Positions 1-64,000 of a DNA stretch of 64,000 bases are shown in pieces. Each line of letters begins with the position of its first letter. Position 1 is the first letter of the stretch. The notes below the pieces were generated by a model that was not told the DNA's origin, ran no database searches, and saw only the letters and a list, made by a program, of their open reading frames with translations. This stretch comes from a virus, in the IMG/VR virus record IMGVR_UViG_3300010938_000009, positions 1 to 64,000 of that record. The stretch is one strand, 5' to 3'. The position numbers and the translations under genes are program-made.

Positions 1-2
1 AA

Positions 3-632
3 AAGAATTTAGCAATAATGTCTAGAGCTGGTTTCAGTGAGGTAGTTTTACCTTCTGCTAAAATTAATGAAATTTCTTATAGAGAAAATATTGATAATCA
101 AAGATTTAGTAAAGGTCCAGGATTAGTTACTTTTGAACCTGTTACTTTAAGAAGAGGCGTAACTTATCAAGAATCCAAAATTGGAAATAGTTCTAGTTTT
201 AAAAATCACGAAGCTAATAGAGATTTATATAGTTGGTATAAACAAGTAAACAATGACTCCTTACTATTTGGAGTAGCTCAAGAATTAGCTAGAGGTTCAA
301 TTAAACCTCCAAAACAAAATGAAAATTTTAGAAAAGAAGTTATTATCGTCGCACATAATAGAAGAGGAGAACCTGTAAAACAATGGGTTTTATTTAACGC
401 TTTTCCTATTGCTTATAAAGGTGGGGACGATTTTGACGCATCAGCAGATCAACAAAAATTAATAGAAGAAATAACATTAACTTATGAATTTTTTGTAGAA
501 TTAGGTGGAGATATAGTAAAAGGTTTTGCAAAAGAATTTGCAAGAGATGCTTTAGAAGCCACAGTAGACGTTATATCAGAAGCTGTGCATCAATTTACTT
601 CTGGAGCAAATGTTCCACCATTCTTAAGATAA
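3..632 (+). CDS. tail tube protein, gp19-like (5' partial)
   Basis: Structural protein forming the inner tube of a contractile tail. The sequence shows the gp19 family pattern: an N-terminal (S/R)AGFSEV segment, then VTLRRGVT, DLYSWYKQV, and a C-terminal half with KEVIIVAHNRRGEP, VLFNAFPIAY and LTYEFF. The neighbour at 642 is a paralogue with the same landmarks. The first ATG in the window is at 18, but the frame is open to the left edge. Alignment with the neighbour puts ATG 18 about 15-20 residues inside the protein, so the true start is probably upstream of the window. The C-terminus carries an extra helical segment of about 35 residues, which the paralogue lacks. Family assignment is by motif only. 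Confidence 0.8.
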   Translation, partial: KNLAIMSRAGFSEVVLPSAKINEISYRENIDNQRFSKGPGLVTFEPVTLRRGVTYQESKIGNSSSFKNHEANRDLYSWYKQVNNDSLLFGVAQELARGSIKPPKQNENFRKEVIIVAHNRRGEPVKQWVLFNAFPIAYKGGDDFDASADQQKLIEEITLTYEFFVELGGDIVKGFAKEFARDALEATVDVISEAVHQFTSGANVPPFLR

Positions 633-641
633 GGAGTTTTT

Positions 642-1235
642 ATCGCTCGCCCATCATCAAAAGATCCTATGGATAAATTTCGCTGGAGTATAGAAATAGA
701 AGGTTTTTCTAGATCTGGATTTTCTGCAGTTGAAGTTCCTAAAATGTCTATTAATACGCAATCTTATGCTGAAGGAGGAGCACACATGACTCCGAGACAG
801 ATTATTGATTCCGTACAATTTAGACCTATAACTCTTACAAGAGGTGTTACAGGCGACGGAGATTTTTACGATTGGGTTAAAGCACCTTTTAAATTATATA
901 GAGGTGATGTGGAAGTTGGAGCGCAATTTACAGGTAATGTTGGTTTAGGAGATTTTTCTACCAGTAAACCAATTAGATCAGGAGAATATAGAAGAAACGT
1001 AGTAATAAGTCATCTTGATAGATCAGGACGAGCTATTAAGCAATATATACTATATGACGCCTTTCCTATAGAATTTGAACCAGCTTCAGATTTTTCTGCA
1101 GATGGAGATGATACTTATAGTATGGAGAAAATAGTATTAGCTTATGAAAGTTTTGAAGTAGTTAATAACGGACAAAGTACTAATCCTTTTAGTATTTCTG
1201 ATGTATTAAAACGAGTTAGCAGACGAGTAGTTTAA
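642..1235 (+). CDS. tail tube protein, gp19-like paralogue (likely ATC start)
   Basis: Second tail-tube-fold protein. It contains FRWSIEIEGFSRSGFSAVEVP, FRPITLTRGVT, DFYDWV, RRNVVISHLDRSGRA and ILYDAFPIEF, matching the upstream gene along its length. The first ATG (669) has no Shine-Dalgarno near it. A strong AAGGAG at 631-636 lies 5 bases before an in-frame ATC at 642, which would add ARPSSKDP before MDKFRW. That N-terminus is typical of tube proteins (ARPxSKDP-x-x-KFRW). I therefore place the start at 642 with a non-AUG codon; 669 is the conservative alternative. Two tube paralogues in tandem suggest that one forms the bulk tube and the other a cap or variant. Confidence 0.78.
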   Translation: MARPSSKDPMDKFRWSIEIEGFSRSGFSAVEVPKMSINTQSYAEGGAHMTPRQIIDSVQFRPITLTRGVTGDGDFYDWVKAPFKLYRGDVEVGAQFTGNVGLGDFSTSKPIRSGEYRRNVVISHLDRSGRAIKQYILYDAFPIEFEPASDFSADGDDTYSMEKIVLAYESFEVVNNGQSTNPFSISDVLKRVSRRVV

Positions 1236-1254
1236 AAATAAACGAGGAGTAAAT

Positions 1255-2007
1255 ATGATAATACAATTACCTAACGGGTTAATTGATGGACAAGATCTAT
1301 TTAATTACGCTGAAATAGATGAATTAAGAGGTAAACAACAAAATTACCTAGCTAATAGAGAATTAGTGGATGGTAATATAGGTCATGTACCTAAAATACT
1401 AGCTGATGTAGTAAAGTCTTTACAAACAAAAGAAGGACTTGCTTGGCAAGGTAATATGGCCGATGCTATAGAAAAATTACCTATTGGTGATATAGAAACT
1501 TTATTAATAAAAATACGACAAAATACTTACGGACCTAGATTTTACTTAGAATCTAAATGCCCTCATTGTGAGTATCATAATAAAAATTTAAGAATAGATT
1601 TAGATACGCTAGAATTAGATGTTATTTCTATAGAAGATATGTTAAAACCTAAAAAAGTTTTAGCCACAAAATCTAATAAAGAAGTAGAATTTAAACCTGG
1701 TTATTTAAAAGATCTATTTAATATAATTAAGTTTGCTAAAAGTAAACAAGATAAATTAATCACTTCTTTTTTAGCCACAACTATTAAAAGAATTGGAGAT
1801 GATACTAAAAATATTGAAATTTTAGTAGAAGATCTACCTTCTTCTGATATAATGCAATTAAATGAAGAAGCTATGAAAATGAAGTTACAAGGGACGATAG
1901 ATACTAATATTAGTATTGATTGTGCAGGTTGTGCTAAAGAATATGAGGCGAAGTTAAACACTTTTGACGCAAGTTTTTTCGACCCTTCCAAGGGATCTAC
2001 GAGTTAG
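1255..2007 (+). CDS. tail assembly chaperone / gp26-like protein, short form
   Basis: Occupies the slot between tail tube and tape measure, where lambda G/GT-type chaperones or T4 gp26-like baseplate hub proteins lie. The 250-residue protein has two CxxC pairs (C102/C105 in KCPHCEYH and C223/C226 in CAGCAKEYE) that probably bind a metal together. The start has a good RBS (ACGAGGAG). A T TTT TTC heptamer 24 bases before the stop codon allows a -1 shift into a 62-residue extension ending on the tape-measure start codon. I infer that the short form is the majority product. Exact family (G-like chaperone versus T4 baseplate PF12322-type) is uncertain; position and frameshift favour an assembly role. 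Confidence 0.7.
   Translation: MIIQLPNGLIDGQDLFNYAEIDELRGKQQNYLANRELVDGNIGHVPKILADVVKSLQTKEGLAWQGNMADAIEKLPIGDIETLLIKIRQNTYGPRFYLESKCPHCEYHNKNLRIDLDTLELDVISIEDMLKPKKVLATKSNKEVEFKPGYLKDLFNIIKFAKSKQDKLITSFLATTIKRIGDDTKNIEILVEDLPSSDIMQLNEEAMKMKLQGTIDTNISIDCAGCAKEYEAKLNTFDASFFDPSKGSTS
1974..1980 (+). promoter_or_regulatory. programmed -1 frameshift slippery site T TTT TTC
   Basis: The heptamer TTTTTTC sits in the zero frame as T TTT TTC (codons TTT at 1975 and TTC at 1978), which is the X XXY YYZ form. Slippage by -1 continues with CGA at 1980 and reads 62 codons to TAA at 2166-2168. A small hairpin (CCCT 1983-1986 with AGGG 1991-1994) lies just downstream and may stimulate pausing, though it is weak. 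Confidence 0.75.
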
Positions 2008-2168
2008 ATTACACAAGCCACGAAACGGACCTCTTGGATGATTATGCATTTTTCGGCAAAATATTTCACTGGCAACCTAGTGAAGTAGATAATATGAAAT
2101 GGTCTTTTAGAAAAAAATTAAAACAAGCTTATAAGGACAGTCAGTCAAATATAACTGACAAAAAATAA
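1980..2168 (+). CDS. -1 frameshift extension of the tail assembly chaperone (T-like / gp51-like)
   Basis: Open -1 frame of 62 residues after the slippery site, starting RPFQGIYELDY and containing YAFFGKIFHWQPSEVDNMKW. The W-x-P-x-E-V/L-x-x-M pattern is typical of the C-terminal extension of pre-tape-measure proteins and of gp51-like proteins. The fused product would be 304 residues (242 + 62). Its TAA (2166-2168) overlaps the tape-measure ATG by one base (TAATG), the usual arrangement for a G/GT pair. No independent start with an RBS is visible, so it is most likely made only by frameshifting. Confidence 0.75.
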   Translation, partial: RPFQGIYELDYTSHETDLLDDYAFFGKIFHWQPSEVDNMKWSFRKKLKQAYKDSQSNITDKK

Positions 2169-4411
2169 TGGCAACAAAAACGATAGATATTGTAGTTAAA
2201 GTAAGAGACGTAGCTAGTAGACCTTTAAATGAAGTAGAAAAAGGTTTAAAAAGAACTGGAACTGCCGCTAAAAGTGCAGCTATAGATTTTACGCAACTTA
2301 ATAAAACATTATTTTCCGCAACAGCTTTTATAGGATTTTTCTCTAAAGCCTTTGGTGGAGTCCATAGATTAATTTCTGAAGGCGCACAAATTGATAGATT
2401 AGGAACTCAATTTGAAAGAGCTTTTGGAGATTCAGGAAATATTACTAACACTCTAGCTAAGTTTACTGATAATTTTATAGATAAATTTGAAGTTATGCGA
2501 CAAGGTATAGCTTTAAAATCTATGGGTATCGTCAGTAACACAGAACAATTAGCTTCTATAATGGCTAAAGCTGGTACTGCTGCAAAAATGGCTGGACTAG
2601 AATCAGCAGAAGGAGTTAAAAAGTTTGGAGAATTTTTAAAAGACGGATCAGTAAATCACTTACAATTTTTAAATATAATAGCTAAATCAAATCCGGCTTT
2701 ACAAGCTCAGTTAGCAATACTTCAGAAATCTGGAGGAGCTTTAGGTGGAGTACTGTCTACACAAGCAAAATTAGCTATAGGAACTAAATTACTAACAACT
2801 TTAACAAAAGGACAAATGTTTGGTAATATGGATTTAATGGACATTACAGGACACTTAAATCAATCTTTTAAATCCCTAACAACTTCTATAGGTAGATATC
2901 TAGGAGAAGCTTTAAAACCTTTATTAATAAAAACTTTTCAAGTATTTAATTCATTTTCAGAATTTTTAGATAAAATAAAAAAATCTGATAAAAATTTATT
3001 ATTTTTAACTAAAACAGTTTTAGTAGCTACTACAGCAGTAGCAGGATTAGTAGCTATTTTAGGTTCTTTAAGTTTATTAGTAAAATTACTAGGAGTTGCA
3101 GGATTTGGATTACCAGGAATGGTATACGGAATTCTGACTCTAGGGTCCGCTTTTTTAGGGATTACGGGTAAAGCTGATTCTTTTTTAGATAGACTAAAAA
3201 TTATGGGAGCATTTTTTAAAGGGATATGGCAATTATACAGTTCCTTTGATCCAGAAACAGGTTTCGGAAAAATAGACGAAAGTTTAAAAAAGTTTTTAGA
3301 AGAAAAAGGTTTAATGACTTTTGTAGAAACTATAGCAAAAGTTTTTTTAATGGTAAAAACTGTTATAAAAGATACTATAGATGTTTTATCATGGGCAGCA
3401 AAAGGAGTAGATAACTTTTTTGGTGGAATGGCTCAAAAAGTTATAGAAGTTTTAGATATTCTAAAAGGACCTTGGAGTAATTTTTGGGTTAAAGATAACG
3501 CAACAATGATGGAAAAAGCTGCACGATGGATTACAGTAGTAGCAGGTATTGCAGGAAGTATCGCAGCATTAATAGGCGGATTTAAAGTATTTAGTAAAGT
3601 AGCTTCAATGATTCCTGGTATGGGAAGATTTTTTGGCGGACGTGGCCCAAAAGGAACCAAAAATGATCCTCTATATGTTGTAGGATCTGGATTTGGTGGC
3701 CCTATTTTAGACAGCGAAAATTGGGTAGGAATGGGTAAAGGAAAAAAAGGTGGTGGAGGAATAGCAGGTAAGATTGGAGGCTTTTTTAGAGGTTGGAAAG
3801 GACCTGCAGCTTTAATGGCTGCAATGGAATTGCCAGAATTAATAAGCAATCTTTCTTCAGCAAATTCAACACAAGAAATGGTAGGAGCTGGAGCACAATC
3901 AACAGGTAGAATTGGTGGAGCGTTATTAGGAACAAAAGCAGGTGCAGCTCTAGGTGGAATGTTAGGATCAATAATTCCAGGATTAGGAACTATGATCGGA
4001 GCTGGTGTTGGAGGGTTTGTTGGAGGCGCTGCTGGATACGCTTTTGGTGGAAACGCTATGGAATCTTTAGCAAACTGGTTATACGAAAAAGTAACAGGAA
4101 AAGATGCTGATTCTAAAAAATCCGAAGCAACAGTACCAGCAATGCCAGAAACAGAAGAATCTAAAATAGATTATATAGCAAAAGAAATGCAAGCAAGAAC
4201 ATTAGAAGAACAAGAAAAGATCAAATCAGCCACGGAATCAGCCTTAAGATCTAGTTCAGAAGGCGGAAAAACAATATCAGAAGATGAGTGGCGTCACATA
4301 ATGATATTAGTAGGAAAAATAGCTTCTACTAATGAAGAAATGGCTAAAAAAGAAGAAGTAACAACAATATCTTCAAAATACGGTGATAGATCACCAGCTT
4401 TCTCTGGATAA
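2168..4411 (+). CDS. tail tape measure protein
   Basis: Sets tail length and is probably ejected with the DNA. The 747 residues show a typical tape-measure composition. There is an alpha-helical N-terminus, a long hydrophobic central region (two or three membrane-like stretches around residues 280-335, another near 455-475), a Gly-rich stretch near 490-540, and a Gly/Ala zipper segment around 585-640 that could insert in a membrane. The C-terminus is charged and helical. Starts by overlap with the frameshift product stop. At about 1.5 angstrom per residue it predicts a tail of roughly 110 nm, which is inference. Confidence 0.85.
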   Translation: MATKTIDIVVKVRDVASRPLNEVEKGLKRTGTAAKSAAIDFTQLNKTLFSATAFIGFFSKAFGGVHRLISEGAQIDRLGTQFERAFGDSGNITNTLAKFTDNFIDKFEVMRQGIALKSMGIVSNTEQLASIMAKAGTAAKMAGLESAEGVKKFGEFLKDGSVNHLQFLNIIAKSNPALQAQLAILQKSGGALGGVLSTQAKLAIGTKLLTTLTKGQMFGNMDLMDITGHLNQSFKSLTTSIGRYLGEALKPLLIKTFQVFNSFSEFLDKIKKSDKNLLFLTKTVLVATTAVAGLVAILGSLSLLVKLLGVAGFGLPGMVYGILTLGSAFLGITGKADSFLDRLKIMGAFFKGIWQLYSSFDPETGFGKIDESLKKFLEEKGLMTFVETIAKVFLMVKTVIKDTIDVLSWAAKGVDNFFGGMAQKVIEVLDILKGPWSNFWVKDNATMMEKAARWITVVAGIAGSIAALIGGFKVFSKVASMIPGMGRFFGGRGPKGTKNDPLYVVGSGFGGPILDSENWVGMGKGKKGGGGIAGKIGGFFRGWKGPAALMAAMELPELISNLSSANSTQEMVGAGAQSTGRIGGALLGTKAGAALGGMLGSIIPGLGTMIGAGVGGFVGGAAGYAFGGNAMESLANWLYEKVTGKDADSKKSEATVPAMPETEESKIDYIAKEMQARTLEEQEKIKSATESALRSSSEGGKTISEDEWRHIMILVGKIASTNEEMAKKEEVTTISSKYGDRSPAFSG

Positions 4412-4414
4412 AAT

Positions 4415-5170
4415 ATGGCAATAAAACCTTTTAGAAACTCTAATAATTATTTAGATAGTTTAGCATCTCCAGGACAGAAATTAAATATATTTGGAAATAA
4501 AGGAGAAACAACATCCTTTTTAAAAGCCGCTTTAGTCAAAGTAAATGAAGCAGGTTATATTATTATGGGTGATCATGAAGCAATGTTTTTGATAAACCCT
4601 ACAAGTTACGATGAAGCAAAATCAGCTAATTGGGCGCAAAATTCTATACCAGGACAAAGTGATCCTATTTTACAATATGTAAATGGTGGTCCAAGAACAA
4701 TTTCTTTTGATGCTTTAGTAACTGCAGACACTTTACATTTTTCTGCAGAAGCTAAACCTGATAATAATAAGAGTGTTCGAGCTATTGGAGATATAGCTGC
4801 TAAGTTTTTTAAAACAGCTATACCAAATATACCAAAATCAACCAATACACAATCAAGCGCAAACAACTTAGATATTACTCCATATTTAAACTACTATAGA
4901 TCAATGCTATACCCAGAATATGATGATATACTTAATCCTAGAAAATTAGTTAAAAGCCCTCCATTATTAGCATTATTTATTGGTAATACTTTTTCTAATA
5001 TAGATTATGGTAACAGAATTTCTACAAATACTCCTGTTTTTGTACTAACAAATTTAAGAATTAAAATAACAAAACAATTACCAAACTTAACTCCAATGGA
5101 AGCTGTAGTAAGTTTTGAATTAATACAGTATACACTAAAACCTTTTGGTACAGATAATTTTTATCAATAA
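4415..5170 (+). CDS. tail tube initiator / CIS tube-LysM-like baseplate protein
   Basis: Baseplate protein linking the tube to the hub. The central segment reads MFLINPTSYDEAKSANW, then PGQSDPILQYVNGGPRTISF, with an FDALVT strand. This is the signature of the contractile-injection-system tube family (gp48/gp54-like, Afp7-like). The C-terminal part (FVLTNLRIKITKQL ... AVVSFELIQY) fits the second half of that fold. It lies directly upstream of the gp53-like gene with 8 bases between them, the usual order in contractile tails. A LysM domain is not obvious within this protein; the following small gene supplies one. Confidence 0.7.
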   Translation: MAIKPFRNSNNYLDSLASPGQKLNIFGNKGETTSFLKAALVKVNEAGYIIMGDHEAMFLINPTSYDEAKSANWAQNSIPGQSDPILQYVNGGPRTISFDALVTADTLHFSAEAKPDNNKSVRAIGDIAAKFFKTAIPNIPKSTNTQSSANNLDITPYLNYYRSMLYPEYDDILNPRKLVKSPPLLALFIGNTFSNIDYGNRISTNTPVFVLTNLRIKITKQLPNLTPMEAVVSFELIQYTLKPFGTDNFYQ

Positions 5171-5178
5171 GGATATTA

Positions 5179-5496
5179 ATGGCTAATTTTAAAAAACTAA
5201 CAAGATATACTGGTGGAATAGTATCAAAAGATAGAAGTCGTAAAGATTTTTTAATTTTGAGAAACACTCTAGAATTAGAACAATCAGATGGAGATATTTT
5301 TGTTATTATAGATAAAGAAGTCGAAAAAAGACCAGATTTAATAGCTGAAAGAGCTTATGGAATTCCTGATCTATGGTGGGTAATTTATGAATTCAATGAA
5401 ATAAAAGATCCAATGTTTGAACTAAAAGCTGGACAAATAATAAGAATTCCAGAACTACAAAGAGTTTTAGATTCTATAGAGGCTTTGAATAATTAA
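5179..5496 (+). CDS. baseplate wedge gp53-like / LysM protein
   Basis: Small baseplate protein of 105 residues. The sequence RPDLIAERAYGIPDLWWVIYE, then NEIKDPMFELKAGQIIRIP matches T4 gp53 and short LysM-type baseplate proteins: a YG-x-x-x-LWWVI core followed by N-x-I-x-DP and an L-x-x-G-x-x-I-x-IP strand. RBS AAGGATATTA precedes the ATG. Its stop codon overlaps the start of the hub gene by one base (TAATG), implying translational coupling. Confidence 0.8.
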   Translation: MANFKKLTRYTGGIVSKDRSRKDFLILRNTLELEQSDGDIFVIIDKEVEKRPDLIAERAYGIPDLWWVIYEFNEIKDPMFELKAGQIIRIPELQRVLDSIEALNN

Positions 5497-7214
5497 TGTT
5501 AAATAATACTTTTAATTATAACAAATTCAGAACACCTTTTTTTGATATAGAGATAGCAGATTCTAGTGGAAAAAGACGGGTAAAGTTACCACAACAACTT
5601 TTAAGGTTAATAGAAAGAGTTGAAGTGATGGAAACTTTTGAACCAAACCAATTTCCTACTATAACTATAACTTTTATAGAAGGTTCTAGAGAGCCAGCTA
5701 TTGTAGATAGATCTGCAGGAACTTCTGGATTATACAAAGTTCCTTCACACGCAGGTAGCGATAAAGTTGATATGGATATTGCAGGAGCTTTTCATAATAG
5801 AGCAGGATTACTAACAGATCTAAGATTTAGTGGTAATAGCGGTATAACTTTTTTAACTGAAAAAGAAAGAAAAATAGGAAAAATAGATACCTCCTCACAA
5901 CTTAACGTAGAAAGCGATATTACAACTAGAGCGCACAAATCCGAAACTTCTTCTCCAGAATTCTTATTTACACAAAGAAATAGAGTTAGTGTGACTTGGG
6001 GATATAAAGAAGATCCAGAATCTATCAGAACAACCACAGCTTATATAATTAATATAAACACAAATTTTCCAGAATCAGGACAACCAACAACAACTATAGT
6101 ATGTCAGAGTTCCAAAGCATTTGTAGAACAATTGACAGCTAAAAATTCTATACCTTTTGGTAAAAGAGTTCAAACAGGACAAGGTAATTTTATCACTCAA
6201 TTCGAGGATATAAAAACCTATGACTTATTAAATGATTTAGCAAAAAGAGCAGGGATGCCTAGTATTATAAGCGAAAATTTACCTGCAGAAAAATTAGATA
6301 AAGATAAACAAAAAGTTTTAATTGCTGGAACTAATTTTAAACAGTTTTTAGATCAACTAGCAAAAGAACATGATGCGGTATGGGATTTGATTCCTGGTAA
6401 ATCTGGTGTAGATACTTTAGTTTTTATTACTAGAAAAGATTTATATTCAAAATTAGCTTTAAAAGATCCTAATCTATTTAGTTACAAACAACCTGGAAGT
6501 ATTTTAAAGAGTGTTAACATCACCGTAGATTTTGGTGGGTTAACAGGTGCTACAGTCGTAAATTCTAATTCTGACGGTAGTAATAAAGGTTCGGCGCAAA
6601 CAGATCCAAAATCTAATGTTAATATGTTTGAAGGGAAAGGTTTAAGATCACCCGAATTAGTTGAAAATTCTCCTACAGGAAAAAACCCAATCCCAGTTTG
6701 CAGCGCTTTAGAAGATAGTTTATTTAAAAATCCGAATACAAAAAATAGTACAAATATTCAAGATGATTTGACAGGTTTAGCTTACACAGGCTCAGTTGAA
6801 TTAGTTCCAATAGAAGATTCTAAAGGTTTAACTGATGATAAAACAGCAGTAGAGTCAGCTCAAAAAGCTAGATTAGTTAATTTAGACTTTACTACATTAG
6901 GTTACACTAAAGTGACTCCAGGTGTAATAGAATTTAGAAATTTAGGAGTAAGGTATAGTGGAGCATATAAAGTTATAACAGTTACACATATTATCGATTC
7001 TAGTGGTTATAATTGTAAAGGAACTGCTATATCAGAGTTTTTAAATGGTGGAGGGGTTGTACCTTCTGAAGTTTCTAAAACTAAAGATATACCAGAAAAA
7101 CAAGTTAATGTAAAATTGTATAGAGAACAAACTACTAATTCTACAACTTCATCTTCTAATAGTACTAATTCTGCTAAATTAGAGCAATTACAAATTAAAA
7201 AAGGTACTAACTAA
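5496..7214 (+). CDS. baseplate hub protein (gpD / gp27-like)
   Basis: Probable central hub trimer that carries the spike. The 572-residue protein sits between the gp53-like and gp5-like genes. It has the late-control-D/VgrG layout: a beta-rich N-terminus (RVEVMETFEPNQFPTITITF), a second barrel strand (RNRVSVTWGYKED), a domain with TYDLLNDLAKRAGM, then FKQFLDQLAKEHDAVW with its VFITRKDL strand. The last 60 residues are Ser/Thr/Asn-rich and low-complexity. Overlaps both neighbours by one base. Assignment rests on context plus domain pattern, not on a diagnostic catalytic motif. Confidence 0.72.
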   Translation: MLNNTFNYNKFRTPFFDIEIADSSGKRRVKLPQQLLRLIERVEVMETFEPNQFPTITITFIEGSREPAIVDRSAGTSGLYKVPSHAGSDKVDMDIAGAFHNRAGLLTDLRFSGNSGITFLTEKERKIGKIDTSSQLNVESDITTRAHKSETSSPEFLFTQRNRVSVTWGYKEDPESIRTTTAYIININTNFPESGQPTTTIVCQSSKAFVEQLTAKNSIPFGKRVQTGQGNFITQFEDIKTYDLLNDLAKRAGMPSIISENLPAEKLDKDKQKVLIAGTNFKQFLDQLAKEHDAVWDLIPGKSGVDTLVFITRKDLYSKLALKDPNLFSYKQPGSILKSVNITVDFGGLTGATVVNSNSDGSNKGSAQTDPKSNVNMFEGKGLRSPELVENSPTGKNPIPVCSALEDSLFKNPNTKNSTNIQDDLTGLAYTGSVELVPIEDSKGLTDDKTAVESAQKARLVNLDFTTLGYTKVTPGVIEFRNLGVRYSGAYKVITVTHIIDSSGYNCKGTAISEFLNGGGVVPSEVSKTKDIPEKQVNVKLYREQTTNSTTSSSNSTNSAKLEQLQIKKGTN

Positions 7215-8191
7215 TGTTTCAAGTTAGAGATGTAAATACTACTAAAATTAAGTATGCAGGTAGATCTAGAGCTACTGTTATAGATAATAGAGACCCTCAA
7301 AAAAGAGGTAGGATTAGAGTTGGCCATTCTTTATTAGGAGAAACAGTTTGGATACCTTATTTAAGAGCTAACGCAACATTTGACGTACCTTCTATAGGCG
7401 ACGTAGTATACATAGAAGCTGACGCAGGATTCTATACTCACCCTATAGCTTGGGGTAATTTAACTAAAGGTTCTGATGAACCTAATATTCCTACAGCTTT
7501 TCAAAGAGACGTACCAACTAATAGAGGTATGTTTACTCCAGGAGGACATCTAGTTGAATTAGATGATGGTATAGCTCCTATAGTAAGTCAAGAACCTAAC
7601 GATAAAAACTATACTACAGAAAATAGAGGTATTAGAATAACTAGTACTGCTAATAACAAGATACATATTATAGAAGATGCTGATGCTGGTAATCAATATA
7701 TACTATTACAAGACGCTGGCGGCAATATAATTAAATTAGATTATAAAAATAATGAGTTAACTATTAACTCTATAGGTAAAACTAATATTAATACTACTAC
7801 AGATAAAACAGAAACTGTAGGAGGTAATAATAGTTTAGAAGTTACTGGTAATAATAAAATAAAAATTACAGGAACTCAAACTTTAGAAGTTACTGGCGCT
7901 GCTGAAGAAAAATACGTCGACGCTTATAAAAAAGAAATAGGAGCTGACGCTGAAGAAACTATTACAGGTAATTTAACTATTACTGTAACAGGTAACGTAA
8001 GTATAGAAGCTAGTGGAAATGCTAGTATAAAGGCTGGAGGAACCGCAGAAATAGGCGGAGCTTTAGTTACTTTAGGCGGCGGAGGACCAGGAATAGCTAG
8101 AATAGGAGATTTAGTAATAGGTACTGGAAACTTAGGTATACCAGTAGTAAGTACTATTGTAGCAGGTTCTACAGTAGTTACTAGCGCTTAA
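7214..8191 (+). CDS. baseplate spike protein (gp5/gpV-like, OB-fold plus beta-helix)
   Basis: Membrane-piercing spike. Residues about 15-95 form the OB domain: TVIDNRDPQKRGRIRV, VWIPYLRA, GDVVYIEADAG and HPIAWGNL are the conserved landmarks. After a linker, residues 195-300 are tandem V-T-G-N/I-x-A-S-G-N octad-like repeats typical of the intertwined triple beta-helix needle. There is no lysozyme domain between the two, so this resembles P2 gpV or VgrG rather than T4 gp5. No metal-binding HxH tip is visible; the C-terminus is glycine-rich. Confidence 0.85.
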   Translation: MFQVRDVNTTKIKYAGRSRATVIDNRDPQKRGRIRVGHSLLGETVWIPYLRANATFDVPSIGDVVYIEADAGFYTHPIAWGNLTKGSDEPNIPTAFQRDVPTNRGMFTPGGHLVELDDGIAPIVSQEPNDKNYTTENRGIRITSTANNKIHIIEDADAGNQYILLQDAGGNIIKLDYKNNELTINSIGKTNINTTTDKTETVGGNNSLEVTGNNKIKITGTQTLEVTGAAEEKYVDAYKKEIGADAEETITGNLTITVTGNVSIEASGNASIKAGGTAEIGGALVTLGGGGPGIARIGDLVIGTGNLGIPVVSTIVAGSTVVTSA

Positions 8192-8215
8192 TTAGGATTT
8201 AGAGGAGTATTTAGA

Positions 8216-9655
8216 GTGCCGATATTTAGCCAATCAGATAGAATAACTATTTCTAAAAGGCAAATAACTATACCTAATGAAAATGCTGTATTTGATTTCA
8301 ATATTACTAAATTGGGCAATGAAGAAGATAAATTTGAAGAAATTGACGAAGTAAATGAATTATTCTATAACGAACATAACAATAATATTAATTATTACTT
8401 TGATGAGTCAGAACACGGAGCAGGTTTACAGTATACTAAGATAACTCAGCAAGATATAGACGACGCTGTAAATCAAGACCCAGCTAATATATTCTTTCCT
8501 ACTAGTCCTCCATATACCTTTTTAAACCCTAAAGTAGCTGACAAAGTTAACGGTTTACCTACTACAAATGTAGCAGGAGAAGCTCCAATACTTACAGATA
8601 CTACAGTACAAACTGAAGGTTTATTAGAATATATAGATTGGATGAGAAACGGTATAACTTCTAGTATAGGTGACGATACATTGATTATAGCCTATTCTGG
8701 AGGCACTACAATGGAAGTTACTCTAGGATTACCTGATCCTAATACTTATATAGCAATACAGGATGTAGGCTTATTTTACGTTACAGCTAAAGGCCCTATA
8801 GGCGGAGGCCCTAATTTAGGTACAGAATTAACTGTAATACCTATAATAGCAGGGACTGGAGTTTTAGGGGATACAATACAATCAAATATTCCAGGTTATT
8901 CTGACGGAGCTAGACAAAGTCCTGGTTCTCCAGGTTTACTTAGTGGATATTCTAGCTCTATTAATGGGAAAATATTAGCATGGGAAACTAAGCTAAATAA
9001 CCAACTTACAGCTCTTAATTTAAACGCAGATAATAGAGCGCCCCAAACTACAGAAATAGCTAATTCTATAGCAGATATTAACAATGCTCTATCAATTATA
9101 AGTAATTGGTTAGCAGCTCCTTTTTCAGGGGTAGGCGGCAAATTTACAGACTCCCAAATACTATTAATTGAATCAGAAGCTAATGACAGACTTAACTATT
9201 TAACTACTAGAGCTACTGAAATAACTATAGCTTTAGGTAATGTAACTCAAGATATGAGTGGTAATGTTTCTGGAAACGGAATATTTAAATCTAGATATGA
9301 CACTCTAAACCTTAGAATAAATAAGGTATCTGGTAGTTTATCTAATAAAATTAGATTAGGTATAGCAAAATCTGGCCCTCAAGGGCAAAAAGACGGAAAT
9401 TTAGCAGCTTTAAGTCAATACGACCAATTCTTTCTAACTACAAAACTTACAGTAAACGCTAACGGAACTAATACTATTACCGTTGATTCGGTATCAGGAT
9501 TTAGTATTAGCAATACTGTATTTGTTATGGCAGATACTCAATCAGAGTTAACTGGAACAATAACTAATATATCAGGATTAGACGTAACTTTAGATTTTAT
9601 AGTACCTAGTAATTATACTATAATTAATAAAGCTAGGTTATATAAATTATTATAA
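8216..9655 (+). CDS. virion structural protein of unknown role
   Basis: 479 residues, starting at GTG 8216 with AGAGGAG 8 bases upstream. Lies between the spike and gp25-like genes, so a baseplate or fibre-attachment role is likely. The N-terminal 110 residues are acidic and mixed, the middle (280-370) is predicted helical and coiled-coil-like, and the last 70 residues form a beta domain (TITVDSVSGFSISNTVFVM, GTITNISGLDVTL). A similar beta module occurs in other fibre proteins of this window. I do not recognise a named family. Confidence 0.6.
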   Translation: MPIFSQSDRITISKRQITIPNENAVFDFNITKLGNEEDKFEEIDEVNELFYNEHNNNINYYFDESEHGAGLQYTKITQQDIDDAVNQDPANIFFPTSPPYTFLNPKVADKVNGLPTTNVAGEAPILTDTTVQTEGLLEYIDWMRNGITSSIGDDTLIIAYSGGTTMEVTLGLPDPNTYIAIQDVGLFYVTAKGPIGGGPNLGTELTVIPIIAGTGVLGDTIQSNIPGYSDGARQSPGSPGLLSGYSSSINGKILAWETKLNNQLTALNLNADNRAPQTTEIANSIADINNALSIISNWLAAPFSGVGGKFTDSQILLIESEANDRLNYLTTRATEITIALGNVTQDMSGNVSGNGIFKSRYDTLNLRINKVSGSLSNKIRLGIAKSGPQGQKDGNLAALSQYDQFFLTTKLTVNANGTNTITVDSVSGFSISNTVFVMADTQSELTGTITNISGLDVTLDFIVPSNYTIINKARLYKLL

Positions 9656-10068
9656 TGGCTAAAATTAAATCTACAGAACAAAGCTTAGAGGTAAGATTAG
9701 GTTCAGACCTAAAATTTCCTATTAATGGTAGTTTTGAACCTATTTCAGGTGTAGATTTATTGTTACAAGATATACAACAATTATTATTAACTATACCAGG
9801 TGAAAGAGTAAATAGACCAGATTTTGGTTGTTTATTAAGAAATCAAATTTGGGAAAATATGAGCGTAGCGGCCCAAAATGGAGCTGCAGCAATTAGAAGC
9901 GCTTTAGACACTTTTGAACCTAGAATAGAAGTTTTAGACGTTAATAGCGATATAAATAATAATACTGGATTAATTACTTTTAATATACAATTTATAGTTA
10001 AAAATACAGATACTAGTATTTCGTTAATTTTTCCATTTCGAGCCGGAACCGCTCTAAGCTTTGCATAA
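9655..10068 (+). CDS. baseplate wedge gp25-like protein
   Basis: Wedge component that nucleates sheath attachment. The 137-residue sequence carries the gp25/IraD signature: DLLLQDIQQLLLTIPGERV, then NRPDFGCLLRNQIWE, then AIRSALDTFEPRIEV and a final beta strand pair. The T-x-x-GER-x-x-x-P-x-FG-C/S core is diagnostic. Overlaps the preceding gene by one base and is followed after 9 bases by the gp6-like gene, the conserved order for contractile tails. Confidence 0.92.
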   Translation: MAKIKSTEQSLEVRLGSDLKFPINGSFEPISGVDLLLQDIQQLLLTIPGERVNRPDFGCLLRNQIWENMSVAAQNGAAAIRSALDTFEPRIEVLDVNSDINNNTGLITFNIQFIVKNTDTSISLIFPFRAGTALSFA

Positions 10069-10077
10069 GGATAATCG

Positions 10078-13000
10078 ATGGCTAATAATATAGTAGTAAA
10101 TTCTAAGAATAAAGACGTTGATTACGTAGTAGCAGATTTTTCTTCTTCTATTGACGCTATTATAAGTTATGCTACCGTTAATTACGGAGCAGGAACATCA
10201 GCAAATAGATTATGGACTAATTTTTCTACAGATTCTTTTAGTCGTACATGGGCTGAGGTAGTCGCCTACGTCGCAGATATTTTCTTTTTCTATTTAGATA
10301 ATAAAGCTACTCAAAATTACCTACAAACAGCTACTGTTAGAAGTGCTGTTAATAATATTGCTAAACAATTTGGATTTACTCCAGCTTCAGCTACTAGTTC
10401 TAGTGGCGTAGCTATTTTTACAGTTAACGGAGCAGGAGTTATACCGAGAGGTTTTAGAGTATCTGCTACTAACGGACAAGAGTTTTTTGTTACCAACGCT
10501 ATTACCGCAGTTGCTGCAGGAGACGTTAGTGGTAACGTACTTCAAGGTAGTATTGTTGTAGAACAATTTTCTGCTGAAGGTTTACAAAATGAGGAATTCA
10601 ATTTAAGAGGTCCTAATATAATTAGAGATCTTTCTAATTCTAACCCTCTAGATATTTCTCCTCAAGTAGTAGTAAACGGTAATAATTATACATTAGTATC
10701 TAGTTTTATTAGACACAATGGAGAAGATTCCGATGCAATAACTGATTCTTTAGGGAATGTTATAGGCGGTGGAGGTCGAGTTTTTGTATTAGAAGAACGA
10801 CCTAACGGAACTTCTTTTATTAGATTTGGAGACGGAGTATTTGGTAAAAAATTAGCTCCAGGAGAAACTGTTTCTATTACTTATAGAACAGGTGGCGGCA
10901 CAGCAGGAAATATTGGAGCTGAAACTTTAACCACTTTAGTAGATTCTAGTTCTATAGTAACTAGTGTATCTAATGACTCTGATTTTAGTGGTGGAGCTGA
11001 TGAACAAACAATTGAACAATTAAGAGAATTAATTCCAGCTAGTTTAAGAACTTTAGATAGAGCTGTAGCAGAAAAAGATTATTCTGACATACTACTTACT
11101 AATTTTCCTGAAGTATTTGCAGCTTCTACTGAAGTTAATAATGTTGACGTAGGTATTGACTTAAATATTTACGTAGTACCCCAAGGTTCAGGTATCGCAC
11201 AAATAAGCGATAATATTATATTAAAAAATAAATTATCTGATTACATCGACCGTAGAAAAATGGTCACAGTTCAGTTTCAAATATTAGATGCTTTCGGAAT
11301 AGATACTTTAATAGATCTAGAAATATTTTTAACTGATACAGCAAGTAAAACTGCAGTGCGATCTGCTATAAATACTGCTCTACAAGATTTCTTTGACCTT
11401 TCTACAGGCGGTCCAAATAAAACAGGAATAGGCTTTGCTGAAAATATATTACTAAAAGATATAGGTAACGTAATTGAAACTATTCAAGGTATAACTAGAT
11501 TTGAAATTAAAAAATTAAGTTATAGACCTAGATTAGCTCCAAATATTATAGGTTTACTTACTGAGTATAATTTTACTCCAGTAACTATTTATAAAAATGT
11601 ATCAGAATCTGAGTGGTTAGTAGCTGCTAGTGGACAACAAGCAGAAACTACAGGAACTGTAATATTTGATAATATAGCTTTGACAGGTTTTAATTATAAT
11701 TCTAGTACTGGAGAGATTACTTATAATTTTCCAGTAGATTTATTAGAAGTAGCTCCTGGAGATTTATTTAGAGACGGTTCTAATACTGATTTTACTATTT
11801 TAGCTGTAGATACTGCAAACAGTATTTTAATTTTATCTGAAAGTTTAACTATTAATAATACTGTTACTACTTCAGATCACGGTTCAGTTAGAAACGCTGG
11901 TACTATTTTTGAAAGTTTTAGAGTATTTAAAAAAGTTAAAGCTAAAACTTCTAATTTATCTGTAGATTATATAAGTGATACCAATATAGATTTTTCTATA
12001 CATACTGGAACAGCTAATGCTATTAGTTCTAGAGTATTATTAGATAATGATAATGTATTCATACCACTACAATATTCTACTGGACAATTCTACTTAGTTG
12101 ACTCTCAAAGTAATATTTGGGAAATAGTAGAAAATGATAGCAATACTATTAAAACTTCTATCACTGCTGTAAACGACGCTTCAGTTACTAACGTAGCTAG
12201 TGGAGAATATAGAATAGTTAAAAAATTAGTAGGCCAACAAATAGTATTTAACGATAATATCTTTAATATCCAATATAACAGCCATAACACCTTCTACTCA
12301 ATAGGTTCTCAATTTAGTCAAATAGGTACTATTGGAGACGGATTTGATATAAGTGATGTACAAAGTAATATAGGTAGATTAGGTACAGCTTTAGATTTAA
12401 TTAGTTACGATTCAGGTAATGGAGAACTCAAACTAAATAACGCTCCAGATCTTCAAGGTGTAAATTCTAATTACGTTTTAATTGACTCTAGTGGTCAGTT
12501 ATTTAACGTAACAGGAGTTGATAATAGAGCTAAACCTTCTATTATTTACGATTCTTCTAATCAAAATACAAACTTTGTTTTAGAAGGAGCAGGATTAGGC
12601 TCTCAAGTAGCTCAAGGCTTTCAGGTAACTGATAATAGTACTTATGCTGTTGTGAGTTGTAATCTTAAAAGAGAAGGTAATGTAGTAGGTAACTTAACTA
12701 TGAAAATAGTTGATGATGACGGTTCAGGTTTACCAGATTTAGGTAGCCCTATAGCTACTTCTGAACCTTTAAATATAGCTACTATTAGTGATACAACTTT
12801 TCAAAAAACTTTATTCAGCTTTGTAACTCCTCCTAGTTTAACAACTAGTACTCAATACCATTTAGTATTAAGTCCTGACGCTTCTTACGTAAGTTCTATG
12901 CAAGATGGTATTATAGCTTTTAATAATACTGGTTTAGAAGGTTTTAGTTATAATTCTTTATCAGGAGTAATATCTTATTCAGGAGCAGTTAATTTATCTA

Positions 13001-13611
13001 ACGTAGAACCTGGACATTATTTCCAAGACGGAGCTAATAATTTATTTAAAATATTAGCAGTAGATGACAGTATTGATGAAGTAACTATTGCTACAGGACA
13101 AACTATCAATAACATAGTTACTACTTCAGATCATGGATCTATTGTAGTACAAGATAGAATATTAGTAGGTATTGATACTACTTCTCCTACTTACGCTGAC
13201 GGAGAATTCTCAAGATTTGACGGTTCTTTGTGGTCAGATTCTACTCAAGGACCTTCCCCTTCCGGCACAAATACAGATATGATATTCTCAGTTGAAGGTA
13301 CTAAAACTATAAATATAGAAAGTAATTTAACTCCAGTTTTAGGACCAGGAGCCACAGTTACAACTAGATATTATGATGATGAATTTGAACTATCATTTGT
13401 ACTAGGACATAGCGCAGGTACTATTACTTCAGCTACTGACGTTAAAGCTACAGGTAAAGGTACAGTATCGGGAGATCCTAATAGAAGAGTAGATTTTTTC
13501 GTTTTTAGAACGTCTTCTTTTGCTGACGATATAGTAAATTTAAGATTGAATGAAATTCCTAGAATTAAACTTTCAGATATTAAATTAGATATGTTTAATG
13601 GGATAGATTAA
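10078..13611 (+). CDS. baseplate J / gp6-like wedge protein with extended C-terminus
   Basis: Large wedge protein of 1177 residues. The N-terminal 480 residues are the Baseplate_J core: RFGDGVFGKKLAPGETV with TYRTGG, then SGGADEQTIEQLRELIP and LRTLDRAVAEKDYSDIL, the most diagnostic stretch. The C-terminal 650 residues are an unusual beta-rich extension. It contains a 68-residue module present twice (codons at 11686 and 12940), separated by a jelly-roll-like region (KIVDDDGSGLPDLGSPIATS) like those in adhesins. The extension may decorate the baseplate or anchor fibres. Ends in a TAATG overlap with the next gene. Confidence 0.87.
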   Translation: MANNIVVNSKNKDVDYVVADFSSSIDAIISYATVNYGAGTSANRLWTNFSTDSFSRTWAEVVAYVADIFFFYLDNKATQNYLQTATVRSAVNNIAKQFGFTPASATSSSGVAIFTVNGAGVIPRGFRVSATNGQEFFVTNAITAVAAGDVSGNVLQGSIVVEQFSAEGLQNEEFNLRGPNIIRDLSNSNPLDISPQVVVNGNNYTLVSSFIRHNGEDSDAITDSLGNVIGGGGRVFVLEERPNGTSFIRFGDGVFGKKLAPGETVSITYRTGGGTAGNIGAETLTTLVDSSSIVTSVSNDSDFSGGADEQTIEQLRELIPASLRTLDRAVAEKDYSDILLTNFPEVFAASTEVNNVDVGIDLNIYVVPQGSGIAQISDNIILKNKLSDYIDRRKMVTVQFQILDAFGIDTLIDLEIFLTDTASKTAVRSAINTALQDFFDLSTGGPNKTGIGFAENILLKDIGNVIETIQGITRFEIKKLSYRPRLAPNIIGLLTEYNFTPVTIYKNVSESEWLVAASGQQAETTGTVIFDNIALTGFNYNSSTGEITYNFPVDLLEVAPGDLFRDGSNTDFTILAVDTANSILILSESLTINNTVTTSDHGSVRNAGTIFESFRVFKKVKAKTSNLSVDYISDTNIDFSIHTGTANAISSRVLLDNDNVFIPLQYSTGQFYLVDSQSNIWEIVENDSNTIKTSITAVNDASVTNVASGEYRIVKKLVGQQIVFNDNIFNIQYNSHNTFYSIGSQFSQIGTIGDGFDISDVQSNIGRLGTALDLISYDSGNGELKLNNAPDLQGVNSNYVLIDSSGQLFNVTGVDNRAKPSIIYDSSNQNTNFVLEGAGLGSQVAQGFQVTDNSTYAVVSCNLKREGNVVGNLTMKIVDDDGSGLPDLGSPIATSEPLNIATISDTTFQKTLFSFVTPPSLTTSTQYHLVLSPDASYVSSMQDGIIAFNNTGLEGFSYNSLSGVISYSGAVNLSNVEPGHYFQDGANNLFKILAVDDSIDEVTIATGQTINNIVTTSDHGSIVVQDRILVGIDTTSPTYADGEFSRFDGSLWSDSTQGPSPSGTNTDMIFSVEGTKTINIESNLTPVLGPGATVTTRYYDDEFELSFVLGHSAGTITSATDVKATGKGTVSGDPNRRVDFFVFRTSSFADDIVNLRLNEIPRIKLSDIKLDMFNGID
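11686..11889 (+). repeat. internal repeat copy 1 of gp6-like protein (68 codons)
   Basis: Starts at the GFNYNSSTGEITY segment and ends at TTSDHGSV. It shares G-F-x-YNS, V-x-PG-x-x-F-x-DG, F-x-ILAVD and T-x-NN-x-VTTSDHGS with copy 2. Both copies are exactly 204 bases. Confidence 0.8.
12940..13143 (+). repeat. internal repeat copy 2 of gp6-like protein (68 codons)
   Basis: Starts at GFSYNSLSGVISY and ends at TTSDHGSI. Equal in length to copy 1 and colinear with it, with many substitutions, so the duplication is old and kept in frame. Confidence 0.8.
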
Positions 13612-15371
13612 TGGCTTTAGCTAGAAATTTTAAAGCTTCAACCTCTAACCCTAATCAAATAGCTTTGAATTGGTTGCAACCTTTAGGTTTTAATCTAACT
13701 AATGATGAACTAATAGTTACTAAAACTACAAACCATTTTCCAGTAGAATTACATAATGATACTTGTGATGATGTTTGTTCTGATAGTAGACCTATAGAGA
13801 TTTTTAGAGGTAATACAATTGTAGGTACTACGATTGCTAATATTTCAGTTTCTGGTAATACTCTTACTGACACAGGTGCTAGTTTTCCTACTACTCCTCC
13901 CCTTAATGGTAGGTTACTAAGAGACTCAGTTAGTAGTGTTTTTAAAATTATAAGTAATACAGCTACTACAATAACTGTTGATGGTACTCCGGCTAATGGT
14001 AAATACGTTATACTAGCAGACTTTCCAACAACTACTAGAAGCCAACAAAACTTTGAATTAGATATTAGAACTGTAGTAGGACCAGGATTTATTAGTAACT
14101 TAGTAGAAATTAGAGATGGAGCACTACAATTAGTAACTTTTGAACCAGAAGAATTAGTTAATTTAATATTTAGAGACGGCTCAGGTAATAAATTTATAGT
14201 TAAGAGTAATACAGAAGACACAATTTTATTTTTTGAAACAAGTACTCCTTCAATAGGAGTGGGTATGAGTTTATTTGATAGTCACTTTGAAACTGCCCCA
14301 CAACCTTATATAGATAACTTTAGAACTGAAGACGAAGCTGACAATAGAAAAGGTACTAAACTATTAGATAATCAATTTTACTATTATACAGTATTTACTA
14401 AATTAATCGGCGGCAATGTAGGACGAGCAGAGTACGGAATAAAAGATAGCGGCTTATCAACTCAAGATGTAGCAATCAGTATGACTGATAGAGGTTTTGG
14501 AGACATATTATATAATTATTGGCCTAGTTTATATAGAGAACTAGATGAAACTGGTGACTTAGAAGACTTAATGGCTGTATTTGCTTTTCAATTTAGTGAA
14601 CTACATGCTTTAATAGATACTTATAATTTACAAGATACCGATAGAATTTACGTTAACGCTTTAGTACCTTTGTCTGAACAATTTGGATTACCTAGTATAG
14701 GTTTTTCAATCGGTATAGATACTTTACGAAGAATAGCTAACGATTTAATTAGCGCTTATAAATTAAAAGGTAGTAAAGAAGGTATAGCTTTATTTATTAA
14801 AATACTTACTACTTGGGATATTACTAACGGTACAGCAGATTTTAGTGGGGCTATATTAGATTTTTTACCTAATATAGAAGCTTTAAGATTTTTTGATCCT
14901 AATTTAGGTAATACAAATACTAGAATTACTCAAACAGACCCTTTTGTAGCTGGAGGTAGATTTGCAAAAACTCTACCTGGAATAGTTATACCAGGATTTT
15001 TTACATTTAGAGAGTTTGTAGTAGAGTTACCTAAAGTAGCTATGTATTTAGGAGATAGTGAAAGTTTTACTATTTCTAATGGAACTACTACTATGATAGA
15101 TACTGCTAATAATTTTGGAGCAACCGATACTTTAGTAGGTAATTTTTTAATACCTAATGAAGAAGAAGTAAACGATATATTCCAAATTATAGCTAATACT
15201 AGTACTTCTATTACAGTTAGAGGCGTTATTAATAATAGAGTTCCTGGCGGAGATTACGCCGTTTTAAGTGCATTAAATACAAATAGATTTATAATTTTAA
15301 ATAAAATGATGGATTTATACATTCCATTTGGAACCAAAGCTGGTTTTACTTTTACTTTACCGTGTTGTTAA
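13611..15371 (+). CDS. baseplate protein, P2 gpI / gp7-like
   Basis: 586-residue baseplate protein downstream of the gp6-like gene, the place of gpI or gp7. The region around residues 300-400 (RGFGDILYNYWPSLYREL, then LMAVFAFQFSELHALIDTY, ALVPLSEQFGLP, LISAYKLKGSKEGIAL) resembles the tail-protein-I core: a short P-x-x-Y/W-x-x-x-D start, helical middle, and KG-x-x-x-G-x-x segment. The N-terminal 220 residues and the C-terminal 130 residues are beta-rich and repeat a DTGASFPT-like motif (compare DTANNFGATDTLVG). Ends in PCC. Confidence 0.7.
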   Translation: MALARNFKASTSNPNQIALNWLQPLGFNLTNDELIVTKTTNHFPVELHNDTCDDVCSDSRPIEIFRGNTIVGTTIANISVSGNTLTDTGASFPTTPPLNGRLLRDSVSSVFKIISNTATTITVDGTPANGKYVILADFPTTTRSQQNFELDIRTVVGPGFISNLVEIRDGALQLVTFEPEELVNLIFRDGSGNKFIVKSNTEDTILFFETSTPSIGVGMSLFDSHFETAPQPYIDNFRTEDEADNRKGTKLLDNQFYYYTVFTKLIGGNVGRAEYGIKDSGLSTQDVAISMTDRGFGDILYNYWPSLYRELDETGDLEDLMAVFAFQFSELHALIDTYNLQDTDRIYVNALVPLSEQFGLPSIGFSIGIDTLRRIANDLISAYKLKGSKEGIALFIKILTTWDITNGTADFSGAILDFLPNIEALRFFDPNLGNTNTRITQTDPFVAGGRFAKTLPGIVIPGFFTFREFVVELPKVAMYLGDSESFTISNGTTTMIDTANNFGATDTLVGNFLIPNEEEVNDIFQIIANTSTSITVRGVINNRVPGGDYAVLSALNTNRFIILNKMMDLYIPFGTKAGFTFTLPCC

Positions 15372-15389
15372 ATATTTTAGGAGATAATA

Positions 15390-18095
15390 ATGTCATTACG
15401 CTTTAACACATTCAGAAGCGCTAGATACTTACGTACCCGTTTTGTGGAAGGCCGTTTCCTCTTAGCATCAGAAAACACTGACCTTGAATTAGAAATTATC
15501 GATCAACTTAGACAACACATAAAAAATACTGTAGGCGACATAGCAATTAAAAATGCTTGGAAAGTTCAAAGATATTCTGATACAGAACTTTTAGTTAGTC
15601 CTGGAGAGGCATGGGTATCGGGGATACCATTTATTATGAGATCTGGAAAAGATCAACTAGTATCTGGAGATTCTCTAAGTCTCGGTATAACTCCTGTAGG
15701 AGTAACTATATCTGATGAACCTACTGGTTTAGGTAAACTAATAGCTTTTAATAGTGGAGGTACTACTCCTACTGACGAATATAGAATAGTTATTACTGCT
15801 AGAGAAGAAGCTATTACTAACGTAGAAGACCCTTTTCTAAAAAATGCTAACTTAGCAGAAACTACAGCTCAGAAAATAAGACTTACTTATAAAATAGATA
15901 TAGTATCTGAATCTGACCAAAATATTAGTCCTATACCTTATACTAACGACACTAGTGATCAAAATTTAACTAATAAAATAATAGTCAATCCTACTATAGG
16001 AGGTAATGGTGAATTAATTTCTATTACTCCATTATCAGGTTCAGAACAAATTGACGGTAGAGATTTAGAAATAATTTTACGCAATGATCCAACTTTAGGC
16101 GGCGGTAATCCAATTCCAAATGGAACTACAGACCAACAAGCTTTTTTCAATGGTAAATTATTAGACAGTTTAGGCAATCAATACCATATTAACGCTATAT
16201 TCAATGATACAGTTAGTACGCAAGTTGTTATAAGATTAGATAAAGAAGTAAATCAACCTAACCCTACTATAAATAACGGTTCGCCAATAACTCTACTTAA
16301 GAGAGATATTTACGTTACAGACGATATTAATGGTTCACCTCAAGGCAAACTATTTTACCCTATAGCAAAAGTAGACTGGCACCAAAGTTTAGGAATAGTT
16401 CATGACTCAAGAGTTTCAGATTTAAGAAAATCTGTAGATCGTTTATTAGATTACCAAGACAAAACAAATATAAAATATGATTTAAGATTAACAGGCGGCG
16501 GAGATATAAGTTTTGAAGCTCCTACTGCTAATATGCTACAATGGAGCGCAGATCTAGAATTAGTTAACCCTCACGGGCTAACTCAAAATATTCCGGCTAA
16601 TACACTAGCTATAATGGAAGGTGGTTCAGTAGCTTACGATATGAATGTAGATGCTGGAGGAGTAATTGCTAGAGGTAATTTAGCTGTTACTGCTGTTAAT
16701 ACAGGTACTAATATAGTATTAGCTGCTGCTCCAGATTTAAGTTTAGTAAGACTAGGTAATATCTTTAAAGTAGGTAGTGAACTAAAGTATATTACTGCTA
16801 TTGACGACGTATCTAAAACTATTACTATAGATAGCGCTACTTCTACTACAGGAGCTGCTACAATTTATAGAGATAGTTTTGCTCCTACTTACGCTCCTTT
16901 AAGTTCTGATACTTTTATATTAGCTGTTAGAAAGGGCGACCAAGTTTACTTTGACGGAGCTTTAGAACTAGAGTCAGGAGAGATTAACGACCTAGGAGAC
17001 GGTATAAGCGTAGCTTTACTAGCTTTTATAGGAGCTACTGGAGAAACAGATTCTAACCCTTTTTATACTTCTACTAACGTAGTAGTACAAGGTAGTTCAT
17101 TAGTAGCAGCTATTAGCGCTCTAGATGATATAGTATTTCCTCTTACTCAACCTATTTACGATGAAAGAATTTTATTTCCTACAGGTTTAGCTGCTTTAAG
17201 TAACATTACAATACCTTTAAATAGTAGAAATGGTAACCAACAAGAAACTTACGGAGTTGGTTCAGGCGAACTAATGGTATTTCATAACCAATTATTAAAA
17301 TTTGAAGGAATTGATTGGAACCCAGTTGATAATCAAACTATAAAATTTACTTACGATTTAACTGATGACTCTGAAATACACTTTAGAAAAGGACCTTTTG
17401 GCGGCGGCTCAGGAGGCGGCTCAACTAGTTTACAAGGAGCTTATAATAACGGTAGAACAATTACTACTACTTTAGGCAATCCAATAGAAATTAACGGAAC
17501 TCCTGGAGATAAACTGTTAGTTATTAATGGAGACTTAGAAGTTACGGGAGTTATTGACCCTACAGCTATTCAATTTATTCCTCAAGCAATGAACCCTTTA
17601 AGTGGTACTCAAAGAGGTATTTGGGTTAATAATACTGACCAATTAATTTTTGAACCAGTTTCTAACCCTGCAGTAAATATTACTCAGAAATTAGAAGATT
17701 TAGAATCAGGTACAGCTACTAAAGCTATAGTAGAATATTATTTAAATTCTTCAGGTAGCACAATTCCAGCAGGTACTCCAGTATATAGCCCTGTAGCAGG
17801 AGAAATAGCTCCAGCTAACGGAAATAATAACGACAAATCAAGATTACTTGGAGTTACAATAGAAGAAATATTAGATTCTCAAAATGGTAAAGTAGCTGTA
17901 GCAGGAATAATAGAAAATATTACAGGATTTACTCACAATAAATATTTATATTTAGATCAAAATGATGGATTAATGGTTGATGAAGAACCAGAATTACCAA
18001 CATATTCATCAGGATTCAATGTAGTTATAGTAGGATTAGTTCAAGGAACGAACTTAATTTTACGACTACAACACGTAGGTCGATTATCCGACTAA
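15390..18095 (+). CDS. baseplate-proximal tail fibre or fibre-attachment protein
   Basis: 901 residues. The N-terminus (SLRFNTFRSARYLRTRFVEG, IIDQLRQHIKNTVGDIAIKNAW) looks like a baseplate-docking domain. The remainder is beta-rich modular fibre sequence, including a Gly-rich hinge near residue 675. A module near residues 590-670 (YDERILFPTGLAA ... NITIPLNS ... IKFTYDLTDDSEIHFRK) is shared with the small stand-alone protein at 20096. The C-terminus (YLNSSGSTIPAGTPVYSP ... LRLQHVGRLSD) resembles the last domain of the 18307 fibre (VGLVQG versus VIGVIQP). Probably the first fibre segment leaving the baseplate. Confidence 0.65.
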   Translation: MSLRFNTFRSARYLRTRFVEGRFLLASENTDLELEIIDQLRQHIKNTVGDIAIKNAWKVQRYSDTELLVSPGEAWVSGIPFIMRSGKDQLVSGDSLSLGITPVGVTISDEPTGLGKLIAFNSGGTTPTDEYRIVITAREEAITNVEDPFLKNANLAETTAQKIRLTYKIDIVSESDQNISPIPYTNDTSDQNLTNKIIVNPTIGGNGELISITPLSGSEQIDGRDLEIILRNDPTLGGGNPIPNGTTDQQAFFNGKLLDSLGNQYHINAIFNDTVSTQVVIRLDKEVNQPNPTINNGSPITLLKRDIYVTDDINGSPQGKLFYPIAKVDWHQSLGIVHDSRVSDLRKSVDRLLDYQDKTNIKYDLRLTGGGDISFEAPTANMLQWSADLELVNPHGLTQNIPANTLAIMEGGSVAYDMNVDAGGVIARGNLAVTAVNTGTNIVLAAAPDLSLVRLGNIFKVGSELKYITAIDDVSKTITIDSATSTTGAATIYRDSFAPTYAPLSSDTFILAVRKGDQVYFDGALELESGEINDLGDGISVALLAFIGATGETDSNPFYTSTNVVVQGSSLVAAISALDDIVFPLTQPIYDERILFPTGLAALSNITIPLNSRNGNQQETYGVGSGELMVFHNQLLKFEGIDWNPVDNQTIKFTYDLTDDSEIHFRKGPFGGGSGGGSTSLQGAYNNGRTITTTLGNPIEINGTPGDKLLVINGDLEVTGVIDPTAIQFIPQAMNPLSGTQRGIWVNNTDQLIFEPVSNPAVNITQKLEDLESGTATKAIVEYYLNSSGSTIPAGTPVYSPVAGEIAPANGNNNDKSRLLGVTIEEILDSQNGKVAVAGIIENITGFTHNKYLYLDQNDGLMVDEEPELPTYSSGFNVVIVGLVQGTNLILRLQHVGRLSD

Positions 18096-18117
18096 TTAAT
18101 AAATCGAGGAATAGTAT

Positions 18118-18303
18118 ATGGAAGAAAATTATAAAGTATTAGCTGAAGTTTTCGGTTCTAAGAAAGCGAAAGAAATATTGAAGTTGACTAAAAGTTATGA
18201 TAATTATGTACAAAAATTTAAAGACAAAATGAACAAACTTTTAGAAGATAAAAACTTAGAAGTAAAACTTGGGTTAGCTTTTGTGAAAAAAACAGGAGAA
18301 TAA
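18118..18303 (+). CDS. small hypothetical protein between fibre genes
   Basis: 61 residues, lysine-rich and probably helical (MEENYKVLAEVFGSKKAKEIL ... GLAFVKKTGE). RBS CGAGGAATAGT precedes ATG 18118. It is 22 bases after the previous fibre gene and 3 bases before the next, so it is co-translated with the fibres. Could be a fibre chaperone by position, but there is no motif to support that. Confidence 0.55.
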   Translation: MEENYKVLAEVFGSKKAKEILKLTKSYDNYVQKFKDKMNKLLEDKNLEVKLGLAFVKKTGE

Positions 18304-18306
18304 TAA

Positions 18307-20049
18307 ATGGCTCAAAGAACAAGGTTAGCTGCGGTACTCAACGGGTTAGTCCGTAATGTAGACCTAACAGCAGACGAATTAGTAGTCAATTCGGTACGAT
18401 ATGGCGGTTTAGCTGGTACAGAACTAACTAAAACTATTTTAGATAGTTTAATAGCCAACTCTCACGCTGCAATGTCTGATAATCAGAACATAGTAGCTGG
18501 AGATGGATTAACAGGTGGCGGTTCGGGCGCAACAGTAACATTAAACGTAGGCGCAGGTTCTGGTATTACAGTTAACGCTAACGATATCGAAGTTAACAAT
18601 ACAGTAATTAGAACTAACGGAGCAAATGCTTTTTCTGCAAACCAAAGCATGGGTGGATTTAAGTTAACTAACTTAGCTACTCCTACTTCAGGAACAGACG
18701 CAGCTAATAAAGCTTACGTTGATAGCGCTGCAGGAACTTTAGGAGAATGGCAAAATTCTGCTTTAGATTATATAGTAAACAATACTCTAGCTCCTCCTAC
18801 AGAAGTATTAGGCGATAGATACATTCTATCTCATGATGGTGGAGTACCTCACGCTAATTATGATGGCGCTAGTGCTGGAGATATCGTAGAATTTAACGGT
18901 TCAGTTTGGGTAGCTACTACTCCTAGTATCGGATTCTTTATATCTTCTGATAATGACGCTGATAGATTATACTATTGGGGCGGAACAGCTTGGGAAGAGA
19001 AATTTTTCGAGAATACAACAGCTAGTACAGGTTTAACTAAGGTTGGTTCGGATATTAGATTAGACGCTTCTTCTGCTGGAGCCGGATTAGGTTTTTCTTC
19101 AGGAGTACTTAGTGCTAATGTTGATAACAGTACTATTGAAATTAACTCTGATACTTTAAGAGTTAAAGACTTAGGTATTACTACAGCTAAATTAGCTGAT
19201 GACTCTGTAGATAAAGATAAAATTAACGCTAACGTAGCTGGTAATGGTTTAGGTCAGAACGTAGACGGTTCACTAGAAGTTAAAGTGTCAGCTTCAGGCG
19301 CTATTATAATTAGCTCTGACGCTCTACAAATTAACTTAGAAGCTAGTAACCCCTCTCTACAAATTTCTAGTAATGAACTAGGATTAAAATTTGACCCTGC
19401 AGGAGCCTTAAGTAAAGTAGCTGCTGGAGTTAAAGTAAACGTAGACGATAGTTCTATCGAGATTGCTTCTAACGCTCTTAGAGTTAAAGCTGCTGGTATA
19501 ACTAACGCTATGTTAGCAGGTAGTATTGAAGATTCTAAATTGAATCAGATTACTACTGCTAATAAAGTAGCAGGTTCTGCGGTACAATTAAATTCTAATG
19601 CTTCTATTAGTAATGACTCAGGTTTAAAAGCTAATCATGTTCCTATGATTAAAATTCCTGGAATTGCTGGGGAAGCATTCGCCGCAAATACTACTTTCGC
19701 AGTAAGATTCGCTAAAGACGGAGAAACTGCTGGAAGACTTTATAAAGCAGATTTTGACGCTTCTACTGATGATAATTTTTACGTAATAGGAGTTATTCAA
19801 CCTAGTTCAGCTTTAAGTGCTGGTGATCCTATTGACTATATTATTCAAGGTGAAGTAGCTTTACTAGCTAATGATTCAGTTTTTGCTGCTGCTGAAATTG
19901 GAGAACCCGTTCATTTATTAGCTTCTGGAGCTTTTGACGCTCTTGCAGCTATTACTTATACTGCTAACAAAGCTTCTGTAAAATTTGCAATGGTAAAAAC
20001 AACATCAAGTATGTTGATTCAGTCAATGCAGTTCTATGGAATAAATTAA
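18307..20049 (+). CDS. tail fibre protein with collar-type repeat motif
   Basis: 580 residues. Contains the widespread fibre motif GGFKLTNLATPTSGTD followed by AANKAYVDSA near residue 125, which marks beta-helical shaft sections. Two later shaft repeats (SANVDNSTIEINSDTLRV and VNVDDSSIEIASNALRV) share the same template, as do LGITTAKLADDS and AGITNAMLAGS. An aromatic patch (DADRLYYWGGTAWEEKF) near 220 resembles small carbohydrate-binding or DUF2793-like inserts. The C-terminal 120 residues are a globular domain also seen at the end of the 15390 gene. Confidence 0.8.
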   Translation: MAQRTRLAAVLNGLVRNVDLTADELVVNSVRYGGLAGTELTKTILDSLIANSHAAMSDNQNIVAGDGLTGGGSGATVTLNVGAGSGITVNANDIEVNNTVIRTNGANAFSANQSMGGFKLTNLATPTSGTDAANKAYVDSAAGTLGEWQNSALDYIVNNTLAPPTEVLGDRYILSHDGGVPHANYDGASAGDIVEFNGSVWVATTPSIGFFISSDNDADRLYYWGGTAWEEKFFENTTASTGLTKVGSDIRLDASSAGAGLGFSSGVLSANVDNSTIEINSDTLRVKDLGITTAKLADDSVDKDKINANVAGNGLGQNVDGSLEVKVSASGAIIISSDALQINLEASNPSLQISSNELGLKFDPAGALSKVAAGVKVNVDDSSIEIASNALRVKAAGITNAMLAGSIEDSKLNQITTANKVAGSAVQLNSNASISNDSGLKANHVPMIKIPGIAGEAFAANTTFAVRFAKDGETAGRLYKADFDASTDDNFYVIGVIQPSSALSAGDPIDYIIQGEVALLANDSVFAAAEIGEPVHLLASGAFDALAAITYTANKASVKFAMVKTTSSMLIQSMQFYGIN

Positions 20050-20059
20050 GTTTAAATTC

Positions 20060-20078
20060 AGGGAGCTTTATGCTCCCT
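20060..20078 (+). terminator. hairpin after fibre gene (possible weak terminator)
   Basis: Perfect 7-bp stem AGGGAGC / GCTCCCT with a TTTAT loop, in the 46-base gap between the 18307 and 20096 genes. It is followed by ATTTAAC rather than a run of T, so it is either a weak terminator or an mRNA-processing or stability element that lowers expression of the downstream small fibre genes. Confidence 0.5.
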
Positions 20079-20095
20079 ATTTAACGAGGATTATA

Positions 20096-20401
20096 ATGGC
20101 TAAATTTTTAAAACTAGTAAACGGTATACCTAGAATGGTTGAAGTAGGCGCTGGAGATCCAGCCTATGACGAATCATTATATTACAATTCAGGTCTAGCA
20201 GCAAATACTAATATAACTTTACCTAATAGTGGAAGTTTTAGTGACGCTTCAGCTAAAGATTTACTAGTTATACTTAACGCTACAGTAGTAGAAGTTACAA
20301 GAGACTTTGAAGTTGTAGGCGCAGGTCCTACTTATACTCAAATAAAATTTATTTACGATTTACCCAATGATTCGGTTGTTCGTTTCAAGAAAAATATTTA
20401 A
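20096..20401 (+). CDS. small fibre-module protein (paralogue of a domain in the 15390 fibre)
   Basis: 101 residues. The segment YDESLYYNSGLAANTNITLP through IKFIYDLPNDSVVRFKK is colinear with YDERILFPTGLAALSNITIP through IKFTYDLTDDSEIHFRK in the 901-residue fibre, so one small beta domain exists both fused and free. RBS ACGAGGATTATA. It may be a soluble partner, an accessory tip, or a relic of a longer fibre. Confidence 0.65.
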   Translation: MAKFLKLVNGIPRMVEVGAGDPAYDESLYYNSGLAANTNITLPNSGSFSDASAKDLLVILNATVVEVTRDFEVVGAGPTYTQIKFIYDLPNDSVVRFKKNI

Positions 20402-20403
20402 TA

Positions 20404-20595
20404 ATGTCATTAAAAGAAGCTTCTAATACTCAATACTGGAATACTATTCCTAAGAAATGTAAAAATTGTATTAAAGCTATTTATACTAAAGAAGAAAATA
20501 AAACGTATTATCAATGTAGTATGTATGGAAAATTTAAAAAAGATTGCAATTTAAAAGTACAGGAAAGGAAACTACCTAAGCCTGAAGAAATTTAA
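20404..20595 (+). CDS. small Cys-containing hypothetical protein
   Basis: 63 residues with four cysteines (KCKNCIKA ... YYQCSMYGKFKKDCNL), spaced like a small zinc-binding knuckle, and a basic C-terminus. ATG two bases after the preceding stop, so it is translationally coupled. It lies immediately before homing-endonuclease remains, so it may have arrived with that element. Function not recognised. Confidence 0.5.
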   Translation: MSLKEASNTQYWNTIPKKCKNCIKAIYTKEENKTYYQCSMYGKFKKDCNLKVQERKLPKPEEI

Positions 20596-20610
20596 TTCTA
20601 TTACTCCCAA

Positions 20611-20620
20611 TGCTATAATA
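20611..20620 (+). promoter_or_regulatory. possible extended -10 promoter element TGCTATAATA
   Basis: TGC-TATAAT-A is an extended -10 sequence; no good -35 lies 17 bases upstream. The identical 10-mer recurs at 25644-25653 in another rightward intergenic gap, which raises its credibility as a real promoter element. It would drive the 21023 fibre gene. Confidence 0.35.
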
Positions 20621-20689
20621 TATATTTGGGTGATGGTGGAGATAGTCTAAAACCTATTAAAAGTAAAAATATTTTAACAAATGAAATAA

Positions 20690-21006
20690 AATTTTTACGA
20701 TTCTATAGCTCAAGCTACTTCTGAAATATTTAACAAAAATGGAATAATTAGAACTCTAAAAGGCAAAAAGCTTATTTATAAAAATCATTTATGGTATTAT
20801 TTAGATAATGATTTTAAAAAAATAGAAAAAAGAGTCTACACTAAAACAAAAAAATTAGAAGAATTGATATAAATACAAAAGAAATCGTGATATACAAATC
20901 AATGTCAGAAGCTGCTAGAGCAGGATTTGATAGAAAATCTATATATTATTGTTGCATTAAATCCCAAGAATTTCATAGAAATTTTTATTGGGAATATGAA
21001 ATTTAA
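20690..21006 (+). pseudogene. remnant of a homing endonuclease C-terminus (two NUMOD1-like repeats, frameshifted)
   Basis: The 427-base gap before the 21023 gene is not empty. In one frame (20690-20872) it encodes YDSIAQATSEIFNKNGIIRT, then LKGKKLIYKNHLWYY. In another frame (20866-21006) it encodes IYKSMSEAARAGFDRKSIYY, then CCIKSQEFHRNFYWEYE. Each is a short HTH unit of the form hydrophobic-S-x-x-EA-x-x-x-G-x-x-x-x-x-I-x-x-x-x-K...W-Y, as in the DNA-binding repeats at the end of HNH and GIY-YIG homing endonucleases. There is no start codon, and a one-base frame change near 20868 separates them. The catalytic domain is absent. Confidence 0.6.
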
Positions 21007-21022
21007 TAAAAGGAGATAACAA

Positions 21023-24000
21023 ATGCCTCAAATTCCATCAAGTCAAGGAAGCCCTCAAGCGTCGAATATCGCCGTGCAAGGTGCTCTACCTTTAATTGGT
21101 ACGCCGTCTAGAGAAAACGGACAATCAGTTCTAAATTCTATAGATGCGTCATTAGCCAAACTATATGAAGATCGTAATGTACTACTAGCAGGTGGAGGTA
21201 ACATAACCTTTACAGGCACTCAACTACAATTTACTGAAGATCTTTTTATACATATAAATTCACAAGTAGGTGGAGGTACTCCTACTGTAATTAATCTAGG
21301 AGCTGCTACTCTAGATCTATCTGCTAATAATCGTATGGCTTATGCAGTTATTGATAGAGATCTAGGTACAGGTACTATTACTGATGACTCAGCTACTCTC
21401 CCTGCTGTACTAGCAGCTAACGTAGAAGTATTTCTAATAGCTAAACGTATAGATAATGCAGACGCTACTAAAAGAGTTTACTTTCTAGATGGTAGCACTA
21501 TAGGCGAAGGCGGTACTTCTAAATTATATGCTGGCGGTTCAGGTAGCTCTACTTTAATAGTTAAAGATGAGGGTACTAATGTAGATACAGCCGTAACAAC
21601 TTTAAATTTTACTGGAGCTGGAGTTACAGTTACTAACCCTAGTGCTGGAGTAGTTGATATAAATATTTCAGGAGGCGGTTCTGGAGGCGGAGGAGGCGGA
21701 GGAAGTCCTGAAGATCTTCTTACAAGAGAAGAAGCTGGACAATTACCTACTCAAATCCCTAATACTATAATCGATCCTTTTAATAATGAAGTCGGTGATA
21801 ATTCTAATAGAACCAATACTGAAGAAGTTCAATCTGCTCTTAGATTAGTAGTAGGTCAAACTACAGGCTATAAAGAATATGAATTTGAAACCTCTACGAA
21901 TCCAATTGCTAATGTAGATGGAAGAATTAGAGCGGTTATTCCTGCTTACGCTCCAATAGCTGAAGCGATTTCAGGAAACTTAATTAAAATAAGCGGTAAT
22001 GTAACTAATATCTTCAGTACTGCTAGTAAAATCATAATCGCTAAACAAATAGATCAATTAGGAAGAGATAATTATATACATTTAATTGATACCGATAATA
22101 AACCTGCGGTATTGGCTTTAAGTAACGTAACTTATAATAGCGGTACAGGTAATACTGAATTAACCGTAACTAATCCCAACTCTTTAGATTTAGACATGGG
22201 TATTTCAGCGGCTAATATTCCCGAACAATTAAGAGTATTTCCGTACAGTTTAACCGTAGAAGCTTCAGGCAATGGTTTAGCTAACTTAGAAGAACTTGAA
22301 TTAGATGATGCTCATGCTATTGATACCGTAAGCATTCCTGGTGAAAATACTTTAAGACAAATTGGAAGTCTTTCTGGGAGTATTCAAAGAACCGATTATG
22401 CTAGATCTCCAAACGGTCAATATTTTGTAATAAGAGCACTAGAAAAAACATCAGGGAATTCACTTTTTCACTGGTTTTATTCTGTAGACAGAGGTCAAAC
22501 ATGGACAAAATTTCCAACAACAAAAAGCAACAACATCGATCAAGGAGATGAACTAGGAGATAATCTACACAACTTACATTCTGGTCAAATAGTTGTTTCT
22601 AATAATGGAAAAATGTTTAGCACTTATTCGTTTTTTAACACTGTGTATGAAATTAGAGGAGTGTACGCCGATTTAACAGCAATGACTCCTACACTAACAG
22701 ACACAGCAGACCATGGAGCTGGAGCAGGAATAATTCATCAATACGGTGCGTTCGATAAAACGGCTCAAGTTGCAGCAGATTTAACTGATTTAAGTTTTAT
22801 TGCCGTATTATCAAAACAAGCTAGCAGTGAAAATTTTAGAATAAGATGGTTTTCTAATGGAGGAGCTACTAATTTAGGAGCTTTAACTTCTGATGTTACT
22901 CATAACCCTTCTACAAGTATCGCTGGATTTTGGATATCCGGCACTAGTCCCAATAGAAGAACACATGTGGTTTATAGAAATAGTGCTACTAGTATTTTAT
23001 ATAACAGATATACAGAAGGAAACTATAGTACCGCTACGGTTTCTGGAACTACTGTACATTCAGGAAATAGGACCATAATAGGATTTGGATCTAATTCAGA
23101 TTATGGATTAATTCTTTTTAGAGACTCTTCTAATCTTCCTTATTTTAGACATATTAATAATTCTTCAGAATCTATTTCATCAGAGTTTTCTTTAAGTAGT
23201 TTGGCAACAGACTTGTTTACAGGAACAGGAACAGAGGGGGATAAAACTCTTCATAAAGTTATAAACGGAAGGGTTAAATTCAGAACGAACACTCATGCCT
23301 TTATATGCTTAGATATGGTTCACCCAGACGGGGTGAGAAGACCTCATATATTTGAAGTGCAGGATATTACGAGTTATCAGGGAGAACACTTAACTCACAC
23401 TTCTGTTGCGGCACCAACTGAAACATTCAGAACTAATTCTTCAGAGCAACAAAAAAGCATGACGTTTTTAGCTAATGCTAACAGGGTTAGATCAATCACC
23501 GTAAGATTAAATAGTAACGGGATTATCGGACCTGGATACGAAATGCAAATGAAACTTTATGCAGTAACTCCAAACAATAATACAGGATTGCCTACAGGAG
23601 CAGTATTATATGTTTCAAATAATAAAATAGACCCTAATCTTTTAACTAAAAGTTCAAGTGGACAAGATGTTACCTTTAATTTTGATAATGTTAGTTTAAC
23701 AAACGGTTCTTATTATGCGTACGTTCTAGAAGGTACTCAGCCAATTGACGCTACAAACTTTGTAAAAGTATTTGGTGGCATTTCTTCTTATGCCGACGGT
23801 AGTGGTGGGAATTATAACGGTACATCATGGAGCGGATCTACATTTGATGCCTATTTTAGAATTAGTGGGGACTACAACAGAGAAATAGGAAATGCAGAAT
23901 CTTCTTCAAATTCAGTTTCCGGAGTAACTTTAGACAACTCTGAATCTCAAATAGAGATTATTGATTCAAATCAAATTCAATTTATTACCAGAAAAGAATT

Positions 24001-25129
24001 AAGACCTCTTAATGCAGATTCTTGGAAACCGTCTACCGGACATCCTTATAGAAGAGTTATTAATTTAAGTAACACTTTAGGTACTCAATCTACATACACT
24101 AATTTAGTACAAGCTGCTTATAAAGATTTTGATCCTTATTTAATATACAATGTAAGTCACGGTGGGGATGATTCTAACCGAATCAATATGACTACAGGAG
24201 CTTTAGAGGCTTCAGGTGTTGAAGGTGAAGACCGCTCAGGATGGAATCACACACTTTCAGCAGGTTCTACTCCAACCAGAACGACAAATGCTTCTTTTTT
24301 ATCAGGCTTTTGTACTGATTTTAACGGAAGTTCTCACTATAGAGCATATACTGATATGCATGGGTTTGACTTATATTCTTCCAGAGCTTTTGCTATAGAA
24401 GTCGAAGTACTTCCTGATGTCGTAACAGGCGGAGTTATGATTAGCCACTATGAAGTAGGGGGCGGTAATACGAGAGGGTGGGAGTTTAAATTCCTACCAG
24501 GCGGTGCTATTAGATTTTTAGCCGCAAACACTTCGGGCACAACATTAGCCGATGCGCAAACGAATACAGGATTTGCAACGGTTTCAACTTATCAGATTTA
24601 TAGAGTTATTTATTTAGGAAATAATACAGCTCCAAAAATATATAAATCATCCTCCCCAACGGGAACTTTTACAGAAGCGACGTATGCGTCTACTACTGCC
24701 TTTGTTTCAGGAAATACAGCATCAGCAGCAGAACTTGTTGTTGGAGCAAGAGGGGGATCTTCTAAATCCGAGTTTTATGATGGAAAAATAGGCTATACCA
24801 AGTTTATTAATGGTTCTTCTACTTTTGTTTATAACGGATTTAAAAACCAAGCTCCTGTAACCCAAATCCAAAACTTAGGTTCGAGTGTAGTAGGTGAACA
24901 ACAAATTGGACAAAACCGATCAACTCAAGATACTTTAGGTAACTATGACCGATTAGCTCAGTCTCGTCAAGACCGATCTTTAGTTGATACATTAGATCAA
25001 TATTTTGTTTATAAAAAAACAGGTATGACTAATACAGGTAACAAACCTGCTTTAAAAGTGACTCTTAATCGAGTTTCAAATGATGACCAAAAACGACTTC
25101 CTGGTCTAATTATGAAATGGGAAAAATAA
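21023..25129 (+). CDS. large tail fibre / receptor-binding protein with Asp-box and LamG-like domains
   Basis: 1368 residues, the largest protein of the window and the best candidate for host recognition. Order: N-terminal attachment region with a Gly-rich hinge near 225; a beta region; at about 465-500 a sialidase-type Asp box (FYSVDRGQTWTKFP); at about 800-940 a jelly-roll-like segment (MQMKLYAVTPNNNTGLPTG); at about 1080-1290 a concanavalin/LamG-like lectin domain (CTDFNGSSHYRAYTD, FAIEVEVLP, LVVGARGG, YDGKIGYTKF); then a conserved 90-residue tail (GEQQIGQNRSTQDTL ... LPGLIMKWEK). The tail and part of the LamG domain are duplicated downstream as an orphan. RBS AAAAGGAGATAACA. Confidence 0.82.
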   Translation: MPQIPSSQGSPQASNIAVQGALPLIGTPSRENGQSVLNSIDASLAKLYEDRNVLLAGGGNITFTGTQLQFTEDLFIHINSQVGGGTPTVINLGAATLDLSANNRMAYAVIDRDLGTGTITDDSATLPAVLAANVEVFLIAKRIDNADATKRVYFLDGSTIGEGGTSKLYAGGSGSSTLIVKDEGTNVDTAVTTLNFTGAGVTVTNPSAGVVDINISGGGSGGGGGGGSPEDLLTREEAGQLPTQIPNTIIDPFNNEVGDNSNRTNTEEVQSALRLVVGQTTGYKEYEFETSTNPIANVDGRIRAVIPAYAPIAEAISGNLIKISGNVTNIFSTASKIIIAKQIDQLGRDNYIHLIDTDNKPAVLALSNVTYNSGTGNTELTVTNPNSLDLDMGISAANIPEQLRVFPYSLTVEASGNGLANLEELELDDAHAIDTVSIPGENTLRQIGSLSGSIQRTDYARSPNGQYFVIRALEKTSGNSLFHWFYSVDRGQTWTKFPTTKSNNIDQGDELGDNLHNLHSGQIVVSNNGKMFSTYSFFNTVYEIRGVYADLTAMTPTLTDTADHGAGAGIIHQYGAFDKTAQVAADLTDLSFIAVLSKQASSENFRIRWFSNGGATNLGALTSDVTHNPSTSIAGFWISGTSPNRRTHVVYRNSATSILYNRYTEGNYSTATVSGTTVHSGNRTIIGFGSNSDYGLILFRDSSNLPYFRHINNSSESISSEFSLSSLATDLFTGTGTEGDKTLHKVINGRVKFRTNTHAFICLDMVHPDGVRRPHIFEVQDITSYQGEHLTHTSVAAPTETFRTNSSEQQKSMTFLANANRVRSITVRLNSNGIIGPGYEMQMKLYAVTPNNNTGLPTGAVLYVSNNKIDPNLLTKSSSGQDVTFNFDNVSLTNGSYYAYVLEGTQPIDATNFVKVFGGISSYADGSGGNYNGTSWSGSTFDAYFRISGDYNREIGNAESSSNSVSGVTLDNSESQIEIIDSNQIQFITRKELRPLNADSWKPSTGHPYRRVINLSNTLGTQSTYTNLVQAAYKDFDPYLIYNVSHGGDDSNRINMTTGALEASGVEGEDRSGWNHTLSAGSTPTRTTNASFLSGFCTDFNGSSHYRAYTDMHGFDLYSSRAFAIEVEVLPDVVTGGVMISHYEVGGGNTRGWEFKFLPGGAIRFLAANTSGTTLADAQTNTGFATVSTYQIYRVIYLGNNTAPKIYKSSSPTGTFTEATYASTTAFVSGNTASAAELVVGARGGSSKSEFYDGKIGYTKFINGSSTFVYNGFKNQAPVTQIQNLGSSVVGEQQIGQNRSTQDTLGNYDRLAQSRQDRSLVDTLDQYFVYKKTGMTNTGNKPALKVTLNRVSNDDQKRLPGLIMKWEK

Positions 25130-25168
25130 CGGAGATTAAAAATATCAAGATTAATCAAACAAGACTAA

Positions 25169-25579
25169 ACAGGAACTACTAAAATAGTTAAAATTGGAAG
25201 TAATGCGGCTGGATCTAGTTTCTATGATGGAAGACTAGGATATTTTAAATTTAATAACGGATCTTCTACATTTAATTATCCTGGTTGGTATTCTCAAGCT
25301 CCTGTTACGAATATTCAAAATCTTGGAACTAGCATTTTCGGAGAGCAACAAATTGGTAATAACTTAACTACTCAAAATGCTACTTCGGGTAACTATAACC
25401 GTCTTGTAACATCTCAATCTGACCGCTCTAAGGTAGATGCGTACGAGTTATATGCTACTGTGGCTAAATCCATGACAAATACAGGTAATGAAACTTCGGT
25501 AAAAGTAACTATGAATAGACAATCGAATAACAATGAATCATCTATTCCTGGTTTAATATTTAAATTCGAAAAAGAATAA
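25169..25579 (+). pseudogene. orphan C-terminal fibre cassette (second, divergent tip)
   Basis: Open frame without a start codon, beginning just after a TAA at 25166. It reads KIGSNAAGSSFYDGRLGYFKF, then NNGSSTF, QAPVTNIQNLGTS, GEQQIGNNLTTQNA and ends IPGLIFKFEK. This aligns end to end with the last about 135 residues of the 1368-residue fibre (YDGKIGYTKFINGSSTF ... QAPVTQIQNLGSS ... GEQQIGQNRSTQ), with roughly half the residues changed. No RBS or ATG is visible, so it is not expressed by itself. It may be a reserve tip for recombination or the stump of a replaced fibre gene. Confidence 0.72.
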
Positions 25580-25643
25580 TCCAAAACAGCAATTGATGGT
25601 TCTAATATGGAAGGTTATAACGTAAGGTTTAATAAATAACTCT

Positions 25644-25653
25644 TGCTATAATA
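25644..25653 (+). promoter_or_regulatory. possible extended -10 promoter TGCTATAATA
   Basis: Same 10-mer as at 20611-20620, placed 20 bases before the ATG of the 59-residue gene at 25673. The -35 region is poor, as expected for an extended -10 promoter. Would start transcription of the small gene, Dps-like and endolysin genes. Confidence 0.4.
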
Positions 25654-25672
25654 ACTACTATAACGTATAATT

Positions 25673-25852
25673 ATGAAAGATATTGTAGATAAAAAGTCTA
25701 GGTTACTGTTTTGCTATGACAACCTTTATAATATGTATAAAAGGAATTATATAAAAAGGTTTAAAGATTTAAAACTAGTAACTTTTAACTTAACTTTTGA
25801 ACAAATAAACGGCATTAGAAAAAAACGGCAAAGAAGAATTACTGAGGAGTAA
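25673..25852 (+). CDS. small basic hypothetical protein, 59 residues
   Basis: ATG at 25673 to TAA at 25850: MKDIVDKKSRLLFCYDNLYN, then MYKRNYIKRFKDL, ending RKKRQRRITEE. Strongly basic, probably nucleic-acid or membrane-surface associated. Preceded by a promoter-like element and followed directly by the RBS (GAGGAG) of the Dps-like gene, which lies inside its last codons. No family recognised. Confidence 0.5.
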   Translation: MKDIVDKKSRLLFCYDNLYNMYKRNYIKRFKDLKLVTFNLTFEQINGIRKKRQRRITEE

Positions 25853-25855
25853 ACA

Positions 25856-26281
25856 ATGGAACAAATAGCTTTTATTAAACCTATTATAGCTTTAAGAGTA
25901 TTACAGTTATATTACCATAACGCACACTTACTAGTTAAAGGACCTACCTTTCTAAGTGATCATAACTTACTAAGTGAGTTCTATAAAGGTATAGAACTAG
26001 AGTTTGATAGCCTATCAGAATATATGATAGCTACTTTAGGTACTAACAGTTATGATACTGTAGCTATAGCTAATATACTATCAGAAAAACTAGCTATGCT
26101 AGGTCCTGCTTATAATGATACTACTATGATGTACTCTGTAGCTCTACAACTAGAACAAGAACTACAAGCTACTCTAATAGAACTAAATAGCCAAGCTACT
26201 CTAGGTTTACAGAACCTAATAGGAGCTATAGCAGAAGCTAGTGACATTAGAAAATATAAGATTCAACAAAGAGTTAGTTAA
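25856..26281 (+). CDS. Dps-like ferritin-fold protein
   Basis: 141 residues of four-helix-bundle character. The segment YYHNAHLLVKGPTFLSDH, then NLLSEFYKGIELEFDSLSE follows the Dps ferroxidase pattern: H24 (in HLLVKGPTF, like E. coli HWNMRGANF), H36 twelve residues later, D51 and E55 (D-x-x-x-E on the next helix). Dps proteins oxidise and store iron, detoxify peroxide and may coat DNA. The equivalent of E. coli Dps D67 is Ser, with Glu next to it. It lies between fibre genes and the endolysin and overlaps the latter by one base. Ferroxidase activity is inferred from ligands only. Confidence 0.72.
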   Translation: MEQIAFIKPIIALRVLQLYYHNAHLLVKGPTFLSDHNLLSEFYKGIELEFDSLSEYMIATLGTNSYDTVAIANILSEKLAMLGPAYNDTTMMYSVALQLEQELQATLIELNSQATLGLQNLIGAIAEASDIRKYKIQQRVS

Positions 26282-26727
26282 TGAGTAATAATACTTGGTT
26301 AATTTCTAAATACTTTACAGAAAAAGAAGTAAATCCAAATAATTACCCATTAACAGAAGAACTAAAGCAGAACTTACAGAAACTAATAATTAAAATGGAC
26401 GTAGTAAGAGATACTTTAGGTAAACCTATAATAGTTACTAGTTGTTTAAGAGCTTTAGCTGATCAACAAAGAATTAACCCTACAGCTCCTAAATCAGCTC
26501 ACCTAGAAGGTTTAGCAATAGATTTTGTAGTTAAAGGTATGACAGTAGACGAAGTGTTGGATATATTGCAACCTTCTTGTCATATTATGGGATTTGCTCT
26601 AGAAAATAACGGTTCAGTAAAAAGAATAAAAGAAAATGGAGGTAACGTAAGCCAACCTAGAAATTGGGTACACTTACAAGTTAAACCTCTAGCTAGGCCG
26701 CCTCAGTGGCGGATTTTTAACCCTTAG
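26281..26727 (+). CDS. M15-family peptidase, probable endolysin
   Basis: Zinc peptidase that would cut the peptide part of peptidoglycan. 148 residues with the M15A ligand set H74 and D81 in SAHLEGLAIDF and H131 in NWVHLQV. The preceding TSCLRALADQQ segment matches the SGYRS-x-x-x-N helix start of the family. There is no signal peptide, so release would need a holin or the phage particle. It is the last-but-one gene of the structural operon and translationally coupled to the Dps-like gene. It could alternatively be a virion-associated lysin. Confidence 0.85.
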   Translation: MSNNTWLISKYFTEKEVNPNNYPLTEELKQNLQKLIIKMDVVRDTLGKPIIVTSCLRALADQQRINPTAPKSAHLEGLAIDFVVKGMTVDEVLDILQPSCHIMGFALENNGSVKRIKENGGNVSQPRNWVHLQVKPLARPPQWRIFNP

Positions 26728-26728
26728 T

Positions 26729-26760
26729 AATTATAGTTTACGGCCTAAACGATTATAATT
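26729..26760 (+). other. intergenic hairpin with embedded -10-like sequence
   Basis: AATTATA-GTTTA / TAAAC-(GAT)-TATAATT forms a 12-bp stem with a 3-base bulge and CGGCC loop, between the endolysin and the 26789 gene. The right arm contains TATAAT (26754-26759), and a 12-base palindrome AATTGTACAATT (26766-26777) abuts the GGAGG of the next gene. Could be an attenuator or a weak internal promoter; low certainty. Confidence 0.3.
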
Positions 26761-26788
26761 ATTAAAATTGTACAATTGGAGGAATTAA

Positions 26789-27271
26789 ATGAGCGCACTA
26801 AGTTTAAAGAAAAAGCTCGCTCGTAGAGAGAAATACGTACAGCAAGTAGCTGACGGTTTTGATTTCATTAACAAAATAAATCAAAGAGAAGAAATTCTAG
26901 AGGACTCTCCTGGAGCTTTAAAATTAATGAGAGGAATTCAAAGACGATTAGATTCAGATTTCGGTTTACAAGGATTAGCTAAAGAACCGCCTTTATCAGT
27001 AAAACTACAAGCAGACTTAGAAAGAATTGACTTTGGAGTAAGTGATTTTGGAATTCGAGCTACTTTAGCTGCTGGACTAATAGAAAAATTAGGTATTCAA
27101 CCTAATGATAAGATTTTAGTATTACAAGGAGACTTAAAAGGAATGTACTTAAACGTAGTTTCTCTAGAGTCTGCTACAGAATTAAGATTAGAAGACGTAG
27201 CTAGTTTTGTACTAGAAACTAACGTACAACTAAGAGCTGACCTTTCGGCAGAAAAGAAAAGCTACTCTTAA
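26789..27271 (+). CDS. hypothetical protein ending the structural operon
   Basis: 160 residues, N-terminal half basic and helical (SLKKKLARREKYVQQVADGF), C-terminal half mixed with RIDFGVSDFGIRATLAAGLI and LVLQGDLKGMYLNVV. Strong RBS GGAGG. Last gene before the double terminator. Soluble, with no signal peptide or membrane segment. A virion or assembly role is suggested only by position. Confidence 0.6.
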   Translation: MSALSLKKKLARREKYVQQVADGFDFINKINQREEILEDSPGALKLMRGIQRRLDSDFGLQGLAKEPPLSVKLQADLERIDFGVSDFGIRATLAAGLIEKLGIQPNDKILVLQGDLKGMYLNVVSLESATELRLEDVASFVLETNVQLRADLSAEKKSYS

Positions 27272-27291
27272 TATTACAATAAAATAAGAAA

Positions 27292-27319
27292 AGCCGACCA
27301 CCAATGAAGGTAATCGGCT
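27292..27319 (-). terminator. terminator for the leftward operon
   Basis: Stem AGCCGA / TCGGCT with an inner ACC/GGT pairing. Read on the minus strand the stem is followed by TTTTCTTATTTTATT, a U-rich tract, so this is a rho-independent terminator for transcripts coming from 27370 and beyond. Confidence 0.65.
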
Positions 27320-27321
27320 CG

Positions 27322-27374
27322 AAAGGCTTCAAACTACTAAATACTCCTCGGAAGTAGTTTGGGGCCTTTTTATT
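27322..27374 (+). terminator. strong terminator of the rightward structural operon
   Basis: A 17-bp continuous stem (27322-27338 with 27353-27369, two G-U pairs) and a 14-base loop, running straight into TTTTTATTT. Classic rho-independent terminator, placed tail-to-tail with the leftward one just upstream. Confidence 0.85.
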
Positions 27375-27630
27375 TATTAATTTCAATTACATTTGTAGCG
27401 CAATTAATTTCTTTTATAGAACCATAAATAGATTGACAGTTTTTTAATTTCATACCACAAAAGTTTTTAGAATAACTTTCGCATACAATATAACCTACAT
27501 TCATAATAAAAAAAGACTTAGGCGGCTTATCAAGAAATTGGTAAGTCGCTTTTTTTATTTCTGCAGCGTTAAGGTAAATTAAACCTCCGCCGACACTCAA
27601 CACAAATAACAATAATAACCTTTTTAACAT
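27370..27630 (-). CDS. small secreted or membrane-anchored hypothetical protein
   Basis: 86 residues with an N-terminal hydrophobic segment (KRLLLLFVLSVGGGLIYLNAA) that reads as a signal peptide or anchor, followed by a domain with four cysteines (YIVCES, FCGMKLKNCQS, INCATN), so probably disulfide-bonded in the periplasm. Last gene of the leftward block. RBS GGGAGTTATAA. No family recognised. Confidence 0.55.
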   Translation of the reverse strand: MLKRLLLLFVLSVGGGLIYLNAAEIKKATYQFLDKPPKSFFIMNVGYIVCESYSKNFCGMKLKNCQSIYGSIKEINCATNVIEINK

Positions 27631-27646
27631 TTATAACTCCCTTAAG

Positions 27647-28012
27647 TTATTTATTAGGAATAGTAGGTTGATACAAAGGGCAGAACTTATAATGCATATC
27701 ACTATAAGTAGTTTCTCCTAATCCGCACTCACAAAGACCTATTCTATCACTTTTATAATCTCTTTCAGTACCTAGAAATGCTTCTCCTGGTCTAAACTCT
27801 TTATCTACTAGCTTTTCTATCATATCTTTAGTACTATAATAAGGTCCTATACTACAACTAGACTTAATAGTATCTACTTTGTATAGGTCTTCTTTAACTT
27901 TAGTAAGTATTATATAATTAACTCCTTTACGTAGTATAGTGTAGTACTTTAATACTTTCTTTTCACCTACAATCCAATTAGTTAAGTAAGTAGTAGCTTC
28001 AGTATTAGTCAC
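27647..28012 (-). CDS. hypothetical protein with C-terminal Cys/His cluster
   Basis: 121 residues, start GTG at 28012 with GGAG five bases upstream. The C-terminus CECGLGETTYSDMHYKFCPLY has three cysteines and a histidine that could bind zinc; another Cys lies in SCSIGPYYS. Mixed alpha/beta core. Small early-type gene of unknown role. Confidence 0.55.
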   Translation of the reverse strand: MTNTEATTYLTNWIVGEKKVLKYYTILRKGVNYIILTKVKEDLYKVDTIKSSCSIGPYYSTKDMIEKLVDKEFRPGEAFLGTERDYKSDRIGLCECGLGETTYSDMHYKFCPLYQPTIPNK

Positions 28013-28083
28013 CTATTCTCCATATAGTATTTTACCTAGTTCAGTAGTTCTAGCTAACTTTTATTTCAAGAATTTTTTTCATA

Positions 28084-28836
28084 TTATTTCTTTTTAGCTT
28101 TTTTAGTCAAAGCTTTAAAGCTATCAGCTATATCTTTAATTTCTTTCATTCTTTTATCTCTATTAGCAGGGTTACCGTTCCAACTTAATTCCCAAACTAT
28201 ACTATAAAGTATTTGACCTAGAGTATATTCAGGGTTATCTAGAGTTATTAGTTCTCTCCAACCTCTATTAGTAGTAGTAACTTTATTATTCATATCTTCT
28301 TCGTAGATAGTAAACTTATTGTTAAGTTTTAAAGGTATATTAATAAGAGTATTAGGAGCTGAGAAACTAACTCCATAAGGAGTTCTGCTGCCTTTAGCAG
28401 CCTCAACAGCTTTAGAACCGTCAGAGTTCTTCCAACCAAAATACTTAGTCTTTTTTCGTTCAAACCCCATTCCGTGAAAGTCTGGTCGGTTAAAACCGCA
28501 AAAATTGTCACCGTACTTTTTCCACCTAGTTTGAATAGGGTTATAATAGACCTCTAAATACTCTATTTCTTCGGGCCCTACTTTATAAGGGGCTGGCTTA
28601 GTTTTTAAACCTTCAGTAACTAGTTCTTTAGTCCAATTACCTAATACAGCGTTAAACTGGTCTAAATTCGATTCTAATAGCTTAAATACAGATTTTAAGG
28701 TACAAGCTTTATCTAGCTCGCACGGCTCAAATAAAAGCTTTATAGCGCTTTTAGTAACGTCCTTATATAAGTAACGCTTAGACTTAGGACTCCAGTACTT
28801 TTCTTTTAGTTTTCCCTTTTCTGTTATTTTTAACAC
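28084..28836 (-). CDS. hypothetical protein, 250 residues
   Basis: Start GTG at 28836 with AAGGAAAG upstream, overlapping the previous gene by 53 bases. Soluble, Trp/Tyr/Lys-rich (KYWSPKSKRYLYKD, IQTRWKKYGDNFCGF, GILYSIVWELSW-like C-terminus), ending in a lysine tail. No signal, membrane segment or catalytic motif that I recognise. Confidence 0.55.
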   Translation of the reverse strand: MLKITEKGKLKEKYWSPKSKRYLYKDVTKSAIKLLFEPCELDKACTLKSVFKLLESNLDQFNAVLGNWTKELVTEGLKTKPAPYKVGPEEIEYLEVYYNPIQTRWKKYGDNFCGFNRPDFHGMGFERKKTKYFGWKNSDGSKAVEAAKGSRTPYGVSFSAPNTLINIPLKLNNKFTIYEEDMNNKVTTTNRGWRELITLDNPEYTLGQILYSIVWELSWNGNPANRDKRMKEIKDIADSFKALTKKAKKK

Positions 28837-29128
28837 TTTTCTTTCCTTTTTTAGTAGTTTCTGTAGTTTTCTGTAGCTTTTTATTATTTTCTATTGGCGG
28901 CTCGTAATAAGCGTTCTCTAAGTCCCATTTTCTATTAGGAATTTGAGCGTAACCTACTTCTTTAATTTCTAACTCAATTATACCACAATCTTTACAGCAT
29001 TCACACTTTTTTCTACAATCTTTTAAATTATCGTATATTTTATAAGGACCTGTGTCGCCTTCTCCAAATTCGTAATAAAAAGTAGTAGCACACATATAAG
29101 CTCTTACTTTCTTTTTTTTATTTTTCAT
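28784..29128 (-). CDS. hypothetical protein with Cys cluster and Lys-rich tail
   Basis: 114 residues. A CKKCECCKDCG-like cluster (DCRKKCECCKDCGII) near the middle probably binds zinc. The last 35 residues (KTTETTKKGKKSVKNNRKGKTKRK) are highly basic and overlap the next gene, so the tail may be functional or simply a consequence of gene overlap. Nucleic-acid binding is possible but unproved. Confidence 0.5.
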   Translation of the reverse strand: MKNKKKKVRAYMCATTFYYEFGEGDTGPYKIYDNLKDCRKKCECCKDCGIIELEIKEVGYAQIPNRKWDLENAYYEPPIENNKKLQKTTETTKKGKKSVKNNRKGKTKRKVLES

Positions 29129-29384
29129 ATGGTTCCTTTAGTTTTCGTTTAATCTTACGTAAACACTGTCTAACTCGTTCTCTAGTAATATCTAATATAT
29201 CAGCAGTAATACTAATATCTTTAGTTTCTGTATATAAATCGTAATATTTAATTAAACCTGAATAGGAACTAATCCTATTAGGGTTCTTATTCATTAGGTA
29301 TAATAACTCGTTGTAGTGAGGGTAGCCGTTTTTATAGTCGAAGTAGTACCATTTTAGTTTATTAATTAGAATCTTCAAGTTCAT
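29118..29384 (-). CDS. HTH protein resembling sigma-70 region 4
   Basis: 88 residues. The C-terminus DISITADILDITRERVRQCLRKI matches the sigma region-4 HTH (I-x-x-x-A-x-x-L-x-I-x-x-E-R-VRQ-x-x-x-K-x-x-x-K-L). Upstream residues are Tyr-rich and helical. Lacks region 2, so it is not a complete sigma factor. It could be a small transcription regulator or an anti-sigma-like partner. The operon's sister HTH gene is at 60384. Confidence 0.6.
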   Translation of the reverse strand: MNLKILINKLKWYYFDYKNGYPHYNELLYLMNKNPNRISSYSGLIKYYDLYTETKDISITADILDITRERVRQCLRKIKRKLKEPYEK

Positions 29385-29640
29385 AATCTTCTTTTTCTCC
29401 AGGTTCTAATAGTCTACCTTTTAGGTCCGACCAATGGCGTCGGTCATAAAAATATAAACTCAAACCTATACCGAATATAGTAGCTTCTATACTGAAACCT
29501 GGGTGATCTTGTTTTCTAGAAAGAAAACCGCTAAATACAAATCCTAAGTAGAACTTGTGGTGTAAAGTGAACTCTATATATTTGTTTTTACCTATACCGA
29601 AACTTAAATTTAAACCGTTAAAATCTCTAATTATTTTCAT
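29362..29640 (-). CDS. hypothetical protein, 92 residues
   Basis: Beta-rich N-terminus (FNGLNLSFGIGKNKYIEFTL, HHKFYLGFVFSG), a GFSIEATIFGIGLSLYFYDRRHW stretch, then an acidic tail. Overlaps the HTH gene start by 23 bases. Small phage protein of unknown function. Confidence 0.55.
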   Translation of the reverse strand: MKIIRDFNGLNLSFGIGKNKYIEFTLHHKFYLGFVFSGFLSRKQDHPGFSIEATIFGIGLSLYFYDRRHWSDLKGRLLEPGEKEDYELEDSN

Positions 29641-29660
29641 ATAACCTCTATATAAAGAGA

Positions 29661-29825
29661 TTAGTCTTCCGTGACTAGAATCTCTTCTACTTCTTCGCCT
29701 TCCTCTAGCTTAATAGTAGTTTCAAATACAATTTTATCATAAGTATCATCTTCGTCGTCTTCGTATATATCAGTAGCTACTGCCCAAATACACATATCAG
29801 TAATCCAGTCGTCTGTTATTTTCAT
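29661..29825 (-). CDS. small acidic protein, 54 residues, probably leaderless
   Basis: ATG at 29825 to TAA at 29661: MKITDDWITDMCIWAVATD, then YEDDEDDTYDKIV, ending EEGEEVEEILVTED. About one third of residues are Asp or Glu, as in phage host-takeover and DNA-mimic proteins. A consensus sigma-70 promoter lies directly upstream, with its predicted +1 on the A of the ATG. No Shine-Dalgarno is present. Function not recognised. Confidence 0.55.
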   Translation of the reverse strand: MKITDDWITDMCIWAVATDIYEDDEDDTYDKIVFETTIKLEEGEEVEEILVTED

Positions 29826-29831
29826 ATTAGT

Positions 29832-29860
29832 ATTATAGCTCTAATCAGTTTTCTTGTCAA
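29832..29860 (-). promoter_or_regulatory. consensus sigma-70 promoter
   Basis: Minus strand: TTGACA (29855-29860), 17-base spacer, TATAAT (29832-29837); both hexamers are perfect. Counting seven bases downstream puts +1 at 29825, the first base of the start codon of the 54-residue gene. Confidence 0.75.
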
Positions 29861-30110
29861 TCTTTTTTTTACAATACTTTTTAGGTTTATCTCCAGGGTA
29901 GCCCATAATAACTTCCGTGTCTCCAGAGTGACCGTGAATTTCAATTAATTGTTCTAAATTTTTAAAAACCGACAAAGAACTAGTAAAAGTCTGCCACTCT
30001 ATAATAACTTGTCCACTAGGAAACTTAGCTCCAACAGCAATGACTCCAGTACCACTGACTCCCGTACTATCTTTATGTCTTTTTAAATAAAAAGGTTCTA
30101 CTTTTAACAT
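29841..30110 (-). CDS. conserved hypothetical phage protein (DSTGVSGTG family)
   Basis: 89 residues. The core DSTGVSGTGVIAVGAKFPSG, then VIIEWQT, LEQLIEIHGHSGDTEV is a widely distributed small phage/bacterial family of unknown function with a GTGVVAxGVxFPDG and IHGHxGxTxV pattern. C-terminal lysine tail. The stop codon (29841-29843) sits in the promoter spacer of the next gene, so that promoter would be occluded by readthrough. Confidence 0.65.
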   Translation of the reverse strand: MLKVEPFYLKRHKDSTGVSGTGVIAVGAKFPSGQVIIEWQTFTSSLSVFKNLEQLIEIHGHSGDTEVIMGYPGDKPKKYCKKKIDKKTD

Positions 30111-30113
30111 ATA

Positions 30114-30362
30114 TTACCTACCACATATAGCATGATAACTTAATTCCCCTACTTTAGCGAAGTACTTTAAACAAGGAGAATTACGGTAGATCTGCTTACA
30201 TCTACTTTTACAATAGTTTAAAGTATTATTATCGTGTTCTGTCCAAGCTGTATCAGTATTATTAACTACTGTAGTACTAGGACAGGTATTACTAGGAGTT
30301 ACTTTAGTAGTAGTTGTGGTTGTAGTACAACTAATAGCTAGTAATAGTAATAATTTAGTCAT
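30114..30362 (-). CDS. small lipoprotein-like protein
   Basis: 82 residues. MTKLLLLLAISC is a short hydrophobic N-terminus ending in a lipobox-like L-A-I-S-C, followed by a Thr run and a Cys-rich domain (YCKSRCKQIYRNSPC ... ICGR) with about five more cysteines. A periplasm-facing lipoprotein is the simplest reading. Overlaps the thyX stop by 8 bases. Confidence 0.55.
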   Translation of the reverse strand: MTKLLLLLAISCTTTTTTTKVTPSNTCPSTTVVNNTDTAWTEHDNNTLNYCKSRCKQIYRNSPCLKYFAKVGELSYHAICGR

Positions 30363-30996
30363 TTAATAATACCTTTGTACTTTCAGGAAACTTATCCTGT
30401 AGTATCTGTTTAATTTGTTCAGCTATAATACGTACTTCTTTTTGAGCGTGAGGGTCTAGTCTTAGTTTTAAAAAATGTACAAAATTACGTAAGTTACCCG
30501 TCATATAAAATTTAGTCATTAAATTCTGAGGTAATACCGCTCTGGCTTGTTCCCTTGATAATCCATTTTTTAACAAGTCCTCATATAGTTGCAAGGACCG
30601 TTGACAATGAGCGTAAAAAGCGGCGTACATAGTTTTAGCTCTAGTTAGGTCTAAACTGCCTTCTGAAGCTTGTTTATTGTTTTTTGATTGTTCTCTAAAG
30701 TCGTCAATAGGCGGAATATAAAACTCGATATTTTCAGCAGTATATCTGCGACTAATTTCATTAAAAGACATAGTTCTGTGCCTATGTATTTGACTTCTAA
30801 TATATAAAGGACACTCTATAATTACTGTGAGCACATTAGCTTCAAAAGGAGTCATGTGTTGATTATCAGCTAAATATTTAAGTAGTTTAAGATCTTTATC
30901 ATCTAGCTTATCTTTTTGTTTACCAAAACTAATTCTAGCAGCATTAACTGGTCGAAGGTCGTCTCCCATGTGATCGATATATGTGACTTTAAGCAT
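30355..30996 (-). CDS. thyX: flavin-dependent thymidylate synthase ThyX
   Basis: Makes dTMP from dUMP with FAD, NADPH and methylenetetrahydrofolate. The ThyX motif RHRTMSFNEISRRY begins at R72 (RHR-x-x-S-x-NE-x-S-x-RY). Further conserved regions are ADNQHMTPFE and AVLPQNLMTKFYMTGNLRN, then LRLDPHAQKEVR. Full length at 213 residues. I start at ATG 30996 because GGAGG lies 5 bases upstream; a longer frame beginning with TTG at 31014 has no RBS. It overlaps the upstream lipoprotein stop (TAATG). Works with NrdJ, Dut and the dNMP kinase in the same operon. Confidence 0.95.
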   Translation of the reverse strand: MLKVTYIDHMGDDLRPVNAARISFGKQKDKLDDKDLKLLKYLADNQHMTPFEANVLTVIIECPLYIRSQIHRHRTMSFNEISRRYTAENIEFYIPPIDDFREQSKNNKQASEGSLDLTRAKTMYAAFYAHCQRSLQLYEDLLKNGLSREQARAVLPQNLMTKFYMTGNLRNFVHFLKLRLDPHAQKEVRIIAEQIKQILQDKFPESTKVLLND

Positions 30997-31160
30997 TAAA
31001 ACCTCCACGCCCAACTAGGTCCGACATAACAATATTCATGTTTACCCATTTCATCCACCTTACAACCTATAGCTAGTCTATCAGGACTTCGGCAACTTGT
31101 TGTTAATAACAGTAGTATTATCATTACTATTATTATATGTATTATTAGTATCCTTTTCAT
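30996..31160 (-). CDS. small lipoprotein, 54 residues
   Basis: ATG 31160 to TAA 30996. MKRILIIHIIIVMIILLLL then TTSCRSPD is a hydrophobic signal ending in a convincing lipobox (L-T-T-S-C). The mature part has two more cysteines and ends EYCYVGPSWAWRF. RBS AAGGA eight bases upstream, coupled to thyX by TAATG. It overlaps, in a different frame, the 3' half of the 56-residue gene at 31081. An o-spanin-like or surface-exclusion role is conceivable but unproved. Confidence 0.6.
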   Translation of the reverse strand: MKRILIIHIIIVMIILLLLTTSCRSPDRLAIGCKVDEMGKHEYCYVGPSWAWRF

Positions 31161-31251
31161 CTTTAGTTTCCTTTAATAGTTTTCTAGTTCTTTTATAAAT
31201 ATTTGACTCTACTCCAAATTTATTAGCTAGGTTTCTTAGTTTCTTGTTCAT
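31081..31251 (-). CDS. small basic/Asn-rich hypothetical protein overlapping a lipoprotein gene
   Basis: 56 codons from ATG 31251 to TGA 31081. N-terminus MNKKLRNLANKFGVESNIYK, then RTRKLLK looks like a short HTH-like helical pair; the second half (DTNNTYNNSNDNTT) is low-complexity and coincides with the overlapping lipoprotein signal sequence. Possibly only the first half is constrained. The remaining bases up to 31386 contain a 24-codon frame from ATG 31345 and a relic motif described in the findings. Confidence 0.4.
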   Translation of the reverse strand: MNKKLRNLANKFGVESNIYKRTRKLLKETKDEKDTNNTYNNSNDNTTVINNKLPKS

Positions 31252-31386
31252 ATAATAGTTTACCTAATTCTGTAGTTTTAGCTAATTCTTCTCTTTTCCA
31301 TTGTTTATACAGTTTTCTATACTACTCTGTGTATAATCCGAATATAGTATTTTCATTAAAGTTTGTTGTGTAACGAATACTATCAA

Positions 31387-32031
31387 TTAAATGATCTTGT
31401 TTATCTTTTGAAATAACTCCTCCAAAGTACCTTTATTATCGATTACTTCGTTAAACTCGTAATCGTCTAAATCTCTTTCACTAGCGTCAGTACTAGGACT
31501 ACTATCAAATCTATTAATTCTTACAGTAACTAGTTCCTTACCAAAAGCTGCTCGTAGTTGTTCTACTTCAGATTTATAACGTAGGTCACTTATAACAAAT
31601 TTATCACTTATACCGTTAGCTCCACAAACATCATTAGCATAAGATTCGTAAGCTCTAGTACTTTTAATACTACTAATTACTGACTCTACCCAATAACTAG
31701 AGTTTACTGCTCGCTTTATTGAACCTTCTAGTATACATAAGGCTCTAGGAGTCCAATATAGTTTACCTTCTAGTTCAGCAAACTCTCCTTTAAGTATATC
31801 GTGAATAGCTGCTGTAAACTTATCTTTTGATTCAACTGGGTATTCTAATAAAGGTAGTTCTTTAAGATTTTGTTCGTATACGCTTGCGTAAGGTATTTTA
31901 TAAGTATCGGCTACCATATTTTTAAGTTTGTCGGCAAAAGCCTCTCTTTTAAAACTATGTTCTTTAACTAGATAATTAGCTACAGTATCTTTTCCAGAAC
32001 CTTTATAACCACTTACAGCAATTACTTTCAT
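31387..32031 (-). CDS. deoxynucleoside monophosphate kinase (T4 gp1-like)
   Basis: Phosphorylates dNMPs for DNA synthesis. 214 residues with a P-loop SGYKGSGKDTVANYL at residues 7-21, an AFADKLKNMVA helix, ISDLRYKSEVEQLR (substrate and lid region) and SERDLDDYEFNEVIDNKGTLEEL at the end, matching phage dNMP kinases. Its ATG overlaps the TGA of the upstream gene (ATGA). Together with ThyX, Dut and NrdJ it completes a precursor pathway. Confidence 0.85.
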   Translation of the reverse strand: MKVIAVSGYKGSGKDTVANYLVKEHSFKREAFADKLKNMVADTYKIPYASVYEQNLKELPLLEYPVESKDKFTAAIHDILKGEFAELEGKLYWTPRALCILEGSIKRAVNSSYWVESVISSIKSTRAYESYANDVCGANGISDKFVISDLRYKSEVEQLRAAFGKELVTVRINRFDSSPSTDASERDLDDYEFNEVIDNKGTLEELFQKINKII

Positions 32032-32996
32032 TGTTCACCTTTCAATACTGTATTGCCCTTATAATATAAGTAAGGGGCCATATAGTACATTATAACAGGT
32101 ATTCCTAGTTTGTCAACTAGTTTTTCTAATTCTTCCCAACCTTCTTTAGTAGCGAATACAAAATCTCCATGATACCTAATAACTTTAAATTTGTCGTTAG
32201 ATAACTTATCTATAATTAAGTCTCCATTAGGTTTACCGTTATTAATACTATAAGGTTGTAGTTCATTTTTAGTTACTATTAGTTCTTTTTTTGTGTCAGC
32301 ATTATGAGCTTCATCTATTATAACAGTTTTAGCAGGTATACCTTTAAGGTTAAGTCTAAATAGTGTGTAAACTAGTGTAGCTTTACGTAATAGGTTTTCA
32401 AACTTAACTGCTAGTCCTTTACCTGGTTTTAAATAGAAATGTAGTAAATGCGGTTTATCCTTAAGTAATTCTCTAGTTCCGTTAAAGTATTCAAAGTAGA
32501 CTTTTTTAGCAGCTGATTCATTAATACCTGTATGAGCGCCTCTAGTTACTATTAAGTTTTTACCGTAATTAGCTCTTAATAAAGTATCGGTATTCTTAAC
32601 TCTTATATTAGAATATTTACTTTCTTCGTTAACTTCGTTAACTAAAGCGTAAAATACTGGTTTTTTAGTACCTACTAACACGTCATCAATACTAGCTATA
32701 GTTTTAGCGTTATCTTCGTCAGAGTTTTCCCACTGACCTACTAATACAAAATACCTATAACCCCACATAACTGCTAAGTCTGCGAAATCTTTAATAGCAG
32801 ATTTATTGTCGTCATTAACCCTAATAAAGTTAGCCCCGAAGTCGTATATTTGACTATGATCTCCAGATTTATTAGGAGCTGTAACTCCTCTAACAAATCC
32901 TTCTCCGCCCCCTACTAATCTTTTTAGAATAGGAGCTGGCAACATTAGTAGAAAACTACCTACAATATAAGCAAAAAGTTTATGTAATATATACAT
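32028..32996 (-). CDS. membrane-anchored hypothetical protein, possible TIM-barrel hydrolase
   Basis: 322 residues. The N-terminus (MYILHKLFAYIVGSFLLMLP) is a membrane anchor or uncleaved signal. The body reads like an alpha/beta barrel: GANFIRVND, YFVLVGQW, VFYALVNEVNEES, TVIIDEAHNA and LGIPVIMYYMAP could be successive strands, and the N-E after VFYALV recalls glycosidase acid/base residues. That reading is speculative. I start at ATG 32996, nine bases after GGAG, rather than 33011. Confidence 0.5.
   Translation of the reverse strand: MYILHKLFAYIVGSFLLMLPAPILKRLVGGGEGFVRGVTAPNKSGDHSQIYDFGANFIRVNDDNKSAIKDFADLAVMWGYRYFVLVGQWENSDEDNAKTIASIDDVLVGTKKPVFYALVNEVNEESKYSNIRVKNTDTLLRANYGKNLIVTRGAHTGINESAAKKVYFEYFNGTRELLKDKPHLLHFYLKPGKGLAVKFENLLRKATLVYTLFRLNLKGIPAKTVIIDEAHNADTKKELIVTKNELQPYSINNGKPNGDLIIDKLSNDKFKVIRYHGDFVFATKEGWEELEKLVDKLGIPVIMYYMAPYLYYKGNTVLKGEQ
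32089..32116 (-). promoter_or_regulatory. possible internal promoter before the dNMP kinase gene
   Basis: Minus strand TTGACA (32111-32116), 16-base spacer, TATAAT (32089-32094). Perfect hexamers but inside coding sequence near the end of the 32028 gene. Would transcribe the kinase and thyX. Confidence 0.45.
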
Positions 32997-32997
32997 A

Positions 32998-33255
32998 TTA
33001 AATATCTCCATTTTCTTTCATTTTTTCTAATTCATATTCTGATACTGTCCGACGGTAGAACTCTAACTTAGCGCACTCCATTACTCCTATTAAACTATTA
33101 GCTACATAGTAACTTTGGTCGCTTTGTTCCCAACAAATCTTTAACATACTACTTATTATGTAATTTAGTTCCCCTTCGGTTCCTGGGGTTTTTTCTTTGA
33201 ACTCGCTTAGTATTTTGTCGTATTTGTCTCTTAGGTTTCCTTTTATGTAAGGCAT
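32998..33255 (-). CDS. conserved small phage protein (GELNYxI ... ENGDI family)
   Basis: 85 residues. RDKYDKILSEF ... EGELNYIISSML, SLIGVMECAKLEFYRRTV and KMKENGDI is a pattern seen in many phages: a helical protein ending in E-N-G-D-hydrophobic. Function unknown in the family. Start ATG 33255, overlapping 107 bases of the preceding gene's C-terminal tail. Confidence 0.65.
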   Translation of the reverse strand: MPYIKGNLRDKYDKILSEFKEKTPGTEGELNYIISSMLKICWEQSDQSYYVANSLIGVMECAKLEFYRRTVSEYELEKMKENGDI

Positions 33256-33526
33256 CGTTTGGCTCCTGTTTTGGTAACTCTGTACCGTATAATAAACTCC
33301 ATAATTCTAAATTACCTTTTGGTAAATCTTTTTTAGCAATACTATAAATACTATTTTGAGTATAAATAGTAGGCGGTTTTTCTGTAATCTTTTTTATAGC
33401 TGACGTATAAATAAACTGTCCCGTAAAAAACTTAGGATTACCTATAGCGTATCCTGAAGCTCTATAACCGTATTCAGTTTTAATAAAAGTTACGTTTTTT
33501 AGTTTAAATTTTTTTTCTTTTTTCAT
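33149..33526 (-). CDS. hypothetical protein with long overlap into the next gene
   Basis: 125 residues. The first 90 (KTEYGYRASGYAIGNPKFF, GQFIYTSAI, IYTQNSIYSI) resemble a small conserved phage family with V-x-T-x-NS-x-Y near the end. The last about 35 residues (HKRKPKRQIRQNTKRVQR) are purely basic and lie entirely within the overlap with the 32998 gene, whose frame is the conserved one. The tail may therefore be non-functional or the product of a lost stop codon. Confidence 0.55.
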   Translation of the reverse strand: MKKEKKFKLKNVTFIKTEYGYRASGYAIGNPKFFTGQFIYTSAIKKITEKPPTIYTQNSIYSIAKKDLPKGNLELWSLLYGTELPKQEPNDALHKRKPKRQIRQNTKRVQRKNPRNRRGTKLHNK

Positions 33527-33878
33527 TTAGTTTTCTTAATATAAACTCTTTGTCCCATCCATTCTTTACAAGGTAAATCATCCACATAACTAATTGGTTT
33601 ACTTATTATTAAGTCTACGTATTCTTCTAACTGTAAAATTCTAACTACTTCTTTAGCTCAATCTCAACCGCCAGCGCTCCACACTACTATCTTTTTACCT
33701 TCAGATTTATACCTCTTTAATAGATTAATATGTTTTGATGAGGTATCAAGTTATAAATACATCTACTTTGTGGATCATTAAATTCTAAAGTATTACCTTC
33801 TTCCGATTTATCTCCTTATATAACTAGCGTATTATCACAATCACAATAAATTACTGGATCATCCTCTAATATAAACAT
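33523..33878 (-). pseudogene. decayed HAD-type phosphatase
   Basis: From ATG 33878 the frame reads FILEDDPVIYCDCDNTLVI then TAA; DCDNT is HAD motif I (DxDxT). After a frame change the rest reads HINLLKRYKSEGKKIVVWSAGG, then TGA-Asp-TGA, then AKEVVRILQLEEYVDL, KPISYVDD and ends at a TGA overlapping the next ATG. WSxGG-x-x-WA and KP-x-x-Y-x-DD are motifs II and III of phage HAD hydrolases. Three in-frame stops plus a shift make it a pseudogene, though start and stop coupling to neighbours is preserved. Confidence 0.75.
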
Positions 33879-34087
33879 TAGTCTTTATCCTCTAAAGCGA
33901 AAGGGGCTTCGTGTATAGTACTATTCCAGTAAATAACACAACCTTCTTTTTTAATATCTTTTCTATCAGGTACTAAATAACTTTGGTAAGTATCAGGTAC
34001 TCCTAAGTATCTAGCACAAGTAGCCCTTACAGGGCAAACTTTAGTACCACATTTACTAATACCTTGACATAAACTATAATCTGGCAT
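33878..34087 (-). CDS. small Cys-rich conserved hypothetical protein
   Basis: 69 residues with five cysteines in the order LCQGISKCGTKVCPVRATCARY then GCVIYW. The first four are spaced for a zinc site. YQSYLVPD after it is a feature of similar small phage proteins. RBS AGGAAG. Its TAA overlaps the ATG of the decayed HAD gene. Confidence 0.55.
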   Translation of the reverse strand: MPDYSLCQGISKCGTKVCPVRATCARYLGVPDTYQSYLVPDRKDIKKEGCVIYWNSTIHEAPFALEDKD

Positions 34088-34089
34088 AA

Positions 34090-34158
34090 TTACTTCCTAA
34101 CTCCGTTACTAGTTCCATTTTCTGTATGCATTAAATCAAATAATTCAAATATAGTCAT
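34090..34158 (-). CDS. possible 22-residue peptide
   Basis: ATG 34158 directly follows the TAG of the cytochrome gene, with GAGGG eight bases upstream inside that gene; it reads MTIFELFDLMHTENGTSNG to TAA 34090. The next gene's AGGAAG lies in its last codons. Spacing suggests it is translated, if only as a coupling peptide. Confidence 0.35.
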   Translation of the reverse strand: MTIFELFDLMHTENGTSNGVRK

Positions 34159-34536
34159 CTACTTACCCTCATTAATATATTTATATAATGACTCAAGCTG
34201 TTCTTTACTAAATTTATACTTAGGCATCATATTAGTACTACGTCTAGGCTTATAACCTTCAGGGTACTTACCTTCGTTTACTTTCAAGTTAATTAAAGCT
34301 TGACTACTAGGTTTAAGTTCAGGACCTACAGCACCTACTTTACTTGTATCACTATTATGACAATGAGTGCAAGTTTTATTATAAATAAACTTACCTTTTT
34401 CTAAAGTAGGAATTTCATTAGGTTTGGGTATATCGTGCGTATGATCTTTGTGTTCATTAATATTATATCTAATCAAACTTAAAATTACTATTAAAGTTAC
34501 CACGAATAATACAAATCTAACTATTATAGCTATCAT
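34159..34536 (-). CDS. membrane-anchored monoheme c-type cytochrome
   Basis: Electron-transfer protein, unusual for a phage. 125 residues: an N-terminal transmembrane segment (residues 3-22) followed by a periplasm-type domain. CTHCH at 56-60 is the covalent heme motif; MMPKY near 103-107 supplies the distal Met ligand at the normal distance; TLEKGKFIYNKTC and GAVGPELKPS are the usual class I cytochrome context, and a C-terminal helix (FSKEQLESLYKYINEG) closes the fold. It would be matured by the host Ccm system after export. Adjacent to a two-TM protein (34517) that could be a partner. Confidence 0.85.
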   Translation of the reverse strand: MIAIIVRFVLFVVTLIVILSLIRYNINEHKDHTHDIPKPNEIPTLEKGKFIYNKTCTHCHNSDTSKVGAVGPELKPSSQALINLKVNEGKYPEGYKPRRSTNMMPKYKFSKEQLESLYKYINEGK

Positions 34537-34744
34537 ATTTATGATTTAACCTCTTTTTATTAAGTTGTATTACTATTATTAAAGCTCCTATAAAAGCTAT
34601 GGCTGTAGGAGCAGTAGCTACAGGTAAACCTAGTTTAAATATAGCTAGAAGTAGTAACTCTTTAATAAAGTATTGTAAAGTGTAGTATATCATTAAAAAT
34701 TGAAAAAGCAACATTAAACTAAAGATATATTTATTATTCAACAT
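34517..34744 (-). CDS. small membrane protein with two transmembrane segments
   Basis: 75 residues. Hydrophobic stretches at about 8-40 and 44-62 (SLMLLFQFLMIYYTLQYF, PTAIAFIGALIIVIQL) and a basic/polar C-terminal tail. It overlaps the cytochrome gene start by 20 bases and the preceding gene by 11, so the three are translationally coupled (RBS GGAGGG). A holin-like or cytochrome-docking function is possible; neither is shown. Confidence 0.6.
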   Translation of the reverse strand: MLNNKYIFSLMLLFQFLMIYYTLQYFIKELLLLAIFKLGLPVATAPTAIAFIGALIIVIQLNKKRLNHKYDSYNS

Positions 34745-34943
34745 ATAGTCCCTCCGTTAATTCTGTAACTAACATGAAATTAGCTAGGGGATTTAAATGT
34801 TTCCATTGTAAACTTAAAGTGCTTCCATTAAGAATTACTTCGAATCTATACTCATTACAAACTTTTACTATGGCTTTTTCATATTTATTATTACTATTTA
34901 AATAAATTATTTTATCACCTGGTTTAAAATTTAAAGGTTTCAT
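34734..34943 (-). CDS. small hypothetical protein with KOW/SH3-like character
   Basis: 69 residues: MKPLNFKPGDKIIYLNSNNK, YEKAIVKVCN, LNPLANFMLV. The F-x-x-GD-x-hydrophobic start is typical of small SH3-like barrels. RBS AAGGAG. First gene after the tRNA in the leftward direction. Confidence 0.5.
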   Translation of the reverse strand: MKPLNFKPGDKIIYLNSNNKYEKAIVKVCNEYRFEVILNGSTLSLQWKHLNPLANFMLVTELTEGLYVE

Positions 34944-34964
34944 AAATATAGCTCCTTAATATTA

Positions 34965-35039
34965 TGGTAGCGGTGGTAGGAATCGAACCTACTTTCTTCA
35001 GATTATGAGCCTGACGACTTACTACTTGTCCTCACCGCA
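34965..35039 (-). tRNA. tRNA-Met (anticodon CAU), atypical
   Basis: Minus-strand cloverleaf of 75 bases with encoded CCA. Acceptor strand TGCGGTG pairs with CACCGCT except for a U1-U72 mismatch. Anticodon arm TCAGG-CTCATAA-TCTGA gives CAU. Variable loop AGAAA, T arm GTAGG-TTCGATT-CCTAC, discriminator A. The D arm is short (GAC/GTC, 9-base loop) and lacks the usual G18-G19; position 8 is A, not U. Three G-C anticodon-stem pairs of initiator tRNA are absent, so it is an elongator Met or, if lysidine-modified, an Ile2 tRNA. Confidence 0.85.
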
Positions 35040-35045
35040 ATATAA

Positions 35046-35075
35046 AGTATACTATAAGAATAACTACGTTGTCAA
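35046..35075 (-). promoter_or_regulatory. sigma-70 promoter of the tRNA
   Basis: Minus strand TTGACA (35070-35075), 18-base spacer, TATACT (35046-35051). The predicted +1 is within a base of the mature tRNA 5' end at 35039, so almost no 5' leader is expected. Confidence 0.75.
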
Positions 35076-35081
35076 GTATAA

Positions 35082-35119
35082 AAATAAAAAAAGACTAGCA
35101 ACTTTATAGTTACTAGTCT
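35082..35119 (-). terminator. rho-independent terminator after the ribonucleotide reductase gene
   Basis: Minus strand stem AGACTAG plus AACT (35092-35119, one A-C mismatch, TTAT-type loop) followed by TTTTTTTATTTTT (to 35082). Separates the nrdJ transcript from the tRNA promoter. Confidence 0.85.
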
Positions 35120-35150
35120 TATTATAAGTATAGTTAGTATTTCTAAGGGT

Positions 35151-36929
35151 TTAGGTTATTTCACATATTCCTGAAGTACAGTCTGTTTCTACAGCTTTAA
35201 TAACTTCATTATTATATTTAAGTTTAGCTTCTTCTAAAGTTAAAGCTTTTAGTGGAGGTTCGTGTACAACTCCGTTATCATCTACATAACCTCTTGTATT
35301 CTCTCTATAAAAAGTAATACCTTTAATATAAGGTAAATACTCTAACCATAGTTTAGACATATCTTCAATAGGGTAGTCTTCAGGTATATTAATAGTTTTT
35401 GATACTGCGTTATCTACGTGTTTTTGTATAATTCTTTGTACTTCTATATGGTCTTTTACACTTAAGTCTCTAGCGCCTTTAAAATGTTCTACAGATCTAT
35501 TTTGTTCTAAGAATTGTGCAAATAGAGGGTGGTAAACTAACTCCACTTTTCTAGAATCTCCATCCCAATAACGCCTTTCATAAGCAGGAGCAAACATAGG
35601 TTCGATACCACTAGAACAATTACCTGATAGAATGCTAACAGTCCCAGTGGGAGCTTGAGTAAGAATAGCACAATTTCTAATACCATGCTCAGCAATTAAA
35701 GACTTAATTTTAGAAGGCATTCGTTTAACAAATCCTGATTCAATATGTAAATCTGGTCTACAAGCAGGAAAGGCTCCTTTTTCTATAGCTAACATAATAC
35801 TAGCTTCGTAAGCTACTTTAGAAATGAATCTGTAAAGTTTATCTATAAATTTATTACCTTCTTCACTACCATATTTATAATCTAATAAAGCTAAAGTGTC
35901 AGCTAACCCTGTAGTTCCTAAACCTATTCTTCTAAGTTTGTGGGATTTCTCTTTCATTTCAGGTAAAGGATAAGAGTTAACTGTTAGTACGTTATCTAAA
36001 AAACGAACAGCACTACGAACAGTGTCTCCTAAAAGCGCATAATTAACTTCCCCTTCAGTTATAAATCTAGGTAGTACAATATGCCCTAAACAACAACAAT
36101 CAAAAGCACTAAGAGCTATTTCTCCGCAAGGATTTGTGGTAACTAGGTCTTCGATATAGTAAATATTAGACTCACTTAAAACTAATTCCCAATTTAAAAA
36201 TCCAGGTTCTGCGGAATTATAAGCATTAGTAACAATTTTATTCCATAAATCTCTAGCTTTTATAATTCTTTTATATTTACCTTTCCAAGATAATTCCCAA
36301 TCTAAATCTTTTTCTACTGCTTTAATAAATTCTTTTGTTCTTTTACTTCTCACACTAATATTAGCGTGAGTTAGTTGTCCTTTTTGTAGTTTAGCATCTA
36401 AAAATTCTTCTATGTCAGGATGATCTAAATCCAATGAAAACATTAAAGCTACTCTTCTTTGACCTCCAGCCTTTACAGGCTTGGCACAACCATCCATTAA
36501 TTTCATTAATTCAACAGGACCAGGAGCTTCACCTTTTTGTTGGTTTATTATTGCTCCTCTAGGTCTTATATCAGAAAACTCATCACCGCAGCCGCCGCCA
36601 GTCATAGAAGTTATTATCATATTTTTAGCGGAATTTCCCCAACCTTCTTTTGAATCTTTATTAGGATCTAAAACAAAACAATTTAATAACTGTGGATTAG
36701 TTCTACCTGAATTATACCAAATTCTTCCACCTGGTACAAATAAATTTTTTATTAATATATCTTTAAATTTTTCTTCGTATATCTTTTGTTTATCTGGAAT
36801 TTCAGCTATAGCCATTTGTCTAGAAACTCTAGAACAAGCTTCTGACCAAGTTTCTTCTGTTGTAAAAGCATATCTTTTTTTGAATATATCTAATGAAAGT
36901 CCTTGAGGCTCGTAAAGATTATCAGACAT
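35151..36929 (-). CDS. nrdJ: class II (adenosylcobalamin) ribonucleotide reductase
   Basis: Reduces ribonucleotides to deoxyribonucleotides without an R2 subunit, using B12. 592 residues in the single-chain NrdJ layout: GGRIWYNSG and NCFVLDPN near the start, TGGGCGDEFSDIRP and PVKAGGQRRVALMF, TTNPCGEIALSAFDCC (NPCGE active-site loop), LGTTGLADTLALL, APTGTVSILSGNCSSGIEPMF, and a C-terminal redox pair in DCTSGICEIT. No nrdA/B or activase lies nearby, supporting class II. Host or environment must supply cobalamin. RBS TAGGAGATATA. Ends at a strong terminator. Confidence 0.93.
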   Translation of the reverse strand: MSDNLYEPQGLSLDIFKKRYAFTTEETWSEACSRVSRQMAIAEIPDKQKIYEEKFKDILIKNLFVPGGRIWYNSGRTNPQLLNCFVLDPNKDSKEGWGNSAKNMIITSMTGGGCGDEFSDIRPRGAIINQQKGEAPGPVELMKLMDGCAKPVKAGGQRRVALMFSLDLDHPDIEEFLDAKLQKGQLTHANISVRSKRTKEFIKAVEKDLDWELSWKGKYKRIIKARDLWNKIVTNAYNSAEPGFLNWELVLSESNIYYIEDLVTTNPCGEIALSAFDCCCLGHIVLPRFITEGEVNYALLGDTVRSAVRFLDNVLTVNSYPLPEMKEKSHKLRRIGLGTTGLADTLALLDYKYGSEEGNKFIDKLYRFISKVAYEASIMLAIEKGAFPACRPDLHIESGFVKRMPSKIKSLIAEHGIRNCAILTQAPTGTVSILSGNCSSGIEPMFAPAYERRYWDGDSRKVELVYHPLFAQFLEQNRSVEHFKGARDLSVKDHIEVQRIIQKHVDNAVSKTINIPEDYPIEDMSKLWLEYLPYIKGITFYRENTRGYVDDNGVVHEPPLKALTLEEAKLKYNNEVIKAVETDCTSGICEIT

Positions 36930-36949
36930 TATATCTCCTATCTAAGTTG

Positions 36950-37225
36950 TTATTTTGTTGGATATCTTGGTACTACTTGTAAGTATTGTTCTCCTACATC
37001 GTCCTGTTCTAGCATTATAATATAATTACTAGTATAAGCTACTAAATAACTTATAGTACCTATATTACAAGTATATTCTACATGTTCTATAGTCTCGTTA
37101 TACTTATCTAGTATCTGATCTAGTTCGTGTTTAAGAGTTGTATTAAGGTATACAGCGTCTTCTATCCAGTATTCATTATTCAATCTAATATTTAGTACTT
37201 CTTCAGTTAAGTTACCATATCTCAT
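36950..37225 (-). CDS. hypothetical protein, 91 residues
   Basis: Acidic-aromatic small protein (NNEYWIEDAVYLNTTLKHEL, EHVEYTCNIGTISYLVAY, EQDDVGEQYLQVVPRY). ATGA overlap with the upstream gene. No recognised family or membrane segment. Confidence 0.55.
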   Translation of the reverse strand: MRYGNLTEEVLNIRLNNEYWIEDAVYLNTTLKHELDQILDKYNETIEHVEYTCNIGTISYLVAYTSNYIIMLEQDDVGEQYLQVVPRYPTK

Positions 37226-37539
37226 TTTGATTTAAACTCCGTGTATTGTTCTAGTAAGTCTTTATGTAGTTCTATAAGTAGATCTATAAACTTTAATCGT
37301 TCAGACTTAACTCCTTCATTATAGCCCATTGCATAAGAAGTATTAGTAGGAGATAGGTCGTTTATAGGTTTTACCTTAGTTTTAAGGTGTTCCATCATAT
37401 AACGTACTATAAACATAGCTTCGTCCATCCAAGCTTCTTGTCGCTCTTTTGATATGTGTTTCCACCTAAGCTTAGTACCAGTTTCCCTATAAGCATAATG
37501 TTCAAACATAGTTTTAGCTAGTTCTTCTATTGTAGTCAT
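37222..37539 (-). CDS. hypothetical protein, 105 residues
   Basis: Mostly helical (IEELAKTMFEHYAYRETGTK, WKHISKERQEAWMDEAMFIV, INDLSPTNTSYAMGYNEGVK). The W-K-x-hydrophobic-S-x-E-R-Q-x-x-W segment occurs in small phage proteins of unknown role. Stop TGA overlaps the next ATG. Confidence 0.55.
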   Translation of the reverse strand: MTTIEELAKTMFEHYAYRETGTKLRWKHISKERQEAWMDEAMFIVRYMMEHLKTKVKPINDLSPTNTSYAMGYNEGVKSERLKFIDLLIELHKDLLEQYTEFKSK

Positions 37540-37871
37540 TAATTCTTATCCCAATAGTCTTGTATTTCTTTGTCGGTTTTATTAGTTTGGTCGCCACTAA
37601 TTTTTTTTCTTTGTTCAGCTAATTGTACCATAGCTTTAGTCAAATCGTCAATCTCTTTATTCAATAATTTTCTTTCTTTTAGCATTTCATTAATTTCAGC
37701 TTCTAACAGGTCAGCTTCTTTTTGAGTATTAGCTAGAGCTATTCTAGCTTTTAAAGCTTTAGCTTCCTTATTTTTAAGGTTAATGTAGTACAGTAATAAA
37801 CCTATAACTACTCCTAATACTATAGTAATATTAGCGTAAATATTTTTAAAAAAATCTTTAATTTTACTCAT
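37539..37871 (-). CDS. membrane coiled-coil protein, i-spanin-like
   Basis: 110 residues: one N-terminal transmembrane helix (NITIVLGVVIGLLLYYINL) followed by 60 residues of strongly heptad-patterned coiled coil (EADLLEAEINEMLKERKLLN ... LTKAMVQLAEQ) and a polar C-terminus. This N-in/C-out design with a periplasmic coiled coil is that of an inner-membrane spanin, though no matching o-spanin gene is nested in it. It heads a cluster of envelope-directed genes. Confidence 0.55.
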   Translation of the reverse strand: MSKIKDFFKNIYANITIVLGVVIGLLLYYINLKNKEAKALKARIALANTQKEADLLEAEINEMLKERKLLNKEIDDLTKAMVQLAEQRKKISGDQTNKTDKEIQDYWDKN

Positions 37872-38421
37872 TGTTTTTAGTCCTTTTAACAGTTACACCT
37901 TGTTCATTAACTCTAAGTTCCTCAAAATATACTTTACCAGCTTTAATAGCATTTTTAATAAGTTTTTGTCGTTTACTAGTTTTACTGTTACCTGATTTAA
38001 CTTCAATAAATACTACTTCAGCGTCATCAAAATTAAAATACAGATAATCAATAGGAGTACCTAAATGTCTTAGATTTTGACTATCATAAGGTAAACCTTG
38101 TAATATTGGAACTAGATTTTCTGTTATATTACCCAAACGTGTCTCAGATGATTTCTTCATTGATAAAATAGATCTACTTTTTTCTCTTTCTAAACCTAAA
38201 TCTTCTTGTGTTTTAAATAAATCTTCTTGTAATTCTCTATTACCTTTAAGTAATTGTTCGTTGTCTACTCTAAGTTGCATTAAATGGTCTTGTTCATCTA
38301 TATACTTACCTAATATTTCAGCTCTCTCTACTTTTATATTAGTCATTTCTTTTTTTAATGTATAGTTATTATAAATTAATAATAATATACCTAATAATAA
38401 AATTATTACTGCAGTTTCCAT
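37864..38421 (-). CDS. membrane-tethered Holliday-junction-resolvase-like endonuclease
   Basis: 185 residues. N-terminal transmembrane helix (AVIILLLGILLLIYNN), a coiled coil to about residue 95, then a PD-(D/E)xK nuclease-like domain: NLVPILQGLPY, HLGTPIDYLYFNF, AEVVFIEVKSGNSKTSKRQK and AIKAGKVYFEELRV. This is the layout of the predicted archaeal-Hjr-related endonuclease family (TM + coiled coil + PIDY...VFIEVKSG). D in PID and E-x-K in IEVKSG are the likely catalytic residues. Its membrane location among lysis-type genes is odd for a nuclease. Confidence 0.72.
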   Translation of the reverse strand: METAVIILLLGILLLIYNNYTLKKEMTNIKVERAEILGKYIDEQDHLMQLRVDNEQLLKGNRELQEDLFKTQEDLGLEREKSRSILSMKKSSETRLGNITENLVPILQGLPYDSQNLRHLGTPIDYLYFNFDDAEVVFIEVKSGNSKTSKRQKLIKNAIKAGKVYFEELRVNEQGVTVKRTKNNE

Positions 38422-38846
38422 TATCTACTCCAAAATTTAGAAGCTACGTAACCTGCTCCTATAGTTAATATAACTCCACCTATTACAAATATTAAGTCTC
38501 TTTTACCTCTACCGTCCTCAGACTCTATTAACTTTCTAGTAGAATCTTCAGCTCTAATACGCCATAGTTCAGCTTTATCTCGTTCTTTATTTGTAATACT
38601 TTCTTGTAGTCTAATACTCTCATTAAGTAGATTAACTTGTTTATTAAGTAGTTCTAACTGTTGAGTAAAGAACTTATTTTCTTCATTCATTATTCTAACT
38701 TTTAGTTCTTTTTCAGGAGAAAAGAGAAAGCCACTACATGGAGCGGCTTCCCCTTTATTTAGAAAGGTAACATCCTTGATACACTCTGCTAAACTAATAT
38801 TAACTATACTTATTAACATTATTAAACTAATTAACTTACTTAACAT
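38421..38846 (-). CDS. envelope protein with signal peptide, coiled coil and C-terminal anchor
   Basis: 141 residues: signal peptide (SKLISLIMLISIVNISLAEC), the segment DVTFLNKGEAAPCSGFLFSP found in several phage families, a long coiled coil (QQLELLNKQVNLLNESIRLQ), and a C-terminal transmembrane helix (DLIFVIGGVILTIGAGYVAS). Two Cys may pair in the periplasm. A spanin-like or lysis-control role is plausible. Overlaps the ClpP-like gene by 11 bases. Confidence 0.6.
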   Translation of the reverse strand: MLSKLISLIMLISIVNISLAECIKDVTFLNKGEAAPCSGFLFSPEKELKVRIMNEENKFFTQQLELLNKQVNLLNESIRLQESITNKERDKAELWRIRAEDSTRKLIESEDGRGKRDLIFVIGGVILTIGAGYVASKFWSR

Positions 38847-39720
38847 AATTTAGGTATATTCCAGTATTTAGGTACTTATGTATAAACTCTTGTTTCTTAT
38901 AAATCATAGTGTGAATAACATCTTGTACCATTTTTCTATCTGCAGTACTAGTATAATCAAAGATTCTACTAAAGTCAACATCTAAAGGATAAGTAATTAA
39001 AGGGCAATCTGACCAAGTTACTCTAACTGATCCAAAAAGGGTTCTTACAGTTTCTATATTAGTTCCTGTAATCATTGAACTATCACATTTAGCTAGTACT
39101 ACTTTATCAGCAGCATTAGCATTTACAGCATCTTGACCGTCTACCCAATATTCGTTCACTATTAAGTTTTTATAATCATTTACTGATAATTTCATTCTAT
39201 CTGCACATTCTTTTTCAATATTTTCCATTCGTCTAGTCCAATATTCTACTCTACTATTTAATTCTCCAGGAATTTGACCACTTACGCTACCTCTAGCTCT
39301 GTGTGACATTAGAGTACCATGAGGTAATATTAATCTCTCGCCTAAACTTTGCGCCATAATAAAACCCATACTAGCTGCAAAGTTAGTAATAGTTTTAATT
39401 TCTTGAGGTAAAGCTTTTAAAGAAGTTATAAATTCTTGTCCAGATACTACATCTCCTCCTGGAGTATCAAGTACTAGATAAATAGTGTCTTGAAATTTAT
39501 TAGCACTACTTAATTTAAATATCTTTTTTTGTACTTCTGTAACTGATTCTCCAGTAACAGCTCCTCTAAATACTACAGTATTACTTTTAGTCAAAGTAAT
39601 TAAAGGTATTTCTTTACCTTCTACAGTTTTTTTACCTGGCTTATTTAAGCCTGGAAAGTCAAAAGCTAATAAACTAGTGATTACTAGTAATAAAGCTGTT
39701 AGTCTTATAAGTTTTTTCAT
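38836..39720 (-). CDS. secreted ClpP/SppA-like serine protease
   Basis: 294 residues. A signal peptide (LIRLTALLLVITSLLAFDF) precedes a ClpP-fold domain: LVLDTPGGDVVSG is the oxyanion strand, S117 in NFAASMGFIM the nucleophile, and H140 in LMSHRARG the base. The usual third residue lies in the WVDGQDAVNANAADKVV segment. Export distinguishes it from the cytosolic ClpP-like protein at 49355. It may process virion or envelope proteins in the periplasm or act as a signal-peptide peptidase. RBS AAGAGGAG. Confidence 0.8.
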   Translation of the reverse strand: MKKLIRLTALLLVITSLLAFDFPGLNKPGKKTVEGKEIPLITLTKSNTVVFRGAVTGESVTEVQKKIFKLSSANKFQDTIYLVLDTPGGDVVSGQEFITSLKALPQEIKTITNFAASMGFIMAQSLGERLILPHGTLMSHRARGSVSGQIPGELNSRVEYWTRRMENIEKECADRMKLSVNDYKNLIVNEYWVDGQDAVNANAADKVVLAKCDSSMITGTNIETVRTLFGSVRVTWSDCPLITYPLDVDFSRIFDYTSTADRKMVQDVIHTMIYKKQEFIHKYLNTGIYLNYVK

Positions 39721-39729
39721 ATACTCCTC

Positions 39730-39972
39730 TTATTTGTTCTCAGCAGCTTTACTGCTAGAATCATTACCAAAATCACCTTTACTTCCGAAGCTAAATCTTC
39801 TACCAAAGTATAAGGCTGTTGTTGTATATAGGAACTCTTGTAGAGGTCCTACGCCACTTACTATACCTACTAGTGATAGTCCTGCTGCTATTAAATAAGC
39901 TGCTATAGCTATATTTAACATAGTTAGACTTACTGAAGGTTCCCCTGTTTTAGGATCTATCATATATTTCAT
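39730..39972 (-). CDS. small membrane protein, holin-like
   Basis: 80 residues with two hydrophobic helices (SLTMLNIAIAAYLIAAGLSL and GVGPLQEFLYTTTALYF) and a polar Ser/Lys tail. The motif DPKTGEPSVSLT and ALYFGRRFSF recurs in small phage membrane proteins often labelled holin. Located beside the secreted protease and spanin-like genes, consistent with lysis. Function not proved. Confidence 0.6.
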   Translation of the reverse strand: MKYMIDPKTGEPSVSLTMLNIAIAAYLIAAGLSLVGIVSGVGPLQEFLYTTTALYFGRRFSFGSKGDFGNDSSSKAAENK

Positions 39973-40154
39973 ATTATCTCCTCGTTATTTAGATAAATTT
40001 GTTTACAAGATATAAGAAAGTCTTGTAATTTTAAATCTTGCTTCATAAAATTTACGTAACTACATACTAATGAGCAATATTTTCTAATTTTGTTCCAATT
40101 AGTAACTCTAAAAGAATTGTTACAATGTTCACAATTTTTATAATTATTAATCAC
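39969..40154 (-). CDS. small zinc-ribbon-like protein
   Basis: 61 residues, GTG start at 40154 with GGAG nine bases upstream. NCEHCNNSFRV ... KYCSLVCSYV forms a C-x2-C ... C-x3-C finger similar to the zinc fingers in homing endonucleases and small phage regulators. The rest is helical. Overlaps the next gene by ATGA. Confidence 0.5.
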   Translation of the reverse strand: MINNYKNCEHCNNSFRVTNWNKIRKYCSLVCSYVNFMKQDLKLQDFLISCKQIYLNNEEII

Positions 40155-40155
40155 T

Positions 40156-40800
40156 TTATAAAACTCCTATATGAGGGTTAAAAGTGCAATTAGAATAATC
40201 AATTTTTTTTATACCTAATCTTTTCAACCAACCTAAAGACACTGCTATAGCATCATATAGATCATTAGGTGTTTGTCTGTTGTTTTTTGTTATATTTGAT
40301 ATAATTTCATTAGGGACATTTAAAACTTGTAAAACTTTTTGTTTAGTAGGCTCTTTATAGTCCCTTTTACCTTGAGAAGTATCAGGTTTGATACCTAGTT
40401 CACTTCTCCATTGTTGGGGGTAAATTGAAGTAACTTTTACTCCATTTTCTGCCGCCCCTACTTTAATAGCGCCGACCATTTCACTAACTACCATACAGCC
40501 CATAGCTTTTTTAGGATTTACACTATAATGTTCGTAAACTATATGGTCAACTTGTTCTACTACTTCAAAATAAGTCATAATAGCGTTAAACATATAGGAA
40601 AACTTCTCTTGGTGGTCCCAATTAGGGTCTAACCATAAAGCTCCTGCAGACTTAATATTAGCTTTCTTATTAATAAAGTCTACAGCTACTTTACAATAAC
40701 CTGTACAACTAGAACTAATATCTAGAAATAACACGTTAGCAGCATCTACATTAACTTCGTTATCTGTTAGTAGTTTTTTAATTTCATCTAGATCTTCCAT
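40156..40800 (-). CDS. RuvC-like Holliday junction resolvase
   Basis: 214 residues with an RNase H-type fold as in RuvC: D27 in NVLFLDISSSCTGY, a Glu in HIVYEHYSVN, and the C-terminal Asp pair in RQTPNDLYDAIAVSLGW. Substrate would be branched replication or recombination intermediates before packaging. A short disordered N-terminus precedes the core. Overlaps the upstream helical gene by 17 bases. Confidence 0.8.
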   Translation of the reverse strand: MEDLDEIKKLLTDNEVNVDAANVLFLDISSSCTGYCKVAVDFINKKANIKSAGALWLDPNWDHQEKFSYMFNAIMTYFEVVEQVDHIVYEHYSVNPKKAMGCMVVSEMVGAIKVGAAENGVKVTSIYPQQWRSELGIKPDTSQGKRDYKEPTKQKVLQVLNVPNEIISNITKNNRQTPNDLYDAIAVSLGWLKRLGIKKIDYSNCTFNPHIGVL

Positions 40801-41314
40801 ATTTACTTTTAAACTCCTGTATTAAGTCGTTAGCTAAATTTACATCTCCAGCTTTATAAGCTATTCTAATACGTTTATTTAACTCTCGTTTTATTTTATG
40901 TTGTTGTAATTCATTAAAATGACTAATTCTAGTATTTACCATTTTAGCTAACTCTATATCATTATTAATGTCTTTACCTTTTTTTACAGCCACTTTGTAT
41001 AATATATCGGATAGTTCTTGTTTATCTTCAGGAGCTAGAGCAGCTAAACTAAGTAGTTCTTTTAGTTCTGATAATACCCTTTCATATTCTTCTTTAGTAG
41101 CGGTTTTAGTTAAAGTGTTAATTTTAGTTTTAATTTGTTTTATACCTATATCATAATACATTTGATTAGTTTGTTTTATAATCTGTTTAGTAGTAAAGTT
41201 AGGTAAGTTTTTACGTCTTTGTCTTCTTTCTATAAAATTATCATACCATAATAGAATATTAAAATAAATATTACCTAAAAAGCTAGTATAAAATAATTTT
41301 TTAATACTTTTCAC
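40784..41314 (-). CDS. hypothetical helical protein
   Basis: 176 residues, GTG start at 41314. Almost entirely charged helix (NTLTKTATKEEYERVLSELK, ELSDILYKVAVKKGKDINN, VNLANDLIQEFKSKYG). The basic N-terminus with aromatic residues (KLFYTSFLGNIYFNILLWYD) may touch membranes. No family recognised. Confidence 0.55.
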   Translation of the reverse strand: MKSIKKLFYTSFLGNIYFNILLWYDNFIERRQRRKNLPNFTTKQIIKQTNQMYYDIGIKQIKTKINTLTKTATKEEYERVLSELKELLSLAALAPEDKQELSDILYKVAVKKGKDINNDIELAKMVNTRISHFNELQQHKIKRELNKRIRIAYKAGDVNLANDLIQEFKSKYGRSR

Positions 41315-41678
41315 CTTTTAATACTCCTTTTACATTAGGGTTGTGTTTTTGAGCTTTAGTTCTATTAGAGCAAGTAGTACATTTTCTAAAATACCAAGGA
41401 TTACCTTGTTTAGTATATAATACTATTTCTAAATAACCTGTCCCACATTGTAAACATTTCCATTCATCTTTTAGTTTTTCTAAAATATCTTCTCTTTCTT
41501 CTAATTTATCTTCATAGTAATATTTATCTAATAGTTCTTTAACATTATTATAATCATCTAAGTCAATTCTTGCTAACTGTTTTCTTAAAGCTCCTATTTG
41601 TTTCTTTAACTTATCATTCTCTCTTTTTAATTTCTGTAGTAAGTCATGTTCTTTATCCGTATGAACTCTTCTTTTCAT
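41301..41678 (-). CDS. coiled-coil zinc-finger protein
   Basis: 125 residues using ATG 41678 (AGAGG four bases upstream) rather than the longer frame to 41726 that overlaps dut. N-terminal coiled coil (KEHDLLQKLKRENDKLKKQI), then CLQCGTGYLEI ... RKCTTCSNRTK, a four-Cys zinc ribbon resembling those of recombination-endonuclease or late-transcription accessory proteins. Function not assigned. Confidence 0.6.
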   Translation of the reverse strand: MKRRVHTDKEHDLLQKLKRENDKLKKQIGALRKQLARIDLDDYNNVKELLDKYYYEDKLEEREDILEKLKDEWKCLQCGTGYLEIVLYTKQGNPWYFRKCTTCSNRTKAQKHNPNVKGVLKGEKY

Positions 41679-41694
41679 AATACCTCTTATAACT

Positions 41695-42144
41695 TTATTT
41701 ACCTGTATGACCAAAACCTCCAGCACCTCTACTACTAGTACTTAAATCAGTTACTTCTTCATATTCTACTTCAGGGTAAGGCATTATTATAAGTTGTCCT
41801 ATTCTATCTCCATATTGATATTCTAAGTGTTCTTTATTATCTTTGTAACTTAGTCTAAGTTTTATTTCACCTCTATAATCACTGTCAATTACTCCTATAG
41901 AATTAATTAAAGTATGACTAGTTTTGCTTATACTAGATCTAGGAAATACTAGTCCTACATATCCTTCAGGTATTTGTATAGCTAATCCTGTACCAAACTC
42001 TATGTATTCAAAGTCTAAGTTTTTATAACCATCTATACAGTATAAGTCATACCCTGCAGAACTTTCAGTACCTCTAGTTGGCGTAAAAGCGTTTTCTACT
42101 AGTTTTTTAAATTTAATTTTTAGTTTTGAGGAAGATTGCAGCAT
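41695..42144 (-). CDS. dut: dUTPase
   Basis: Hydrolyses dUTP to dUMP, keeping uracil out of DNA and feeding ThyX. 149 residues with all five motifs of the trimeric family: SSAGYDLY (1), VFPRSSISK (2), IGVIDSDYRGEIKL (3), YGDRIGQLIIMP (4) and SSRGAGGFGHTG (5). Full length and intact. Confidence 0.95.
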   Translation of the reverse strand: MLQSSSKLKIKFKKLVENAFTPTRGTESSAGYDLYCIDGYKNLDFEYIEFGTGLAIQIPEGYVGLVFPRSSISKTSHTLINSIGVIDSDYRGEIKLRLSYKDNKEHLEYQYGDRIGQLIIMPYPEVEYEEVTDLSTSSRGAGGFGHTGK

Positions 42145-42331
42145 TATCGTCTCTATTTGGTTGTACCATTTCTTTCATAACTAGAATAGCTTGTTCTAGT
42201 TGTTTATATTCACTACCTTTTTTAGTACCTAATTTTATATGTAGGTTAATACCTATTTTTATTAAGTATTCTCCAGTTACAGCAATTAAATTTCCTATAA
42301 CTATTGGAATATTAGCTATAAGGTTTTTCAT
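42113..42331 (-). CDS. small membrane-associated hypothetical protein
   Basis: 72 residues if started at ATG 42331, which overlaps the upstream TGA (ATGA); a longer frame begins at 42343. Amphipathic hydrophobic N-terminus (LIANIPIVIGNLIAVTGEYL) and a charged C-terminus. Overlaps dut by 32 bases. Unknown. Confidence 0.45.
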   Translation of the reverse strand: MKNLIANIPIVIGNLIAVTGEYLIKIGINLHIKLGTKKGSEYKQLEQAILVMKEMVQPNRDDNAAIFLKTKN

Positions 42332-42534
42332 TTTTTCCACCATCCCTTTATATCTTTTTTATCTTCTAATTCTTTACGTTCTTCTTTAAGTTTTTTAATT
42401 TCTTCATACATAAAAGCTACAGTTCTTTCGTACAACTTATTAGAGTCTTCTATACCAATAAACTCACTAGTAGCGGCTTTTATTTCATCGTTCTTATGTG
42501 CCATAGTATTTAAAAGTGCTACTTTAACTTGCAT
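42328..42534 (-). CDS. small helical hypothetical protein
   Basis: 68 residues. I start at ATG 42534 because GGAG lies just upstream and it follows the RecA-like stop by one base; the frame open to 42633 would overlap that gene by 98 bases. Sequence is helical and charged (EEIKKLKEERKELEDKKDI), ending GWWKK. Confidence 0.5.
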   Translation of the reverse strand: MQVKVALLNTMAHKNDEIKAATSEFIGIEDSNKLYERTVAFMYEEIKKLKEERKELEDKKDIKGWWKK

Positions 42535-42535
42535 T

Positions 42536-43465
42536 TCACTCTCCGTCGCTATAATGTTCAATAATTTGTGCGCTACCCCATTTTTCTCTATTTTCGTTTT
42601 TATAATCGTCAATAGCTCCTGGCTCATTGGCAAATATTTTATCTGCCACTATAACAAATTCTCCGCTATTTTTAACGCTATTAATATGATTCTTTCTTAC
42701 TACAATTTTACTAATTATTCCAAAAGCTAACTGTTGTCCATCAACTATAGCTTTTAGTTCTTTTACTTTTTTTGTTTCTATTTGTAATGAGGATACGTAT
42801 TTTAGTTTTTTACCGCCTCTAGGTTTATTAGTTGCTTGGCCTCCAGGAAATTGAGCTGGTTCTACGTAAATTTGATTTAATACTACCATTCCAACATAAT
42901 GTGGAGCAGTATCATATCTAGTATCATTAATTTTATCAGACAAAATCATCAAATGTTCAGTTATTACTTTTGCATTTTGTTGATGTACGTTTTTTAGTTT
43001 AGTAGTTCCGTCTTTTTGATCCATTCTAGCTGCTCTACAATTAACGCTACCTAACGAATCAATAAATATTAATGTATCATAAGGTAGTTTTCCTCTATTT
43101 ACATCTGCTATAATTTTATCAGCAAACTCAAAAACATCTTCTATTGACTTACAAGAAAAATTCATAATAGCTTGTTTCTCGTCAAAACCCATTGCTGCGG
43201 CTCTTTCTTTTCTATATTTTTTTTCAATAATTATCATTACTGTAAATATTCCCTGTTGTTGAGCTTTTGCAGCAGCTTCTAGCATTAATGAGCTTTTTCC
43301 TGTATCAGAATCCCCGTAAATTTCAGTTATATCTCCTAACGCAAATCCTGGAAGTCCTAAACAACTTTGTAATTCTTCGTTAAGAATAACGTATTTTGGT
43401 TCTTTTTCTATTAATTCAGTTAATTGCAAACTATTTTTATAAGCTTCTAAATTAAATTTTGCCAT
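42536..43465 (-). CDS. RecA/UvsX-like recombinase
   Basis: ssDNA-binding ATPase for strand exchange. 309 residues with Walker A GDSDTGKSSL at 51-60, IIIEKKY (Walker-A-linked Glu), LIFIDSLGSV (Walker B) and a loop region GGQATNKPRGGKKLKY that matches the RecA L2/C-terminal side. Lacks the long RecA C-terminal domain, as phage versions do. Acts with the ERF protein, the RecB-like nuclease and the RuvC-like protein of this block. Confidence 0.88.
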   Translation of the reverse strand: MAKFNLEAYKNSLQLTELIEKEPKYVILNEELQSCLGLPGFALGDITEIYGDSDTGKSSLMLEAAAKAQQQGIFTVMIIIEKKYRKERAAAMGFDEKQAIMNFSCKSIEDVFEFADKIIADVNRGKLPYDTLIFIDSLGSVNCRAARMDQKDGTTKLKNVHQQNAKVITEHLMILSDKINDTRYDTAPHYVGMVVLNQIYVEPAQFPGGQATNKPRGGKKLKYVSSLQIETKKVKELKAIVDGQQLAFGIISKIVVRKNHINSVKNSGEFVIVADKIFANEPGAIDDYKNENREKWGSAQIIEHYSDGE

Positions 43466-43832
43466 TTCTATCCTTTATAAAACCTTCACAGATTTTAATA
43501 TAACCGTCTTCTAATTCGTCATTTATACTTGGCCCATAACATAAGTGGTGCCAACCAAAAGTCTTATCTACACGATCTTTAGAACTATAAGGTTCTATAT
43601 ATTTAATCCATTTTTTTACTAATTTAGTTAGTTCTTTATCTAGTTTAGAGTTTATTTGTACTTTACGAACGTCTATTTCTTTATTCGGCGGCAAATAGAA
43701 ATTATCTTTACTATATAAAGCCTTATTCATTGGATAAGCTTTATGTAATAACCACCAATATAACCTAGTATAAGGACAATTCTCTCTAGACTTTGCCTCA
43801 AACTTCTTAAGAGTTCCTATCTTGAATAACAT
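43452..43832 (-). CDS. hypothetical protein, 126 residues
   Basis: Basic, Trp/Tyr-rich: NCPYTRLYWWLLHKAYPMNK, NKEIDVRKVQI, KTFGWHHLCYGPS, GYIKICEGFI. GGAG six bases before ATG 43832. Overlaps the RecA-like gene by 14 bases. Not recognised. Confidence 0.55.
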   Translation of the reverse strand: MLFKIGTLKKFEAKSRENCPYTRLYWWLLHKAYPMNKALYSKDNFYLPPNKEIDVRKVQINSKLDKELTKLVKKWIKYIEPYSSKDRVDKTFGWHHLCYGPSINDELEDGYIKICEGFIKDRNGKI

Positions 43833-44157
43833 TAATTACTCCTGCTAAAGTACGTTTAAGTCTAGGAGTAGCATTTTCTAAGTTCCTGATTAACTCATTA
43901 ATATCTACTGCATCAGTTCTACCTGTACTACGTCTAATCCTATTACTAGCTCTTAAAGCTCCGTAAACGGACTGTAATCTATAACCTAGTCTTCTATAGT
44001 ACTTATTATCAGATTCTACAAGGAACCTGACTAGTTGGTTCACAGTTACTGTTCTATGATTATTAGTTGAATCACCTATATAACCTTTAATACTATTATT
44101 ACCTACAGTACTTACTACTGTACTTACGTTATTTACAAATGTATTTACTACTGACAT
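43807..44157 (-). CDS. hypothetical protein, 116 residues
   Basis: N-terminus Val/Asn/Thr-rich (VNTFVNNVSTVVSTVGNNS), then a basic helical core (YYRRLGYRLQSVYGALRASN, RIRRSTGRTDAVDIN). Possibly DNA-associated. No family recognised. Confidence 0.5.
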   Translation of the reverse strand: MSVVNTFVNNVSTVVSTVGNNSIKGYIGDSTNNHRTVTVNQLVRFLVESDNKYYRRLGYRLQSVYGALRASNRIRRSTGRTDAVDINELIRNLENATPRLKRTLAGVINVIQDRNS

Positions 44158-44166
44158 ACTTACTCC

Positions 44167-44751
44167 TTATAATTTATCTGCGTACATATCAAACAATGAC
44201 CTTCTAAGCCTATGTTGTGGTGTAATACCTATAGCAGCTAGAGTCTTTTCACCTTCTTTTAGCACGTCTTTAACGGTTATACCTAGTTCAGTTACTTTCT
44301 CTTTATTAACTTCTACTTCTATAAATCTACCTACTTCTTTCATATTCTTATCATAAACAGTATAATATACATAATTCAAATTATCAAGAAAATAAATGAA
44401 ACAAGACTTAAATATTCTAAAGTTTTCTTTCATACCTTCAAAGTCTAGAAAGTCCTTTATAGCCTTTTCAGTTATCTTTTTAGGGTCTAGTGGTAGATCA
44501 GCTTCTACTCGTTCCCATACAGATTCTTTTAGTCGTCTTTTTTTAGTTAGTTCTGGAGTTTCGTCGCTTTTTCTATACCTAGCAAAGAAATCTCTACGTT
44601 CATTTAGTGTGTAATACACATCCCATGAACTACGTTCTAAGCGTTTAATAGTACTTAGTTTAGCCATTAGAGCTTCAAAATCTTGAAGTTTAATGTCTGT
44701 GGCATCATATTTAAATTCTAACTCTAATGGTTCGTTATTAACATTTTCCAT
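44167..44751 (-). CDS. CYTH-domain protein (triphosphate-binding fold)
   Basis: 194 residues. LELEFKY gives the ExExK signature (E10, E12, K14) that defines the CYTH superfamily of triphosphate tunnel enzymes (thiamine triphosphatase, class IV adenylyl cyclase, polyphosphatase). Further tunnel residues are RYRKSDETPELTKKRR, ERVEADL and FIEVEVN. Substrate unknown; triphosphatase activity on nucleotides or inorganic triphosphate is the safest inference. First gene after its own promoter, downstream of the polymerase. Confidence 0.75.
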   Translation of the reverse strand: MENVNNEPLELEFKYDATDIKLQDFEALMAKLSTIKRLERSSWDVYYTLNERRDFFARYRKSDETPELTKKRRLKESVWERVEADLPLDPKKITEKAIKDFLDFEGMKENFRIFKSCFIYFLDNLNYVYYTVYDKNMKEVGRFIEVEVNKEKVTELGITVKDVLKEGEKTLAAIGITPQHRLRRSLFDMYADKL

Positions 44752-44781
44752 AATATTTTTAGTTTATACCTCATTATCATA

Positions 44782-44810
44782 AGTATAAACTGTTATTTTA
44801 TTATTGTCAA
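44782..44810 (-). promoter_or_regulatory. sigma-70 promoter for the CYTH-recA operon
   Basis: Minus strand TTGACA (44805-44810), 17-base spacer, TATACT (44782-44787), in the 73-base gap after the polymerase gene. Predicted +1 at 44775 leaves a 24-base leader with GAGG. Confidence 0.7.
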
Positions 44811-44824
44811 GTATTATTTTCATT

Positions 44825-47800
44825 TTATTTACTTTCTGCCCAATTATCTGAAATTACGGGTTCAGCTTTTAAGGGTACGCTGATTTTAATAGTATTTTCC
44901 ATAGTTTCTTTCATAATTTTACTGGCTATTTCGGATTGGTCTTCCCTTACTATACAAGTAACTTCATCGTGAACCATAAGTAAAATATCTGCGTCGATAT
45001 TATTAGCTTTAAAAGCTTTTGTTAAAGCTATCATAGATCTATTTATTATAGTTGCAGCTAAGCCTTGAATTTTAAAATTTTTAGCATTATTTAGAAGATT
45101 TTTATACTCTCTTCTTACCTTTTCTAGACCTTTTTTAGCTGCCCATTTATAATCTAAAATCTCACTATCATTATACATTGCTGCAGTTAATCTAGCTTGT
45201 TTTAAATGTCTTACTCTACCAAATTCCGTTTTTACAAAACCATATTTTTTAGCTTCATAATTACATTGATTCATATATTTTTTTAAATTAGGGTAAGCTT
45301 CTAAATAATCATTAATAATTCTATGAGCTTCTTGCCAAGATACGTTCAGTATATCCTTCACTCTTGAAGCTTCAGCACCATAAACTACTGCTAAGCAAAA
45401 AGCCTTACTTTTTTGTCTAGCTTCTTTTTCATGTAAACCTAGATAATTAGGATCTTTTTTATTAGCGCTATAATCACTTAAATTAAAAACATCAATAGCA
45501 ATACGACTATATAGGTCTTCTCCATTTCTAAACACATTTCTGAGAGACTCATCGCCTGAAACATGAGCAAAACATATCGGTTCCAGACTATTATAATCGG
45601 CATTAAGTATTTTATAACCTTCTGGAGCTATAAAACCTTTTCTAATTTGATTAGAATATTTTAAAACTATTTCAGATATGCCAGAATCTTCGTCTTTTAT
45701 TCGAGGTAAATTTTGACAGTTACCTGTTATGAAGGTATCTGAACCTCTACGAGCTATAAACATAGAACTAGGAACAGAAACACACCAAACCTTTTCACTA
45801 GAGATCTCTGAATTTATTTCAGCATTTGCTGTTAAAGAGAAATTTCTTTTAGTTATTTGTAACTCATAATTATTATTATTAGCTATTGTTTTATAAATTC
45901 TTTTGTGTGCTCGCCAACCTTCCATAACACACAAGGCTTGTATTAAATCGACATTTAATTCTTCATTAGAACTATAGTTACATTTTCTAGTACTAAGATC
46001 ATCCCATTCAAATATCTCTTTTAATACTGTCTTTCTTTCTTCTGAACCTAAAGTTACCCAATTATTAGGAAATATTTTTTCATAACCAATAATATTAATG
46101 ATAGCGTCTTTACAACCACTAACTAAAATTTCATACATACCATTTTTAGATTTATCTTCTACTAAGAATTTAAAATTATTTAAAATCTCAAGTAACCTAT
46201 TATATTTTCTTTTTTTATAAAATCTAAATCTTATTTTAGAAGAATCTTTTCTTATTTCTGAATCCGCTTGACACGCTACTACAAACCTTAACCAATTTAA
46301 ATCATAACCTTGAGGAATTGTTAAAGTGTGTATTCCATGATAAATTCTAGCATCTTTTGGAAAATTTTTTGCAGGTTTTTCGCACATTTTATTGTTATTA
46401 TGTCTATCAAAGTAGATAATTCTATGATTATCTGTCAGTCTCATATTAAGGTGTTGATTTTTAATAGTAATAATAGTTTTATTATTATTTTCTGATAAAT
46501 AAATATTATCTGGTGTTTCAAAAATTATTTTATCACCATCAAAACTAGCTATTTCGGTATATTTATTTATTTCGTTATATTTTTTAAAACCTTTATTCGT
46601 AAGAATTTCTGTATCCAAACTCAAACAATTTGGATTCCTACTACTATATCTACCTGAAGTAGTACCAAATTGTAGCATACTCGCATAAATATAACCATCT
46701 ATTTGTCTTTCTAAAATACCTTCTACATAAGTTGATAATAGTTTATTAAGTTTCTTATAATCTAATAATTTCTTTATAGCACTTTTACGTTTAGCTACTA
46801 ATTCTAGGAAATCATCGTCAATTTTAGGTTTACCTGTTTCAGTTTTCTCTTGAGGATTTAACTTCCATACCTTACATATCAAGTATGCTAAGTGATCATT
46901 ACTAGACAAATTAAACACGTACTTTCTATTCTGATCAGCTAACAGCATATTTCGTTGTACAGCCTGTAATATAGAATCTGCTAGTTTATAAGGACTATTA
47001 CTTATTATACTATCGTAAAAGTCTGAGTGAATAGGAGTTAGTTCTTTTTGTTTCTCTATAGCTTTCTTAGCTAGAGTTACTTTACCTGTCTTAACACTTA
47101 CTGGTAAAGGTATATTAAGATGTTCTGCTAGTTTTACTGGAAATAAACCACTAGTTTTGATAGGATAGTCCTTATCTAGTAACTCTTGTTCAAAATTAGC
47201 TACTAGAGGTTTAATTTCTTGCATTATTTCAGTTTCCAGTTTAAGTATTTCTTGAGTAATTTCAGTTTTTAGGTTATTAAAGTGATCTAAGTCTATTTTA
47301 AAACCTTTACGTTTCATATTAATAGTAACGTGCTTATATAAAGGCATTACCTCATCCACGTAAAATAGGTTTACTAGGTCTTCTTCTATAAGTCTTGACT
47401 CATATATATTAAATAACATTATGGTTAAAATAACGTCATGACAACAATATTCTGATAGGATTTCTGTGTCGGCCAAATGTATGTCTTTTTGAGTCTTGAC
47501 GAATTTTCCGCCGTTAGCTAATACGTTTTCTTTTAGTTTATCTTGAGCTTTATCGGCCCAATCTCCTAGCTCTTTAGTAGCTATTTCTTTTAGAGCAAAG
47601 GGAGGTTCTTCTTCTAAAGTATGTTTTTGTAGGATAGTATCTGAATAAATATAGTCTGTTAAGTTTATACCTAAATTATTCTCTATAACTAGAATATCAT
47701 ATATAATGTTGTGACCAATAAGTCTAAATTTAGAACAGGTATCTTCAAGCCATTGACTTATAGTTATTTGTTGTTCTTTAGTCCAAGTTTCTGAACCATC

Positions 47801-48004
47801 TTTATTGCGCCACACAATATAGAAAGCCTTCTTTTCATTAAAGCATAAACCTATACCGTATAATAAGGCTATCTTCTCTATTTCAGAATTAGATTCTACA
47901 TCTAATACTATATTTTGAGAATTTACTTGATTAGTGTATCTTACTAATTTATTAAAGTCTTCTATATTTGAAATGGTGTAAGTACTAAATTCTGGTTTAA
48001 TCAT
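44825..48004 (-). CDS. family A DNA polymerase containing an intein
   Basis: Replicative polymerase with proofreading. 1059 codons, of which 460-762 are an intein, leaving 756 residues. The 3'-5' exonuclease domain has LDVESNSEIE, LIGHNIIYD and CCHDVILTI. The polymerase domain has RYSSRNPN-(intein)-CQNLPR, motif A ILNADYNSLEP, motif B RQKSKAFCLAVVYGAEA and motif C LMVHDEVTC. The substitution of DYS-x-IE-x-R by DYNSLEP is within phage variation. The promoter upstream predicts a transcript that begins on the start codon. Activity requires intein splicing, which restores SSRNPN-CQNLPR. Confidence 0.93.
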   Translation of the reverse strand: MIKPEFSTYTISNIEDFNKLVRYTNQVNSQNIVLDVESNSEIEKIALLYGIGLCFNEKKAFYIVWRNKDGSETWTKEQQITISQWLEDTCSKFRLIGHNIIYDILVIENNLGINLTDYIYSDTILQKHTLEEEPPFALKEIATKELGDWADKAQDKLKENVLANGGKFVKTQKDIHLADTEILSEYCCHDVILTIMLFNIYESRLIEEDLVNLFYVDEVMPLYKHVTINMKRKGFKIDLDHFNNLKTEITQEILKLETEIMQEIKPLVANFEQELLDKDYPIKTSGLFPVKLAEHLNIPLPVSVKTGKVTLAKKAIEKQKELTPIHSDFYDSIISNSPYKLADSILQAVQRNMLLADQNRKYVFNLSSNDHLAYLICKVWKLNPQEKTETGKPKIDDDFLELVAKRKSAIKKLLDYKKLNKLLSTYVEGILERQIDGYIYASMLQFGTTSGRYSSRNPNCLSLDTEILTNKGFKKYNEINKYTEIASFDGDKIIFETPDNIYLSENNNKTIITIKNQHLNMRLTDNHRIIYFDRHNNNKMCEKPAKNFPKDARIYHGIHTLTIPQGYDLNWLRFVVACQADSEIRKDSSKIRFRFYKKRKYNRLLEILNNFKFLVEDKSKNGMYEILVSGCKDAIINIIGYEKIFPNNWVTLGSEERKTVLKEIFEWDDLSTRKCNYSSNEELNVDLIQALCVMEGWRAHKRIYKTIANNNNYELQITKRNFSLTANAEINSEISSEKVWCVSVPSSMFIARRGSDTFITGNCQNLPRIKDEDSGISEIVLKYSNQIRKGFIAPEGYKILNADYNSLEPICFAHVSGDESLRNVFRNGEDLYSRIAIDVFNLSDYSANKKDPNYLGLHEKEARQKSKAFCLAVVYGAEASRVKDILNVSWQEAHRIINDYLEAYPNLKKYMNQCNYEAKKYGFVKTEFGRVRHLKQARLTAAMYNDSEILDYKWAAKKGLEKVRREYKNLLNNAKNFKIQGLAATIINRSMIALTKAFKANNIDADILLMVHDEVTCIVREDQSEIASKIMKETMENTIKISVPLKAEPVISDNWAESK
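45719..46627 (-). mobile_element. intein inserted in the DNA polymerase (303 residues)
   Basis: Begins with Cys (CLSLDTEILTNKGFK, block A), has ITIKNQHLNMRLTDNHRIIY (block B with the H-x-x-x near T-x-x-H) and ends VWCVSVPSSMFIARRGSDTF, then ITGN followed by extein Cys+1. The usual penultimate His is Gly (TGN), seen in some active inteins. The middle contains LNWLRFVVACQADSEI and LKEIFEWDDL, which look like the two DOD/LAGLIDADG motifs of a homing endonuclease, with the first G replaced (ADS). Insertion is at the conserved SSRNPN-x-QNLPR substrate-binding site. Confidence 0.88.
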
Positions 48005-48010
48005 ACTTAT

Positions 48011-48040
48011 ATTATACTATACTTTTATTTAGTTTGTCAA
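48011..48040 (-). promoter_or_regulatory. sigma-70 promoter of the DNA polymerase gene
   Basis: Minus strand TTGACA (48035-48040), 18-base spacer, TATAAT (48011-48016), within the last codons of the aminotransferase gene. Predicted +1 at 48004 is the A of the polymerase ATG; no Shine-Dalgarno lies between them. Confidence 0.7.
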
Positions 48041-49058
48041 TAGCTTCTGCAAATATTTCTGTATCTAATCCTAATGAAATTCTAGCTCTAGTTTTATCTC
48101 CAAAATAAACTCCGTCTATAATATTAACTTTAGCTTTTTCAGTAGCTTTAATAAAATTTTTACCTTTCTTTAAAAAGGCGAACATACCATTAGGTTTAAT
48201 ATCATTAGGGTCTAATATCGACTTATCAATTTGTTTTAACTTATTAATATTGACTCCTAGTTTATTTTTACATTGATTATGAAAGTAGGTTTCAGCGTTA
48301 GGATTATTATAGAAGAATACTTCTATATCGTATAATATCTTTTGAGAGAAATCACTTGTACCCATTGTAGTAATTTCTAAGTATTCCGACATCTTAGTAG
48401 CTAGTTCCTCTGACTCACAAATTGCATAACCTATTCTTAAGCCTGATAATCCGAACTTTTTACTACAGGATACTAAATGTATATTACCTTTAACTTCTAG
48501 TTTATGATTAGGTAGATATTGTTGACAATAGTAAGCCCCATCAAATATGATAGGTTTATCTGAAGTATAACTTATATAATCTATATTACTATCAGGGTTA
48601 TTAGGAGCTGTAATTAAGCTAAAGTCTGCGGTAGCTTCTTTATGTACCATCTTACAACCTTCTTTATTAATAAGTACAGGAAATGATAGCCAATAAGGTT
48701 TAGGTACGTATATGTTAGCCTTCTTATCGTCTCTTAAAGCATATATAGCGGCTGATAAGCCTTGTTTAGCCCCGTTAGTAATAACTACAGGCTTCTGGTA
48801 TTTAAAGCTTAGAAATTGCTTTAATTCATCTGTACCTGCTGCTGGAGGGTATTTAGAGTTCCTAGGGTCAAATCTATAGTTTAGAGTTTCTCCAAATGTA
48901 GTTAAAGTCTTCTCTAAGGCTCTCTTAATTATATCAGGTTCGCCTATAGTTAAATTTATAGTACCTTCTGGTAAGGGATTTCTAGCTAATACTAGATCAT
49001 TTTTTAGATATTTTACCATTACTGTATGCCGAGTTGTTTTTGCCGGATTTAATTTCAT
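48012..49058 (-). CDS. PLP-dependent fold-type I aminotransferase
   Basis: Transfers amino groups from an amino acid to a keto acid; unusual in a phage. 348 residues with the class I/II set intact: TINLTIGEPD, VITNGAKQGLSAAIYAL (phosphate-binding), IYVPKPYWLSF, LITAPNNPDSN (N contacting PLP), PIIFDGAYY (Asp), SCSKKFGLSGLRIGY with Schiff-base K200 and Arg, and a C-terminal ARISLG Arg for the substrate carboxylate. Substrate not predictable. Its position beside polymerase and nucleotide genes makes a role in base or wall-precursor chemistry conceivable. Overlaps the upstream gene by 62 bases. Confidence 0.85.
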   Translation of the reverse strand: MKLNPAKTTRHTVMVKYLKNDLVLARNPLPEGTINLTIGEPDIIKRALEKTLTTFGETLNYRFDPRNSKYPPAAGTDELKQFLSFKYQKPVVITNGAKQGLSAAIYALRDDKKANIYVPKPYWLSFPVLINKEGCKMVHKEATADFSLITAPNNPDSNIDYISYTSDKPIIFDGAYYCQQYLPNHKLEVKGNIHLVSCSKKFGLSGLRIGYAICESEELATKMSEYLEITTMGTSDFSQKILYDIEVFFYNNPNAETYFHNQCKNKLGVNINKLKQIDKSILDPNDIKPNGMFAFLKKGKNFIKATEKAKVNIIDGVYFGDKTRARISLGLDTEIFAEAIDKLNKSIV

Positions 49059-49371
49059 CTAAACTCTTTTTAATCTTAGTACTAGAAGAATTAGATATTT
49101 TAGCTTCTAGCATAAATAACTCTAAATGTCTATGTAATCTTTTAATTTCTTCTTCTCCTAAAATAGTACAATCAAAATGGTTATTGTTTGGTTCTAATTT
49201 AAATAGGTATTTTATAGCATTTTTCAATCTATCAAAAAATCCTAAGTGTTGATTTAAATATGATTCAATAATTATTTCTTTGTATTCTTTGTCTGAAGAA
49301 ATTCTTAAAATATGCGACATATCGCAATCAATACATTCAAAGTATTCTGGTTTATTATTCTTTGGACTCAT
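48997..49371 (-). CDS. hypothetical protein with N-terminal zinc-knuckle-like start
   Basis: 124 residues. FECIDCDMSHILRIS carries a CxxC near the N-terminus; the middle reads LNQHLGFFDRLKNAIKYLF and LHRHLELFMLEAK; the tail is Ser/Lys/Asn-rich and overlaps the aminotransferase start. Similar FxCxxCDMSHxLR starts occur in other phages. No function assigned. Confidence 0.55.
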   Translation of the reverse strand: MSPKNNKPEYFECIDCDMSHILRISSDKEYKEIIIESYLNQHLGFFDRLKNAIKYLFKLEPNNNHFDCTILGEEEIKRLHRHLELFMLEAKISNSSSTKIKKSLDEIKSGKNNSAYSNGKISKK

Positions 49372-50164
49372 TTTTTACCTCTATTAATTTCTGTAGTTCT
49401 ACTGGAGTATCGTCTACTATTAAGTTTTCGTCTACCTCTTCTTGTTTATATTCATTTATAACTATATTTGCTAATTTATTTTGACCTATTCTAGCTAATA
49501 ACTTATTAGTTAGGTTGGTCATTGTTTTTTTATCTACGGGTTTACTTAAATGTGTATCTCTAACTTTTCTAAAGTTACCTCGTTTTTTAGGTTCTATAAT
49601 TTTATCTGCTAAACCTAAAGTTATACATTCTTTAGCTGTCAAATATAAATCTCTTTGACAAACTTCTTTCCAAAATTCTTTTGGCATATGGCTATTTTCT
49701 GAATAGATTTTGTATAATACTTCCATTAATCTCTTTGACTCATCTGCTTGAATATGCACATCTGTATAATTGCCTTCTATTCCTTCCCAACCATTATGAA
49801 CCATAACTGTTGAATGAGGGTACAAATACCTTTCATCGCAAGCCGCCATAACCCAAGTAGCTGCACTCATAATAGCTCCACCGCCAAAAAACTTAATTTG
49901 ACAGGTAGAAGCTAGTATAAAATCATGTAGGTATAACATAGCATAAGGATCTCCACCATAAGAATTCATGTGTATTTCTATAGGTTTCTTAGGGTGATCT
50001 GCTATCATCTTACCCATAGCTCTTATAACGTGACTTACAGAATCTATAGTAAAATCTGAATGAGAACTATGACTAGAGTCAATAGGTACTCCAAAATAGA
50101 TTTTTCTATTCTTCTCATCTACGCCATAAACTACAAAGCTTTCTAATTCTATTCTAGTTGACAT
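49355..50164 (-). CDS. ClpP-like serine protease (cytosolic)
   Basis: 269 residues. ClpP fold with the oxyanion strand IHMNSYGGDPYAM, nucleophile S100 in GGGAIMSAATW, base H123 in STVMVHNGWEG, and the Asp in LGLADKII. Extra C-terminal tail of about 80 residues. No signal peptide, in contrast to the second ClpP-like protein at 38836. In a replication block it is more likely to act on host or phage regulators than on procapsids. Family-level function is peptidase. RBS AGGATAATTA. Confidence 0.85.
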   Translation of the reverse strand: MSTRIELESFVVYGVDEKNRKIYFGVPIDSSHSSHSDFTIDSVSHVIRAMGKMIADHPKKPIEIHMNSYGGDPYAMLYLHDFILASTCQIKFFGGGAIMSAATWVMAACDERYLYPHSTVMVHNGWEGIEGNYTDVHIQADESKRLMEVLYKIYSENSHMPKEFWKEVCQRDLYLTAKECITLGLADKIIEPKKRGNFRKVRDTHLSKPVDKKTMTNLTNKLLARIGQNKLANIVINEYKQEEVDENLIVDDTPVELQKLIEVKNESKE

Positions 50165-50176
50165 TAATTATCCTAA

Positions 50177-50734
50177 CTATTTTAGTAAAGAACTCATAGC
50201 ATAAAATACTTTAGCAGTAAGTTCTGTATCAAATTTAGCTCCATGTAAATCATCTTTATTAAAAGGTATTTTTAAAACTTCAGCTAGTCTACTCAAACTA
50301 ACTTTATCTGTTTTGATAATACCTACAGATTGTAGGAATAATCCTATTGTAGCTGTATCAAGTACTTTATAAGAGAATAAATTATTAAAACCATCAATAC
50401 TATTGATATCAAATCTAGTCTTTATAAAGTTTATATCAAAATTAACATTATGACCACATATAACAGTATCTCTAGGTAAATCTAGAGCATAATCTACAAA
50501 CTCACATAACATTTGTTGTTCTTGTTTATCTTTACCTGCTAGTAATAGAGTTTTAATTTTTTGTTTATTAACTACTAAAGCTCCTAAATTAACTTTAGTA
50601 TTAGGACTAAAACCTTTAGAATGAAACTCTGATTGTATAGCTCCATTACTATAAAACTTACCTGAAATTTCTATAATAGAATTTATACTAGGATCTAGTC
50701 CTACAGTTTCTATATCTAAGAATAATATGTTCAT
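50177..50734 (-). CDS. DnaQ-like 3'-5' exonuclease
   Basis: 185 residues of the DEDDh family: FLDIETVGLDP (D, E), ICGHNVNFDINF (D) and HGAKFDTELTAKVF (H, D). Small single-domain form. Likely proofreading aid or ssDNA trimming in replication. GGAGTAAAAA RBS; overlaps the preceding gene by 4 bases. A second DEDD protein (50936) is two genes upstream in the transcript. Confidence 0.85.
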   Translation of the reverse strand: MNILFLDIETVGLDPSINSIIEISGKFYSNGAIQSEFHSKGFSPNTKVNLGALVVNKQKIKTLLLAGKDKQEQQMLCEFVDYALDLPRDTVICGHNVNFDINFIKTRFDINSIDGFNNLFSYKVLDTATIGLFLQSVGIIKTDKVSLSRLAEVLKIPFNKDDLHGAKFDTELTAKVFYAMSSLLK

Positions 50735-50949
50735 TTTTTACTCCGTCTGTCCATACATTTTGAATAAGAATTTAAAGCTCTATCTTTAGCTAATTCTTTA
50801 CCAATTTTATAATTAAAATTATCATCTGGTGAACAAAGAGCCGTACCTGAAAACATCTCTCCATCTCGAAGTATTACACAAATAGTATGACCAGTTTTAC
50901 TACCATCTATATTTCTTGGATAAATGTAAAATTCTTTACTTCTGTCCAC
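50731..50949 (-). CDS. small conserved hypothetical protein
   Basis: 72 residues starting at GTG 50949, chosen because AAGGAG lies exactly 6 bases upstream. A longer frame reaching 51042 would overlap the exonuclease by about 100 bases. Core VILRDGEMFSGTALCSPDDN, then FNYKIGKELAKDRAL matches a small widespread phage family with a DG-x-x-F-x-G-x-A and hydrophobic-G-x-x-x-A-x-x-RAL pattern. Function unknown. Confidence 0.6.
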   Translation of the reverse strand: MDRSKEFYIYPRNIDGSKTGHTICVILRDGEMFSGTALCSPDDNFNYKIGKELAKDRALNSYSKCMDRRSKK

Positions 50950-51496
50950 TATCTTCTCCTTTTTTGAGAAATTGCATAAGATATCTGTAAATTTTGAAAG
51001 TATTCCTCGCATCATATTTAGCATCGTGTTTTCTCCCTTCAAAAGTTAATCCTAACCTATTCATAGATTTGGATAATCCTGACTGTAATTTTAATTCGTT
51101 TACTAAACAATAAGTTTGAAATAACTTTTTAGCATCAAAAAAACTTCTACCAAATACGTAATCTTTTTTGTCTATACCAAGTTGTTTTAATAAAGTTTCT
51201 GTATCCCCACAACCCCAAGTTATAGGATTATGAAAACAATTATGTCTTTTCTTAAAATCTAATAAAACTTTATGGGCATTTTCTAGCTCTATTCCATTAT
51301 CAACTTGATCTTGAGTTATACCCGTTAGGTTTATTATATATTCTGATAATTGTTCTTTAGGGTTTATATACATAGAGAGTTCTTCCTTGATCTCTCCTGT
51401 ATATAAATCTGCCGCAATGATTCCTACTTGAATAATGCGGTTTGATGGTTGATTCATCTCTAAATCTAAAGTCATTATATTTCTATATTTTATCAC
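50936..51496 (-). CDS. DEDD 3'-5' exonuclease, second copy
   Basis: 186 residues with start at GTG 51496 (ATG 51475 is an alternative; the frame open to 51568 overlaps the upstream gene). NIMTLDLEMNQPSNRIIQVG supplies D and E, ITGITQDQVDNG is the typical helix, ITWGCGDTETLL the third Asp region, and EGRKHDAKYDARNTFKIY the HD-x-x-x-D end. It resembles RNase T/DnaQ folds and differs from the 50177 protein across its length, so the two are not a recent duplication. Confidence 0.78.
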   Translation of the reverse strand: MIKYRNIMTLDLEMNQPSNRIIQVGIIAADLYTGEIKEELSMYINPKEQLSEYIINLTGITQDQVDNGIELENAHKVLLDFKKRHNCFHNPITWGCGDTETLLKQLGIDKKDYVFGRSFFDAKKLFQTYCLVNELKLQSGLSKSMNRLGLTFEGRKHDAKYDARNTFKIYRYLMQFLKKGEDSGQK

Positions 51497-51506
51497 TTGT
51501 ATCTTT

Positions 51507-51857
51507 CTATTGAGATTCAAAAATCCTAAAGTCTGGATGTTTTTCTTCTTTTCTATCTTTATTTTCAAAAGCTACTAATTTTACTTTATCACCTTCTGTA
51601 GAAGCTTCAATTAAATTAATTAGTTTTTCTCTGTCAATACTAATAGATAAAAATCTATTACCATTCTTAGAAGACCTATCCCACACAGCTCCAATATTCT
51701 GCTTCAATCCGCCCGAACCTCCACCATTTCCGCCTCTATTATAATTTCTGCCTTCTGCTCCGCCACCTACAGTTCCTCTGCCAACTACTCCGCCTCCAGT
51801 TGAACTACCTTTATCAAAACCTGATCCAAAAGTGGATCTCTTAAAATTATCTGACAT
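51507..51857 (-). CDS. Gly-rich small protein, possible ssDNA-associated (DUF736-like)
   Basis: 116 residues. The first 50 are a Gly/Arg/Asn/Ser-rich low-complexity tail (SSTGGGVVGRGTVGGG). The rest reads IGAVWDRSSKNGNRFLSI, then VKLVAFENKDRK and HPDFRIFES, a small beta domain. The same skeleton (IGAxW ... G ... S ... F-x-N/S-x-x-K ... PDxRhF) occurs in the 56233 protein. DUF736-type proteins share this shape. Single-stranded nucleic-acid binding is inference. Confidence 0.5.
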   Translation of the reverse strand: MSDNFKRSTFGSGFDKGSSTGGGVVGRGTVGGGAEGRNYNRGGNGGGSGGLKQNIGAVWDRSSKNGNRFLSISIDREKLINLIEASTEGDKVKLVAFENKDRKEEKHPDFRIFESQ

Positions 51858-51859
51858 AT

Positions 51860-52324
51860 TTACTCCTTTTGTAACATTTTTACAGATTTCTTAATATTAT
51901 TAAACAAAACTTTTGCTTTGTCAACTTGAATAAATCTTTCTCCAAACCTAACATATTTATTAGGTACTATATTTATAGGGCTATTAGCTAAATCATCACT
52001 AGTTACACACAGATAGCTAGTTTGATCACTATTAAACATAATATACAAAGTAGGTTTATCTAGTTCAGTATATTTTAGTTTTCTTTCTGGAAAATTTACC
52101 GATTGATACGGAAAATCTGGACCAGACCAAACCTTTTTAATTTCTACTTCTGCGTAAAATTGATGTTTTCCATTTTTAAACACTAATAAATCTACTTTTC
52201 TCTTTTTCTCATTTTCTACAACTTCATAACATTTGCCTAGTGTAGCTAATAAGTTAGCTACCATTTCTTTTGCTATTCTGTCATTTTCTGCATAAAGCTT
52301 TGGATCAAAGGGTTTTTTTATCAT
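51860..52324 (-). CDS. hypothetical protein, possible PD-(D/E)xK-type nuclease
   Basis: 154 residues. VENEKKRKVDLLVFKNGKHQ then FYAEVEIKKVW gives a D ... E-x-E/K pattern on adjacent strands, as in small restriction-like folds; SVNFPERKLKYT and LYIMFNSD follow. The catalytic reading is plausible but not certain. RBS AAGAGGAAAA. Confidence 0.5.
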   Translation of the reverse strand: MIKKPFDPKLYAENDRIAKEMVANLLATLGKCYEVVENEKKRKVDLLVFKNGKHQFYAEVEIKKVWSGPDFPYQSVNFPERKLKYTELDKPTLYIMFNSDQTSYLCVTSDDLANSPINIVPNKYVRFGERFIQVDKAKVLFNNIKKSVKMLQKE

Positions 52325-52562
52325 TTTTCCTCTTCTCTATTTCTTGTCTAAGTAAACTACAAATTACTGCCTCTTTACTAATTTTAAGTGTTTCACTAAT
52401 ATTACTTACTAACTTAAAAGTTTTATCTGTAGAGTTTAAGTCTACTTTTTTTAGCTTACTTTTAGATAATAGTTTATTAAGTAAATGTTCTTCTATTATC
52501 ATGTTTTTAACTTGCTCTATACTAATATTTAGTTTTTTTGATAGTTTTTCTAGATCTTTCAT
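52305..52562 (-). CDS. small helical hypothetical protein
   Basis: 85 residues. Two similar helical halves (LSKKLNISIEQVKNMIIEE and ISETLKISKEAVICSLLRQ) suggest an internal duplication of an HTH-like or ribbon-helix-like unit. Basic C-terminus. RBS GGAGAATGGATAA. Could be a small DNA-binding protein. Confidence 0.5.
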   Translation of the reverse strand: MKDLEKLSKKLNISIEQVKNMIIEEHLLNKLLSKSKLKKVDLNSTDKTFKLVSNISETLKISKEAVICSLLRQEIEKRKNDKKTL

Positions 52563-53815
52563 TTATCCATTCTCCATCTAATGAATACAGGATGTCTTAA
52601 CGAACCTGCTTCCGTTTGTTCCATATATTTGATTTCAGCCACTTTACCCACAAACTTAGAGGGTGATGCGGCCATTTCTTTTCTATGGTCAATAGTAAAC
52701 CCACTGCCACAACGAACGGTATGATTATTAAAATCAAACTCAATACCACCAGCCAAACCGACAAAATTACCTTCTGCTTCATAGAGCGACTTGACCGTAA
52801 CATCTATAGTCTCCATAGGCTTTAATTTTAACATTTCACCTGATCTTAAAGTTACTCTCTTCCAGTGATATAAACCGTCAATACTTCTTATTATACTACC
52901 TTCAAAACCACTTTGCAAGTGTTTTTTATAAATATCTACTAAATCTTTAGCATTATCTACTTTTGTAGTCTCAATGTCAACTACTTTTTTATAATCAGCT
53001 ACTTGATCATTTAAAGTCTCTCTAAGTAATTTTAATCTTTGTTCATATCTTAGTTTACAACTCTTATTATTCCAGTCCTTTAAAGGTATGCAGTCAAATA
53101 CTGTAAATTTAAGGTCTTTAGGTATTTCAGCGTCTTCTGTAGTCAATACAGATACTAATTTCTCAAAGCTTAATTCATGACTATATAGTTCTCCATCTAA
53201 TACTACGTCTTTCACGTTTTGTAAAGCCTTAAAATGGCTTATAAGCTGTTTATTGCCGAATATCTTGCCCGACCTACTCCAAAGGGTTATTTGGCCGCCT
53301 AAAGGCAAACATACGCACCTAAAACCGTCTAATTTAGGAGTAATATAAGTAGGATAAGATATATTTGTAACATTAGCTAATTTACTAGGAGCTAACATTA
53401 CGTCAAAAGTAGGTATTAAGTTAGGCCACACTTTATTAACTGTACTTACTCCTACTCCTATAGCAGCTTTAAATAGTACGTCTTTGAATACCTGTTCTAG
53501 TTCTTCATTATCTACTGAGGCTAATACTCCTACAGTACGTTCTATAGCTTCGTTACCTGTATATACTCTATTTTCTAAATCTGCTAGTAATTGAATAAAG
53601 TGTTTCCAACTACTCAAGTCATTTAAAGGTCTGGCTTTGTTGTATTCAGGTATTTTCTTAATATAGAATAACTTATAAGGGTTAAGGTTAGCTTCTAACA
53701 AAGTTTGTAAATGGTAGTTATCTACTTCAGTTAATAGTATAGCTTCTTTATCTTTTATAGAATTAGTAGTTTTAAGCTTCGCTAAAGTCGCTAATGCTCT
53801 GTTCAGAGGATTCAT
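52559..53815 (-). CDS. ATP-dependent DNA ligase
   Basis: Seals nicks during replication and repair. 418 residues. Motif I YITPKLDGFR with nucleophile K161, motif III/IIIa VVLDGELYSHEL and KFTVFDCIPL, motif IV GFEGSIIRS and motif V RSGEMLKLKP. An OB-fold C-terminus (VGLAGGIEFDFNN, VAEIKYMEQTEAGSLRHPVF) completes the enzyme. N-terminal about 130 residues are the helical DNA-binding extension. RBS AAGGAATATATAA. Confidence 0.92.
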   Translation of the reverse strand: MNPLNRALATLAKLKTTNSIKDKEAILLTEVDNYHLQTLLEANLNPYKLFYIKKIPEYNKARPLNDLSSWKHFIQLLADLENRVYTGNEAIERTVGVLASVDNEELEQVFKDVLFKAAIGVGVSTVNKVWPNLIPTFDVMLAPSKLANVTNISYPTYITPKLDGFRCVCLPLGGQITLWSRSGKIFGNKQLISHFKALQNVKDVVLDGELYSHELSFEKLVSVLTTEDAEIPKDLKFTVFDCIPLKDWNNKSCKLRYEQRLKLLRETLNDQVADYKKVVDIETTKVDNAKDLVDIYKKHLQSGFEGSIIRSIDGLYHWKRVTLRSGEMLKLKPMETIDVTVKSLYEAEGNFVGLAGGIEFDFNNHTVRCGSGFTIDHRKEMAASPSKFVGKVAEIKYMEQTEAGSLRHPVFIRWRMDK

Positions 53816-54002
53816 TTATATATTCCTTAATTTGGTTAAGTTTTTTAATTACTATTTTAGTTTTACCTTCTAAGTCAGTTACTTTTAGTTTAGCTCGTTT
53901 GGGTAAGTATTCAATAAACTCGCCTACAATTCCTGTAGTAAATTTTACTTTGTCGCCTACTTGTAATATCATTTCGTCTGGTTTAAATATTTTTGTTTTC
54001 AT
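53772..54002 (-). CDS. small KOW-like hypothetical protein
   Basis: 76 residues. LQVGDKVKFTTGIVGEFIEY then LKVTDLEGKTKIVI is a short SH3/KOW-type barrel. Overlaps the ligase by 44 bases. RBS AGGAGAAAGGATAAACTA. First gene after the terminator, so it probably heads the ligase operon. In the gap 54003-54118 I see AT-rich sequence with a poor promoter-like pair on the minus strand and an extended -10 (TGATATAAT, 54073-54081) on the plus strand. Confidence 0.5.
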   Translation of the reverse strand: MKTKIFKPDEMILQVGDKVKFTTGIVGEFIEYLPKRAKLKVTDLEGKTKIVIKKLNQIKEYINESSEQSISDFSEA

Positions 54003-54118
54003 TTAGTTTATCCTTTCTCCTAGTCAGTATCTTAATTTATGGAATGGTCAAATTTTTTCTATTTTCTTTTTATGATATAATATTTTTCATTCTTTCTATG
54101 TTCCTTTTCTAATAAAAC

Positions 54119-54140
54119 GGGCTAGTATTTCTACTAGCCC
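54119..54140 (-). terminator. terminator after the primase-helicase operon
   Basis: Perfect 9-bp stem GGGCTAGTA / TACTAGCCC with a 4-base loop; on the minus strand it is followed by GTTTTATTAG. Ends transcripts from 54190 and beyond. Confidence 0.8.
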
Positions 54141-54161
54141 TACGTATTGAACTAATCATCG

Positions 54162-54179
54162 GTGAGTGGAGAGACTCAC
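54162..54179 (-). other. additional hairpin before the terminator
   Basis: Stem GTGAGT / ACTCAC with a 6-base loop, 10 bases beyond the primase-helicase stop codon. No U-run; probably an mRNA 3'-end stabiliser working with the terminator at 54119. Confidence 0.5.
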
Positions 54180-54189
54180 TTAATTAAGT

Positions 54190-56205
54190 TCAAAATGAAG
54201 TATTTCCATTTCTTTTATTTTTTAAATATTCTCTTTCTTCAGGTTCTACTTGAGCTTGGTATTCTGCGTACTCATGTTCACTTAAATCTCTTACTGTACA
54301 CTTAGCTCCATCCCAATATAAAGGTCTTTCTACTTCTGAACCCATTCTATTTTTAGCTAAGAACATTCTTATAACGTAGTCTTTATTTTCTACGCCCATA
54401 AATGGCCGCCAAACAGTTATTACATTACTAGCAGTTTCTTCCCAATCTCCTGATTCTTTGGCTACTCTTTTTGACCTTAAAGGAGTAGAACCGTCCCCTG
54501 CTGCTCTAGCTATTTGAGCTATAAATATCCAATGAGCATCTGTTTGGTCTGCAGCTTGAGTTGATAACAAAGCGTTGTGTCTAGCTGTAGCATAAGAATC
54601 ACTATAAGGCCCTGAAATTCTACTAGCATAATCTACTACTACTAGTTTAATTTTATTACCTGTACGTTCTTGAACTTGAATTACTTTATCTCTCATTTGT
54701 TCTAAAGTCATTGTAGAACTAAAGTCAAAATAAGTTTTACTGTAAGTTTTTCTAATTATATCTCTAATTTCATTAATTTTTTTAGTATTTTTAGTGGCAT
54801 AAAAAGCCATAATTTCATCTTGAGTATATTGTGTTAGTTTTTGAGCTAACTTTAAATATACTAAATTACGATGCATATCTAAACTTGCAAAGTAAGTATG
54901 TTGTCCTAATTTGTTAGCATTTTCCATAATATTTAAAGCTATCGTAGTTTTACCTGATCCTGATGCCCCAACTAGTAAACTAGTAGTTCCTACTGTTAAT
55001 TTCATATAATCGTCAATTAAATTAATTCCAGTTCTTACTATATTACTTTCAAAGTTTTCTGCAAAGTTTGAGAACATATCAGAAACTTCGTCAATTTGAA
55101 CTACAGTTTTATCTTGTCCATGACCATGATGTAAAGTACATTTACAATCACTTTTAATAGCATCGCAATATCTCTTTAAAGGTTCGTAGTCTGCTGCTGT
55201 ACCTATTGCTCCTGGTATTAATTTAAAATCTTCTTTAAAAGCGCTATTTACAGCGTTCCAAAGCCTTTTTTTGTCGTGAACTTCAGCTTCAGGGTATAAC
55301 TGGTTATTTAACCTAGCTATTCCTTTTAATATATTATAAACTACTTCTTTATGTGCGCCTTGATTTCTGTAAAAAGTAGCTAACCTTAAAAATAAATTAT
55401 CCCTTTCTCCTCTACCTGGCACCATTATACCTTTAGATAAAGCGTAAATACATCTTGGAGTATTTTTAGGGCATTGTCTAAAATCTATAGTTTCTAAACC
55501 TCTAATTCCATCTATTACTTCTGCATCAGCTATTACAGCTACTTTATTTTCTACTTTAGAATACTTATCTAGTAGTTCTTTAGATGAATGAGGTTCTATA
55601 GTTATATTAATTATTCTAGAGTTCTGAGACATAATTTTAATTTGTCCCATACTTAAAGATTTTAATCTTGAAGGTCTAATATAGGTTTTATATAGCCCTG
55701 ATTTTTGATTTTTTGTAAAAGGTATTCTAAATATTCTATTAGTATTATAAATACTTGTATCAAAAGTTTTTATATTACCTGCAAAGTTATTACAGAATTG
55801 TTTTAATTGTTTAGGAGTTATTTCTAAGTCTGTAGTTAGCTCTATATGAAAACCTTTATTACCTGAAAAGTAAACTGCTACAGATTTATCAATATCTACA
55901 CCTTCTTGTTGTAGTTTTTCTAGTAAGTTACAAGCGTCGATTCTAGCTGTGTCAGGGTTTACTTCGCAATCTAAGTCAAAAGTAATCTTATTAGTAAAGA
56001 CTTCCCCTTTATAACCAGCTATACTACCATTATTATTATTAAAATGGTCTAAAGCTTCCTTACTGTAAGTAAATAAGGATGCGTACCAATCTTTTTTAGT
56101 ATCTAATTTTTGAATTAGATTACTTAATTGGTTAACTGCAACTATTTCTCCAGTATCATTTAAACCGTCTTTTAATTGAACGTATCTCTCCATTTGTAAC
56201 TCCAT
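54190..56205 (-). CDS. primase-helicase (AEP-type primase fused to RecA-like/DnaB helicase)
   Basis: 671 residues joining two replication functions. N-terminal half: NKITFDLDCEVNP (D77, D79), VAVYFSGNKGFHIELT and RIFRIPFTKNQKSGLYK are the catalytic landmarks of archaeo-eukaryotic-type primase. A linker with cysteines (CDAIKSDCKCTLHHGHG) follows. C-terminal half: LLVGASGSGKTTIALNI (Walker A), KLVVVDYASRISG (Walker B), HWIFIAQIARAAGD and RPLYWDGAKC, as in DnaB-type helicases. Works with the polymerase, RecA-like and ERF proteins. RBS AGGAGAATAAA. Operon ends at the 54119 terminator. Confidence 0.85.
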   Translation of the reverse strand: MELQMERYVQLKDGLNDTGEIVAVNQLSNLIQKLDTKKDWYASLFTYSKEALDHFNNNNGSIAGYKGEVFTNKITFDLDCEVNPDTARIDACNLLEKLQQEGVDIDKSVAVYFSGNKGFHIELTTDLEITPKQLKQFCNNFAGNIKTFDTSIYNTNRIFRIPFTKNQKSGLYKTYIRPSRLKSLSMGQIKIMSQNSRIINITIEPHSSKELLDKYSKVENKVAVIADAEVIDGIRGLETIDFRQCPKNTPRCIYALSKGIMVPGRGERDNLFLRLATFYRNQGAHKEVVYNILKGIARLNNQLYPEAEVHDKKRLWNAVNSAFKEDFKLIPGAIGTAADYEPLKRYCDAIKSDCKCTLHHGHGQDKTVVQIDEVSDMFSNFAENFESNIVRTGINLIDDYMKLTVGTTSLLVGASGSGKTTIALNIMENANKLGQHTYFASLDMHRNLVYLKLAQKLTQYTQDEIMAFYATKNTKKINEIRDIIRKTYSKTYFDFSSTMTLEQMRDKVIQVQERTGNKIKLVVVDYASRISGPYSDSYATARHNALLSTQAADQTDAHWIFIAQIARAAGDGSTPLRSKRVAKESGDWEETASNVITVWRPFMGVENKDYVIRMFLAKNRMGSEVERPLYWDGAKCTVRDLSEHEYAEYQAQVEPEEREYLKNKRNGNTSF

Positions 56206-56232
56206 TTTATTCTCCTGTAAAAGGAATATACT

Positions 56233-56463
56233 TTATTCTTCTTCTTCAGTTGTAAATACAAACCTTACGTCTGGTGCTTTAGGATGATTTTTTTTATCGT
56301 TTGAATACATTGCAAAATTTGTAATAGGCACAGCTTCACCATTAGGTAATAGAGCAAAAAGCTTTAAAGTTTTCTCTTCAGCTTTAGCACTAACATACTG
56401 TGTTCCATCTCTAGGGTTTTCTTTAAACCAACCTGCTCCAATTATGTTATATTTTTTAGCCAT
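56233..56463 (-). CDS. small beta-rich protein (DUF736-like), paralogous to 51507
   Basis: 76 residues: NIIGAGWFKENPRDGTQYVS, LFALLPNGEAVPITNFAMY, APDVRFVFTTEEEE. Shares the IGAxW ... DG-x-x-hydrophobic-S ... PDxRhF outline with 51507-51857, and has an acidic C-terminal tail like SSB proteins. Located directly upstream of the primase-helicase, so a single-strand-binding or replication-accessory role is plausible. Confidence 0.5.
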   Translation of the reverse strand: MAKKYNIIGAGWFKENPRDGTQYVSAKAEEKTLKLFALLPNGEAVPITNFAMYSNDKKNHPKAPDVRFVFTTEEEE

Positions 56464-56887
56464 TTTCTAACTCCTTGTTAACTTGTTCTACTTCTTTATT
56501 GAGTTCTTCTTCATTCATTTTAAGTCTTCTATCATGTTCTTGTTTTATATGATACTGCATTAATACAAATCTGTCACTAATTAATCTTTGTCCTATTGCA
56601 AAAGCTAATTTTTCTTCTTCTTCTTTTAAGAAAACGGGTATTCCAGACGTAGGTAAGTCCATTATGGCAGCCATAACTCTATCTTTACCTCTTTTACTTA
56701 AACCTTTAAATAATTGAGCTAACCTAACTTTATTAGTAATGAAAGAATTACTAGCTCGTTTAGCCATTTCTTCAAAACTAGGTAGTTCTATTTTTTGTCC
56801 TGTTCTATCTTCTTCTTGAGCTATACTAGTAACTTCTGTAAGTACAGGTTCTTGTTTAGATTCTTCTACTTTATTTTCTTTACTCAT
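56456..56887 (-). CDS. hypothetical helical protein
   Basis: 143 residues, acidic ends with a basic middle (VRLAQLFKGLSKRGKDRVMA, FAIGQRLISDRFVLMQYHIK, NEEELNKEVEQVNKELENG). Overlaps the next gene by 8 bases. Lies between the ERF protein and the primase-helicase and may belong to the recombination module. Unknown family. Confidence 0.55.
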   Translation of the reverse strand: MSKENKVEESKQEPVLTEVTSIAQEEDRTGQKIELPSFEEMAKRASNSFITNKVRLAQLFKGLSKRGKDRVMAAIMDLPTSGIPVFLKEEEEKLAFAIGQRLISDRFVLMQYHIKQEHDRRLKMNEEELNKEVEQVNKELENG

Positions 56888-56897
56888 ATTTTATTCC

Positions 56898-57704
56898 TTA
56901 TTCAAAATCTGGATCGTCTAGCAATCCTGGTTTACCTAAACTTTGAAATGTAGTATTAGTACTCTTAGCTGCTGCTGCTGCCATTCTAGCTAATAACCCT
57001 GTAGCGTTACCATTAGCTTTAGGTTTAGGTTGTTCTACTTTATTAGGTTTAAGTCCTTCAGCTTGAATAACTGGAATATCTTTTAATATAGATTCTGTAC
57101 CTACATTTATAGACTCTTTAACTGGAGGTTCAAACTTAGTTAGCTTAGTTTTTATAGCGTTATCTTTAAGCCCCTTTGGCGCTGATTCAAAATCTGGAGT
57201 AAAAGCAGCTTTTTTAGCTCCTAACTTAGCCATAATATTACCTGTAGCTTTAGCAGATTCAGTTATTACAGCTCCGTCGTTTTCAATATCAGCTCCCTCA
57301 TCAGAAATCATAAAGTTCTTAACTAACGCAAACTTAACGCTGGCTGTTATAGCTTTAGATGCAGATTTATCGCCACTATCTATTCCACTTCCGACTGAAG
57401 TAATAGTAAGCTGTTCACCCGACTCAGAATCAATAAAAGTGTGTTCTGTTTGTACAGTTACTAAAAATTCTGTAACATTATTACCATTTTTATCCATTCT
57501 ATCTTTTTTCTCAGTTTCTACGTGTTTAGCGGAAGTTAACATAAACATTTTTTTATCTATCAATTCACGTTTTAAAGCTTCCATTACGTCTACTTCTCTC
57601 ATATAGTAGTAGTTTTGACCTTTATTATAACCTTTTTTCGGCACAGAAGCTAAATTTTCTAGTATTTTTACTAGTTTAGCTGTAATTTTTGCTCTATTCT
57701 CCAT
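56898..57704 (-). CDS. ERF-family single-strand annealing protein
   Basis: 268 residues. N-terminal helical region MENRAKITAKLVKILENLAS, then NYYYMREVDVMEALKRELI and the diagnostic TSVGSGIDSGDKSASKAITA, continuing SVKFALVKNFMI. This matches the Erf core (G-x-G-x-D-x-GDK-A/S-x-x-KA-x-T-x-x-x-K-Y/F-A-L). The C-terminal 110 residues are disordered and probably bind partners. Promotes annealing and end repair; pairs with the RecB/Cas4-like nuclease two genes upstream in the transcript. RBS AAAGGAGAG. Confidence 0.88.
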   Translation of the reverse strand: MENRAKITAKLVKILENLASVPKKGYNKGQNYYYMREVDVMEALKRELIDKKMFMLTSAKHVETEKKDRMDKNGNNVTEFLVTVQTEHTFIDSESGEQLTITSVGSGIDSGDKSASKAITASVKFALVKNFMISDEGADIENDGAVITESAKATGNIMAKLGAKKAAFTPDFESAPKGLKDNAIKTKLTKFEPPVKESINVGTESILKDIPVIQAEGLKPNKVEQPKPKANGNATGLLARMAAAAAKSTNTTFQSLGKPGLLDDPDFE

Positions 57705-57705
57705 A

Positions 57706-57945
57706 TTAACTCTCCTTTCGTTTCTTTATATCTTGAATCTGTTTTATCACTTCATCAGGATTATTTACTATATTAGCAGCAAAACTATTAATAGTAAAGT
57801 GTAATCTAATAGTTTGTAACAAAAAATATATAACTGCTATAGACTCTAAAGGTATTTTAACCTCAAAAAACTTAAATATCAATATAGAAATTCCTAAAAC
57901 AAACCCATGAAATATTATATTGAATAAAGTACCAAAAAATGCCAT
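57706..57945 (-). CDS. small membrane protein
   Basis: 79 residues with two hydrophobic helices (LFNIIFHGFVLGISILIFKF, LESIAVIYFLLQTIRLHF) and a basic tail (IQDIKKRKES). RBS GAGGTTATA. Inserted between recombination genes; possibly a membrane tether for replication or a superinfection factor, but no motif shows this. Confidence 0.55.
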   Translation of the reverse strand: MAFFGTLFNIIFHGFVLGISILIFKFFEVKIPLESIAVIYFLLQTIRLHFTINSFAANIVNNPDEVIKQIQDIKKRKES

Positions 57946-57954
57946 TATAACCTC

Positions 57955-59073
57955 TTATTTCTTTATTAGCCCTGAAGGATCATTTTTATGACACAAATTT
58001 TTGTAAACACAAATACTCCCGTACCAATTATCACACCTAGACGTATTCTTATAAACTATCTTATTCTTCATAGCTAGTATAATATTACTAATATCCTGAA
58101 ATAGTGACTGTATCTGTTCAGGTGACTTCTCTTCTACTAATACCTGTACTATAGGCTTAGGTACTTTAGTTTCTATCCAGTCTCCATGACACCTATTTCC
58201 GGTACTATCTAGTGCATCACAGGTCTTATGCCTACCATTTCTATTACCATTACACTTATTGCAGTAAGCTACTATATCTTTAGGTATATTCTTACATAGT
58301 ACTATATAACCTACTAAGTTAGTATTATAATAACTACCTTTCATACCAGCATATAAGGTTAATTGGTCTGAATAGTCTATATTATTCTGATCATAAGGCA
58401 TACCAGCAGTCTTTAAGTCAAATATAATAGGTTTATCGTAACCGTCTATTTCTAGTACCATATCTATTACTCCTACTACTGAATCTCCAGTATTAGGGTC
58501 TGTTATATTTGTAAATTGCTGGGTAGCTATTACTTTCTTTATTTTAGGATAAAATTGCGTTTTAAACGCTTCTAATAGGATTCTACCCTTATGGTTCATT
58601 GATAACCATGAAAGTCTATTAAAATACTTAATTTGTTCGTTTGTAGGTCTTTTAAAGCTGTTTTTCTTAAGCTTTACAGTTTCTTTATATAAATTTACTA
58701 GTTTAGAAAAGTCTGCTGTTTCATTAGGTTGTAGTAAATTTAATTCTCTAGCCCAGCTTTCCATAGTTATAGAATCGTTAGTTTTGTCTAGTATTGCTTC
58801 ATCAAAGTCATTGTAGCCGAAAATAATATCGTCGGCATCGTATATTTGCTTGGGTTTATTATTACTTATAGCTGTATGCCATCTATCGTAGAATTTCTCT
58901 ATATAGTCATTATTACCTTTAAGTAAGTGTTCTACTGCTGTATCTATAGCTGAACCAAAGTATAAAGAAGCCCCTTCTGTAACTCCTTTAAGCTTTTTAA
59001 CATAACTATTAAACCAATACATTGGACACATTATATAAGTACTGTTTTGACTGTAACTTGTTTTTGTACTCAT
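57955..59073 (-). CDS. RecB/Cas4-like PD-(D/E)xK exonuclease
   Basis: 372 residues. The nuclease core GVIDMVLEIDGYDKPIIFDL, then KTAGM (D ... D-x-K) and DQLTLYAGM (Q-x-x-x-Y, motif of RecB-type nucleases). Cys near the N-terminus (YIMCPMYWF) together with the C-terminal CDNWYGSICVYKNLCHK could coordinate a 4Fe-4S cluster as in Cas4/AddB. A separate insert CNKCNGNRNGRHKTCDALD, then RCHGDW looks like a zinc finger. Supplies ssDNA for ERF/RecA. Confidence 0.82.
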   Translation of the reverse strand: MSTKTSYSQNSTYIMCPMYWFNSYVKKLKGVTEGASLYFGSAIDTAVEHLLKGNNDYIEKFYDRWHTAISNNKPKQIYDADDIIFGYNDFDEAILDKTNDSITMESWARELNLLQPNETADFSKLVNLYKETVKLKKNSFKRPTNEQIKYFNRLSWLSMNHKGRILLEAFKTQFYPKIKKVIATQQFTNITDPNTGDSVVGVIDMVLEIDGYDKPIIFDLKTAGMPYDQNNIDYSDQLTLYAGMKGSYYNTNLVGYIVLCKNIPKDIVAYCNKCNGNRNGRHKTCDALDSTGNRCHGDWIETKVPKPIVQVLVEEKSPEQIQSLFQDISNIILAMKNKIVYKNTSRCDNWYGSICVYKNLCHKNDPSGLIKK

Positions 59074-59333
59074 AATCCCTTTTCTTTAAAGAAGCGTAAA
59101 TATAGAAACTTATAAGATAACTTAATAGCTTCTGTGTGCCCTTTTTTCATTAAATATTTTGATAGATTAGCTAACTTCATTGCATCGTTTATAGTTAAAC
59201 TATTATCTCCGTTAAGTAATCTAACTCTTAAGGCTTCAGCTTCTTCTAATAATTTTATATAGCTAGTTTTATCTAGCTTTTTGTGAATGTGTTCTTCTAA
59301 AGAAGCCACTTTATCATCTTTATCGTCTTTCAT
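59070..59333 (-). CDS. hypothetical helical protein, 87 residues
   Basis: Charged and helical (DKVASLEEHIHKKLDKTSYI, LTINDAMKLANLSKYLMKKG). RBS GAGGAAATTAATA; ATGA-type overlap with the nuclease gene. Unknown. Confidence 0.5.
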   Translation of the reverse strand: MKDDKDDKVASLEEHIHKKLDKTSYIKLLEEAEALRVRLLNGDNSLTINDAMKLANLSKYLMKKGHTEAIKLSYKFLYLRFFKEKGL

Positions 59334-59577
59334 TATTAATTTCCTCTAATAAATCAGTTAAAGTAGCTATTGCAGATTTATGGAATACTACCTTATCTTT
59401 TAGAGACATTAATTCGTGAGCTGTTTTAATCTTTTCTTCTGTAGATATTGTACTGTTATTTTTTAGGTTGTCAAGTTTTTTCTGAATTTTAAGTAAAGAG
59501 CTATTACTACCGTTAATTTCTACCTTATGTTCAGATATTTTAGTATTTATAAGTTGTTGTAATTTATTAATCTCCAT
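59320..59577 (-). CDS. hypothetical coiled-coil protein, 85 residues
   Basis: Helical throughout (QQLINTKISEHKVEINGSNS, TAHELMSLKDKVVFHKSAI). RBS AGGAATTAT. A TTGACA with a 16-base spacer to TACAAT lies inside on the minus strand (about 59470) and might be an internal promoter. Unknown function. Confidence 0.5.
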   Translation of the reverse strand: MEINKLQQLINTKISEHKVEINGSNSSLLKIQKKLDNLKNNSTISTEEKIKTAHELMSLKDKVVFHKSAIATLTDLLEEINNERR

Positions 59578-59827
59578 ATAATTCCTTAGCTAACCTATTA
59601 CGTTTAAATACTATAACGTAAGTTGTACTAATAACTGTCATAGGTACTGAATAATGTAAAGGTGTACCATGAGTAGCAACACTATAGTTATTATCATAGT
59701 CTGTACTTACATTAGGTAGTATTTGTACTACTTCCCAACCTCTTTCTAAACTCTCACTTATACGGTAGTCTATACTAGAAGCTTTTATATCAGTTAGCGT
59801 ATAATATTCATACTCTAGTTCTTTCAT
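59567..59827 (-). CDS. hypothetical protein, 86 residues
   Basis: Beta-rich: LEYEYYTLTDIKASSIDYRI, LERGWEVVQILPNV, TVISTTYVIVFKRN. The hydrophobic-N-x-x-x-x-x-G-W-x-V-V pattern is like DUF4177 proteins, in which a short strand-helix unit ends with a strand before a basic tail. Weak assignment. Overlaps the next gene by 11 bases. Confidence 0.5.
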   Translation of the reverse strand: MKELEYEYYTLTDIKASSIDYRISESLERGWEVVQILPNVSTDYDNNYSVATHGTPLHYSVPMTVISTTYVIVFKRNRLAKELYGD

Positions 59828-60381
59828 AAATATAAACTTTCTAACATTTCGTTATTAAAACCTAAATTGTATTCTTTATTCAATAAAAATAATAGTTTAT
59901 AATATAATTCTGTATATTTAGTTTCTTTTTTGAAGGCATTGGTGGAGCAGGAGGCGGCATGGGCGACATCAGCAGCAGTAAAGGCGGTATTGGCGATGGC
60001 GGCATAAGCGGCATAGGAGGTAGCATAGGCGGCATAGGCGGCGGCATAGGCGGAGTCCATGGTGGTTTCGGTGGTGGTGGCGGAGGTATAGGCAGTATAA
60101 GCGGCGGCATTGGCGGTATTGGCAGCGTTTTTTAAATCTTTTATTTTATCTTTAGTTGGATTTAAAATGTAATTTGCTAATAATTCCAAACAAATTTGCC
60201 TAGTTTTATAAACTTCAGGATATTTTTCTTTGTTGTAATATTGTTCTAAATTTAAAGCACATTGGTAAGCAAACTTTACTTTTAATAAATGCGGCAAACC
60301 TTTTATATTTAGAAGATTGGTAAGTTTAGTTTTATAGGTTAATTCTTTATTTTGAATAATTAAATTAATTTCAGTTTTCAT
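59824..60381 (-). CDS. Ala-rich helical-repeat protein (putative Imm-5-like immunity fold)
   Basis: 185 residues. The N-terminal half (KVKFAYQCALNLEQYYNKEK, RQICLELLANYILNPTKDKI) followed by an Ala-repeat region (SAYAAAYAAYATSYAAYAA) and VAHAAS then a helical end resembles the putative-immunity-protein fold, in which A-C-x-x-x-L-x-x-x-E ... P-x-x-x-x-x-x-I leads to AA-x-AA-Y repeats. Bases 59935-60125 are strongly GC-rich compared with their surroundings, encoding GCC/GCT-type Ala and Tyr/Thr. Function not proved. Confidence 0.5.
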   Translation of the reverse strand: MKTEINLIIQNKELTYKTKLTNLLNIKGLPHLLKVKFAYQCALNLEQYYNKEKYPEVYKTRQICLELLANYILNPTKDKIKDLKNAANTANAAAYTAYTSATTTETTMDSAYAAAYAAYATSYAAYAAIANTAFTAADVAHAASCSTNAFKKETKYTELYYKLLFLLNKEYNLGFNNEMLESLYL

Positions 60382-60383
60382 TC

Positions 60384-60923
60384 TTATCCCTTGAATATAA
60401 AAGGTACATTATAGTTTACTTTACCTTTATTACGTTTCACAAATACTTGCCACTTTATATTATAATCTTGTACTAATTTACTTTTAACTTTATAAATAGC
60501 TTGTCGGCTAACTCCTAAGTCTTTACCTACTTGAGTTAAAGTTTTATTATCAAAGTATATTTTTTCTAATACATCAATTTGATGAAAAGTTAATCTATTT
60601 CTATTTTCTTCTAAAAACTTACGCATTATTGCGTATTCACTTAATTTATTCAAACTGCTATAAAAATAATATTTTACTGTAGCAGCATTACTTAAGTTCA
60701 TAACTTCTGATATATATTTAAAGCTTTTATTTTCGTACATATACATTTTTACTATTTTTTCTTTTTTATTTGTTAAGACGTCCCAAGGTATTGAAATATC
60801 TGGTTCTGGTTCTGTAAATAACTCTTCTTCTAATGACTTAGGATCAGGTATATTACTTAAGTCCTTTCTATATACTAATGTTGGTTCTTTCTTCATTCGT
60901 CTTTCATCATTACTCATTTTCAT
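60384..60923 (-). CDS. sigma-like HTH transcription regulator
   Basis: 179 residues with two helix-turn-helix units. The first is YENKSFKYISEVMNLSNAAT followed by VKYYFYSSLNKL; the second is LTQVGKDLGVSRQAIYKVKS, which matches sigma region 4 / FIS-type HTH (L-T-x-x-x-x-x-L-G-V-S-x-x-A-I-x-x-x-K-x-x-L). N-terminal 50 residues acidic and disordered. First gene after a strong promoter, so likely an early regulator, for instance switching to later transcription. Lacks a sigma region 2 core. Confidence 0.65.
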   Translation of the reverse strand: MKMSNDERRMKKEPTLVYRKDLSNIPDPKSLEEELFTEPEPDISIPWDVLTNKKEKIVKMYMYENKSFKYISEVMNLSNAATVKYYFYSSLNKLSEYAIMRKFLEENRNRLTFHQIDVLEKIYFDNKTLTQVGKDLGVSRQAIYKVKSKLVQDYNIKWQVFVKRNKGKVNYNVPFIFKG

Positions 60924-60969
60924 TTCTTCCTTAAAATCTATAAGCTTCTCATAAGCTCTAATGTATTTA

Positions 60970-60998
60970 AGTATAAAGCAGTTTTAATATTAAGTCAA
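60970..60998 (-). promoter_or_regulatory. sigma-70 promoter for the regulator-replication operon
   Basis: Minus strand TTGACT (60993-60998), 17-base spacer, TATACT (60970-60975), in the gap between the 61002 and 60384 genes. Predicted +1 near 60963 gives a 40-base leader containing AAGGAAG. Confidence 0.7.
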
Positions 60999-61001
60999 GC
61001 T

Positions 61002-61340
61002 TTATTTAAGATAAAGTAATTTATCCATTTCATTTATCTCAAATTCTATCCCATCTTGGTTTTTAAGTACTTTATCATTTGCGTCTATAATGAATAAACT
61101 GACATGAGCTATAGTATTAAACCCATATGGTTCACTACTTAAGGGACTTATTACATCTAATATATCTTCTTTTCTAATAAGAAAATAGTGTTCTATAGTT
61201 TCAGGCCAATGGTCATCTAGTTTACTCGTAGAAAAGTATTTTCTTTCTACTATCAACTCTTTACCATATTTACTTTGATAATATAACCAAGCCTTCTTAA
61301 GTCTTAGATAAGCTGTCTTATTTTCCTTGGTTAGTTTCAT
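61002..61340 (-). CDS. hypothetical protein, 112 residues
   Basis: KENKTAYLRLKKAWLYYQSK, YFSTSKLDDHWPETIEHYFL, VISPLSSEPYGFNTIAHVSL, then a short beta end. RBS TAGGAATTTTAAT. Separates the FGE-fold gene from the regulator promoter. No recognised family. Confidence 0.5.
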   Translation of the reverse strand: MKLTKENKTAYLRLKKAWLYYQSKYGKELIVERKYFSTSKLDDHWPETIEHYFLIRKEDILDVISPLSSEPYGFNTIAHVSLFIIDANDKVLKNQDGIEFEINEMDKLLYLK

Positions 61341-61383
61341 ATTAAAATTCCTATAAAGTGTAAAAGATTAAAAGTATAAAGGA

Positions 61384-61961
61384 TCAAATTTTTGTTCTCA
61401 CCAGGCGGAACCCCACACTACGGCTGTGGAGAATGGGGTAGTCCCTATTGCAAAAAGCAGAACGCAAGCCCTGAGGGTCGCTGCACCAACCGCCCCCATG
61501 GAAAACACGAAGGGAACCACTATAAATACTAGAGGTCCATTCCCAAACGTTTCCGTGCATATCGTATAATCCCCATTTATTAGGTTTTTTAAGCCTACAG
61601 CTTGAGTTTTATGATTCGAGTTCTCATAAAACCAAACATAGTTAAATAATTCTTCTACGTCGTTGCCGAAGCAATACTCCGTCGTAGAACCAGCTCTGCA
61701 ACAATACTCCCACTCTTCTTCTGAAGGTAAACGGTAAATGTAATCTTTTTGTTTTAGATTTAATTGCTGAATTAAATCTAAGCAAGCGTTATAACTAACT
61801 TGTTCTATTGGATTACTTGTGCCTTTAAAATAACTGGGATTGTTTTGCATAAAAAACTCCCAAAGCTTTTGCGTAAATTGAGTAGTTTGAATTTCAAAAG
61901 CTTTGTTAGGGATTTTAACAAAATCAAACTCATATAACTGTTTTAATAATTCTTCATTCAT
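61384..61961 (-). CDS. FGE-sulfatase / C-type-lectin-fold variable protein, read through a -1 shift at an A-tract
   Basis: The zero frame from ATG 61961 gives FEIQTTQFTQKLWEFFMQNN, NPIEQVSYNA, YRLPSEEEWEYCCRAGSTTE and FNYVWFYENSNHKTQAVGLK, the front of a formylglycine-generating-enzyme-like domain, then loses homology and stops at 61398. A -1 shift at A AAA AAC (61584-61590) restores PNKWGLYDMHGNVWEW, LRVFHGGGW and SVGFRLVR, the exact C-terminal landmarks, ending at TGA 61384 (192 residues total). The last third has a DGR-type variable-region look. Either programmed frameshifting or on/off switching by tract length. No signal peptide. Confidence 0.72.
61402..61500 (-). other. probable DGR variable region (VR)
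   Basis: In the restored frame, between HGGGW and VGFRLV, fifteen residues (C S D, G, F C N R D Y, I L H S, S) occupy positions that in DGR targets are AAY-coded in the template. Fourteen of their codons end in C or T, ten in C, in a genome that prefers A/T at third positions. The fixed residues between (P Q, L R S A, P, R) and the end VGFRL with GC-rich codons match the conserved backbone of FGE-fold DGR variable proteins. No template repeat or reverse transcriptase lies in the window. Confidence 0.6.
61584..61590 (-). promoter_or_regulatory. A AAA AAC slippery heptamer / homopolymer switch
   Basis: Minus strand TTA AAA AAC in the zero frame; -1 slippage continues with CCT AAT AAA TGG and restores the FGE-like reading. 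One more A (seven instead of six) would give GLKKPNKWG directly, so a length change of the tract would also switch the gene on. Confidence 0.65.
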
Positions 61962-62391
61962 ATATTTTTAATGCTTTCTTTACCTTATTTAGATAATTAA
62001 AATTAATAATTAAACCTTTTTTATTATACCTTATACTACCTGCATTATAAGCTAGTATAGCTAAGTCTATGTCTTTATACCTAGTTAACTGGTACTTTAA
62101 ATATTTGGCGGCATAGTAAGCATTAGTATAAGGCTCTAATAATCCTAGTTTAGTGCCTTTATAGCCCATATCTTTAGCTGTAGGGTATTGTACCTGACAT
62201 AAACCCATACTATTATGTCCATTTCCATCGTTGTAGTTAATAGCTTTAGGATTATGACTACTTTCTACCCAACATATAGCTTTAAGTACTTTACTGTCAA
62301 CTCCTACTGTATTAGCAGCTTTAATTATAACGTCTGTTACAGCTAAAGCTTTAATAGATAGTAATGATAATAATATTATAGTTTTTGTCAT
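61954..62391 (-). CDS. lytic transglycosylase (SLT family) with signal peptide
   Basis: 145 residues. Signal peptide MTKTIILLSLLSIKALA, then the SLT catalytic motif ICWVESSHNPKAINYND with Glu43, SMGLCQVQYPTAKDMGY, and LAILAYNAG (Y-N-A-G helix). Cleaves glycan strands in the periplasm; export before lysis suggests a role in entry-site remodelling, superinfection or secreted lysis rather than a holin-dependent endolysin. Overlaps the FGE-fold gene by 8 bases, so the two are co-expressed. Confidence 0.85.
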   Translation of the reverse strand: MTKTIILLSLLSIKALAVTDVIIKAANTVGVDSKVLKAICWVESSHNPKAINYNDGNGHNSMGLCQVQYPTAKDMGYKGTKLGLLEPYTNAYYAAKYLKYQLTRYKDIDLAILAYNAGSIRYNKKGLIINFNYLNKVKKALKIYE

Positions 62392-62397
62392 AGGAAG

Positions 62398-62457
62398 TCA
62401 ATCGTTAGTTTTACCTATAATACCTATAAGTAATGTTATTACTATTAAAGTTAACAT
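62398..62457 (-). CDS. possible 19-residue membrane peptide
   Basis: ATG 62457 with GGGAGA eight bases upstream, TGA at 62398. MLTLIVITLLIGIIGKTND is one hydrophobic helix with a short polar end, like small phage membrane peptides. Short but with a good RBS and directly before the transglycosylase. Confidence 0.4.
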   Translation of the reverse strand: MLTLIVITLLIGIIGKTND

Positions 62458-62484
62458 AGTTTTCTCTCCCAATGGTTTTCTATT

Positions 62485-62892
62485 TTATCTATTATAAGAG
62501 TTTCTAATAGTTAGAATACTAGAAAATATTATTTTGTTGCGACATTTTTGAGTAGCTTTTTTTCTTATAATATTTATCATATTCTTTTTGTATTTTTTTC
62601 CAGGTTTATTACAATTTTTATAAGTTTGTAAGTTACAATATTTTAATTGAATTGACTTTTCTCCTAAAAATACATATAAACCTAATACGTTAGTAAAAGA
62701 TTTTAAACCATAAGTATTAAATTCATTTGTTAAACTTTTATCTTTTTTTTCTATCTCTATATCTCTCTGTACTTTATATCTAGGATTTTTAATAGCTATA
62801 TAAGTTACTAGAGTTTTAGCCACTTTTTCTTCAACAGTAACAGGAAGCTCATATAGCTCTTTAAATAAATCTAGGTTAATTTTAGAGAACAT
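62485..62892 (-). CDS. hypothetical protein, 135 residues
   Basis: First half FSKINLDLFKELYELPVTVE, KTLVTYIAIKNPRYKVQRDI; second half basic with four cysteines (YCNLQTYKNCNKPGKKYKKN, KCRNKIIFSS). RBS AAAAGGAAGTAAA. Follows the VWA gene with one base between. Unknown. Confidence 0.5.
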   Translation of the reverse strand: MFSKINLDLFKELYELPVTVEEKVAKTLVTYIAIKNPRYKVQRDIEIEKKDKSLTNEFNTYGLKSFTNVLGLYVFLGEKSIQLKYCNLQTYKNCNKPGKKYKKNMINIIRKKATQKCRNKIIFSSILTIRNSYNR

Positions 62893-62893
62893 T

Positions 62894-64000
62894 TTACTTC
62901 CTTTTCTGCACTTCTACTTTAGTTTTAGCTCCCCAATCATACTGCACTTTACAGTTAGGTAATAAAGCCCATAATACAGGGTATTTAGGTTTTTTTAGCT
63001 CATTACCTTCAAAGTTCATACCATCAGTAAAGTAAATTAAACCGTCTATTTCTAAGTCTTTACACTTATCAAATACAGGTTTAAATGCAGTACCACCTCT
63101 ACCTTTAAACTCAAACTTATGTTTAGGATCAAATTCTCCTATCCATTGAATTTTAGCATCACAAGCTATTAAAGTAATTTTAACGTCATCTCTATGTATT
63201 CTATCTACTTCCGCCATAAATTGATTTAAACACTCTGTATCAACTGAACCTGATTCGTCAATAGCTACTGCTAAGTGTAGTTTAGGATAAACTTTAGTTC
63301 CTGGAAAAATAATACCATAACGTCTATTTCTAGCTTTTCTTGAGGACTCAATAACTATTTCTGCTGTTTTAGCTACAAACCTTTGTAAGTCTTGTTTCCA
63401 GTTTTTAGGTTTATAATTAAGCCTATTAATAGCTTCAAGTATATCTCCAGGTAAATTACCTATACCGCCACTTTGTTCTACAGATTTATTAATTATAGAC
63501 TTTACCTTTTCAGTAACATATTCTTCATCGGGATTACCTTCAGCCCATAAACTATGATCATCAATTATTATAACTCCTTGTCCACCGCTTTGATTACCAT
63601 CTTTACTTTCTTCTTGCTTAAGAAATTCATAGTAATATTCCATATTTTGCCTATGTTCTATTCTAGGTATTTCTTTCTTTAAGTCTTCTACTAAACAAGG
63701 TCTACCTTCCATTGGTTTACCTGCATCTAGACTAGGATTAGGTATTTTATTACCATCTTTATCCATTATTTCAGTAGGATGACGCATTACATTACCTTCT
63801 TTATCAAACATTTGTAGTTTTTTAGGTAAATTAGGTAAATATTCATTAATAGCATAATCTGCGGCTCTGTTTAATCTATTAGCATCAAACATACTTTTAA
63901 TTTTATCAATTAAAGGTTTATCTTTTTCTAACATATTAGGTTCAAGGAAATTAAACCTGTGAAAGTGATTCATCATTACATGATAACAATTGTGTACAAG
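62894..64000 (-). CDS. VWA / metallopeptidase-like protein (DUF2201 type), 5' partial
   Basis: The frame is open to the right edge, so the start lies outside. At the edge it reads LVHNCYHVMMNHFHR, corresponding to the HExxH...H site of DUF2201 metallopeptidases but with Asn for the catalytic Glu. NRAADYAINEYLPN follows as in the family. The C-terminal third is a VWA-like domain with the MIDAS motif LAVAIDESGSVD and GLIYFTDGM. Such proteins usually pair with a MoxR-type AAA ATPase, here presumably upstream. Likely a chaperone-like or modification module, not an active protease if HN is real. Confidence 0.75.
   Translation of the reverse strand, partial: LVHNCYHVMMNHFHRFNFLEPNMLEKDKPLIDKIKSMFDANRLNRAADYAINEYLPNLPKKLQMFDKEGNVMRHPTEIMDKDGNKIPNPSLDAGKPMEGRPCLVEDLKKEIPRIEHRQNMEYYYEFLKQEESKDGNQSGGQGVIIIDDHSLWAEGNPDEEYVTEKVKSIINKSVEQSGGIGNLPGDILEAINRLNYKPKNWKQDLQRFVAKTAEIVIESSRKARNRRYGIIFPGTKVYPKLHLAVAIDESGSVDTECLNQFMAEVDRIHRDDVKITLIACDAKIQWIGEFDPKHKFEFKGRGGTAFKPVFDKCKDLEIDGLIYFTDGMNFEGNELKKPKYPVLWALLPNCKVQYDWGAKTKVEVQKRK

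Follow-up and report, generated by a model that had tools for sequence, protein, structure and literature searches.

Cells normally supply the electron carrier cytochrome c themselves, and a phage bringing its own copy raises the questions of whether the gene is truly viral and what its product would do in an infected host. Both are posed by a small open reading frame (ORF) in the window, i.e. the whole 64,000-nucleotide stretch of DNA analysed here, which covers positions 1 to 64,000 of the IMG/VR virus record IMGVR_UViG_3300010938_000009.

The cytochrome gene and its phage context

The earlier note, made from the sequence alone, had described a membrane-anchored class I cytochrome c encoded by a phage, and the ORF that it reported, with strand unstated, is present on the minus strand and encodes the protein MIAIIVRFVLFVVTLIVILSLIRYNINEHKDHTHDIPKPNEIPTLEKGKFIYNKTCTHCHNSDTSKVGAVGPELKPSSQALINLKVNEGKYPEGYKPRRSTNMMPKYKFSKEQLESLYKYINEGK (Table 1). 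The features on which that description relied, namely a transmembrane helix, a CTHCH heme motif and the Met of MMPKY at the right distance, were all found within the 125 residues, MMPKY occupying residues 103-107 and the spacing from His60 to Met104 being 44 residues. In an alignment of 13 viral cytochromes, C56, C59 and H60 are invariant and the M104 column is nearly so, and GPEL is comparable to the GP.L of other class I cytochromes c. The anchor helix is flanked by Arg on both sides, so that charge does not firmly fix its topology. The protein passes the Pfam cut-offs of PF00034 (Cytochrom_C; E 9e-8) and PF13442 (Cytochrome_CBB3; 27.5 bits against 27.0), so that the cytochrome motif is not there by chance. 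The best NCBIfam matches are of the carrier type and lie below their curated cut-offs; they are QcrC (NF050122; 33.5 bits against 200), the diheme cytochrome c of the actinobacterial bc1 complex, and the Bacillus-type cytochrome c550 (CccA; NF045773; 27.5 bits against 125). In the PDB, the sequence matches bacterial bc1 complexes, namely their cytochrome c subunits (best E 7.7e-5), a match to c553 falling below significance. Together, these scores identify a class I cytochrome c without an assignable named subfamily. With c550, which aligns over residues 9-121, the protein shares a length of about 120 aa and the layout of an N-terminal anchor followed by one class I heme domain, whereas it differs in being phage-borne and in its His/Asp-rich linker. 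QcrC, the best match in both NCBIfam and PDB sequences, has a similar first heme domain, but it possesses two such domains and forms an integral part of its complex, whereas the phage protein has a single CXXCH.

Structure prediction, proposed earlier as a check, was supportive but not decisive. AlphaFold2 gave a poor fold from the single sequence (pLDDT 55); when the 12 other viral cytochromes were aligned with it, pLDDT was 67, helices were placed at residues 44-59, 76-87 and 111-124, including the expected N- and C-terminal helices, and the first 20 residues reached a pLDDT of about 95. Eight of the nine best PDB fold matches to this low-confidence model are cytochromes c or cytochrome c subunits (the best being a nitric oxide reductase chain, photosystem II cytochrome c550, cz and c5), all with E of at least 1.5 and none significant. 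No viral model similar to that of the cytochrome was found in BFVD.

Table 1. Features of the cytochrome locus and of the cytochrome gene of a related phage (G006). Positions are those of the window unless a locus name precedes them.
Feature	Position	Strand	Basis
Membrane-anchored monoheme class I cytochrome c, 125 aa	34159..34536	-	PF00034, 33.8 bits vs cut-off 21.3
N-terminal transmembrane anchor, residues 3-23	34468..34530	-	sequence; AlphaFold2 helix 2-30
His/Asp-rich linker EHKDHTHD, residues 28-35	34432..34455	-	sequence
Heme c attachment motif CTHCH, residues 56-60	34357..34371	-	sequence
GPEL, residues 71-74, Gly-Pro loop past heme motif	34315..34326	-	sequence
Met103-Met104; Met104 predicted axial ligand	34225..34230	-	alignment column; spacing to His60
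75-aa protein, two predicted membrane helices, overlapping cytochrome ORF by 20 bases	34517..34744	-	ORF list
69-aa ORF, first protein gene of unit	34734..34943	-	ORF list
tRNA-Met (CAT)	34965..35039	-	ARAGORN
Candidate promoter of tRNA/cytochrome unit, sigma-70-like TTGACA-N18-TATACT, 11/12	35046..35075	-	consensus match only
Intrinsic terminator-like hairpin between RNR gene and unit	35091..35120	-	sequence
Class II (adenosylcobalamin) ribonucleotide reductase (RNR), flanking anchor gene	35151..36929	-	NrdJ_Z, 455 bits vs cut-off 400
69-aa Cys-rich small protein, downstream of cytochrome	33878..34087	-	phrog_20586, E 7e-4
Deoxynucleoside monophosphate (dNMP) kinase, other slot anchor	31387..32031	-	PF21448, phrog_139
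ThyX thymidylate synthase	30355..31014	-	PF02511, 169.5 bits
G006 lipoprotein cytochrome, 98 aa, CMSCH and NMP, between RNR and dNMP kinase	L070:12318-12614	-	ORF reading

The IMG/VR record measures 104,283 bases, of which the first 55 are identical to the last 55, and a separate contig (G001, 99.6% identical) crosses the end join, so that the phage genome is complete. The phage is contractile-tailed, and its products include a major head protein, tail sheath, baseplate wedge, tape measure, UvsX-like recombinase and DnaB-like helicase. A search with the major capsid protein returned 53 related viral loci, and the long relatives G003, G006 and G009 have a common gene order around the cytochrome, running from the dNMP kinase through a Holliday-junction-type nuclease to the polymerase and primase-helicase. 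In GC content (0.29), GC3 and codon usage the cytochrome gene matches the other phage genes, and its reported embedding among overlapping phage genes is borne out by the bases that it shares with the upstream ORF. A bacterial gene brought onto the phage contig by host contamination or misassembly, the objection foreseen in the earlier note, is very improbable: no second contig was found over the cytochrome locus, G001 covering other parts only, but the identical ends of a complete genome, syntenic phage genes on both sides, overlapping genes, phage-like codons and the lack of host-type neighbours all contradict it. As regards auxiliary metabolic genes, the locus is surrounded by phage genes in a genuine phage genome. 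Gene, motifs, anchor and phage context are all apparent from the sequence, and the ORF is almost certainly a genuine phage gene coding for an anchored class I cytochrome c.

Past the class II RNR, the order is hairpin, promoter-like TTGACA-N18-TATACT, tRNA-Met, 69-aa ORF, two-helix 75-aa ORF and cytochrome, and this slot belongs to a nucleotide-metabolism block with RNR, dNMP kinase and ThyX. Promoter-like sites in the region number 43, against 46 in shuffled sequence, so the candidate promoter is put forward on its quality and position. A perfect extended -10 sigma-70-like sequence (12/12) was also observed at 32089-32116 (-), within a 327-aa ORF upstream of the dNMP kinase. The two-helix neighbour, for which no family was recognised in Pfam or PHROG profiles and no homologue among the 12 relatives compared, may be a partner of the cytochrome, to judge from adjacency. 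No redox enzyme adjoins the cytochrome gene among the neighbouring ORFs searched with Pfam; the phage showed no further CXXCH protein with an anchor, so the cytochrome would depend on host partners. Elsewhere in the window, an FGE-sulfatase domain protein (PF03781, 33.7 bits) is encoded at 61398-61961 (-), overlapped upstream by an ORF that by eye is lytic transglycosylase-like. Apparent inteins were read in the DNA polymerase at 44825-48004 (-), in a von Willebrand-like protein (L004:1-1290, -) and in the RNRs of two relatives (L066:8243-11131, - and L080:2043-4853, -).

Cytochromes c in related phages and other viral contigs

The cytochrome gene is sporadic within this phage group: neither a homologue of the window cytochrome nor its Pfam family was found in 36 other viral records (35 reached by way of the capsid protein, the other by way of the RNR; mostly fragments, several of 95-117 kb). 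When every ORF combining CXXCH with a hydrophobic stretch at the N-terminus was read, one more cytochrome emerged, in the related phage G006, where it is present in two assemblies (Table 1). It scores weakly against Cytochrome_CBB3 (17.7 bits, E 0.0045, cut-off 27) and aligns with the window cytochrome only around the heme motif, which points either to strong divergence or to independent acquisition.

According to the earlier note, c-type cytochromes are rarely seen in phages, a statement that agrees with phage genome records and less well with viral contigs. A tblastn search of 50,697 phage records with the window cytochrome, that of G006 and three others gave no convincing cytochrome c. A weak match of phrog_2358 (E 0.05) and one of Pseudomonas phage PspYZU05 to c553 (E 0.06, beginning past the heme motif) were judged to be due to chance. 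The family phrog_36206 matches Pseudomonas c551, as does no phage record, and its members are possibly prophage-flank genes. No close homologue of the window cytochrome, viral or cellular, came up when viral contigs, genome contigs and phage records were scanned; a degenerate heme-motif scan gave 52 stretches and, upon confirmation against the window cytochrome, no relative; plasmids matched distant cytochromes only; and a host sought in genome contigs through the major capsid protein was not found.

Other viral contigs do, however, encode cytochromes c. A generic heme-site pattern scan yielded 13 loci, and all six of the proteins scanned from them pass a Pfam cytochrome cut-off. L208-L216 (including L208:7776-8225) form a recurrent membrane-anchored family, most members having 145-149 aa and an anchor or signal at the N-terminus; an additional CXXXC segment lies between anchor and heme domain. 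Terminase genes occur in two of the family records (G041 and G045), and polymerase and helicase genes are also found in family records. A dN/dS of 0.09-0.22 between contigs, calculated over 12 contig pairs (the last pairs, after two nearly identical contigs, being left out), points to purifying selection. The terminase match in G045 (4074-5462; the record of L214) crosses four stop codons (two TGA and two TAA), possibly reflecting an intron, a frameshift or a broken gene. L206 lies in a 191-kb record with a terminase and a T4-type capsid gene, and L205 is accompanied by a terminase and an FtsZ-like gene. The 78.7-kb record of L204 encodes, among phage-type neighbours, a PQQ dehydrogenase of the methanol/ethanol family (699.7 bits against a cut-off of 480), and its cytochrome best matches a methanol-metabolism cytochrome (74 bits, below the cut-off of 162). 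The dehydrogenase at L204:5742-7553 (-) and the methanol-type c cytochrome at 4210-4647 (+) are accompanied by a protein that by eye is DoxX-like and membrane-bound, a possible phage-borne methanol oxidation module. Neither a phrog_2 terminase nor a Gp23 capsid was found in this record, so its phage status rests on the neighbours and on IMG/VR. Among distant viral contigs, membrane-anchored proteins of caspase-like appearance (HSGHGT...CDTCHSG, by eye) were observed adjoining a nuclease gene at L156:8442-9392 and L172:3690-4610.

Proposed role in host respiration and its alternatives

It is proposed, at a probability of roughly 0.5, that the protein is a periplasmic, membrane-tethered electron carrier acting in host respiration during infection. 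An effect on host respiration, as put forward in the earlier note, is plausible. Export, heme loading, redox partner and benefit to the phage would most likely be as follows. The N-terminal helix would serve as a signal anchor kept in the inner membrane, with the heme domain exported to the periplasmic side, where the host cytochrome c maturation (Ccm) machinery would load heme on CTHCH, with ligation by His60 and Met104. The product would be a tethered one-electron carrier, in the manner of Bacillus c550 or of the first heme domain of QcrC, which may receive electrons from a host quinol-oxidising complex or a periplasmic dehydrogenase and deliver them to a terminal oxidase or reductase of the host. 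In this way it would keep up or redirect electron flow and proton-motive force at a time when host functions are declining and energy is required for dNTP synthesis. The heme domain should face the periplasm, which makes direct participation in RNR reduction unlikely. The carrier reading is supported by the Pfam scores, by the carrier-type NCBIfam and bc1-complex PDB matches, by the completeness of the genome and the phage-like codon usage of the gene, by its place behind a promoter-like sequence and a tRNA in the nucleotide-metabolism block, by the position of the G006 cytochrome in the same slot between RNR and dNMP kinase, by the small exported monoheme cytochromes of other viral contigs, one family of which is under purifying selection, and by the pairing in L204 of a methanol/ethanol dehydrogenase with a methanol-type cytochrome. 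It is weakened by the lack of a close homologue and of an adjoining redox enzyme, the low-confidence model, the sporadic occurrence of the gene and the charge-ambiguous topology.

The protein might alternatively deliver electrons to NO, peroxide or another oxidant, as a NorC-like subunit or the partner of a peroxidase, in a periplasmic shunt or detoxification route that protects the infected cell and does not conserve energy. The membrane-anchored NorC subunit likewise combines an anchor with a monoheme domain, and the nitric oxide reductase chain that is the top fold match is of its size; this match (E 1.5) carries no statistical weight, however, and NorC is encoded with NorB, whereas neither NorB nor a peroxidase or other reductase adjoins the phage gene, making such a function unlikely. 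As a further alternative, the protein could act as a decoy, possibly in concert with the overlapping two-helix protein; by diverting or blocking electron transfer in the host it could lower the energy state of the cell, time lysis or exclude other phages. The G006 cytochrome gene also overlaps a membrane-protein gene, in its case for a single-TM protein, but the neighbours in the two phages are not alike, and the intactness of every heme-ligand motif suggests that a functional redox centre has been retained, so that a decoy is improbable. That the gene is a recently acquired passenger without function for the phage would fit its absence, by homology, from the 36 other records and the variability of the slot; it is nonetheless doubtful in view of the intact frame, phage-adapted codon usage and candidate promoter of the unit, the presence of another, different cytochrome in the corresponding slot of G006 and the purifying selection on another viral cytochrome family.

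Relation to known phage electron carriers

Plastocyanin (petE) and other small electron carriers are encoded by cyanophages and are presumed to sustain host electron flow. Electron-transport proteins of cyanophages are treated in PMC5082946. These carriers serve phototrophs and contain copper or iron-sulfur, whereas the present one is a c-type cytochrome from a phage group in which no photosynthesis genes were seen. Phage SoxD is a reported product with cytochrome c motifs, the first of which is missing from one of two contigs and the second from both (PMC8190135), and a viral ccoP is among the genes listed in a review (PMC12713726); these are enzyme or oxidase subunits, whereas here a complete stand-alone carrier is encoded in a complete genome. 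No cytochrome carriers were observed in the phages of a study on viral nitrogen-cycle genes (PMC8115048), and no stand-alone cytochrome c of a phage was described in the literature searched, the coverage of which was incomplete. Such carriers therefore appear largely undescribed in phages, although phage electron-transport genes are already known as a kind.

The occurrence of different cytochrome versions in several phage lineages suggests that some phages maintain or rewire host respiration while replicating. It may tentatively be proposed that small monoheme cytochromes c, tethered or exported, were gained repeatedly and independently by diverse phages of respiring bacteria (represented here by the window phage, G006, the L208-type family, L205, L206 and, with a PQQ alcohol dehydrogenase, L204) and that they serve to maintain or rewire the periplasmic electron transfer of the host, as a general strategy of respiratory takeover that would parallel the photosynthesis genes of cyanophages. 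Photosynthetic electron-transport genes are well known in phages and stand-alone respiratory cytochrome c carriers are not; should these genes be functional, the electron flow of ordinary respiring bacteria would come under the direct influence of their phages.
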